From: an uncultured Planktomarina sp.
GTDB taxonomy: Bacteria > Pseudomonadota > Alphaproteobacteria > Rhodobacterales > Rhodobacteraceae
Assembly: GCA_905182425.1 (NCBI GenBank)
Contig: CAJJBP010000026.1
Coordinates: 1 to 35,582 of the forward strand
Direction: 5' to 3'
Length of the DNA stretch: 35,582 bases
A program made the translations under genes and the position numbers. The notes beneath the pieces are model-generated. The model had not been told where the DNA came from. It searched no databases and was given only the letters and a program-made list of their open reading frames with translations. Of the stretch, positions 1 through 35,582 are shown one piece after another. How positions within the stretch are numbered: the first letter of the stretch is position 1; every line of letters begins with the position of its first letter.

Positions 1-1082
1 TAGGGGTCTTGAAACACCACCTGCATCTTACGGCGAACTGGCAAATTAACAGATTTTTTTGTGAAGACCGGCTGCCCATCAAGCAGTATCTGGCCGCCCT
101 GAACTTCTTCAAGACCCAATATAGCGCGGGTCAAAGTTGATTTTCCACAACCACTTTCACCTACCAATCCAACCCGTTCTCCATGAGATATAGTGAAACT
201 AACTCCATTCAAAGCCTGAAAAGTTGAGCGTAATCCAAAGACTTTAACCCTCGGTAAATTATATTTGCGTGTCACAGATTCAACAGACAAAAGAGGTGGC
301 GATGGTATGTACTCTGGCAAGATAACCTGATGTTTCGAAGCATTAAATAAAGATTTTGTGTACGGGTGGCGCATATTATGTAGAAGATCATAAGTTGCTG
401 CCGCCTCAACGATATGCCCACTCTGCATTACCACAATCTTATCAGCTATTTCGGCGACAACGGCCAAATCATGTGTAATAATCAAGAGCCCCATATCAAA
501 TTCAATCACTAAATCTTTTAAAAGCTCAAGAATGGTTGCTTGCGTGGTCACATCTAGCGCAGTTGTTGGTTCATCTGCGATCAATAGCTTTGGTCGCAAT
601 GCAATCGCCATAGCGATTACAACTCGTTGTCTCTGACCACCAGACAACTCATGCGGATAACGAGATGGATCAACGTTTAGACCGACACGGCGCAACATAG
701 CTTTTGCCTGTATATTGGCATTATGCTTCGAAGATTTTTTATGAATGGTGATTGTTTCTGCAACCTGATCACCAATAGTCTGAACCGGGTTTAACGCAGT
801 CATAGGCTCTTGAAAAACCATTCCCATCAAACGCCCACGCATGCTGCAAAGGTCACTCTCTGACGTGCCTAAAATATTAGTATGCTCTAAAAAAATATGA
901 CCATCAGTCACCGACCCACGCGGCAAAAGCCCCAATACGGCCAAAGCGGTCATAGACTTCCCTGATCCGCTCTCACCAGTGATCGCCATAATTTCACCAG
1001 GACGCATTTCAATGGAAACATCGTGAAGAATTTTTGTGTCACCAATTGAAAGCGAGAGATGCTCAATGCTCAGAAGGTTCAT
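1..1082 (-). CDS. Peptide/opine ABC transporter, fused double ATPase (C-terminus outside window)
   Basis: ATPase that powers a DppBC-type importer, on the cytoplasmic face. Reading leftward from ATG at 1082, the frame is open to the window edge (about 360 codons). The first nucleotide-binding domain has Walker A GESGSGKS at residues 36-43 and an LSGGQR signature (plus-strand positions about 629-650). A linker follows, then a second Walker A, GESGCGKST (near 138-165), and a Q-loop MQVVFQDP at the edge. This is the DppD-DppF fusion architecture (as in GsiA/YejF), usually about 530-560 aa, so about 180 residues lie outside. The start overlaps the permease stop by 4 bases (ATGA), indicating translational coupling. 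Substrate cannot be told from the ATPase. Confidence 0.93.
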   Translation of the reverse strand, partial: MNLLSIEHLSLSIGDTKILHDVSIEMRPGEIMAITGESGSGKSMTALAVLGLLPRGSVTDGHIFLEHTNILGTSESDLCSMRGRLMGMVFQEPMTALNPVQTIGDQVAETITIHKKSSKHNANIQAKAMLRRVGLNVDPSRYPHELSGGQRQRVVIAMAIALRPKLLIADEPTTALDVTTQATILELLKDLVIEFDMGLLIITHDLAVVAEIADKIVVMQSGHIVEAAATYDLLHNMRHPYTKSLFNASKHQVILPEYIPSPPLLSVESVTRKYNLPRVKVFGLRSTFQALNGVSFTISHGERVGLVGESGCGKSTLTRAILGLEEVQGGQILLDGQPVFTKKSVNLPVRRKMQVVFQDP

Positions 1083-1894
1083 GTTCGGTCATTCTTAATT
1101 CGAGGGTCAAAAAGATCACGAAGACCATCCCCCATCAAATTTAATCCAAGCACCATCAGCAAAATAGCAAACCCAGGGACTAGCGCCACGTGTGGCGCAA
1201 TGCTTACTAATGTTTGCGCGTCAGCAAGCATACGGCCCCAGCTTGCAGTTGGAGGTTGGGCGCCCAAACCAATATACGACAGCGAAGCCTCAGCTAATAT
1301 CCCAAGGCTAAATTGGATAGTCCCTTGAACAATCATCAAATTCATTATGTTTGGAAAAATGTGTTCTACTGAAATACGCGTCTCTGATTTTCCACATACG
1401 CGCGCAGATAACACGAAATCACGCTCCCAAAGAGGTAAGGCCGCAGCGCGCGTAAGGCGTGCAAAAACTGGAATGTTGAATATGCCAATCGCAACGATAG
1501 CATTCACCGCAGACGGCCCAAAAACTGCGGTTATCAAGATCGCAATTACCAATGAAGGAAACGCAAATATAAGATCGTTTCCCCGCATAATAAACTCGTC
1601 AAGAAAAGAACCTCGCCTTGCCGCAGAAAACAATCCCAGAGGCACACCAATCACCATACCTATACCCACAGCTAGTAACGCCACAGCAATTGATGTCCGC
1701 GCGCCCATCATGACCATAGATAAAATATCACGGCCAAAGTGGTCGGTACCCAGCCAATTATCCCAGTTAGGCGTTTTCAGCTTATTTGGAATTTGGAATG
1801 TTTCGATATCATACGGGATCCACAGCAAAGAAACACAGGCTAAAAGTGCAAAAATCAACGTAAGAAACGCACCTATGATCAATCCACGGCTCAT
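1079..1894 (-). CDS. Peptide/opine ABC transporter permease, DppC type
   Basis: Inner-membrane permease of the first ABC system, 271 aa, near family length. It has an N-terminal membrane segment (residues about 5-27), the FGTDHFGRDILS motif typical of DppC/OppC, several further hydrophobic helices, and an EAA-like cytoplasmic loop (ARVCGKSETRISVEHIFPN). The C-terminus is DLFDPRIKN, as expected for DppC. It overlaps the upstream permease and the downstream ATPase by 4 bases each, so the three form one tightly coupled unit. Family assignment is firm; substrate is unknown. Confidence 0.95.
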   Translation of the reverse strand: MSRGLIIGAFLTLIFALLACVSLLWIPYDIETFQIPNKLKTPNWDNWLGTDHFGRDILSMVMMGARTSIAVALLAVGIGMVIGVPLGLFSAARRGSFLDEFIMRGNDLIFAFPSLVIAILITAVFGPSAVNAIVAIGIFNIPVFARLTRAAALPLWERDFVLSARVCGKSETRISVEHIFPNIMNLMIVQGTIQFSLGILAEASLSYIGLGAQPPTASWGRMLADAQTLVSIAPHVALVPGFAILLMVLGLNLMGDGLRDLFDPRIKNDRT

Positions 1895-2850
1895 GATTTT
1901 CTACGCAATCTTGGATCAACAATAGCATAAGTGATATCTACCGCAAAATTAACTATGATCACCGTGAACACCAGCAACATCACCACACTTTCCACGACGA
2001 TTAGATCACGCGCAGAGATCGCTTGAAAAATTAGCCTGCCCAATCCAGGTAAAAAGAAAATTTGTTCGATTATAATGCCACCTGCGAGCAGAAATGAAAA
2101 CTGTAACCCAATGATCGTTATAACCGGGATCAAAGCATTGCGAACGGCGTGACGCCAAAGCGCTTGGCGGCGCGTCAGTCCTTTGGCACGAGCTGTGCGG
2201 ATAAAGTCTTCTGATAGCATATCGAGCAAAGATGACCGCATTATGCGCGCCAAAATCGCGGCCTGAGGCAGTGCTAATGAAATAGCTGGAAGGGTAAGAG
2301 ATTTTAAACCTTGTATAGGGTCACTCCATCCTGGAAATCCTCCAGCTGAAAACCATCTTAGATTTATAGCAAAGATCAACACCATTATCATAGCAAACCA
2401 AAAATTAGGAATAGCAACGCCCATCTGTGTTGCCCCCATTATTGTAACATCACTCACACCTCCCCGACGGCTGGCGGCTAGAATACCTGCCGGGAATGCT
2501 ATTAATGTAGAAAGAATTAATGCGTAAATAGCTAGTGGAAGGGAAACCCAAATACGATCAGCTATAAGCTCAGACACAGGGGTTTTGTAAGTCCATGAGT
2601 TCCCAAAATCTCCTTGCAACATTCCAATCACCCAGTCAAAATATCTAAGTGCCAGTGGTTGATCGAGGCCCATTTCGCTGCGTAAAGCAGCCAAAGTATC
2701 TTCACGGGCGTTTATGCCTAACATAAAAGAAGCGGGGTCGCCCGGAATTACTTCGATGACCGAAAAGATAACTAAAGACGCTACAATGAGACTGATGATC
2801 AATGAGGTCAAACGAGCAAAAGTGTAACGGATCACCTCAGATATCTCCAT
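1891..2850 (-). CDS. Peptide/opine ABC transporter permease, DppB type
   Basis: Inner-membrane permease, 319 aa. It shows the DppB hallmarks: an N-terminal helix followed by VIPGDPASFMLG, a periplasmic LGLDQPLALRYFDW segment, the EAA loop RTARAKGLTRRQALWRHAVRNA, and the C-terminal DPRLRRK. It pairs with the DppC-type gene (4-base overlap). It is separated from the binding-protein gene by 235 bases that contain a strong hairpin, so it is probably expressed at a lower level than the binding protein. Confidence 0.95.
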   Translation of the reverse strand: MEISEVIRYTFARLTSLIISLIVASLVIFSVIEVIPGDPASFMLGINAREDTLAALRSEMGLDQPLALRYFDWVIGMLQGDFGNSWTYKTPVSELIADRIWVSLPLAIYALILSTLIAFPAGILAASRRGGVSDVTIMGATQMGVAIPNFWFAMIMVLIFAINLRWFSAGGFPGWSDPIQGLKSLTLPAISLALPQAAILARIMRSSLLDMLSEDFIRTARAKGLTRRQALWRHAVRNALIPVITIIGLQFSFLLAGGIIIEQIFFLPGLGRLIFQAISARDLIVVESVVMLLVFTVIIVNFAVDITYAIVDPRLRRKS

Positions 2851-3047
2851 AAATTCTTATACTTAAATGCGAAAAACATATTTCAACTCAAGAGAATATT
2901 CTACTATTTCCTGGATAGTAAAAAAATAGTCCAGTCCTTTACGACGATCATATGATTATGTTTTGGGTTAAATATCATAAAGTTTTATGAATGTTCTAGT
3001 TTTCTAAATCAAAATTAATCTTCTGCTATATTCTTAATCGGTATAAT

Positions 3048-3079
3048 TAGCCTCGGCGGCCTACAGGCCGCCGAGGCTA
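3048..3079. terminator. Perfect 14-bp stem, 4-nt loop hairpin after the binding-protein gene
   Basis: Left arm 3048-3061, loop TACA 3062-3065, right arm 3066-3079. The arms are exact reverse complements and G+C-rich. The hairpin begins 6 bases past the binding-protein stop codon. On the minus (transcript) strand it is not followed by a T run, so it fits an intercistronic processing or 3'-end stabilising hairpin, or a leaky attenuator, better than a full intrinsic terminator. Such elements are known to let binding-protein mRNA accumulate over permease mRNA. Confidence 0.75.
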
Positions 3080-3085
3080 GCATTT

Positions 3086-4561
3086 TTAATCGGCCCAGCT
3101 GACGACAGTCAGGTCAACTGCAGCGGTCGGCTGGTTAACCCAAAGGCCGCGAACTCCAGCTTTAGCAACAGTTGCCACGGCAAGTTCAAATAAATAACCA
3201 TTTACGTAATCTTCTGATATTATTTTTTGCGCTTTAGCCAACAATGCTGTTCGCCCAGCTGGATCAGCAGTCGCGTTGAGCTCAACCATCAGTGCTTGGA
3301 AATCGGCATTGTCGTACTGAAAGTAATATTCTGGGTTCGCATAAATACCAATATCCATGGGCTCAGTGTGACTCACAATGGATAGGCCAAAATCTTTAGC
3401 CTTAAAGACTTCGTCTAGCCACTGAGACCATTCCAGATTACTTATTTCCGCATTAATACCAATTTGCCGTAATTGGCTTGCAATTATTTCTCCACCGCGG
3501 CGCGCATATGACGGAGGCGGTAACTTTAGCGTTGTGGTAAACCCATCAGGAAAGCCAGCTTCTGCCAAGAAAGCTTTTGCTTTCACTGGATCGTATGGTG
3601 AATTTGCAAGCAAATCTACATAATCTGGGTTGTGTGGCGCAAAGTGCGTTCCAATCGGCGTGCCATACCCAAACATCGCACCATCGATAATAGCCTGTCG
3701 GTCGATTGCATGGGCAACAGCTTTGCGTACCAAAAGGTTGTCAAATGGTGGCATTTTATTGTTAGTCGACAAAATAGTTTCGCCTTCTGTGTTGCCAACA
3801 AGCACTTGAAATCGTGAATCAGCCTCAAATTGAGGTAAATTTTCTGGGGCCGGAAAGCCAACAAAAACATCTACATCTTCCGCCATAACCGCAGCAAAAG
3901 CAGCTGTTGGATCTGAAATAAATCGGAAGGTCGCAGTTTCCAACACTGCGGGTGTTCCCCAATAATCATCATTACGCACAAGCTCTAACCGATCACCCTG
4001 AACCCAATCACTAAATTCAAAGGCCCCAGTTCCAATTGGATTTGACGCAATGTTTTCGATACTTTCAGCCGCGACAATAACAGCGTCTCCCCAAGCCATA
4101 TTAAACAAAAAGCTTCCGTTTGGTTGATCAAGTGTGACTTTTATAATCATGGGATCGATGACTGTGACATCAGTAATACCAGCAAAAAGACCTTTTTGAG
4201 CGTTAGTACTATCTTCAGAACGCGCACGGTCTAGGCTGAATTTTACATCCTCAGCATCCATAGAGGTTCCGTCATGAAACGTCACTCCGCTATTTAAATT
4301 AAAGGTATAGACCGTCCCATCACCAGAAATGTCCCAGTCTTTGGCAAGACCCGGCACAACGGCACCATCGCCGTCGAAGCGGGTAAGACCTTCGAAAACG
4401 TTTGAATATAAAACGCTGTCAATCGCTTGAGCGGCACCACCAGTTGGATCAAGGTTTGGTGGCTCCAACTGAATCGCAACGGTTATATCTGTTTGTGCCG
4501 AGGTACCACCAGCTATTAGCGCAAAAGTACTTACGGTGACCGATAACAATAATTTATGCAT
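3086..4561 (-). CDS. ABC transporter substrate-binding protein (SBP_bac_5 family)
   Basis: Periplasmic binding protein of the first ABC system, 491 aa, a normal length for cluster C solute-binding proteins (peptides, opines, nickel). Residues 1-22 form a signal peptide with likely cleavage after SA at 21-22. The mature part begins with the family pattern (VAIQLEPPNLDPT...), followed by VFEGLTRFDGDG and a FHDGTSMDAEDVKFSLDRA segment. The gene lies 21 bases downstream of the M20 amidohydrolase in the same operon, which suggests the ligand is an N-acylated or peptide-like compound hydrolysed after uptake. That link is inference. Confidence 0.95.
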   Translation of the reverse strand: MHKLLLSVTVSTFALIAGGTSAQTDITVAIQLEPPNLDPTGGAAQAIDSVLYSNVFEGLTRFDGDGAVVPGLAKDWDISGDGTVYTFNLNSGVTFHDGTSMDAEDVKFSLDRARSEDSTNAQKGLFAGITDVTVIDPMIIKVTLDQPNGSFLFNMAWGDAVIVAAESIENIASNPIGTGAFEFSDWVQGDRLELVRNDDYWGTPAVLETATFRFISDPTAAFAAVMAEDVDVFVGFPAPENLPQFEADSRFQVLVGNTEGETILSTNNKMPPFDNLLVRKAVAHAIDRQAIIDGAMFGYGTPIGTHFAPHNPDYVDLLANSPYDPVKAKAFLAEAGFPDGFTTTLKLPPPSYARRGGEIIASQLRQIGINAEISNLEWSQWLDEVFKAKDFGLSIVSHTEPMDIGIYANPEYYFQYDNADFQALMVELNATADPAGRTALLAKAQKIISEDYVNGYLFELAVATVAKAGVRGLWVNQPTAAVDLTVVSWAD

Positions 4562-4582
4562 TAGTTTTCTCCCATTTAGTAA

Positions 4583-5884
4583 TTATTTCTCCAGCAGAAT
4601 ATCTGCAAGACAGCGAGCCATAACTTGCACACTGTCCATCATGTCTTCCACACCCACGTACTCATCAGGCTTATGCGCTAGCTCAAGTATACCAGGCCCA
4701 TAAGCAACACAGTTTTTCAGTGTTCCAATTCTATCAATATGCTTTTGATCATATGTCCCAGGAGACGCCACAAACTCTGCAGGCTTTCCCATTACAATTT
4801 CAATCTGCTTCGCCACACTGGCCGCGATAGGTGCTTCGCGGTCAGTCATTGAGGGAAGGACACTATTTATTTCACGCATGTCATATTCAAAGTTAGGCCT
4901 CTCAACTTTCAGTTCATTCAAAAGACTTTCAACTTCATCCCGCACATCATCTAGAGTTTCTTCAACTAAAAACCGCCTGTCAATTACGATGCGGCAACTG
5001 TCAGGAACACAATGCGCCGGAAGCCCTGTAAAGTCATCAGCCTGTTCTGCTTGGCCTCCATGAATTGAATTTATATTCATAGTCGAAGATCGCGCTCCAT
5101 CAGGTACCACTGGCATATCAGTCCGTCTGGCCGCCATAGCAGGATAAAGTTGCGTCTCAAATTTATCAATTACCGCACCCATGTGCCTAACAGCACAATC
5201 TCCAAGAAATGGCATCGAGCCATGAGCAATCTCACCAAAGGTTTCAATTTCAGCCCACCACCCGCCTCGGTGACCTAAACAAACACGGTCCTTGTTCAAA
5301 GGTTCTGGAATAATAACATGCTGCACCCTTTTAGGGTCAAAAAAGCCTTTTTCTGCAAGATATGCCACGCCACCATAGCCTCCAGATTCTTCGTCGCCTG
5401 TCGCAGATATCTCGATCGCCCCTTGAAAGTCGGGGTTCGTATGAATGAAAGACTCAACAGCAATAATCGAAGCGGCTAAACCGCCCTTCATGTCACAGGC
5501 GCCTCTTCCATAAATCTTACCATCAACAAGTGCTCCGCCGAATGGATCCTGTGTCCAACCACTTCCGACCTCCACTACATCGATGTGACTGTTAAAATGA
5601 ACACACTCGCCAGAGCCTGTACCTTCGCGGCGTGCAACTAAATTCCAGCGTGGATATTTGTCGCTGTCTCCCGGCGTGTCATAAGCTCTAACCATTTCAG
5701 TGTTGAACCCGTGCTTTGTGAGCCTCTTGTTTAGGAACTCACAAATATCTCTGTAGTTTTCACCTGGAGGATTCAAAGTAGGAATACGAATTAGATTTTG
5801 TGTCAGCAAAATCAAATCATCGCGTCGAGTAGCAATTTCGCTTAAAAGTGGATCAAGCTTGGTATGTTGTTGTAGAGACTCCAT
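4583..5884 (-). CDS. M20 family metallo-amidohydrolase (ArgE/DapE/ACY1-like)
   Basis: Cytoplasmic di-zinc hydrolase, 433 aa, that cleaves amide bonds (deacylase or dipeptidase). The metal and catalytic residues are in place: H100 and D102 (NSHIDVV), bridging D131 (GRGACDMKGG), and the E165/E166 pair (GDEESGG). A dimerisation domain follows (about 210-330), then the C-terminal catalytic part with AHKPDEYV. There is no signal peptide. It is the first gene of the ABC operon and diverges from a PAS-LuxR regulator. The start ATG at 5884 has no clear Shine-Dalgarno sequence. The exact substrate (acyl-amino acid, dipeptide or carbamoyl compound) cannot be read from sequence. Confidence 0.92.
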   Translation of the reverse strand: MESLQQHTKLDPLLSEIATRRDDLILLTQNLIRIPTLNPPGENYRDICEFLNKRLTKHGFNTEMVRAYDTPGDSDKYPRWNLVARREGTGSGECVHFNSHIDVVEVGSGWTQDPFGGALVDGKIYGRGACDMKGGLAASIIAVESFIHTNPDFQGAIEISATGDEESGGYGGVAYLAEKGFFDPKRVQHVIIPEPLNKDRVCLGHRGGWWAEIETFGEIAHGSMPFLGDCAVRHMGAVIDKFETQLYPAMAARRTDMPVVPDGARSSTMNINSIHGGQAEQADDFTGLPAHCVPDSCRIVIDRRFLVEETLDDVRDEVESLLNELKVERPNFEYDMREINSVLPSMTDREAPIAASVAKQIEIVMGKPAEFVASPGTYDQKHIDRIGTLKNCVAYGPGILELAHKPDEYVGVEDMMDSVQVMARCLADILLEK

Positions 5885-5909
5885 CTATTGAGTATTGAAA
5901 AAAATAAAT

Positions 5910-5936
5910 ACGGTGGCAATACCGTAATAACACGGT
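5910..5936. promoter_or_regulatory. Three helically phased ACGGT/ACCGT half-sites (candidate operator)
   Basis: ACGGT occurs at 5910-5914, its reverse complement ACCGT at 5921-5925, and ACGGT again at 5932-5936. Each starts exactly 11 bases after the last, with 6-base spacers. The second and third extend to a perfect 7-bp dyad, ATACCGT (5919-5925) and ACGGTAT (5932-5938). They sit between the start of the minus-strand ABC operon (5884) and the ATG of the LuxR-type gene (5948), where an autoregulating switch would bind. The binding protein is inferred. Confidence 0.6.
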
Positions 5937-5947
5937 ATGGTTTTCAT

Positions 5948-6490
5948 ATGGTTAATTATACAAAAATAGCTTTTGACAACGCTCCAATAGGATTGGTCAT
6001 GGCAGAAAACCGAATAATAAAGTGCTGTAATTTAAAGTTTTCTACAATGTTAGGATACCGTCAAAGAGATATTCAAGGACAATCTTTTCGGATGTTTTAT
6101 GGATCAAACGAAGAGTTTGAGAGAATCCGAGACGTCGGCATAAATACTCTTAAAACTAAGGGAGAATATAGTGACGAGCGGCTTTTGCGTCATCAAAATG
6201 GCCACAGTGTTTGGTGTCGTTTTCGCGCCCATTCGTTAACCCAAAATAACCCGTTAGACCGGATTATATTGAGTTATGCTCAGATTTCTAATAATGCTCA
6301 GTCGATCAACTTAAGTAAGAGAGAGCGACAAGTTCTGGGCTTAATGAGCCAGGAAATGAGCAGCAAACAAATCGCACAAGAATTAAATTTGTCTCCCCGA
6401 ACTATTGATGACGTGAGAGCGCGATTAATAAAACGCTACAAGGTAAAGCGGTGCTCTGACTTGTTAAGTAGAATGACCGGGCTGGGTTAA
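5948..6490 (+). CDS. PAS domain-containing LuxR-family transcriptional regulator
   Basis: One-component regulator, 180 aa from ATG 5948. An N-terminal PAS sensor (FDNAPIGLVMAENR... to about residue 110) is followed by a GerE/LuxR-type HTH (LSKRERQVLGLMSQEMSSKQ ... LSPRTIDDVRARLIKRYKV). A longer reading from TTG 5888 is open, but it would leave only 3 bases to the divergent gene and would run through the phased dyad, so I prefer 5948. It probably controls the divergent M20/ABC operon, sensing the imported compound or a redox/ligand cue through PAS. There is no receiver domain or kinase partner nearby. Confidence 0.88.
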   Translation: MVNYTKIAFDNAPIGLVMAENRIIKCCNLKFSTMLGYRQRDIQGQSFRMFYGSNEEFERIRDVGINTLKTKGEYSDERLLRHQNGHSVWCRFRAHSLTQNNPLDRIILSYAQISNNAQSINLSKRERQVLGLMSQEMSSKQIAQELNLSPRTIDDVRARLIKRYKVKRCSDLLSRMTGLG

Positions 6491-6644
6491 TTTACTCTCA
6501 CCTTAGTAACGATCCATACGCACTAATCTAAATTCTCGATCGAGATTTATTAGAGCCAAAGGCGACATTGATCGTAATCAGGGCCATAAAAACAATTGGA
6601 AAGGCAGTTTTGATTATAAAAGGCTAAAAAGTAGATTTATAAGA

Positions 6645-6670
6645 AATGCCGCACCAAATGGAGCGGCATT
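6645..6670. repeat. 8-bp inverted repeat downstream of the LuxR-type gene
   Basis: AATGCCGC at 6645-6652 and GCGGCATT at 6663-6670 are perfect reverse complements around a 10-base loop that can pair further (CC/GG). It has hairpin character but no T run follows on plus. It may end the regulator transcript or be an operator for the hydrolase at 6750. The rest of 6491-6749 shows nothing else I can name. Confidence 0.4.
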
Positions 6671-6749
6671 AAGAAAATACTTTGCTTGACAATTATATTC
6701 ACCGATCGCGACACTAACAGAAAGTCATAGCCCCGAACATCGGATATTA

Positions 6750-8741
6750 ATGATGTCTAATTTGAAAGTTATTACAGAGATTCCCGATATGGCTATTATG
6801 ATGCCTGATGGCTGTCGCCTATCAGCACGTGTCTGGATGCCTCAAGACAGTATTGAAACCCCAGTGCCCGCAATTTTAGAGTTCCTGCCGTATCGTAAGC
6901 GTGATGGAACAACAGCCCGCGACAGCCTAACTCATCCATATTTTTCAAAGCGAGGATACGTCTGCGTTAGGGTAGACATGCGTGGGAACGGTGACAGTGA
7001 TGGTTTAATGGAGGATGAGTATAGCCAACAAGAGCTGGATGATGCAGTCTCAACAATTCACTGGCTAAGTGCCCAGCCCTGGTGCAATGGAGCTGTCGGA
7101 ATGATGGGTATAAGCTGGGGAGGTTTTAATGCCTTGCAAGTTGCAGCTCTGCAGCCAAGCCCACTGAAAGCGATAATCACCCTCTGCTCCACGGTAGACC
7201 GCTTCGCCGACGATATCCATTACAAAGGTGGGTGTTTACTGAACGAAAACCTCGGCTGGGGTGCCACAATGTGGGCCTATTCCTCACGCTCGCCTGATCC
7301 CGCTATAGTTGGAGAAAAATGGCGCCAAATTTGGATCGACCGGCTTACAGCACAGCAGTTTTTACCCAGTGTGTGGCTAAGACATCAAAACAGAGATGCC
7401 TATTGGCAGCACGGTTCAGTTTGTGAGAATTATGAGTCCATAACCGCAGCGACGTTAGCAATTGGGGGTTGGGGTGATGCATATAAAAATACTGTCTCAC
7501 ATCTGGTGCGGAATCTTACTGCACCAGTCAAGGGTATTGTTGGGCCGTGGGTTCATAAATACCCACATTTTGCTGTCCCTGAACCCCGGATAGGTTTTTT
7601 GCAAGAAGCACTAAGATGGTGGGATCATTGGCTTAAAGATATCGATTGTGGCATAAAAAATGATCCGGATTATACAGCCTATCTAATGCACGGCGTTCGA
7701 CCCAAAACATGGTATGATGAACGAAAGGGGCATTGGATTGTCGAAAATAATTGGCCAGAGGGATTAAAAAACCAAATATGGCATCTTCAGCGTGACGATA
7801 AACTGGGCATGGAAAGTGAACAAATTCAACGCAGCATCATATCGCCACAAATTTGCGGCCTATCAGCGGGAGAATATTGTGCAATCTGGTTAGGACCCGA
7901 AATGCCCGGCGATCAGCGTATCGACGATGCACTCTCAGCCTGTTTCACATCCACAGCCTTGCAACAGGATACTGATATAGTTGGTGCACCAACACTGAAA
8001 TTAAGCCTTAGTGCCGACCGGCCAGCAGCTCAGCTGGCTATTCGCCTTAATCATGTTCATCCAGACGGCGCATCAACACGGATTACCTATGGCGTTTTAA
8101 ATCTCGCCCATCGAAACGGCCACTCAACAGCCGACCCATTAATAAAAGACGAACTAATAAACATAACAATTACACTTGATCAAATCGCATACCGAGTACC
8201 CAAGGGGCATCACCTTCGGATTGCAATTTCTTCAAATTACTGGCCACTCTTATGGCCAATGCCAGAGGCGGCAGTGATCAATATTACCGGGGGTCAATTA
8301 GATATTCCCCTGCGCCCAAGCGGGTCAAAAGATGAGAGGTATTTTTTAGATCCAGAGTCTGACGCGCCCTGGGAAATTGAAACAATTCGTTCAGCCCAAA
8401 ACAGTAGAAAACAGATCAGTGACCAAACAACTGGTGAAGTTACTATTGAGATTATCGATGATTTTGGGAGCGCGCGGGATTGCGATCACGGCCTTGTCAG
8501 CGGTTCGGTGGCACGCGAATGGTGGACAATACATCCCGAAGATCCACTTTGCGCCAGCGCTAAAACCCATTGGACAACTGAGAACAGCCGCGATGCGTGG
8601 TCAGTGCGCACAGAAACCTATACAACTATGACCGCTGATGCCAAAAATTTTTACCTCACAGCTCGCCTCGAGGCCTATGAAGACGAGGTATTAATTTATC
8701 AGAAAGACTTAGAGGACTGTATCCCAAGGGATTTCAGATAA
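6750..8741 (+). CDS. CocE/NonD family hydrolase (peptidase S15-like)
   Basis: Serine hydrolase of 663 aa with the alpha/beta-hydrolase core of the X-Pro dipeptidyl-peptidase/cocaine esterase family and a C-terminal jelly-roll domain (about residues 370-560). The nucleophile is S122 in GISWGG. The likely acid is D243 (GGWGDAYKN) and the base H269 (GPWVHKYPH). The early YRKRDGT and DMRGNGDSDG segments are family hallmarks. There is no signal peptide, so it is probably cytoplasmic. An extra roughly 100-residue tail follows the jelly-roll domain. It is monocistronic, between two ABC operons; it may hydrolyse an acyl ester or amide imported by either. The substrate is unknown. Confidence 0.92.
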   Translation: MMSNLKVITEIPDMAIMMPDGCRLSARVWMPQDSIETPVPAILEFLPYRKRDGTTARDSLTHPYFSKRGYVCVRVDMRGNGDSDGLMEDEYSQQELDDAVSTIHWLSAQPWCNGAVGMMGISWGGFNALQVAALQPSPLKAIITLCSTVDRFADDIHYKGGCLLNENLGWGATMWAYSSRSPDPAIVGEKWRQIWIDRLTAQQFLPSVWLRHQNRDAYWQHGSVCENYESITAATLAIGGWGDAYKNTVSHLVRNLTAPVKGIVGPWVHKYPHFAVPEPRIGFLQEALRWWDHWLKDIDCGIKNDPDYTAYLMHGVRPKTWYDERKGHWIVENNWPEGLKNQIWHLQRDDKLGMESEQIQRSIISPQICGLSAGEYCAIWLGPEMPGDQRIDDALSACFTSTALQQDTDIVGAPTLKLSLSADRPAAQLAIRLNHVHPDGASTRITYGVLNLAHRNGHSTADPLIKDELINITITLDQIAYRVPKGHHLRIAISSNYWPLLWPMPEAAVINITGGQLDIPLRPSGSKDERYFLDPESDAPWEIETIRSAQNSRKQISDQTTGEVTIEIIDDFGSARDCDHGLVSGSVAREWWTIHPEDPLCASAKTHWTTENSRDAWSVRTETYTTMTADAKNFYLTARLEAYEDEVLIYQKDLEDCIPRDFR

Positions 8742-8937
8742 AGTCTTCTAAGTTATGAGATATATTATAAAAATTTCAAATACTTTAAATATCAGTTACT
8801 AATTAGGAAACCGAGGTAAGCCAAAACTAATTGAAAAGAAATTTTATAAGGAAGCAGTTTTAAAATAATTAATACGACCACCACTCAACAGGGCCTTAGT
8901 GCTAAAATGTAGTAATGAATGCTCTAATAAACAAAAT

Positions 8938-10566
8938 TTAGTGGCCCGCATCAGCCCTTTTACCAATCAAATTTGTCAACCAGTCGGGATCCATTTCTGG
9001 AACTGATGATAGTAGCAAGGCTGTATAATCAGGGTGAGGCGGTTGGAAAACGTCAGTTTTCAGGCCCTGCTCCACGACCTCCCCTTGGTTCATTACTACC
9101 ACCTGATCGGCAATAGCATTGACTGTTGAGATGTCATGCGTGATGAACATGTAGGTTAGACCTAATTCCTCTTGCAACCGCATTAGAAGCTTGAGAATTC
9201 CCTCTTGAACAATCTGATCCAACGCCGAAGTCACCTCATCACAAATTATGAAGTCGGGCTCCGCTGCCAATGCGCGTGCTATGCAAATTCGTTGCTTTTG
9301 CCCACCAGATAGTTCTGCAGGTAATCGCTCCATAAAGCTTGCATCTAACTCGATCATCTCTAGAAGATCTGTTACTCGCCTAGTCTGTGCGGCGCCTCGT
9401 ATTCCAAGATAAAAATCAAGAGGGCGCCCTATTATTTCGCGCACAGTTTGACGCGGATTCATTGCGGTATCTGCCATTTGATAAATCATCTGGATTCGGC
9501 GTTTTTGCTCCTTGCTACGACGGGCAAGCTCCGGAGGTAGATCCTCTCCATCAAACCGTACTATGCCAGACTTTTGGGGCAAAAGCCCCGTGATAACGCG
9601 CGCTGCAGTCGACTTTCCTGACCCGGACTCTCCCACAATTGCAACAGTCGAACCTTTGGGGATTTCAATGTTAACGTTATTTAATACTTTTGCTGATCCG
9701 TAACTAGCATCAATGCCTTTTAGCGACAGAACTGAGGCCTGTGCTTCTTGCTGTGGCTTCTCAAGCGCCCGTACGGACCAAAGGGACTTGGTATATTCCT
9801 GTTTGGGTGCAATCAGCATTTCACGTGTTGGAGCTTCTTCCACTTCACTTCCATAACGAAGTACTTTTATAACGTCAGCCATCTGAGCCACCACTGCCAG
9901 ATCATGTGTGATATAGATTGCCGCTGTATTAAACTCTTGCACTATCGATCTCATCGAGGCCAAAACCTCAACCTGCGTAGTTACATCAAGTGCTGTGGTA
10001 GGCTCATCAAATACCAATAGATCTGGGCGAGGCGACATTGCCATAGCTGTCATCACCCGTTGCAACTGTCCGCCTGAAACCTGATGAGGATAACGGTCAC
10101 CAATATTGTCAGGGTCTGGTAAATTTAAAACGTCATACAGCTGCTTTGCATCATCATAAGCGTCTTGACGACTTTTGATGCCGGCCCGTATTGTTGAAGC
10201 TGTAGTCTGGACAATCAACCGACGCGCAGGATTAAAGGAAGCCGCCGCAGATTGGGCAACATACGTCATCCGATTGCCCCAGAATTTGCGCTTTTCACTA
10301 TCTGACAATTTTGCCAGATCCACGCCATCAAAGATGATTTCGCCCTCGGTGATGCGGCATCCAGGCTGGGTATAACCCATTGCAGCAAGACCAAGCGTCG
10401 ACTTGCCAGCACCAGATTCTCCGATCAGGCCTAGCACCTCACCAGCATGCAGCGTTAAATCAATACCATTGATAATATCGTGCCATTTTTCATCAGAAAA
10501 TCCTTGGATCTTTAGACCCTTGATTGACAACAAAACATCACCTCTTTTAGTTTTATTGTTCATCAT
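8938..10566 (-). CDS. Peptide-type ABC transporter, fused double ATPase (DppD-DppF fusion)
   Basis: Energises the second ABC importer. The protein is 542 aa with two complete nucleotide-binding domains. Domain 1 has Walker A GESGAGKST (49-57), signature VSGGQLQRV and Walker B LLVFDEPTTAL. Domain 2 has Walker A GESGSGKST, Q-loop MIYQMADTAMNPRQ, signature LSGGQKQRI and Walker B FIICDEVTSAL. Each ends with the oligopeptide-transporter C-terminal region. The frame is intact, in contrast to the permease just upstream. The start overlaps the permease remnant's end by 14 bases; an alternative ATG lies one codon in (10563). Confidence 0.95.
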   Translation of the reverse strand: MMNNKTKRGDVLLSIKGLKIQGFSDEKWHDIINGIDLTLHAGEVLGLIGESGAGKSTLGLAAMGYTQPGCRITEGEIIFDGVDLAKLSDSEKRKFWGNRMTYVAQSAAASFNPARRLIVQTTASTIRAGIKSRQDAYDDAKQLYDVLNLPDPDNIGDRYPHQVSGGQLQRVMTAMAMSPRPDLLVFDEPTTALDVTTQVEVLASMRSIVQEFNTAAIYITHDLAVVAQMADVIKVLRYGSEVEEAPTREMLIAPKQEYTKSLWSVRALEKPQQEAQASVLSLKGIDASYGSAKVLNNVNIEIPKGSTVAIVGESGSGKSTAARVITGLLPQKSGIVRFDGEDLPPELARRSKEQKRRIQMIYQMADTAMNPRQTVREIIGRPLDFYLGIRGAAQTRRVTDLLEMIELDASFMERLPAELSGGQKQRICIARALAAEPDFIICDEVTSALDQIVQEGILKLLMRLQEELGLTYMFITHDISTVNAIADQVVVMNQGEVVEQGLKTDVFQPPHPDYTALLLSSVPEMDPDWLTNLIGKRADAGH

Positions 10567-11422
10567 TCAGACCACTAGTTTTGTGTAGAAACCAGTCCAC
10601 AACAAAATTTATTGCCACGGTTAGCACAGCAATAGCCGCGGCCGGCAACAACGGGGTCAAACCAGCCTTTAAATCATATTGTGCAAACATTATAAGCGAC
10701 GCGTTATCACGCACCATTGAACCCCAATCAGCCGTTGGGGGTTGAATTCCAACTCCAAGGAACGACAGAGCGGCAATAGTTAAAAATACAAAACAAAACC
10801 GCAAGACCAAATTCAGCAATTAGCGGAGGCATAATATTGGGCAAAATTTCACGCCGCATTATCCAGCCCAGTCCCTCGCCGCGCAGTCGCGCCGCTTCAA
10901 CGTAATCCATAACCACTACGTTCAGTGCCACAGCCCGAGTAATCGAAATACGCGTGTACTAGTCCAATACCGCAATAATTATGATAAGATTGGTAACTGT
11001 CGAACCAAAAATAGACAAAAGACCTAAGGCAAAAATTAAACTAGGGAATCGCCATCAACACATCGACAGAGCGACTTAGAAAGTTGATCTAGCCAACCTC
11101 GATTAATGGCCGCAGCAAGGCCAAGGATGCCCCCAATTAAAAATGCTAAACAAGTAGTTGCCACCGCAATGCCAACTGTGTTTCGCGCACCATAAATCAT
11201 TCGCGAAAAAATATCTCGACCAATTTGATCAGTGCCAAAAATATAATCTGAACTCCAGGGCGCATATGGTTCTGGAAACACTTCTGCCTCTCCATAGGGA
11301 GCCAGAACAGGCGCAAAAATTGCGACTATGCATAACATAGAATTATTCATCATACCAAAGCGTGCAGTGAGCGGAGCCTTACGTAAGTCCATTACAATAC
11401 GTGCCCAAAAGACGACGTTCAT
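10553..11422 (-). pseudogene. Broken DppC-type permease of the second ABC system
   Basis: The pieces of one DppC-like permease lie in order but in different frames. 11422 to about 11080 carries the N-terminal part (IFGTDQIGRDIFSRMIYGA). About 11075-10975 encodes RSVDVLMAIP and then SLIFALGLLSIFGSTV. A piece with a TAG stop at the expected LDW/YTR site follows, then YVEAARLRGEGLGWIMRREI to about 10825, then LSFLGVGIQPPTADWGS to the stop at 10553. I count about five lesions, most of them single-base changes (extra T near 11074, extra C near 11047, extra T near 10817, lost A near 10950). The encoded residues remain well conserved, so the damage is recent or a consensus error. Confidence 0.88.
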
Positions 11423-11468
11423 TTACTGCAGCGACTTCGCCAGAGCTGAATAAGTGTTGGGGTCTTTT

Positions 11469-12410
11469 TCATTTTGGGTGCAGCAATCGTGGATTAGTGA
11501 CAATACCAATAATATCGGCAGTTAAGTTTAAAAGTATGTATGTAATTGCAAAAATCAGAGCACAGCCTTGAACCACCGGTATATCTCTGCTCGCAACTGC
11601 ATCTACCATCAATTGGCCAATGCCTGGATAGACAAAAACAACCTCAACGACTACGACCCCCACCACTAAATAAGCTAAGTTAAACGCAATAACAGTCGCA
11701 ATTGGAGCCCAAGCATTGGGCAAAGCGTGTTTCAAGATAACTTCAGTTGGCGAAGCACCAGACAAACGCGCCATTTGAATGTAGGGCGAGGCCAACAAGT
11801 TAATTATAGCTGCACGCGTCATCCGCATCATGTGCGCCACGATGACCAAAGTCAGGGTTAAAGCGGGTAGAGCAGCTCGATAAATTCTTTCGCCAAAATG
11901 TGTATTGGCGTCGACATTCGCAAGAGACGGAAAAACTGAATTTAATGAAGAAAGAAAAAGAATCAGAATATAAGCAACAAAAAACTCTGGGAAAGAAATA
12001 GTAGTTAACGTCGCTGTGTTTACCGAGCGATCATAAAACGAGTTTCTATATAGTGCTGTTGAAATTCCCAAAAACAGGGACAATGGGACTGCAACCAAAG
12101 CTGCCATCGACGCCAAGAATAACGTATTCCGTAAACGAGGAATAACTAAATCGACCACTTCCCGTGATCGGTCAGTTCCAGAAGCATTTCGGCCTGAAAA
12201 GGATGTTCCAAGATCTCCCTGTAGGACCGCGACAACCCATTGGCCGTACCTTACGACTGCCGGCTGGTCCAATCCAAGTTCACGTCTGAAAGCAGCAACG
12301 GTTTCTTCTGTTGCGGCCTGTCCTAAAATAGTCTCCCCAAAATCACCTGGTAGTAGTTCCATTGCTGAAAAGATAATAATAGACACAACAAACAGAGTAG
12401 CCGCGCCCAT
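11469..12410 (-). CDS. Peptide-type ABC transporter permease, DppB type
   Basis: Inner-membrane permease, 313 aa from ATG 12410. Features are the N-terminal helix then ELLPGDFGETILG, the LGLDQPAVVRYGQW segment, the EAA loop ARLSGASPTEVILKHALPNA, and the C-terminal TNPRLLHPK. The reading frame continues upstream of 12410 without a start codon (HPVFKTVFGRLA precedes M) until a stop. The usual cytoplasmic N-terminus therefore seems present but has no ATG/GTG/TTG, and the native start may be mutated. It is the only intact membrane gene of this second system. Confidence 0.9.
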   Translation of the reverse strand: MGAATLFVVSIIIFSAMELLPGDFGETILGQAATEETVAAFRRELGLDQPAVVRYGQWVVAVLQGDLGTSFSGRNASGTDRSREVVDLVIPRLRNTLFLASMAALVAVPLSLFLGISTALYRNSFYDRSVNTATLTTISFPEFFVAYILILFLSSLNSVFPSLANVDANTHFGERIYRAALPALTLTLVIVAHMMRMTRAAIINLLASPYIQMARLSGASPTEVILKHALPNAWAPIATVIAFNLAYLVVGVVVVEVVFVYPGIGQLMVDAVASRDIPVVQGCALIFAITYILLNLTADIIGIVTNPRLLHPK

Positions 12411-12515
12411 AGCAAGACGCCCAAATACTGTTTTAAATACGGGATGTAAGATTTTATTGCCTTAGAATTAGTTGCTTAGGCCAGAAACTCCAGCCTAAGC
12501 ATTTTAAACATTAAA

Positions 12516-14111
12516 TTAAGCAAACCACCAACGCTCAACGCATTTTGCGCCGTCTGTATCCCAGTTGGCTGCTACCTGCTCATCGTGCGCGATTGCTTTA
12601 CTGTTAGCACCCACGTAGCTGTTGAACAGTGGAACTATTGAACCTCCATCGTTGCTAACAAGGCTCTGACACTCATAATAGATTTCTCTACGTTTTGCAT
12701 CGTTAAGCTCAGCACGCGCCTCTTTGACCAACATGTTGAACCGCTTGGAACCATCGGTCCCTTTCCAATTGGTATCGTTCCATTCTGTGTCATTTGTATA
12801 AGCTGCAGAGAACATCCAATCTTCAGTTGGACGACCACCCCAATAGCATGCACACCAACCTTTAGCGTCGTTGTTCCAAACATTTGACCAGTAGCCATCA
12901 TTAGGCTCACGCACTACTTCGAATCTCTATTCCCTGCTTAGACGCAGAGTTTGCGATCAATTGTGCAGCATCCACGGCGCCTGCGAACGCAGCATCAGCA
13001 GCTGACAATTGAATTTTTCCAGAATGACCTGATTTCTTGTAATGGAAGGCTGCCTTATCAGCGTCAAACTCTCGCTGAGGTAAATCAGAGTTGTGATAAC
13101 GGTTTGCTGTGGAGATTGGGTGATCATTACCGACTGCACCATAACCAAGCAAAATCTTATCGACAAGTTCTTGGCGTCTAATTGAGTGCTTCAGGGCCAT
13201 TCTGAGATCATAATCGCCAAATGGATCAACGTTCAGACGCATTGGAAAAGTATAGTGCGCTGTACCTGTGGTCTCCAGGATATTAACATTTGGGTTCGTT
13301 TAAATAAATTTATCGTTTTTAAATCAACCCTATCCATGGAGTCGATGTCACCATTCATGAGAGCTGTTTGACGCGCTGTGGGGTCGACAATTGACAATAA
13401 CTCAACCTGGTCAAAGTGCGCACGACCTTCTTTCCAATAATTTGGATTACGCGTTAGTACAGATTTCACACCTGGTTCAAAAGATTGCATAACGTAACCA
13501 CCAGTTCCTATACCTGACGTCATATCGCCTGCAGGACGTATAGAAATATGGTAATCACTAACTATGAATGGGAAGTCAGCATTTGGAGCTTCCAAATCAA
13601 AAATCACTCGATTTTTGCCATCAGCTGTTATTGATTTCACTGCGGTTAACAGCCCTTTAGCGGCAGAAGTAGAGTCTTCGCCCATGTGATGGTTGAACGA
13701 CGCTATAACATCTTCAGATGTCATGGTTTTACCGTTGTGGAATTCAACGCCCTGTCTGAGGTTGAACACCCACTTCTGAGCATCAGACGACTCATACGTC
13801 TCTGCAAGCTCACCTATTAGTTGCCCATCATTGTCAACCTCAGTCAGATGGTTGCTAAATGTATAACCATTTACAAGAGTGTAATGATTTTCAGACGTGG
13901 CTGAGTCTAGAGTGTCTGTAGTTGCTCCATGTCCAAGCCCCATTCTAAATAAGCCACCACGACTTGGAGTAGCTGCCTCTACTTGTTCGGCCAGACTCAA
14001 AGCAAAAGGTACAGTCATGCCCATGGCAACTGCCGACATCACGAATTGACGGCGGCCTATTGAGCCGTTTGTTAATTTTTCTTGCTGTTGTTTTAAAAAC
14101 TTTTCTGACAT
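12516..14111 (-). pseudogene. Frameshifted ABC substrate-binding protein (SBP_bac_5), Tat-type signal
   Basis: Three collinear segments make one binding protein of about 530 aa. Segment 1 (14111 to about 13302) starts at an ATG preceded by AAGGGAG and carries a twin-arginine-like leader (GRRQFVMSAVAMG). It continues through FHNGKTMTSEDVIASFNHH to VDLKTINLFKR. A 1-nt loss in an A run near 13302 moves the frame, giving NPNVNILETTGTAHYTFP to GIEI. A 1-nt gain near 12921 moves it again, giving EVVREPNDGYWSNVW to the stop at 12516. Residues across both breaks match the family, so lesions are recent or artefactual. It is the first gene of the second ABC operon, divergent from the LysR gene. Confidence 0.9.
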
Positions 14112-14141
14112 TTTCACTCCCTTGCGGACTCTTTGGTCCAT

Positions 14142-14461
14142 TTATATTCAGTTTTACTGGTTCTCATTCGACTAATGAAAACACTTGAGCCTTTAAGCAT
14201 TTATTCAGAATAAAGCTTGGCTTGGTAATAGGATCATGCATCAACACATGGTGTACCCGTAATCATACACAAACCCGCGTGAGAGTCCCCTGTAAATTTT
14301 TATATTTTCTCTTTTTTAAGTTAAACCTAACGTAACGTTTAAAAATTTATTTAATAATAACTAACTCTTAGGTTGATTACCTGCCAAGGGAATTTAGAGG
14401 TATACATAGTATAAAAGTATTGTTTAGAGCTATTGCATGAAAAATTGTATAATAGTTTAGT
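14142..14461. promoter_or_regulatory. Divergent control region between the second ABC operon and the LysR gene
   Basis: This 320-base A+T-rich gap holds two dyads. A near-perfect 11-bp one at 14195-14218 (AAGC-A-TTTATTC / GAATAAA-GCTT; core TTATTCAGAATAA at 14201-14213) lies about 85 bases upstream of the binding-protein start. AACGTAACGTT lies at 14329-14339. TATAAT at 14448-14453 ends only 8 bases before the LysR ATG and no Shine-Dalgarno is visible, which suggests a leaderless LysR transcript. The regulator's operator is probably one of these dyads; this is inference. Confidence 0.5.
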
Positions 14462-15391
14462 ATGAATTTACGTCAGCTAGAAGCATTCAGAGCAACCATC
14501 CGCTGCGGTTCCATTACTGAAGCGGCCAAAATGTTGCATATCTCGCAGCCCAGCGTCAGCAGGTTGATTGCAGATCTTCAACATTCTGCAGGGTTTCCAC
14601 TTTTTGTGCGGGTTGGGAGGGGTTTGACCCCGACTGTAGAGGGGCGGCATTTCTACGAAGGCGTTGAAGGCATGTTCGTCGGAATCGATAGATTGCAGGA
14701 TTTGGCAAAGTCCATTCGCAATTCATCAGGCAGTACAATCTCGATTGGGACAATCCAATCCATCGCCACTATCGAACTGCCAAAGGCTATCAATCAGCTC
14801 TATCAAAATAGCCCTGAAACCCAGTTTGTTGTTCAAACGAGAAACACCCCCGCCATTCTAGATGCCGTACAGATGCGCCAAATTGATTTGGGGATTGTCG
14901 GGCGAGAGCCAGATCACACTGGTGTCGAAACCTTATACGAAACCACTGCGCCGTATGTGTGCCTGATGCCCGAAGGTCATCCGATGGCACAAGAGCATGG
15001 CCTTGTAGATCTGGAAGAAGTTGCTGAATCTGAGACTTTTGTAACCTTTGGAGCGAACTATCCAGATTCGATGATGTCGATCGACCCAGCCTTGTCAAAC
15101 AAGTTGCGCGCTCGCTCACGTTTATCAGTTGCAAATATGCCTTTAGCAGGTGCCTTAGTACGAGAAGCATCTGTTTTAGCTATTTCTGACCCGTTTTCTG
15201 CAGAACAATCCGTCCTCATGGGGGGCGTTGTGTTTCGACCAATCAAACAAAACCTGACCTACTACATTGCAGTGGTTGCTTCTGGTCGCGAAGCATTGTC
15301 GCGAGAGGCATTACATTTTGTCGATCTATTTGCGGATCAGTTGGAAAAGCGGGTAAGTAAAGTAAGGAGTTTGAGCAAAACAGTTACTTGA
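14462..15391 (+). CDS. LysR-family transcriptional regulator
   Basis: DNA-binding regulator, 309 aa. It has the LysR winged-HTH at residues 1-60 (LRQLEAFRATIRCGSITEAA ... ISQPSVSRLIADLQ) and an effector-binding domain from about 90 to 300 (IGTIQSIATIELPKAI...). It lies between the divergent second ABC operon and, 205 bases downstream on the same strand, the hydroxyacid-oxidase operon. It therefore probably controls uptake and breakdown of the same compound. It is intact, unlike several of its likely targets. Confidence 0.93.
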   Translation: MNLRQLEAFRATIRCGSITEAAKMLHISQPSVSRLIADLQHSAGFPLFVRVGRGLTPTVEGRHFYEGVEGMFVGIDRLQDLAKSIRNSSGSTISIGTIQSIATIELPKAINQLYQNSPETQFVVQTRNTPAILDAVQMRQIDLGIVGREPDHTGVETLYETTAPYVCLMPEGHPMAQEHGLVDLEEVAESETFVTFGANYPDSMMSIDPALSNKLRARSRLSVANMPLAGALVREASVLAISDPFSAEQSVLMGGVVFRPIKQNLTYYIAVVASGREALSREALHFVDLFADQLEKRVSKVRSLSKTVT

Positions 15392-15501
15392 TTAGATCCT
15401 GATTGTGTCAACAATCAACAGATCAATGGAATTTTTCGAAACTACTTTTGATATATTTTACCTGACCAAAAAAGGCATTTTAGCTCAAGAACATAATATA
15501 G

Positions 15502-15521
15502 GTCTGACGCATGAGTCAGAC
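15502..15521. promoter_or_regulatory. 7-bp perfect dyad (GTCTGAC-N6-GTCAGAC) upstream of the hydroxyacid-oxidase operon
   Basis: Arms at 15502-15508 and 15515-15521 with spacer GCATGA. It lies 110 bases after the LysR stop and 76 bases before the oxidase ATG. The moderately T-rich sequence after it (ATCATTTTCG) would allow a weak terminator for LysR; symmetry and position also fit an operator. Confidence 0.45.
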
Positions 15522-15596
15522 ATCATTTTCGATTAGTTAGCTTGGTAATAATCTGTATACTAAATTTCAAAGCTACCAGTAAGATTATATTTAGTC

Positions 15597-16793
15597 ATGA
15601 CCCACAGAGCAAGCAGAGTTTATTCCACAGAAGACGCGCGGCTTATCGCTAGACGACGTTTACCTAAACTGATCTTCGATTTTGTCGATGGAGCCACGGG
15701 ACGGGAAGTTGGTACAAAACGAAATGTATCTCAATTCGACAATATCATGTTGCAGCCTCGTGTAATGACCGATGTAGCACAATATTCGCTAAAGACTGAA
15801 CTCATGGGAAAATCCTACAAGTTGCCTTTTGGAATTGCTCCAATGGGCATGTGCAATTTGGTTCATCCCAAGGCGGACACAATATTGGCACATGCGGCTA
15901 AGGCAATGAATTTTCCTGTGTGTTTATCCTCTGCTGCATCCACTTCTATTGAGGAGATGGCGCGTGCTGCAGGCTCACAAGCATGGTTTCAACTCTATTT
16001 TGGCGCCTCAGCCGAGGCATCTTTAGCGATGGTTGAACGTGCCCGGGTTGCCGGATTTGATACCCTGATTTTAACGGTAGACGTACCGCAAGTTTCACGC
16101 AGGGTGCGAGATCTTCGCAATGGTTTCAAAGTCCCTTTTTCAATAACACCAAAAGTGTTTTGGGACTTAGCAACTCACCCACGGTGGTCTCTGGGGACAC
16201 TCTTAGCCGGGGCGCCTCGACCAATGAACTTTACAGACAGCAAAGGCAACAACACCTTCGATCGTGATGCAAGCCGGTCTGGTGCTGATTGGTCATTTAT
16301 GGAGGTCTTACGGGATAAATGGCAGGGCAATCTGGTTATCAAAGGTTTAACATCAGCGGAAGATGCCCACCGAGTTCAGAGCTTGGGGGCTGATGCTATC
16401 TATGTGTCGAACCATGGAGCCCGTCAACTAGACAGTGTGCCACCCGCAATCCGGCTTTTACCTTTGATCCGCGATGCTGTTGGCCCAGATTTTCCATTAT
16501 TGTTCGATAGTGGCATTCGGAACGGTGAAGATGTGATAAAAGCCTTAGCGCTTGGAGCTAATTTTGTAATGCTTGGGCGTCCTGCCCTTTTTGCCCTCGG
16601 CGCAGATGGGGCAGACGGACTGCATGCTCTTCTAAAATGTTTTGAAACAGATATAACTGCCGTAATGGCTCAATTGGGTGTCTCGTCGATAAGCCAGCTT
16701 GGCGCGGATGCTATTTTTGATGACAATGAGCACAAAAGTAAATCTGGAAACAAGAACAAAGACAGTTTTACGGCTAGCCAGAAAAAACCTTAA
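15597..16793 (+). CDS. FMN-dependent alpha-hydroxyacid oxidase/dehydrogenase
   Basis: Oxidises an L-2-hydroxyacid to a 2-ketoacid using FMN, 398 aa with the lactate/glycolate/mandelate oxidase TIM-barrel. Visible landmarks are AWFQLYFGAS (Y134), TVDVP (161-164), K249 (LVIKGL), the active-site SNHGARQLD with H273 and R276, and FDSGIRNGEDVIKALALGAN for the FMN phosphate. There are two departures from the usual pattern. The catalytic-site Tyr near the N-terminus (Tyr24 of glycolate oxidase) appears as F29 in FDFVDGA, and SNHGGRQLD is SNHGARQLD. A hydrophilic 20-residue tail is extra. It heads the operon; its product ketoacid is a plausible substrate for the ThDP enzyme 14 bases downstream. Confidence 0.93.
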   Translation: MTHRASRVYSTEDARLIARRRLPKLIFDFVDGATGREVGTKRNVSQFDNIMLQPRVMTDVAQYSLKTELMGKSYKLPFGIAPMGMCNLVHPKADTILAHAAKAMNFPVCLSSAASTSIEEMARAAGSQAWFQLYFGASAEASLAMVERARVAGFDTLILTVDVPQVSRRVRDLRNGFKVPFSITPKVFWDLATHPRWSLGTLLAGAPRPMNFTDSKGNNTFDRDASRSGADWSFMEVLRDKWQGNLVIKGLTSAEDAHRVQSLGADAIYVSNHGARQLDSVPPAIRLLPLIRDAVGPDFPLLFDSGIRNGEDVIKALALGANFVMLGRPALFALGADGADGLHALLKCFETDITAVMAQLGVSSISQLGADAIFDDNEHKSKSGNKNKDSFTASQKKP

Positions 16794-16807
16794 GTGAGAA
16801 AGATCAG

Positions 16808-18527
16808 ATGACAGATACTAAGATGATCAGAGGTGGCGCCCTATTAGCTCGCGCTCTTAAAGAAAAAGGTGTTGAGCATGTTTTTACCCTGGCTGGTGGC
16901 TTCTGCAATCCGGCTCTTGAAGGTTTTATGGAGTGCCAAATGCCTGTCATCAATACCCCGCATGAACAGATCGCTGGGCACTTGGCGGATGGTCATGCCC
17001 GAATTACCCGTTCACCCACTGTCTGCCTGGTTGGGCCAGAAGGCTTCGCCAACGCAGTACCAGCTATGTTGGAAGCAGGGGGCGAACGCAGCCCAGTCAT
17101 TTTCGTAACTGGTTCATCAACACTTAAGAGGCAAGGTGCTGGTGGTTTCAAGGAGATTGATGACGTCGCAATCGCTGCTCCCTTGGTCAAATATTCCGTA
17201 CAGATCACAGATGGGGAGCGGATCAGTGAGTTTGTAAACCGTGCATGGGTTGCAGCTACTACCGGATACCCTGGGCCCGTTCATATCTCGCTACCGGTAG
17301 ACATTATGTTCTCATCGTTTGCCCCAGACGCGGGGCTCAGCGAGCGTCCATTTAACCGTATGGATCGCCCAGTTGCGCGAGCGTGGCCTGATCCTGCGTC
17401 CTTGTCTTTGGTTCTGGAAAAACTGAGTTGTGCCGAGCGCCCCGTAATTATTGGTGGGCACGGTGTCTGGTGGTCAAAGTCAGAAGACAAGCTTGAAAAG
17501 GTTGGCAAGACATTGCGTCTGCCAATTTTTAATGTCCCTTACCATTCCAAGTTACTTGGTGAGGAATGCGAGGCATATATGGGTTTAGCCGATTTCCATC
17601 AATACCACCCGTCTAAATCCGCGATTCACGAGGCAGATCTGATATTAATGATCGGCGGACGTCTGGACAACCAAATGAACTTTGGCAACCCCCCATTCTT
17701 TACTAACGAGCAAACGCTAATCTGCATCAATGGGAGCCATGAGGAACTTGAATACAATCAAGCCGCCGATGAGGTCTTGCTATCTGATCCAGGTGCCTTT
17801 CTTGAGGCACTCAGCAAGCTAGGCAAAACATGGCCTGCTTGGTTCGATTTGCAAAAAGATCGTCGGGCCGCTTGGGTCGATGAATGGTACGCGCACATGG
17901 AAGCCGAGTCTTTAAAGCCAGGCAAGATGCACCCACTCCAACTGTCGCTGGATGTGCAAGAACAGATGGGCGACGATGATTGGCTAATTTTTGATGGTGG
18001 AAACACCCATTTCTGGTCAGAGATTGCAGTAAACATGGCTGGAGCACGTGGCCAGAAATTGGGGGGGATCATGCACCCTGGCAATTACTCCTTGCTGGGC
18101 GTTGGCGTTTCGTTTGGCGTTTCAGCCAAATCCTTGCATCCGGACCGCAATGTCGTGGTTAATCTCAGGGGATGGCGCTTTTCTTTCAGGTGGCCTATCA
18201 ATCGAGTCTGCTTTCCAGGATAATCTTCCCATCACCATCGTAATCGATAACAACGGTGGGCTTGACTGCATTAGCCAACAACAGGAACGCCTGTTTGCTA
18301 ATGGCAAACACTTCGCCACCGATTTCCGCGATATCCCCTTTCATACGATGTGTGAGGGCATGGGCGGATACGGCGAGCTCGTCGAAACCCGGGATCAACT
18401 GGCCCCAGCCTTACAACGCGCGATGGCCAGCGGGATGGTCGCAATAGTCAACGTGAAATGCCGGGGCGTGATCAGTCCTATCGTCGCGGCAACATCGGAC
18501 AAACGAGACAAGGCTTCGATTGAATAA
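16808..18527 (+). pseudogene. Frameshifted thiamine diphosphate-dependent enzyme (acetolactate synthase/2-ketoacid decarboxylase superfamily)
   Basis: About 573 aa if repaired, the normal length. The Pyr domain carries the catalytic glutamate in NTPHEQIAGHLADG, then the central domain, then the PP domain with GDGAFLSGG ... IDNNGG, the Mg-ThDP signature. The frame breaks at about 18160 by a 1-nt gain (extra A between GTGGTT and ATCTCAGGG), just before GDG. The upstream part alone would end at 18223 without the cofactor site. The family includes acetolactate synthase, benzoylformate decarboxylase, oxalyl-CoA decarboxylase and 2-hydroxyacyl-CoA lyase; I cannot choose. Its stop overlaps the next ATG (TAATG). 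G+C is clearly above the window average in the last third. Confidence 0.88.
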
Positions 18528-18883
18528 TGGCAACACTTTCTTCACATACACTGAACGGTAGTGACGGCACACATGCGGGCGGTATCCCCGTAACACTGAC
18601 CAATCTCAAAACAGGGAAAGTAAGTTTTAGAACACTACATGGATGATGGGCGGCCGATTGTCGCAAGCAGATCAGTGAAGCCTCTAAGTATTGACACTCA
18701 GGCCACTATCTATGAACTGCTGTTCGATGTACACGGGGCCCTACTGGGCCACCCAGAGAAATGCCCGCTACTGTCACTCAAATTGCACTGCGCTTTGCAG
18801 ATGTCGGACCCAAGCGGTTCACGTACCACATGCCCGTCATATTCTAGTCCCGAATTCATATTCAATGTGGAGCTTCAGCATAA
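18527..18883 (+). pseudogene. Degraded 5-hydroxyisourate hydrolase (transthyretin-related)
   Basis: The gene starts ATG at 18527, overlapping the ThDP gene stop. It begins MATLSSHTLNGSDGTHAGGI, the N-terminal pattern of HIU hydrolase, the purine-catabolic enzyme that opens 5-hydroxyisourate. The first frame stops after 39 codons (TGA at about 18644-18646). Later pieces occur in other frames: MDDG, GRLSQADQ, YELLFD, TGPYWATQ, QIALRFADVGPKRFTYHMP, and SPNSYSMW near 18845-18875. The usual terminus is YRGS; here it reads about SA then TAA at 18881-18883, overlapping the next ATG. At least five indels in 350 bases with conserved residues. The family call is mine from motifs. Confidence 0.8.
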
Positions 18884-19997
18884 TGGACGGCCTGAACATG
18901 TCACGCCGCATTCGCCGTACGCCCTACACCGACCGGGTGGAAGAATGCAGGCGTCCGTGGCTTTTCTGTTGTGAACCACATGCTGCTTCCCAAGGCGTTC
19001 GGCCCGACGGTTGAGGAAGACTACTGGCACCTACGGGAGCATGTGCAGATTTGGGATGTGTCAGTTCAGCGCCAAGTCCAAATTACAGGCCCTGATGCAG
19101 CTGCACTTGTTCAGTGGATGACGCCTCGCAACATCTCTAAAGCTAAATTAGGGGATTGTTTTTACATTCCGATCATCGATGCACAAGGCGGGATGATAAA
19201 CGATCCAGTTATGTTAAAACTGGCTGAAGACCGTTCTGGCTTTCCATTGCTGACAGCGATTTACTTTTGTACGCGATGGGTTTGGCACTTGGGCGAGGCA
19301 TGGATGTTAAGATCACGGAGCCAGACGTTAATACTCTCGCCATTCAGGGGCCAAAAGCCGAGGATTTGCTAGCTTCTCAGTTTTTGGCAGCAATGACATA
19401 CGGAATATTGGATTTTTTAAGTATAATTGGATTGATTTCAAAGGTACTCGCCAATTAATAGCGCGGTCAGGCTATTCTCGGCAAGGTGGCTTTGAAATAT
19501 ATCTGCAGGGTGGCCACTTAGGCCCAGCTCTTTGGGACAGTATCTGGGAGGCTGGCCAGGCTTTTAACATCAGGCCGGGCTGTCCAAATCTAATTGAACG
19601 AATTGAGGGAGGCCTTCTCTCTTATGGGAATGAGTTTACACGTGAAAATAATCCCTTTGAGATAGGTCATGGTAAATACTGCACTATCGATAACTCGCTT
19701 GATTACGTCGGTCGGGAAGCTTTACAAAAAATCGCTTTAAATGGTGTATCACGCAAAATACGTGGCGTGGCCTTTGATGGCGGCCCATGCCCAACCTGCT
19801 CGAAGCCATGGCCAGTAATGGTAGAAAAAAAGCAGATAGGTTCAATTACCTCAGCCATATGGTCACCTCGTTTAAAAATAAATATTGGTCAATCGATGGT
19901 GAATAGAGGTTTTTGGGATCCAGGCCAAACCGTCACCGTTCACTCACAAGAGGGGATTGTAAGGTTAGGTGAAGTTTCAGCCCTTCCCTTCACTTAA
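18883..19997 (+). pseudogene. Frameshifted GcvT-fold methyltransferase, DmdA-like (DMSP demethylase family)
   Basis: About 370 aa if repaired. The pieces are SRRIRRTPYTDRVEE, GVRGFSVVNHMLLPKAF, EEDYWHLREHVQIWDVSVQR, GPDAAALVQWMTPRN, RFWLSIADSDLLLYAMGLAL, DVNTLAIQGPKAEDLL, IARSGYSRQGGFEIYLQGG, GCPNLIERIEGGLLSYGNE and a C-terminal barrel ending at 19997. This pattern is typical of tetrahydrofolate-dependent DmdA and close GcvT relatives, which transfer a methyl group from DMSP or a methylated amine. Three lesions are visible: an extra T near 18942, a lost T in CGTTTC near 19237, and a lost T in a T6 run near 19383. True DmdA versus a paralogue cannot be settled by eye. Confidence 0.82.
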
Positions 19998-20101
19998 TCG
20001 GAAACAGCAGCACAGATGGCCTTCCAAGAACTAACACAGGACTTGGTATGTATTAATGATATTAAATATATTAATTAATTCCAACGAAGAGTTTGCAAAT
20101 T

Positions 20102-20119
20102 GTTACTTAATAAAATAAC
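20102..20119. promoter_or_regulatory. Candidate Zur operator
   Basis: Imperfect dyad GTTACTT (20102-20108) - AATA - AAATAAC (20113-20119), arms matching at 6 of 7 positions. It lies 29 bases before the Zur-like gene in an A+T-rich promoter region. Alphaproteobacterial Zur sites are GTTA/TAAC-type A+T-rich dyads, so this fits autoregulation and control of the whole zinc operon. No other strong dyad is seen in 19998-20147. Confidence 0.45.
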
Positions 20120-20147
20120 TTTTTTTTAAATAGCTGGGAAAAAGTCC

Positions 20148-20534
20148 ATGCGGAAACAAGCCATCGTGCGACAGCCTGACATTTTGAGTGTTTTGAATAA
20201 ACAAAATAAATCGATGACTGCATACGATATCCTTGATCAAATGAAACTTTATAAACCTGATTTGGCGACTCCAACGATATATCGCGCCCTAGCAGCATTA
20301 ACAGATCAAGGCCTGGCACATAAGCTTGAATCTTTAAAAGCATTTGTCCCCTGTCGATGTACCCATGAAGCGGCTGTTCCAGTGTTAGCCATCTGTGAGG
20401 ATTGCGGAACAGTAGAGGAATATGACGGTACTTCCTTGCTGCAAAACCTTTCCATCATTTCCTCTCAATCAGCATTCAAAGCTAACCGCCATATCATGTA
20501 AGTTAACGGTCAATGCGACAACTGTTCAGCATAG
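20148..20534 (+). pseudogene. zur: Fur-family zinc regulator, Zur-like, with premature stop before the second CxxC
   Basis: The open frame is 117 codons (to TAA at 20499-20501). The winged helix (TPTIYRALAALTDQGLAHKL), ESLKAFVPCRCTHE and the first structural-zinc pair CEDCG are present. Directly after TAA the same frame continues with VNGQCDNCSA and ends at TAG 20532-20534. QCDNC is exactly the missing second CxxC of Fur-family proteins. One nonsense change (for instance GAA to TAA) therefore removes the last 11 residues. Whether the shorter protein still folds is uncertain. It is the first gene of the zinc operon, 22 bases before the ZrgA-like gene. If the stop is a consensus error, the gene is a normal 128-residue Zur. 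Confidence 0.85.
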
Positions 20535-20556
20535 TATATTATTATAAGGAATTTTA

Positions 20557-21249
20557 ATGAATATTTTTCCAATTATCGTAGTAAACGCAATCGTCGCCAC
20601 AGCTGTTATCGGGGAAGAGGCCCGACAGCTTGATGCACATGAACACGGCATCGGGCATTTGAATATCGCATTTGAAGATCAAAAAATAGCTATGCAATTG
20701 CATGCACCGGGTGCGGACATCGTTGGCTTTGAATACAAAGCGGAAAGTTCAGAAGATCTTGCTTCGATTGATTTCGCATTGAAAATGTTAGCACGACCGC
20801 TGGAACTCTTTGTTATACCCAATGCGGCCGGGTGTGATATCTTGAGCGCTCGCGCCGCTCTGGAAAGCGGCGAAAACCAAAATAACGGCGGCGAGGATCA
20901 CGAGGATCACGAGGATCACGAGGATCACGAGGATCACGAGGATCACGAGGATCACGAGGATCACGAGGATCACGAGGATCACGAGGATCACGAGGATCAA
21001 CATACTGAGGACCATGGTCAAGACAAAAATGACGAAGACAATTCAAATAAGGAAGGCCATACAGAGTTTCATGGTGAATATTTGCTAACTTGCACCGATC
21101 CTTCCGCCGTGACCGAAATTGCGTTTGATTATTTTAGCGTTTTCATAAATGCCTTGAAGGTTGAAGTGCAGATTATATCGGACAGTGGATCTGCTTCGTT
21201 TGAAGTTAAACGTGACGCACCAACACTTGATTTAGGGGAAATATTCTAA
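20557..21249 (+). CDS. zrgA: DUF2796 / ZrgA-like periplasmic zinc-binding protein with EDH repeat
   Basis: Secreted metal-binding protein, 230 aa. A short N-terminal hydrophobic segment (1-18) acts as signal peptide, followed by the family's [15 protein letters not shown] (24-38) with histidines at 28 and 30. A conserved [13 protein letters not shown] segment leads to a low-complexity region: eleven perfect EDH triplets (113-145), then EDQ and HTEDHGQ. The C-terminal part (HGEYLLTC...) resumes the DUF2796 domain. DUF2796 proteins are the ZrgA component of a zinc-uptake locus in Vibrio. Here the gene follows a Zur-like regulator and precedes an ABC ATPase and permease. The repeat gives a strongly acidic, His-rich loop that should bind Zn2+. 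Confidence 0.88.
20893..21000. repeat. 9-bp tandem repeat, eleven perfect copies plus one degenerate
   Basis: The unit GAGGATCAC (Glu-Asp-His) runs from 20893 to 20991 without a single mismatch, and a twelfth unit (20992-21000) ends CAA (Gln). The repeat keeps the frame, so copy-number changes would lengthen or shorten the metal-binding loop without breaking the gene. Nucleotide identity with no synonymous drift implies recent expansion by slippage or recombination. Confidence 0.97.
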
Positions 21250-21250
21250 G

Positions 21251-21955
21251 TTGGGAGCTGCAGAACCTTCAATCATACATCTCGAAAAAGTCTATTACAG
21301 ATGGCCTGGTCGAGCATCGTTTACGCTGCATGTACCTAAATTGACATTGAGACGGTCTGAAACTGTTTTGCTTCTCGGCGAAAGTGGGTCTGGGAAATCA
21401 ACGTTATTATCCCTAATTTGTGGGACCGTCAGTGCAGATTCAGGACATATTTTTGTCGCTGGGGCAGACATCAGCAAACTTTCTGCGGGAAAGCGGGATA
21501 GCTTCCGAGCCGAACAAATTGGATTAATTTTTCAACAGTTTAATCTGTTGCCGTTCGCCAGCGTAAAAGACAATATTTTATTACCTTTAAATTTTGCACC
21601 CAAACGCCGCAAACGAGTGACCAATTTACACCTCGAGGCAGAGAGACTTTGCGATGAGCTAGGTTTGTCTGATGATTTGATAATGGCCCGCGCTGGAACT
21701 TTGAGTGTCGGCCAGCAGCAACGGGTAGCTGCAGCGCGAGCATTAATTGGGGCACCACCGCTTATTATTGCAGATGAACCCACCTCCTCACTAGATGCAG
21801 CCACGCAAACAGTATTTCTATCTTTATTATTTTCGCAGGCACGGGCAAATGGATCAACTTTGTTGATGGTCAGCCATGATGCTCGCTTATCGAACCAATT
21901 TGACCGAGTGATCCACATGTCAGAGATTATTCAAACCGAGCGAGGAATGCCGTGA
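21251..21955 (+). CDS. ABC transporter ATPase, LolD/MacB type (zinc operon)
   Basis: ATPase partner of the FtsX-like permease, 234 aa. Walker A is GESGSGKST (43-51), Q-loop LIFQQFNLLPFASVKDNILL, signature LSVGQQQRVAAARAL and Walker B LIIADEPTSSLD, with a switch His in MVSHD. The start is TTG 21251, one base after the ZrgA-like stop, and no ATG lies near, so coupling is likely. This group is typical of LolD/MacB-type mechanotransmission systems, so transport across the inner membrane should not be taken for granted. Context points to zinc handling. Confidence 0.93.
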   Translation: MGAAEPSIIHLEKVYYRWPGRASFTLHVPKLTLRRSETVLLLGESGSGKSTLLSLICGTVSADSGHIFVAGADISKLSAGKRDSFRAEQIGLIFQQFNLLPFASVKDNILLPLNFAPKRRKRVTNLHLEAERLCDELGLSDDLIMARAGTLSVGQQQRVAAARALIGAPPLIIADEPTSSLDAATQTVFLSLLFSQARANGSTLLMVSHDARLSNQFDRVIHMSEIIQTERGMP

Positions 21956-23202
21956 TTTTACGCCTGGCAATGGGCTCATTAACGGCCCGAGCACTTACGG
22001 TTGGAATGACAATCCTAGCGATTGCCGTTTCAGTCGCACTCTTTCTTGGCGTTGAAAAAGTACGCACTGGGGCTAAAGCGAGCTTTGCCAACACAATTTC
22101 TGGGACTGATTTGATTGTTGGTGCACGGTCGGGATCAGTACAATTACTCTTGTATTCTATATTTAGAATAGGGAACGCGACCAACAATTTGACGTGGGAA
22201 AGCTATCAAAATATTGCGGCACACAAGGACGTGGATTGGATAGTACCAATTTCACTTGGCGACAGCCATCGACAGTTCCGCGTCATGGGAACTACTCCTA
22301 ATTTTTTTGATCGATACAAATATAGGTCAGGCCAATCACTCGTAATACAAGATGGCGAGTTGTTAGACGATCTGTTTGATACAGTCATTGGTGCAGATGT
22401 CGCAGCAACTCTTGGTTATGAGATTGGAGATCCGATTGTAGTAGCACACGGGATAGCTTCCTTCATGGAGCACCAAGACCAACCGTTTTCTGTGTCAGGC
22501 ATTTTAATGAAAACTGGAACACCGGTGGATCGTACGGTAGTTGTTAGTCTTGAAGCGATAGAGGCCATCCATGTGGATTGGCAAAGCGGAGCCCAGATAC
22601 CAGGCCAGGTTACACCCGCAGACTCCTTGCGTCAAATGGAGCTAAAGCCAAAAGCAATCACTGCAGCCCTTTTAGGTACCAAAAGTCGTCTGAAAGTCTT
22701 TGCCTTGCAACGGTCAATAAATGAATATCCAGAAGAACCGTTGATCGCAATTTTACCTGGTGTCGCTTTGCAAGAATTATGGCAAATTGTTGGTATTGCT
22801 GAAAAATCCCTAATTGGTGTATCTATAATGGTTGTCGTTACAGCTTTTATTGGAATGGTGGCAACAATTTTATCTAGTTTGAGCGAACGCCGCAGGGAAA
22901 TGGCAATTTTTAGAGCTATGGGTGCACGCCCTCGTACAATCGTGACACTTCTTTTGCTTGAAGCTATTTTGATGGCAGGTATTGGTGCATGCCTTGGTAT
23001 GGTTCTTTTGTATTTAGGCCTATTCGCTGGTCAACCGCTTATTGACCGTTCATTTGGCCTTTGGCTTCCCATCGAACCCCCAACCATCCGTGAGGTTAAG
23101 CTGTTATTAAGTATTGTAATAACAGGTGCACTCGTGAGCATATTCCCCGCGATTCGCGCTTATCGCATGTCACTTGCAGATGGCATGATAGCCAGAATTT
23201 GA
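21952..23202 (+). CDS. FtsX/MacB-type ABC permease (zinc operon)
   Basis: Inner-membrane protein, 416 aa. It has one N-terminal helix (about 14-36), a large periplasmic MacB-PCD-like domain (about 45-275), then three C-terminal helices (about 283-305, 327-360, 384-404) with the cytoplasmic SSLSERRREMAIFRAMGARP loop that defines FtsX-family permeases. The start GTG 21952 overlaps the ATPase stop by 4 bases (GTGA). With the ATPase it forms a type VII-like transporter. Neighbouring DUF2796 and DUF3299 genes suggest it works with periplasmic zinc-binding proteins. Confidence 0.93.
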   Translation: MILRLAMGSLTARALTVGMTILAIAVSVALFLGVEKVRTGAKASFANTISGTDLIVGARSGSVQLLLYSIFRIGNATNNLTWESYQNIAAHKDVDWIVPISLGDSHRQFRVMGTTPNFFDRYKYRSGQSLVIQDGELLDDLFDTVIGADVAATLGYEIGDPIVVAHGIASFMEHQDQPFSVSGILMKTGTPVDRTVVVSLEAIEAIHVDWQSGAQIPGQVTPADSLRQMELKPKAITAALLGTKSRLKVFALQRSINEYPEEPLIAILPGVALQELWQIVGIAEKSLIGVSIMVVVTAFIGMVATILSSLSERRREMAIFRAMGARPRTIVTLLLLEAILMAGIGACLGMVLLYLGLFAGQPLIDRSFGLWLPIEPPTIREVKLLLSIVITGALVSIFPAIRAYRMSLADGMIARI

Positions 23203-23215
23203 GAAAATAACCAAA

Positions 23216-23722
23216 ATGCAGAAAATACGACGACGCCATTTGATTACTACAGCACTGGCAAGTGCTATGCTGCCGCAATCAGCGTCGGGTAGTAAGGCCA
23301 CAGAAATAATGTGGGATGATTTAATCCCACAGGGAGTGCCTTACTCAGAAATTATCGGTGAGGGAGAGATGGATGAGCTCAACGATTATTGGAGACCTAT
23401 TTACGATGCAAACGCGACAAAACTAAATCCAGCGCTCAATGACGCTTACATCAAAATACCTGGCTTCATAATTCCTATTGATTTATCGACAGCTGGCGTA
23501 ACCAAATTTGTACTAGTACCATATGTCGGGGCTTGCATTCATACCCCCCCACCACCACCAAACCAACTTATCTTTGTTTCCACTCTGGTACCTTGGTCAA
23601 GTGACGACCTCTGGGAAGCTGTTTGGGTAACGGGTAACATGCGGCATGGGATTCAAACAACCGAATTGGGGGAGACAGGCTATGTTCTTACCGCCGATAA
23701 AATTGAGGTTTATGTTTGGTGA
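23216..23722 (+). CDS. DUF3299 family exported protein, copy 1
   Basis: Small exported protein, 168 aa. An Arg-rich, twin-arginine-like N-terminus (KIRRRHLITTALASAM) precedes the DUF3299 core: MWDDLIPQGVPYSE, IPGFIIPIDLSTAGVTKFVL, and the signature VPYVGACIHTPPPPPNQLIF around residues 101-120. The single Cys-x-His in GACIH may bind metal. DUF3299 genes commonly accompany DUF2796 and an FtsX-type ABC pair; a role in periplasmic zinc transfer is inference. It starts 13 bases after the permease and overlaps the next gene by 4 bases if GTG 23719 is used. Confidence 0.88.
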   Translation: MQKIRRRHLITTALASAMLPQSASGSKATEIMWDDLIPQGVPYSEIIGEGEMDELNDYWRPIYDANATKLNPALNDAYIKIPGFIIPIDLSTAGVTKFVLVPYVGACIHTPPPPPNQLIFVSTLVPWSSDDLWEAVWVTGNMRHGIQTTELGETGYVLTADKIEVYVW

Positions 23723-24219
23723 GAATAGGAATTAATAGGCGGAATTTATTGGCAAGTTTAGGTCTCTTTGGAACAATACCTCATTTGGTATGGGCCGAAG
23801 ATTACATTGATATAGACTGGAAAGATCTCGTTCCGGAAGGCCAATCCGTTATCCCCCCAATGCTGCAAGGTCTAATCGATCACGACCAAGCACCACTAAC
23901 TAGTCAACAGCCCATATCTAGTGGTGTTCGTACAGACTGGAATGGCCAGATTGTACGCTTGCCAGGGTTCATAGTTCCTATTGATTATTCCGGAACGGGC
24001 GTCACTGCATTTATCCTTGTGCCGTTTGTCGGTGCCTGCGTGCACGTTCCACCGCCGCCAGCTAATCAACTTGTATTTGTCACTACAGAAAAACCCTACC
24101 AGAGCTCCGGTCTTTTTGAGGCCGTTAATGTGATCGGCATGTTTGGCGTCTCGTCAATGTCAACACAGCTTGCTGATATTTCTTATGCTTTATCTGCAGA
24201 TCTTATCGAACCGTTTTGA
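23719..24219 (+). CDS. DUF3299 family exported protein, copy 2
   Basis: Tandem paralogue of the previous gene, 166 aa from GTG 23719, which overlaps the TGA of copy 1 (GTGA); TTG 23716 is one codon earlier. The leader RRNLLASLGLFGTIPHLVWA fits Tat or Sec export. The core repeats the family: IDWKDLVPEGQSV, LPGFIVPIDYSGTGVTAF and VPFVGACVHVPPPPANQLVF. Copies share the core but differ strongly in the leader and in the stretch between it and the signature, so the duplication is not recent and the two may have distinct partners. It is the last gene of the zinc operon. Confidence 0.87.
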   Translation: MRIGINRRNLLASLGLFGTIPHLVWAEDYIDIDWKDLVPEGQSVIPPMLQGLIDHDQAPLTSQQPISSGVRTDWNGQIVRLPGFIVPIDYSGTGVTAFILVPFVGACVHVPPPPANQLVFVTTEKPYQSSGLFEAVNVIGMFGVSSMSTQLADISYALSADLIEPF

Positions 24220-24418
24220 GAATAGCTCAATGCAAATGGATAATAATTAAAGCAAACTATCAAAGTTGGCCCGCCGACCTAGAACTATTTTTTAGCTTCA
24301 AGTAATTGGTATAGGCTAGCCGTTTTAATTTTTGAACCCAATGATTAGAAGTATTAATATTTTGTCTTTAAATTTTTTTAGGTGTGATTCTGATCGCGAA
24401 AATCTGAAGTAACAGTAC

Positions 24419-24613
24419 TTAAGATTGACTATTAAGATCCTCTCCCAGCTCATCGATACGATCCAAAATATGATCTAACTTTTCGTGGTATTCTTCTTCG
24501 TAACTTTCATCTCGATCGTGATCATGCATAATCAGAGACCCAACAATAAACAAAGTTACTATCACAACACATACTGTAATTATTGTGACCATCGTTTTGG
24601 TATAGGTATCCAT
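24419..24613 (-). CDS. Small single-pass membrane protein, unknown function
   Basis: 64 aa. There is one transmembrane helix at about 8-28 (MVTIITVCVVIVTLFIVGSL), then a charged cytoplasmic or periplasmic tail with HDHDRDESYEEEYHE and a short amphipathic helix (KLDHILDRIDELGEDL). A strong Shine-Dalgarno (AGGAGGG, complement at 24618-24624) lies 4-5 bases before the ATG, which supports a real gene. It converges on the zinc operon's end. The His/Asp/Glu tail could bind metal, but no family is recognised. Confidence 0.7.
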   Translation of the reverse strand: MDTYTKTMVTIITVCVVIVTLFIVGSLIMHDHDRDESYEEEYHEKLDHILDRIDELGEDLNSQS

Positions 24614-24674
24614 GAGACCCTCCTTTAATTATCCACAAACATGGCCAAGCAGAAATGCGCCAATAAAGATATTC

Positions 24675-25763
24675 TTAGACTAGCATCCCACGTGCCTCAA
24701 CGGGGATCACTTCACGGATCTGATCCCCGCGAACAGCTACCAGCTGGTTCACCATATTAACAGCAACGCACACATGGTTTGGGACCACTCGCACAATATC
24801 ACCAACTACCGGTTTGTTTTTCGATTTAGAAAGATCAAGAAATCCATGCTCTTCCGCAAATTTATGAATGCGCGCGGCTGGATGTTCAAGGATCAATCCA
24901 AAACCCTGCAGGTTTCCTGTATCAGAGGTCAATGTTTTCGAGCCTGCATCCAAAATACCTCGTTCTGGCCCACCACGGCTCACGACACTGGAATACACAC
25001 TGAACGCACAATCTGCCAGAGTCGCAAATCCAGCTTGAATCATCATACGATCATTGAAAATACATGTGCCTGCACGATGTTCCGTGGCTCCCAGCAGTTT
25101 TCCAATATTAGAAAAATTAGGAGTTCCACCCGTAGAAACGATCCCTTGTTTGAGCCCTAAGGCCGCTAGACCAATTGTCATCTCATCTAAAAAAACTTGC
25201 GTCTGCGGCCAGCTATCAAGTGATGGATAAAACAATAGCCCCACAAAGTTGAGCATCGAGTCATCACGGATAACCTGTGCCAGTGCAAGCGCTTCCCCAG
25301 GAGTTTCAACACCTGCACGTTTTTGTCCTGTGTCACATTCGATCATGACATCCAGTACACGTCCAGCTTGTCGTGCAGCATCTGAATAAGCTGCCAGCGA
25401 AACTAGGTTGTCGCTGCAGACCTTAAGGGCCACACGCTGCTGTAAAGATGCCAGCCGACCAGATCTCGCAGCCCCAAGTAAATTGGTTGCAATAATAATA
25501 TCATTAATACCAGCATCCACCATTACCTCAGCCTCACCAAGCTTTTGGCAAGTTATTCCCTTCGCGCCAGCCGCAATCTGCTTTTTTGCTAGTATTGACG
25601 ATTTATGAGTTTTGATATGTGGACGGTTTGTTACTCCAGCCTTTTCGCACAGTGTTTGAGCACGCATTATGTTGCGTTCGACCACGTCAAGATCTATCAC
25701 CGAACAGGGCGTACCAAAGTTTTCTATAATTTCAGTCTTAAGTGCAGAAGTTGCCTTATTCAT
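24675..25763 (-). CDS. D-threonine aldolase / D-serine dehydratase family PLP enzyme
   Basis: Fold-type III (alanine-racemase-like) enzyme, 362 aa, acting on D-hydroxyamino acids such as D-threonine, D-serine or 3-hydroxy-D-aspartate. PLP lysine K51 lies in RPHIKTHKS. The C-terminal beta-domain has the metal pair His-x-Cys in VPNHVCVAVN. STGGTPNFSN should hold the PLP phosphate. There is no regulator or transporter in the same operon, but an EamA exporter lies 260 bases upstream on the same strand. The exact substrate cannot be decided from sequence. Confidence 0.92.
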   Translation of the reverse strand: MNKATSALKTEIIENFGTPCSVIDLDVVERNIMRAQTLCEKAGVTNRPHIKTHKSSILAKKQIAAGAKGITCQKLGEAEVMVDAGINDIIIATNLLGAARSGRLASLQQRVALKVCSDNLVSLAAYSDAARQAGRVLDVMIECDTGQKRAGVETPGEALALAQVIRDDSMLNFVGLLFYPSLDSWPQTQVFLDEMTIGLAALGLKQGIVSTGGTPNFSNIGKLLGATEHRAGTCIFNDRMMIQAGFATLADCAFSVYSSVVSRGGPERGILDAGSKTLTSDTGNLQGFGLILEHPAARIHKFAEEHGFLDLSKSKNKPVVGDIVRVVPNHVCVAVNMVNQLVAVRGDQIREVIPVEARGMLV

Positions 25764-26022
25764 TTAACTTATCCATTCGGACCAAACATTTATTTAGAGG
25801 TTATAATTGTCAGATTTTGCTTAGTCTAGTGGTTGCCGTAAGACTAACGAGAACATCCATAGTATTGCTGGCATAGCCTGAATCTATGTCCGCAATAATT
25901 GACAACACAGGGATCGCAGCACGGTTCAGCTTGGAATTAATAGATGAATAGGGCAGATTTATTCTCGCTATACCGAAGTTAGCTTGCTCATGTCAGTTGA
26001 ATTTATCTAGTTTCATAACCAA

Positions 26023-26901
26023 TTATAATTTTGCCGTATGCTCTCGCCAAAGAATTGTAAAACCCGATACTATGATGAAAATAATTCCTGGAAATAAGGT
26101 ATCAATTGGAAGTTCTCCAAATAAAAACCAACCAAATGCAAAAGAAGTAATTAAACCAAAGTAACCAAATGGAGCTAAAACTGATGCTGGCGCGTGTCGA
26201 AAAGCATACATTAAAAATACAACACCAAAACCGCCACAAATTGACATACTGAGAATTAAAATAGCGTCCATATAAGATTGTATCGGGGTCAATTCAGTCG
26301 TTATAGCAGCAAAAATAATTGCTCCTATTGCCGCAGAAAAGGCCGAGTATAAATACAGAATTGCATTTGACGTAGACTTATCAAAACTCCGTAAAGTCAC
26401 CACTGATGCTGCGTAACAAAAAGCGGCACCAATGGGGAATACTGAAGTCCATGTAAAAACTTCTGAGCCAGGGCGTACAATTAATATTACGCCCATAAAA
26501 CCAACAATAACGGCTCCCCAGCGCCACAATCCAGCCCTCTCTCCATAAAAAAAAGTTGCAATCATGACTATAAAAATAGCATTTGTCTGAGCGAGTGCTG
26601 AAGCCGTCGCTAATTCTAAATTTGCTAATGCTGTAAAAAATAATAGCTGAGCAGCTGCAACGAACAGTCCACGACCAAATGCTAGTTTCCACTTTTTGAT
26701 TTTATAATCACTTATACTGAAACTTAATTCACGTGTGTAAGCCAGCAATAAGATGGACGGTAAGATACCTAAAACGTTCCGATAGACTGACAGTTCTTGA
26801 GAGGAGTAGCGCACCGAAAGTATACGTACATGAACACTCATCAAATCAAAACAAACGTATGCCAGCAGGCAAACCAAGATTGCTCTAATATTATGTGACA
26901 T
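26023..26901 (-). CDS. EamA/DMT family transporter
   Basis: Inner-membrane drug/metabolite transporter, 292 aa, two EamA repeats of about five helices each (10 helices in total). Typical landmarks are VYRNVLGILPS in repeat 1 and ALAQTNAIFIVMIATFFYGE at the end of repeat 1. The second repeat ends LFPGIIFIIVSGFTILWRE. It probably exports or imports an amino acid or related metabolite. A second DMT gene follows in the same direction, only distantly similar, so this is not a recent duplication. Confidence 0.9.
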   Translation of the reverse strand: MSHNIRAILVCLLAYVCFDLMSVHVRILSVRYSSQELSVYRNVLGILPSILLLAYTRELSFSISDYKIKKWKLAFGRGLFVAAAQLLFFTALANLELATASALAQTNAIFIVMIATFFYGERAGLWRWGAVIVGFMGVILIVRPGSEVFTWTSVFPIGAAFCYAASVVTLRSFDKSTSNAILYLYSAFSAAIGAIIFAAITTELTPIQSYMDAILILSMSICGGFGVVFLMYAFRHAPASVLAPFGYFGLITSFAFGWFLFGELPIDTLFPGIIFIIVSGFTILWREHTAKL

Positions 26902-27142
26902 TTATCTCCAACCAAAAAGCGTGAAAGCTTTTGTTAAAGTTGAATAGACTGTGTTTGGAGTTTCTGAGTCAAGTTAAAGCCAGCGCCCCTTTATTTTGGC
27001 AGAGCCCAAACCACCCTGCACCTAGCGTCTTTTGAGACTTAGGCGGACCCAAAGCTACCTAAAAGATTAATCGCCAGCAGATCGACATCCCAGATAAATG
27101 CGAGCAACCTTTTTTGGTTGGTTGATGTAGTTCATTCGTCTG

Positions 27143-28030
27143 TCATTTTGCTTTAGGCTTCCGGTTAATTAGTACTATTCCGATACTAACCATAAATAAT
27201 GCAGCAACGATCCAGGATGATACCTCCTCGTCAAGTATTAACCACCCTAAAATTACGCCAAAAACAGGGGCAAGAAAGCCGAAACTTGCCATATCGCTTG
27301 CTGGGTATTTCGAAAGAATCCAAAACCAAGTTAAAATACCAAATCCGACTACGACGATAGATTGAAAAGCCAAAATTCCCCAGTGTTCAGGACGTAATTC
27401 TCTGATTTGGTCTCCTATCAGATATGAAACGGGTAGAAGGACAAAAGCTGAAACAACCAGTTGATAAAGCAACTGCATCTCGGGTGCGGATCGGTTCATT
27501 GGTGTTAAGCGTGCGACTAAACCAATCGCAGCCCAAATCATCGCAGCTGCAATGCAAAAAATATCACCAATTAGCGCGTTCTCCCCCTCATTTCGCCCCA
27601 ACATTGCTATCGCCACTCCAGCCGTTGCAACTACCAAACCACCAGCACGCAACATTGTAATCTTTTCAGTTGGAATTAAGAAATGTGCTGCAATCGTCAT
27701 CCAAACTGGCATCGTGTAGAAAAGGACTGAAACCCGAGCAACGCTCGAATAATCCAGCGCGAAAAACAGGAGTAGAAACTCAATCGCAAATAACACCCCA
27801 GCAATAATCCCCCAAGGCAGGCTACCATCAGTGATTGATAATTTTCTTTTTAAAAATAGCGCCAAAACAAAAACAGGAAAGATTGCAAAACCTGAACGCA
27901 AACCAGCTTGCAACGCAGGGTGCATTCCCTCCGACACTATTTTAACCAAAACTTGGTTTAGTCCTAAAAGTAACGAGACAGCCACTAATAACGAACAACC
28001 CAGCGTATCCATTTTATCTTTGGGGGCCAC
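27143..28030 (-). CDS. EamA/DMT family transporter
   Basis: Second drug/metabolite transporter, 295 aa, ten predicted helices in two EamA repeats. Landmarks are LLLGLNQVLVKIVSEGMHPA, FYTMPVWMTIAAHFLIPTEK, and the second repeat AFQSIVVVGFGILTWFWILS to GFLAPVFGVILGWLILDEEV. The C-terminus is MVSIGIVLINRKPKAK. A small hairpin (CAACC 27105-27109 / GGTTG 27116-27120, loop T6) lies just downstream on the minus strand and may mark the transcript end. The substrate is unknown. Confidence 0.9.
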   Translation of the reverse strand: MAPKDKMDTLGCSLLVAVSLLLGLNQVLVKIVSEGMHPALQAGLRSGFAIFPVFVLALFLKRKLSITDGSLPWGIIAGVLFAIEFLLLFFALDYSSVARVSVLFYTMPVWMTIAAHFLIPTEKITMLRAGGLVVATAGVAIAMLGRNEGENALIGDIFCIAAAMIWAAIGLVARLTPMNRSAPEMQLLYQLVVSAFVLLPVSYLIGDQIRELRPEHWGILAFQSIVVVGFGILTWFWILSKYPASDMASFGFLAPVFGVILGWLILDEEVSSWIVAALFMVSIGIVLINRKPKAK

Positions 28031-28230
28031 TAAAAATCCTTCAATTCCTAAAATGCACCCTAAGCCTACAGATTAGATACAACAATGCTGCTGTATTTAA
28101 GTTCCAGCGTCTAGTTTCAGTCGCTGTCGAATACTGAGAGTAATACTAGATCAGCTACACCCTAAGGAAACTCACCCCCCCCTCTTGAACATTTACTAAG
28201 CCAGAGACGTGGAGACGGGTAGATTGGGGT

Positions 28231-28776
28231 TTAGTAAAATTCTAAATTTATGATTGAAATATCAGCTGTGTAATTTTTACCATATGCAACGATACCTATG
28301 CTCTTAATTGTACTTTGTTTTATCAAAGTCCTCATAAATGACGAAGATTTCATAAAGGATTCAAATGGCAGTTTGATCTCTTGCCAATTGGCAGAGGTAT
28401 CAAAGCCTTGATGGTAATAGTGCCATGGTAAGCTAGTACTTGAATTTCTAATATGTAGATAATACCGTTCGCCATTACCTTTGACTTTTAACTTTATACC
28501 TGCCTTTCCTTTTGCAAGCTCCAACGGGATTGATGACCTAACTTGTATGAAACCTCCATTATTAGCTGTAGACACCTGACCTGTTAGCCTGATGGCTTCT
28601 TCTGATCCATTATTTACAAATTTAGCACTTCCTTCAGAAACACCACCCATCACAGTGTCTGCAAAGTAAGACCACTGACCAGTTTTAATAAGGTTTTCGG
28701 CCATTGCGCCTCCCCACGTCGAAACTGCAAAAAACGTACTAGCTACCAATAATTTTAATTTTTTTTTGTTGACCAC
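28231..28776 (-). CDS. CIA30 domain-containing exported protein
   Basis: 181 aa. Residues 1-26 form a signal peptide (cleavage after AMA). The mature part fits the CIA30 (complex I intermediate-associated protein 30) galactose-binding-like fold: W-x-Y-x-x-DTVMGGVSEGSAKF, the NNGGFIQVRSS strand, KLKVKGNGERYYLHIRN and INLEFY at the end. Bacterial CIA30 proteins are often exported and not tied to respiratory complex I, so function is open. The gene stands alone; its promoter lies in the 353-base gap before the divergent cupin gene. Confidence 0.85.
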   Translation of the reverse strand: MVNKKKLKLLVASTFFAVSTWGGAMAENLIKTGQWSYFADTVMGGVSEGSAKFVNNGSEEAIRLTGQVSTANNGGFIQVRSSIPLELAKGKAGIKLKVKGNGERYYLHIRNSSTSLPWHYYHQGFDTSANWQEIKLPFESFMKSSSFMRTLIKQSTIKSIGIVAYGKNYTADISIINLEFY

Positions 28777-29129
28777 TTTTTCAACTCCATTGGCACCCTT
28801 TGGATTTTATACGAAGCCTCTTAAATCTTAGATCACACAATGCGCGCCATGTTTATGTAATACTCCCGGACCACCTTTGTTGGGTACAAAGCGAGCCAAA
28901 GTGGCCAGCAGGGGTAAATGGAAGTTGGGTAAACCTGCAAATTGCCTAGTAATTTCTAGAAGGTTTTCAAAGCTAAGGATTTTGAACTCTTTTATATATT
29001 ATCGCAGCAAAATTGGCGGGTATAAAAAGGTGCTCTAACTGCGTGTCTTAAAATCGTCTAATTGTCTAATTGACCTAAGAGAATTGAAAGTATTCTAATA
29101 ACCATGCACACTGACCATAAGGCTAGTAT
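28777..29129. other. Divergent intergenic region between CIA30 and DddQ-like genes
   Basis: A+T-rich, 353 bases, no convincing gene. Features visible are an 8-bp direct tandem GTCTAATT GTCTAATT at 29056-29071, about 60 bases before the cupin ATG, and TTTGT/ACAAA and GCCA/TGGC short dyads near 28878-28905. The tandem may be a regulator half-site pair for the cupin gene; this is weak. Confidence 0.35.
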
Positions 29130-29717
29130 ATGAGTTTAAGAGATCTATTCACTGCACTGGCAGATTTATTTGACGGGCCTGAAGCGATAGAGAAGCATGC
29201 TAAGGATGCACTTCTTTTTGCAGATTTCAGCACAGAAATCTCCTTTGAACCTACAGAGTTGGTACACCCATTTAAAATTATAATGGGCGAAACCAAAGCG
29301 CATTCTGTTTGCGAGGTAATTGTTCAAACACCATTGCCATGGTTACCTCCACAAACCTCACACAATCCACTTTACGTGGCCCACAGCCTGCCAAAAGTGC
29401 ATGTTGAGCTTCTTGGTCCGGATGGTTTGATAAAGTCAAACTCTGTTCGATTAGGACTTTATGGGATGTTACCAAATTTTGAATATGGCATTCGAACCCA
29501 TCCCGCGGAAGAGGTCTTTGTTATGATCGCAGGCTCTGCCTATTGGAAGCGTGGACATTCGCTTTATAGAGCCCTTGATACAGGCGAACGCTCTTATCAC
29601 CCTTCCATGATGCCACACGCCAACAAAACCGTGGAGGAACCATTTTTGTCAGCCTATGTTTGGCATGGTGATATTTCAACTCTCAATTACAAATACGAAG
29701 GCATACCTCCCAATTGA
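29130..29717 (+). CDS. DddQ-like cupin (DMSP lyase superfamily) with Tyr-to-Phe change
   Basis: 195 aa, cupin fold of the DMSP-lyase-like superfamily, closest in pattern to DddQ. The metal site reads H124-P-A-E-E128-V-F130 and H163 (MMPHANKT). W178 (YVWHGD) and Y119 also align. In DddQ, as I recall, the ligands are His125, Glu129, Tyr131 and His163, with Tyr131 acting as base; here that tyrosine is F130. The usual HHHPAEE is RTHPAEE. The protein may be a DMSP lyase variant or a relative with another substrate. The start ATG 29130 is preceded by AAGG. It is a single-gene unit before a GST/SDR pair. Confidence 0.82.
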   Translation: MSLRDLFTALADLFDGPEAIEKHAKDALLFADFSTEISFEPTELVHPFKIIMGETKAHSVCEVIVQTPLPWLPPQTSHNPLYVAHSLPKVHVELLGPDGLIKSNSVRLGLYGMLPNFEYGIRTHPAEEVFVMIAGSAYWKRGHSLYRALDTGERSYHPSMMPHANKTVEEPFLSAYVWHGDISTLNYKYEGIPPN

Positions 29718-29902
29718 GCAAAATAAGCACAACACTCCACGCGCCTTTATCAGCCCAGGGTGGCCGAGTAATGGGGGCTACTTGTGTGGCTTAAGCTTGA
29801 TGATCGTGGTTTACTGTAACAGAAATCTTGATAAGCTTTGCTTTCAATTAGGTACTACAGTCTTGGTTCCATAATTCTGCAGCCCACCGCAGTAAACCCC
29901 AG

Positions 29903-29926
29903 GGTCTGGCGCACTTTGAGCAGACC
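29903..29926. promoter_or_regulatory. 6-bp inverted repeat upstream of the GST gene
   Basis: GGTCTG (29903-29908) and CAGACC (29921-29926) around a 12-base loop, about 30 bases before the TTG start. It could be an operator for the GST-SDR pair. No T run follows, so a terminator for the cupin gene is less likely. Confidence 0.35.
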
Positions 29927-29956
29927 AGAACTAAGCAAGTAGGTTAGGGTTTTATA

Positions 29957-30586
29957 TTGAACAAGCCAGAAGAGGTCTCTGCCATTAAAGTTTACTATGC
30001 CCCCCAATCCCGCGCTGTCCGCACCGTCTGGCTTTTAGAAGAGATTGGCCTAAGCTACGAATTAGAAAAGTTTACCCTTGGACAAAAAGAGATGCGTGGC
30101 CCGGAATACACCTCAGTCAACCCAAATGGTCGGGTGCCAACGCTGATCGATGGGGATGTCACTCTCACCGAAAGCACGGCAATTGCACAATATCTGGGCG
30201 CAAAATATGCTCCAGCTCTAATTCCTGGGACAGAGGCTGAAAATTTCGCGCAATACCTACAATGGCTGCATTATGCGGAGGGCATGATCATGGGGCCCAT
30301 GGGGAATTACGTGGTTGAAACGGTTTTGCTGCCGCCAGAACGCCGCAACCCGGAACTGGCAATGCGTGCACTCAAACTGATGGGCCGCACATTGAACGCG
30401 CTGGAGTCTCATATGGATGGACGCGCGTTTCTGGCAAACGATTTTACCGTTGCCGATACTATCACAGGGCATGCAGTCATTATGGCTCGGCGTCTTAAGG
30501 TTGATTTTAACGTGTTCCCTACCCTTTCAGGCTACGCAGACCGGCTAGAAGCCCGACCAGCCTTTGTGGCGGCAGAGGCAGTATAG
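29957..30586 (+). CDS. Glutathione S-transferase family protein
   Basis: Cytosolic GST, 209 aa. The thioredoxin-like N-terminal domain has YYAPQSRAVRTVWLLEEI and the glutathione-binding cis-Pro segment GRVPTLIDGD followed by TLTESTAIAQYL. The all-helical C-terminal domain has FTVADTITGHAVIMARRL. The first start available is TTG 29957; the next in-frame Met lies inside the fold (MRGPEY). The gene is 9 bases from an SDR gene and probably cotranscribed. The substrate is unknown. Confidence 0.92.
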   Translation: MNKPEEVSAIKVYYAPQSRAVRTVWLLEEIGLSYELEKFTLGQKEMRGPEYTSVNPNGRVPTLIDGDVTLTESTAIAQYLGAKYAPALIPGTEAENFAQYLQWLHYAEGMIMGPMGNYVVETVLLPPERRNPELAMRALKLMGRTLNALESHMDGRAFLANDFTVADTITGHAVIMARRLKVDFNVFPTLSGYADRLEARPAFVAAEAV

Positions 30587-30595
30587 GAGTTCAGC

Positions 30596-31333
30596 ATGAG
30601 CATAAAACCCATCTGCCTGATCATTGGAGCCGGAGATTATATAGGTGCTGCTATCGCCAAACGTTTTGCCGGCGGTGGTTACCATGTCGTTATGGGGCGC
30701 CGTCAGGGCGAGAAACTCGCACCTTTAATATCTGAAATCAAAGCTGAAGGAGGGTCTGCGCAAGGTTTCACGTGGGACGCTCGTCGCAAAGAGACTACAA
30801 TAAAAATGTTTTCTAAGGTCGAAGCCGAAATCGGTCCGGTGGAAATTTGTATATTTAATGTTGGTGGCAATGTCCGGTTCCCGATCTTAGAGACGACTGA
30901 GCGGGTATTTCGCAAGGTTTGGGAGATGTGTGCCTACGCCGCTTTTCTAAACGGACGCGAAGCGGCAAAACATATGGTTGCGCGGCAGAAAGGTTCAATC
31001 TTTTTTACCGGCGCAACAGCCTCAGTTCGTGGCAGTTCAGGTTACGCTGCCTTTGCATCTGGTAAGTTCGCGCTGCGGGGGTTGGCACAGTCAATGGCCC
31101 GTGAATTGGGGCCACAAAATATCCATGTCGCACATCTGGTTATTGATGCAGGCGTTGACACTGAATTTGTGCGCGAGCGCCAACGGCAAGCTGGGATTGA
31201 GCCCGACGACCTGCCGCTCGACACTTTGATGAACCCAGACAGCATTGCGAAGGCTTATTGGGACCTGCACCATCAAAGCCGAGATGGTTGGACCTTTGAA
31301 CTTGATATCCGACCGTTTGCAGAGACTTGGTAA
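30596..31333 (+). CDS. Short-chain dehydrogenase/reductase, atypical active site
   Basis: 245 aa Rossmann-fold SDR. The nucleotide-binding motif is GAGDYIG (11-17). The usual NNAG is FNVGGN (88-92), and the catalytic Ser/Thr strand is FFTGATAS (136-143). The expected YxxxK appears as F153-A-S-G-K157 with Y150 three residues earlier (SGYAAFASGKFAL). The canonical tyrosine is thus replaced, as in some divergent SDR subfamilies. An AGGAG ribosome site precedes the ATG. It is paired with the GST. Confidence 0.9.
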   Translation: MSIKPICLIIGAGDYIGAAIAKRFAGGGYHVVMGRRQGEKLAPLISEIKAEGGSAQGFTWDARRKETTIKMFSKVEAEIGPVEICIFNVGGNVRFPILETTERVFRKVWEMCAYAAFLNGREAAKHMVARQKGSIFFTGATASVRGSSGYAAFASGKFALRGLAQSMARELGPQNIHVAHLVIDAGVDTEFVRERQRQAGIEPDDLPLDTLMNPDSIAKAYWDLHHQSRDGWTFELDIRPFAETW

Positions 31334-31495
31334 GTGGCCTTTTTGCCTATTCCAATTCAACATTTGCAAAAGTATATTCAATTTTCGCATTTGCTTGATA
31401 ATAACTTGCGATAAAGCAACCACGTGGCCGTGAAGGAACCTGATCAGCAGGAAGACTCCACTGTGAAAAGCTCAGATCTACTGTTTTCTTAAGGA

Positions 31496-32103
31496 TTATT
31501 CTGCCCAGGCTGTCGCACTCCTAGAGCTTGTCAAAGGCATTCGATGCCCTGGCCGAATGACAGACGATTGATAAGCATCACGCGCAAATACTTTTCTTAC
31601 AATTTCGGCAAAAAATCTAGAGTTTTATTTGGGAAATTTAGGTCGAACTAGTTTGATCCCAGCACTCGCAAAATTCAACACAGTCATCAAGTTGAGGATT
31701 ACCTTCATATGCATCTCTTTTGTTTGGGTTAGCTCCAACGTGTTTTCCAAAGTATATATATTTGAAAACAGCATGGGTTTGAACGCACCAAGTTACCTGC
31801 TCACGAACAAACGGCTTCAGTATGGCTGCCGCATATTTATCATAATTATGAGAGGCAAATATATCACCGATATCATGTGAAAGAGCGCCAAAGATCCAGT
31901 CTTCATCATCGCCATCAAGCCATGCCCTCGTAGCGATTGCACGGAATGGCCCAGTCGCGTGACCTGATAGCCAGATAAACTTTTATCTAGGCCCACCATT
32001 GCTGCTAATAAGCGATCGGCTGTGCCTTCTGTGTATCGATGCTTAAATCTATCCATAACGCATAATCTGCCTGGTCGCCGTCTTTCATCTGTGTGAATTT
32101 CAT
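31496..32103 (-). pseudogene. Frameshifted HD-domain protein
   Basis: The joined reading starts ATG 32103 (or 32112) with MKFTQMKDGDQADYAL, then MDRFKHRYTEGTADRLLAAM and GLDKSLSGYQVTRLGHSVQ. It continues ATRAWLDGDDEDWIFGALSH, DIGDIFASHNYDKYAAAIL, REQVTWCVQTHAVFKYIYFG, FCECWDQTS, and a tail with FAEIVRKVFARDAYQ ending at TAA 31496. SHDIGD is the HD metal motif. The four breaks are each one base lost from a short homopolymer: AA near 32055, GG near 31938, TTT near 31645, T7 near 31613. The family is a roughly 190-aa HD protein related to PhnZ-type oxygenases or phosphohydrolases; its substrate is unknown. Confidence 0.85.
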
Positions 32104-32331
32104 ATGATCCATCTGTGTGTCACTTTCATGTCAACAACTTAGCCAATCCAACATACACTAAACGCAAATAAGATGAATTATTAAGATCCATGGTGGTTTT
32201 ACAAATGTAAGAATATACGGGCGTCAATAATTGTTTGAAGCGGCCTATATTCAAATTTTAATTTGCCTCTTAATCATTGCTGAATCTAGAGTGTTAACTT
32301 AGACCTGAAAAAAATTATAAAAGACCGAGTA

Positions 32332-33087
32332 ATGAGCAAAATTTCAAAATCAACACATGAACCAGCTTATGGATATATGACTGAGAAAATACAGCTTAGA
32401 TACATCTCAACTGCAATAGAAGAAAAAATTCTTCCAGTAAATGCACACAGAATGAGTGAGATTGTCACCCTTTTTGCCTCAAAAAACCAATCTAAACCTA
32501 TTCAATTTTGGCAGCTATTTTCTGTATTAGGGCCTGAGCGAATAGTGAGGATAGTTCATAAGTTCTATCATTTGGTTTACCAAGATGAAATTTGGTTTAA
32601 GGCCTCCTTTGAACGGATTGGTGACATCTCGCACCATGTTAGAACCCAATCCTCGATGTGGCTTGATGTGATGGGTGGTGGGCTCAAATACCATGGTGCG
32701 GAGTTTAGGCTAAACTTTCATCACCAGCATAACGCTCTTGAAGTTATGAATGCTCGAGGGGCAGAGCGGTGGGCGAAACTCATGGTTCAAGCACTCGACG
32801 AATCTGAAAAAGAAATTCGAGCAGATCCTCGTGTCCGTATTAGCATCAACACATTCTTAACTCACTTTATGAAGAAATATGCGGTAGATTTTGGCTTTAA
32901 AACCGTCGAGATCTTTGGTGCGACCAATGCTCCAATTAAAAATAAATTGAATTTTCTCAATATGACCGATGCTTCAATTGAAGCACTTTCAGAACTTGAG
33001 TTGCGAGAAGCCCTCATTGGAAGAGGCGTCAATACCAGTGGAAAAGCTGATAAGGCAGAGCTCATTAGAAAAGCAAAAAGCCTTTAG
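32332..33087 (+). CDS. Truncated-hemoglobin-like protein with C-terminal SAP-like segment
   Basis: 251 aa. Residues about 58-190 have the layout of a truncated-globin-like heme protein: KFYHLVYQDEIWFKASFERI (Y79 at the B10-like position), DVMGGGLKYHG, and FHHQHNALEV containing the likely proximal His (131 or 133). They end ...TFLTHFMKKYAVDFGF. After a linker, residues about 213-250 (SIEALSELELREALIGRGVN then TSGKADKAELIRKAKSL) match the helix-turn-helix pattern of SAP/ARMET-like C-terminal domains, which bind nucleic acid or proteins. The first 45 residues are unassigned. A role in O2, NO or redox sensing is inference. It stands alone. Confidence 0.7.
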   Translation: MSKISKSTHEPAYGYMTEKIQLRYISTAIEEKILPVNAHRMSEIVTLFASKNQSKPIQFWQLFSVLGPERIVRIVHKFYHLVYQDEIWFKASFERIGDISHHVRTQSSMWLDVMGGGLKYHGAEFRLNFHHQHNALEVMNARGAERWAKLMVQALDESEKEIRADPRVRISINTFLTHFMKKYAVDFGFKTVEIFGATNAPIKNKLNFLNMTDASIEALSELELREALIGRGVNTSGKADKAELIRKAKSL

Positions 33088-33340
33088 CAAGCTTTAAGTA
33101 TTTAAATTTTGCTTCCTCCCGCTGATCTTGGCTAATGATATCGGTTATTGAGTGCATAAAGTTTGGCTGTGTGCACATTGTAATGCGTGTTCTTATTTTT
33201 TTAACAGTACTTGCGATCCAGTGGGCCAAAGCACGATGGTAAAAAATACCAGAGCCTTTCTTTAAAAAATGAAAAATAAAGAATGTTTTGTAATTAGGCT
33301 GGCTATAAATAGGCCTTGGTCTCCAGTAGTGACGTCTGTG

Positions 33341-33949
33341 CTAGTCCTCTACACCTGCTGGGTTTTGTACGTCACGCCCTATGGCAGCTAGATCAGAGTA
33401 CCTGTCCCCAATCCGGTGATGTGGCCGACCACGAGTTGCGGCGCCTAATGCTACAACCAACTCGTCAACAGCGGGCGCGTCATAGATTGAAAATTGAACT
33501 GTAAGATAGTGTGAACGCCGTCCAGTGTCATGTTTATCCATTAGTGGTATTTGAATTTGGGTGTTTGCTGGGCCCCTTGTATTTGTAAAGCCTAGGTAGC
33601 TCTTTGCTCCAACAGCCTCACGATAGAAATTACCAAATTGTAACGTGTGAATAAGGGCAGAGGCGTGTTCTAGTTCACAACTAGTACCAGCTATGCAGGC
33701 TTTCCCATAGGCTTCTATGGAATCACCTGAGCCTACTAAAGAAATTAGCTTATCGGTTATTAATTCACCTAAATATGGTGCAATACGTTTTATTTCAGGT
33801 GACAAATCTTCAACAAATCCACGCCCAAACCAAGGGTTTTTTACAACAGCAGCGACACCAATCATACGAAGTTCAGGATCTGATACACGCCCTCCTTCGG
33901 TATGAATAATCTCATCAAAAGTTACAACTTTCCGTAATTCAGCAAGCAT
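33341..33949 (-). CDS. Amino acid synthesis family protein (DUF1185)
   Basis: 202 aa, a good length for the PF06684 family, whose biochemical role is poorly known. Visible conserved stretches are TEGGRVSDPELRMIGVAAVV, KNPWFGRGFVEDLSPEI, GSGDSIEAYGKACIAGTSCE and GRRSHYLTVQFSIYDAPAVD. It follows the RidA/hydrolase pair by 163 bases in the same direction and may be part of the same catabolic unit. Confidence 0.85.
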   Translation of the reverse strand: MLAELRKVVTFDEIIHTEGGRVSDPELRMIGVAAVVKNPWFGRGFVEDLSPEIKRIAPYLGELITDKLISLVGSGDSIEAYGKACIAGTSCELEHASALIHTLQFGNFYREAVGAKSYLGFTNTRGPANTQIQIPLMDKHDTGRRSHYLTVQFSIYDAPAVDELVVALGAATRGRPHHRIGDRYSDLAAIGRDVQNPAGVED

Positions 33950-34112
33950 GGTTTTTCTCCGATTGAATCTTATGGAATTATTTTACGTTACTATGAATTA
34001 CCTACTCCAACTTCGAACTTGATGTAACACTTAGCTAATGAAATTGCGAAAGAGGTCTCAATCAGCATTTTACTTTGATAAAAAAACTAAAATCCACCCA
34101 CAATTTATTTAT

Positions 34113-34913
34113 TCAGTCTAAGAGATCTAAGCCATCAAGAAATTCTAATATCGGTTTATTCACAACTGTTGGCGCTTCAACCAGTGCCATGTGTCGGAGA
34201 CCAGGAAAAACTAATACTTTGGCTCCCTCTATGTCAACGGCAATAGCATCAGCCATTTCCGGGCCATTACCAAAATCCTCCTCGCCCGTTAAAACCAACG
34301 AAGGAAGAGTTAGAGCTGGGTTGGGCTTTACAATTTCATCAATACCAGTCGCTAGAACACTATAGATAGTGTGATACACTTCTCTTGAGTTTGCGATTAC
34401 CCATTGTCGCACTTTATCCATTAGGTTGGGGTTAGCTTCCATGAAACCGCTTGTGAACCAACGTTCAAGGGCGGCTTCAACCGTTGACTGTGGTCCCATA
34501 ATGCGGGCTTGATCCACACGTGCAAGAATGGACGCTTGCGCAGCTTCACTCCGTGTATGGGGCGAATGCAAAATGATCATTGCCAATGACCTTTTAGGAG
34601 CATCCTGAGCAAAACGACGGGCAATCATGCCTCCCAGTGAGAAGCCCACTATTACCCCTTGTGAAATATCGCAATGGTCAAGTAGGCTACTTAATTGTTT
34701 AGAAAATAGTGAAAGACTGGGCTGTTTAGTTGGATCTACAGATCCACCATGCCCATATAAATCATAGCTCAAAATACGATAAGAATTCACAAGGTCTGGG
34801 GTCAACCATTGCCAGCAATCTTTATTTAATCCCAGACCGTGAATTAGTATTACTACTGGCGCCGATTTAGGTCCAGTAAGCTCATACCGTGTGCCATCTG
34901 GTGCAATGGTCAT
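34113..34913 (-). CDS. Alpha/beta hydrolase (enol-lactonase/RutD-like)
   Basis: 266 aa. The oxyanion motif is HGLGLNKDCW (25-34), the nucleophile S92 in GFSLGG, the acid Asp in VLTGEEDFGN, and the base His in GLRHMALVEAP. There is no signal peptide, so it is cytoplasmic. It overlaps the RidA stop as TAATG. RidA plus a hydrolase of this type occurs in ring-cleavage and pyrimidine-type pathways where a reactive enamine or imine is cleared and then hydrolysed. The pathway here is inferred. Confidence 0.92.
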   Translation of the reverse strand: MTIAPDGTRYELTGPKSAPVVILIHGLGLNKDCWQWLTPDLVNSYRILSYDLYGHGGSVDPTKQPSLSLFSKQLSSLLDHCDISQGVIVGFSLGGMIARRFAQDAPKRSLAMIILHSPHTRSEAAQASILARVDQARIMGPQSTVEAALERWFTSGFMEANPNLMDKVRQWVIANSREVYHTIYSVLATGIDEIVKPNPALTLPSLVLTGEEDFGNGPEMADAIAVDIEGAKVLVFPGLRHMALVEAPTVVNKPILEFLDGLDLLD

Positions 34914-35314
34914 TATGAGCCATCGCCCAGCGGGCGATAAGCCATCATTTCCACTTCGACACGGACGTCGACCAATAACTCACTTACAACAGCTGACCGT
35001 GTTGGAGGCTCGATTGGAAAGTATTCGCCATAAATTTCATTGAAGCCCTTAAAATCAGAGCGCTTACGCAGCCAGACCATGGCTTTTACCACATCATCGC
35101 GCGTGCAGTCTGCTTGAGCCAGTGTCAAAGTTATATCATCAAGAATGGCCCGTGTTTGTTGCTGAATGGTACCGTCTATCATTGGCAACCCATCACGCAT
35201 CGGAATTTGTCCAGTCAAAAATACAAAATCCCCTGCACGAATAGCACGCGAGAGTGACAAAACTTGACCGTCAATTTCAAGTGGACCGCCGATAATTTGT
35301 TTTTTTTGAACCAT
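34913..35314 (-). CDS. RidA/YjgF/Rut family reactive-intermediate deaminase
   Basis: 133 aa. Trimeric RidA-fold proteins hydrolyse enamine/imine intermediates. Family motifs are LSLSRAIRAGDFVFLTGQIP, the conserved Arg in EPPTRSAVVSELL, and VDVRVEVEMMAY at the C-terminus. First gene of the minus-strand unit; it shares the stop/start TAATG with the hydrolase. It is divergent from an aldehyde dehydrogenase, with a dyad in the shared promoter. Confidence 0.93.
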   Translation of the reverse strand: MVQKKQIIGGPLEIDGQVLSLSRAIRAGDFVFLTGQIPMRDGLPMIDGTIQQQTRAILDDITLTLAQADCTRDDVVKAMVWLRKRSDFKGFNEIYGEYFPIEPPTRSAVVSELLVDVRVEVEMMAYRPLGDGS

Positions 35315-35342
35315 TTTTAGATCCCCTTGTGCGTACCGTGCC

Positions 35343-35360
35343 CTGACTGCAACTAGTCAG
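35343..35360. promoter_or_regulatory. CTGACT-N6-AGTCAG perfect dyad between RidA and aldehyde dehydrogenase
   Basis: Arms at 35343-35348 and 35355-35360, spacer GCAACT. It lies in the 123-base divergent promoter region, 29 bases upstream of the RidA start and 78 bases before the dehydrogenase start. It is a good candidate operator for coordinate control. Confidence 0.5.
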
Positions 35361-35437
35361 TTTCAGATTTTTCGCCAATATATGTCGCTTTTTCCCGAAC
35401 GGTGATTGTGAAAGCAGCTTTGAATAGGAATCAAGTA

Positions 35438-35582
35438 ATGAAGGGTTCAGAAATGGCTGATATCAAAAACTATCAAATGCTAATTAACGGCGACTGGGTG
35501 GACGCATCAGACGGTGGCGTATTTGATAGCGTAAATCCGAGTACAGGTAACGTATGGAGCCGGGTCCCAGAGGCGACAGAAT
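35438..35582 (+). CDS. Aldehyde dehydrogenase, N-terminal fragment (runs off window)
   Basis: 48 codons visible. The first residues MKGSEMADIKNYQMLING and then DWVDASDGGVFDSVNPSTGN match the N-terminus of NAD(P)-dependent aldehyde dehydrogenases. There are two in-frame starts: ATG 35438 (AGGA about 8 bases upstream) and ATG 35453 (AAGGG about 7 bases upstream); either is possible. Divergent from the RidA-hydrolase pair, it may oxidise the aldehyde formed by that pathway. The catalytic part lies outside the window. Confidence 0.88.
   Translation, partial: MKGSEMADIKNYQMLINGDWVDASDGGVFDSVNPSTGNVWSRVPEATE

Follow-up and report, generated by a model that had tools for sequence, protein, structure and literature searches.

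How a periplasmic zinc-binding protein, an ATPase-permease pair, and two DUF3299 proteins work together, and where they move metal, is the question raised by a six-gene cluster in a 35,582-nucleotide stretch of DNA from an uncultured Planktomarina sp. (the window, Table 1). The cluster is a gene set of an already known kind, that of the zrg/PA4063-PA4066 systems, with a Fur-type gene followed by zrgA, the ATPase, the permease, and the two DUF3299 genes. The first-pass annotation held the cooperation of these parts to be not settled, and rightly so, with one group describing an importer (PMC9820375) and another an exporter (PMC11481552). Our own answer is a tentative one, falling a little short of an even chance: the ATPase and FtsX/LolE-type permease hand zinc between ZrgA and the two DUF3299 proteins rather than importing it, under a Fur-family repressor of the cluster's own whose gene ends early.

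Table 1. Features of the cluster, in window coordinates.
Feature	Position	Strand	Basis
Near-palindrome of 18 bp, GTTACTTAATAAAATAAC; predicted operator for the Fur-family regulator that the cluster encodes	20102..20119	+	28 bases before the regulator ATG
Fur/Zur-family regulator gene, here called zrgR, 117 aa	20148..20501	+	Pfam FUR; stop TAA (20499-20501) before C-terminal CxxC
Continuation of the regulator frame past the stop, VNGQCDNCSA ended by TAG (20532-20534)	20502..20534	+	Sequence, translation
zrgA (DUF2796), His-rich periplasmic zinc-binding protein family	20557..21249	+	NF047873 200.5 bits (cut-off 185)
12 perfect 9-bp repeats (Glu-Asp-His units), His-rich loop of ZrgA	20892..20999	+	TRF, 100% matches
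ABC ATPase, DevA/FtsE/LolD-like	21251..21955	+	Pfam ABC_tran 109.2 bits
FtsX/LolE/MacB-type permease, large extracytoplasmic domain	21952..23202	+	Pfam FtsX (50.4 bits) and MacB_PCD (50.5 bits)
Codons of His166 (22447-22449), His174 (22471-22473), and His207 (22570-22572), predicted metal-handling site	22447..22572	+	Conservation
First DUF3299 (D1), OB-fold protein, twin-arginine N-terminus	23216..23722	+	Pfam 122.1 bits; GACIH 23528-23542
Second DUF3299 (D2), twin-arginine N-terminus	23716..24219	+	Pfam DUF3299 126.2 bits; GACVH 24031-24045

The likeness to the Vibrio zrg locus noted at first pass is borne out by the equivalog match of ZrgA (152.4 bits in Pfam), which also matches V. cholerae ZrgA (8ezw) and PA4063 (7ahw), with the ATPase and permease adjoining it. 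D2 matches PA4066 (4hsp) by sequence (E = 3e-24), with 4hsp being both a sequence and a fold match for DUF3299, and 29 of the 45 zrg loci in the family have both DUF3299 copies. Vibrio ZrgABCDE shares with the window the ZrgA equivalog, ATPase, FtsX-type permease, and DUF3299 (ZrgE), however no ZrgD occurs among the window's six frames, and the window adds twin-arginine DUF3299 N-termini, a regulator gene, and an operator-like site. Pseudomonas aeruginosa PA4063-PA4066, proposed as a pyochelin-cobalt exporter, comprises the same four protein families, but has a single DUF3299 with an N-terminus that appears Sec-like by eye (L118), and the plasmid copy examined has no adjoining Fur-type gene. 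The roseobacter Phaeobacter inhibens has a Fur-type gene together with zrgA, the ATPase, the permease, and a single DUF3299. All six reading frames lie where they were first placed; of the proposed spacings (gaps of 1-22 bases or 4-base overlaps), two junctions differ, with zrgA starting 55 bases from the actual TAA of the regulator (22 if read through to the TAG), and D2 overlapping D1 by 7 bases with the listed TTG start, or 4 with a GTG one codon on. Scans for promoters and terminators across the cluster gave results near chance (12 vs 9.4 and 5 vs 4.5, respectively). The metal-binding repeat of the early annotation is present as 12 identical copies, the sole array reported by TRF in the window and the longest exact array among 45 zrgA genes compared. 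V. cholerae ZrgA can bind as many as 10 zinc ions, the His-rich loop accounting for four or five (PMC9820375).

The cluster is probably run by its own Fur-family repressor through a predicted private operator. The regulator scores 37.7 bits against Pfam FUR (cut-off 23.1), placing it in the Fur superfamily, with Zur its closest NCBIfam model at 67.5 bits, below the equivalog cut-off of 167. Regulators of FUR-led clusters share a mean identity of 67.6% among themselves and 28.3% with the canonical Zur of their own genomes, a normal Zur also being present in 17/17 of these. The two kinds are alike in belonging to the Fur family and in the related half-sites of their operators (GTTA...TAAC), which lie 10 bases apart in the predicted cluster-borne operator compared with 5 in that of canonical Zur. 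What is new is that FUR-led clusters carry the 18-bp operator-like palindrome, single per genome, 26-37 bases before the Fur-type gene. In its own genome assembly the palindrome occurs in one place at ≤1 mismatch, and 15 of the 17 FUR-led genomes have it exactly once, against none of 29 others (28 with a cluster lacking a Fur-type gene, and G256, where no zrgA turned up), with the reversed pattern as control occurring in 0/46 genomes; a start codon lies 26-37 bases downstream in 17/17 cases. In one genome (G004), counted among the 28, a 30-bit Fur-type fragment adjoins zrgA (L080).

There are exceptions, drawn from two locus sets that overlap (L163, L167, and L191 match G239, G142, and G233, and L295 repeats L117). 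FUR-led L166, of the second set, has a canonical Zur box and no private palindrome, whilst L165, L174, and L203 of the second set and L090 of the first have private-like sites (≤2 mismatches) and no Fur-type gene found. The canonical Zur box was also weighed as the only operator: most FUR-led sites match it at 9/10 positions in one half, and the global Zur may bind them too. In the stretch searched, the 28 clusters without a Fur-type gene show a canonical-like box in 10 cases and neither site in 18.

Both the operator and the early stop of the regulator were overlooked at first pass. The Fur-type gene of the window ends at a TAA ahead of its last CxxC, a second new observation, whilst 16/16 relatives have no stop at this position, continue as HIxExHGxCxxC, and keep the CxxC found at the C-terminus of Zur equivalogs. 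The C-terminal CxxC of Zur is structural. Without it, the window operon would stay unrepressed, provided that the stop codon is real.

The structural model of the permease (pLDDT 82.6, pTM 0.71) has four long C- and N-terminal helices, the first two of which flank a large domain, and falls in the LolE/MacB superfamily, lending indirect support to the earlier suggestion that an FtsX-type pair speaks against simple import and might instead drive transfer between periplasmic carriers. By VIA-align its nearest structures are 5xu1_M and LolE, both above MacB, whereas Foldseek E-values place MacB (5gko, 3.2e-17) ahead of LolE (2.8e-16), so the fold alone does not tell MacB from LolE. Three of the five histidines of the permease are conserved with or without ZrgA, a third new observation, with His166 and His174 kept in 156/156 sequences and His207 in 155/156, a set that includes the window and overlapping genomes and leaves out 20 sequences from short loci or fragments under about 380 residues. 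The 27 permeases classed as having no ZrgA include three where ZrgA merely escaped detection (L239, L236, and L237) and one from Deinococcus with no DUF3299 beside it (L119). As aligned, the genome's own LolC/E-like and ADOP-like permeases lack the three histidines. The conservation of these extracytoplasmic residues likewise supports periplasmic transfer indirectly.

On the best reading, the cluster would encode a machine akin to LolCDE that, within the periplasm, hands on zinc from ZrgA to DUF3299. The closest working analogue is thus LolCDE itself, which delivers its cargo to a soluble carrier, LolA; however its cargo is lipoprotein where that of the window would be metal, and the window proteins lie far under the sequence cut-offs for LolD (152 bits vs 307.75) and LolCE (29.7 vs 362.45); the best NCBIfam models of the ATPase (DevA, FtsE, and LolD) all score under cut-off. 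In such a scheme, zinc shortage would cause the repressor to leave its operator, ZrgA would gather periplasmic zinc, and ATP use by the permease pair would move the extracytoplasmic domain, with the conserved histidines taking or passing the metal, as their conservation suggests. The DUF3299 proteins, which in this family are predicted to leave the cytoplasm already folded via the Tat pathway, would then carry zinc onward to client enzymes or the importer.

We found no job for DUF3299 in published zrg/PA4063-PA4066 accounts. PA4066 has been published as having no evident zinc binding, which counts against a hand-off. The GAC[IV]H signature described earlier is present in both copies; a further split of D1 from D2 by signature (QQ motif versus KLNP) was not clean. 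Twin arginines are nearly universal in Rhodobacterales (D1 38/38, D2 35/36), whereas by a different regular expression Tat-type N-termini occur in 2/29 DUF3299 proteins of gammaproteobacterial loci; that expression, which takes the wrong tryptophan motif as anchor, gives 36/38 and 30/36 for D1 and D2 of Rhodobacterales. The twin arginines are thus a family trait outside any general mechanism, and cytoplasmic loading, suggested by the Tat-type N-termini, was rejected as the central mechanism. The same expression also scores in 6/45 ZrgA sequences, in five of which, by eye, the arginines precede the start Met.

Outside zrg clusters, DUF3299 genes often adjoin exported zinc-hydrolase-type enzymes, a fourth new observation, and hence are not always accompanied by the transporter. 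PA4063- and PA4066-like genes were published as invariably accompanying it, an association that does not hold in the present samples, with ZrgA-DUF3299 pairs also occurring without a transporter (L286 and L288). Both contexts indirectly support periplasmic transfer. DUF3299 found mostly without a metal link would have told against the early proposal; in the Rhodobacterales sample this is not the case, with 12 of 63 non-zrg genes having neither metal link. In a phylum-wide fetch, 19/44 genes lack an adjacent hydrolase, FtsX, or ZrgA, which counts against a hand-off. The hydrolase queries were drawn from six of the counted loci, and the phylum-wide fetch was counted without them; it leaves out the 30 short, best-scoring loci of the same search (L241-L270), 28 of which have FtsX beside DUF3299.

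That the system is instead a ZrgABC-type zinc importer, with ZrgA as solute-binding protein, the permease moving zinc into the cytoplasm, and DUF3299 assisting, we consider unlikely. In Vibrio, zrg genes are zinc-regulated (PMC9817125, PMC9820375), rising 76- to 206-fold under zinc shortage in V. parahaemolyticus (PMC9817125), and V. cholerae in a znuA-negative background needs zrgA for growth under zinc limitation, with single zrgE knockouts having no effect (PMC9820375). Support of growth by V. cholerae zrgA without znuA is easiest to read as import. However, the cluster permease matches only FtsX and MacB_PCD in Pfam, and not ABC-3, and we know of no importer in the FtsX/MacB_PCD superfamily. 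Furthermore, no ZnuA-family model matches any of the six cluster proteins, and ZnuA is already present in 46/46 genomes tested; the only ZnuA seen in the genome of the window lies on another contig. The frequent siting of DUF3299 beside exported enzymes without a permease also sits poorly with import.

Export is improbable as well. A MacB-type pair that clears the periplasm of a metal bound to a chelator, helped by ZrgA and DUF3299, would suit the HlyD-like gene that adjoins some ATPase-permease-DUF3299 operons without ZrgA (L092, L095, L127, and L115), however no MacA/HlyD adaptor occurs among the six cluster genes, nor was one found with two HlyD queries in the zrg operons of the earlier-fetched loci, to which that search was confined; the sole match in a searched zrg locus (L114) lies about 4 kb off, beside an MFS pump. 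The VIA-align ranking and the failure of the invariable transporter association also speak against an exporter. Lastly, DUF3299 could help exported enzymes to fold or to receive their zinc, with an FtsEX-like ATPase-permease that switches the enzymes on and moves no metal. This is very unlikely, with the permease histidines conserved also in systems partnered by ZrgA, and the flanks of 44 zrg loci (449 kb) free of such hydrolases, although two loci of the second set (L168 and L177) have some.

A wider form of the periplasmic hand-off is somewhat unlikely: the ATPase, LolE-like His-triad permease, and DUF3299 would form a general ATP-driven periplasmic zinc loader, with ZrgA as collector under starvation, DUF3299 elsewhere acting as a chaperone that inserts zinc into exported hydrolases, and one copy in roseobacters under a regulator with a single genomic site. 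The three conserved permease histidines and the DUF3299-hydrolase operons provide two handles on zrg function, and the regulator, with its operator-like site occurring once in each genome, offers a compact natural case in which a second metal sensor has an operator to itself. If true, the wider form would amount to a “LolCDE for a metal ion”.

The six reading frames described in the first-pass annotation are all located in the window (see the table below), and their products belong to the FUR, ZrgA, ABC ATPase, FtsX plus MacB_PCD permease and, for the last two, DUF3299 families (Pfam, NCBIfam). The zrgA product matches the equivalog NF047873 (200.5 bits, cut-off 185) and has the solved relatives PA4063 and V. 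cholerae ZrgA, with PA4066 (4hsp) the solved relative of the DUF3299 proteins. On these family matches and solved relatives, the resemblance to zrg noted earlier holds, and the cluster represents the zrg/PA4063-4066 system already known. Within zrgA, the Glu-Asp-His repeat comprises 12 perfect copies of a 9-bp unit, an exact array longer than that of any other of the 45 zrgA genes compared, and fits a young slippage array.

In the order sample, at least 82 of 292 genomes have DUF3299, and 59 regions around listed DUF3299 matches were fetched from it together with the znu region of the assembly containing the window. Among the 45 zrgA-containing loci, window counted, 15 have the order Fur-ZrgA-ATPase-permease-D1-D2 (D1 and D2 being the first and second DUF3299 genes), 14 have ZrgA-ATPase-permease-D1-D2 without a Fur-type gene, and 16 have one DUF3299. 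Paired DUF3299 copies are therefore common in the family and no peculiarity of this genome, whose assembly (83.8% complete) shows only the two DUF3299 proteins of the window, one ZnuA, and four Fur-family proteins, the gene for one of which adjoins znuA. Other arrangements include a row of ZnuA, two GTP-binding proteins, DUF1826, and zrg genes with two DUF3299 on Pseudooceanicola algae plasmid p111 (L120), and a D1-D2 pair lacking the remaining cluster genes and followed by apparent transposase genes, as judged by eye (L050). At L286 and L288, a Fur-type gene, zrgA, and DUF3299 are consecutive without ATPase and permease, followed at L286 by a large protein resembling, by eye, an exported S46-type peptidase; both genomes also hold a separate zrgA-ATPase-permease-DUF3299 cluster (L287, L289).

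All 16 relatives of the cluster-borne Fur-type protein continue C-terminally into HIxExHGxCxxC, with a TAA replacing the Glu codon of this motif in the window. As all relatives run on, and the frame behind the TAA remains readable (VNGQCDNCSA), the lesion is either a sequence error or of recent origin. Immediately upstream of the cluster, two further genes are broken, giving three lesions within about 4 kb, and both explanations are therefore retained.

Positions of the cluster, the broken upstream genes, and a canonical Zur match in a relative
Feature	Location	Strand	Observation
Six-gene cluster	window 20148-24219	+	six reading frames
Thiamine-pyrophosphate enzyme gene	window 16808-18527		divided between two overlapping frames, the first encoding the N-terminal and central domains and the other the C-terminal domain
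Aminomethyltransferase (GCV_T)-like gene	window 18639-20000		upstream of cluster; in pieces over several frames
Canonical Zur match of a relative	G130:C31:32939-33466		contains one TAA

The near-palindrome GTTAYTTTATAAARTAAC lies upstream of Fur-led clusters. At up to one mismatch it occurs in exactly one place, before the Fur-led cluster, in 15 of 17 Fur-led genomes, and in none of 29 genomes without such a cluster (28 have a cluster without a Fur-type gene; G256 showed no zrgA). As a control, the reversed pattern had no match in any of the 46. The remaining two Fur-led genomes have a palindrome with two mismatches, as before the plasmid-borne Fur-led cluster of Phaeobacter inhibens 2.10, and in all 17 a start codon of the Fur-type gene lies 26-37 bases downstream. 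From this co-occurrence, we infer that the palindrome is probably bound by the cluster-borne Fur-type protein. There are counter-examples: Fur-led L166 has a canonical box and no palindrome, and at L090, L165, L174, and L203 palindrome-like sites with up to two mismatches occur where no Fur-type gene was found. In the stretch searched, sites resembling TGTTA-N5-TAACA, the form described for Caulobacter Zur (PMC4176598), occur at 10 of the 28 clusters without a Fur-type gene, with neither this site nor the palindrome found at the other 18. A canonical Zur is encoded in all 17 Fur-led genomes besides the cluster-borne regulator, with 28.3% identity between the two, compared with 67.6% within the cluster-borne group and 59.0% within the canonical one. 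These genomes contain 2-9 TGTTATNNNATAACA-like sites each (reversed pattern, 0-4), one directly adjoining the canonical zur gene in at least 11 of 17. Some TGTTATNNNATAACA-like matches coincide with half of the palindrome, which the global Zur may therefore bind as well. No description of a second Zur in roseobacters was found in the small part of the matching literature checked.

Across the phylum sample, DUF3299 is present in 93 of 398 genomes, with FtsX adjoining it in 28 of the best-scoring 30 loci (L241-L270). In 40 further regions, picked mostly as second copies and holding 44 DUF3299 genes, the context is FtsX with ZrgA for 13, FtsX only for five, ZrgA only for two, an adjacent hydrolase for five (one of them a repeat of the Vibrio fortis plasmid, L117), and none of these for 19. 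The transporter is thus the commonest context, but the invariable association of PA4063- and PA4066-type genes with it, as stated in PMC11481552, fails in this sample. The G, A, C, and H of GACxH, four prolines, and the NQ behind are retained in 52 of 52 aligned DUF3299 proteins, and nearly as well in a wider set of eleven.

Away from zrg clusters (57 loci, 63 DUF3299 genes, plasmid records included), an amidohydrolase or MBL-fold gene lies on the same strand within 400 bases of 26 DUF3299 genes and within 5 kb of 39; FtsX permease adjoins 20, and 12 have neither hydrolase nor FtsX beside them. Ten neighbours assigned by Pfam comprise eight amidohydrolase or MBL-fold proteins, one OprB porin, and one without a family. 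The hydrolases, which we take from their families to be zinc-dependent, have N-termini resembling signal peptides by eye. Up to 1.5 kb from DUF3299 blocks, 171 kb of sequence holds 42 hydrolase genes, compared with one in 331 kb more than 4.5 kb away and none in 449 kb flanking 44 zrg loci; the named zrg loci L168 and L177, outside these 44, do have hydrolase genes in their flanks. As the hydrolase queries came from six of the counted loci, these were left out, giving 22 of 56 DUF3299 genes with an adjacent hydrolase. These are spread over 8 of 14 genera or records, and a single genus supplies 22 of the 56 genes. At L168 (Tropicimonas isoalkanivorans), a third DUF3299, beside an amidohydrolase gene, lies 3 kb upstream of a two-DUF3299 zrg cluster on the opposite strand, and the Vibrio fortis plasmid (L117) carries a same-strand amidohydrolase gene directly followed by DUF3299, with a second amidohydrolase near. 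At L092, L095, and L127, the operon lacks ZrgA and comprises an MBL-fold gene, an HlyD-like gene, ATPase, permease, and DUF3299, possibly a tripartite variant. No account of DUF3299 function was found in the consulted portions of papers mentioning it, nor any relevant paper when its COG/Pfam names were searched together with zinc and enzymes, and the main text of the paper on Tat substrates of P. aeruginosa does not mention PA4066.

Both published readings of the zrg system, as an importer and as an exporter, remain live rivals. ZnuA, found in 46 of 46 genomes searched, agrees with, without proving, a task of the cluster beside import, and a Foldseek comparison placing MacB ahead of LolE by E-value for the permease weighs the exporter reading up and periplasmic hand-off slightly down. 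The ATPase-permease pair belongs to a superfamily of mechanical ABC machines that work on the periplasmic side of the inner membrane. Taken together with conserved histidines on the putative outer face of the permease, a candidate zinc collector, and an enzyme-linked second partner, this suggests that the pair would use ATP to pass zinc between periplasmic partners, following the LolCDE model, each transfer step being inferred, with ZrgA as the collecting partner and DUF3299 as the partner that may be tied to exported zinc-type enzymes.
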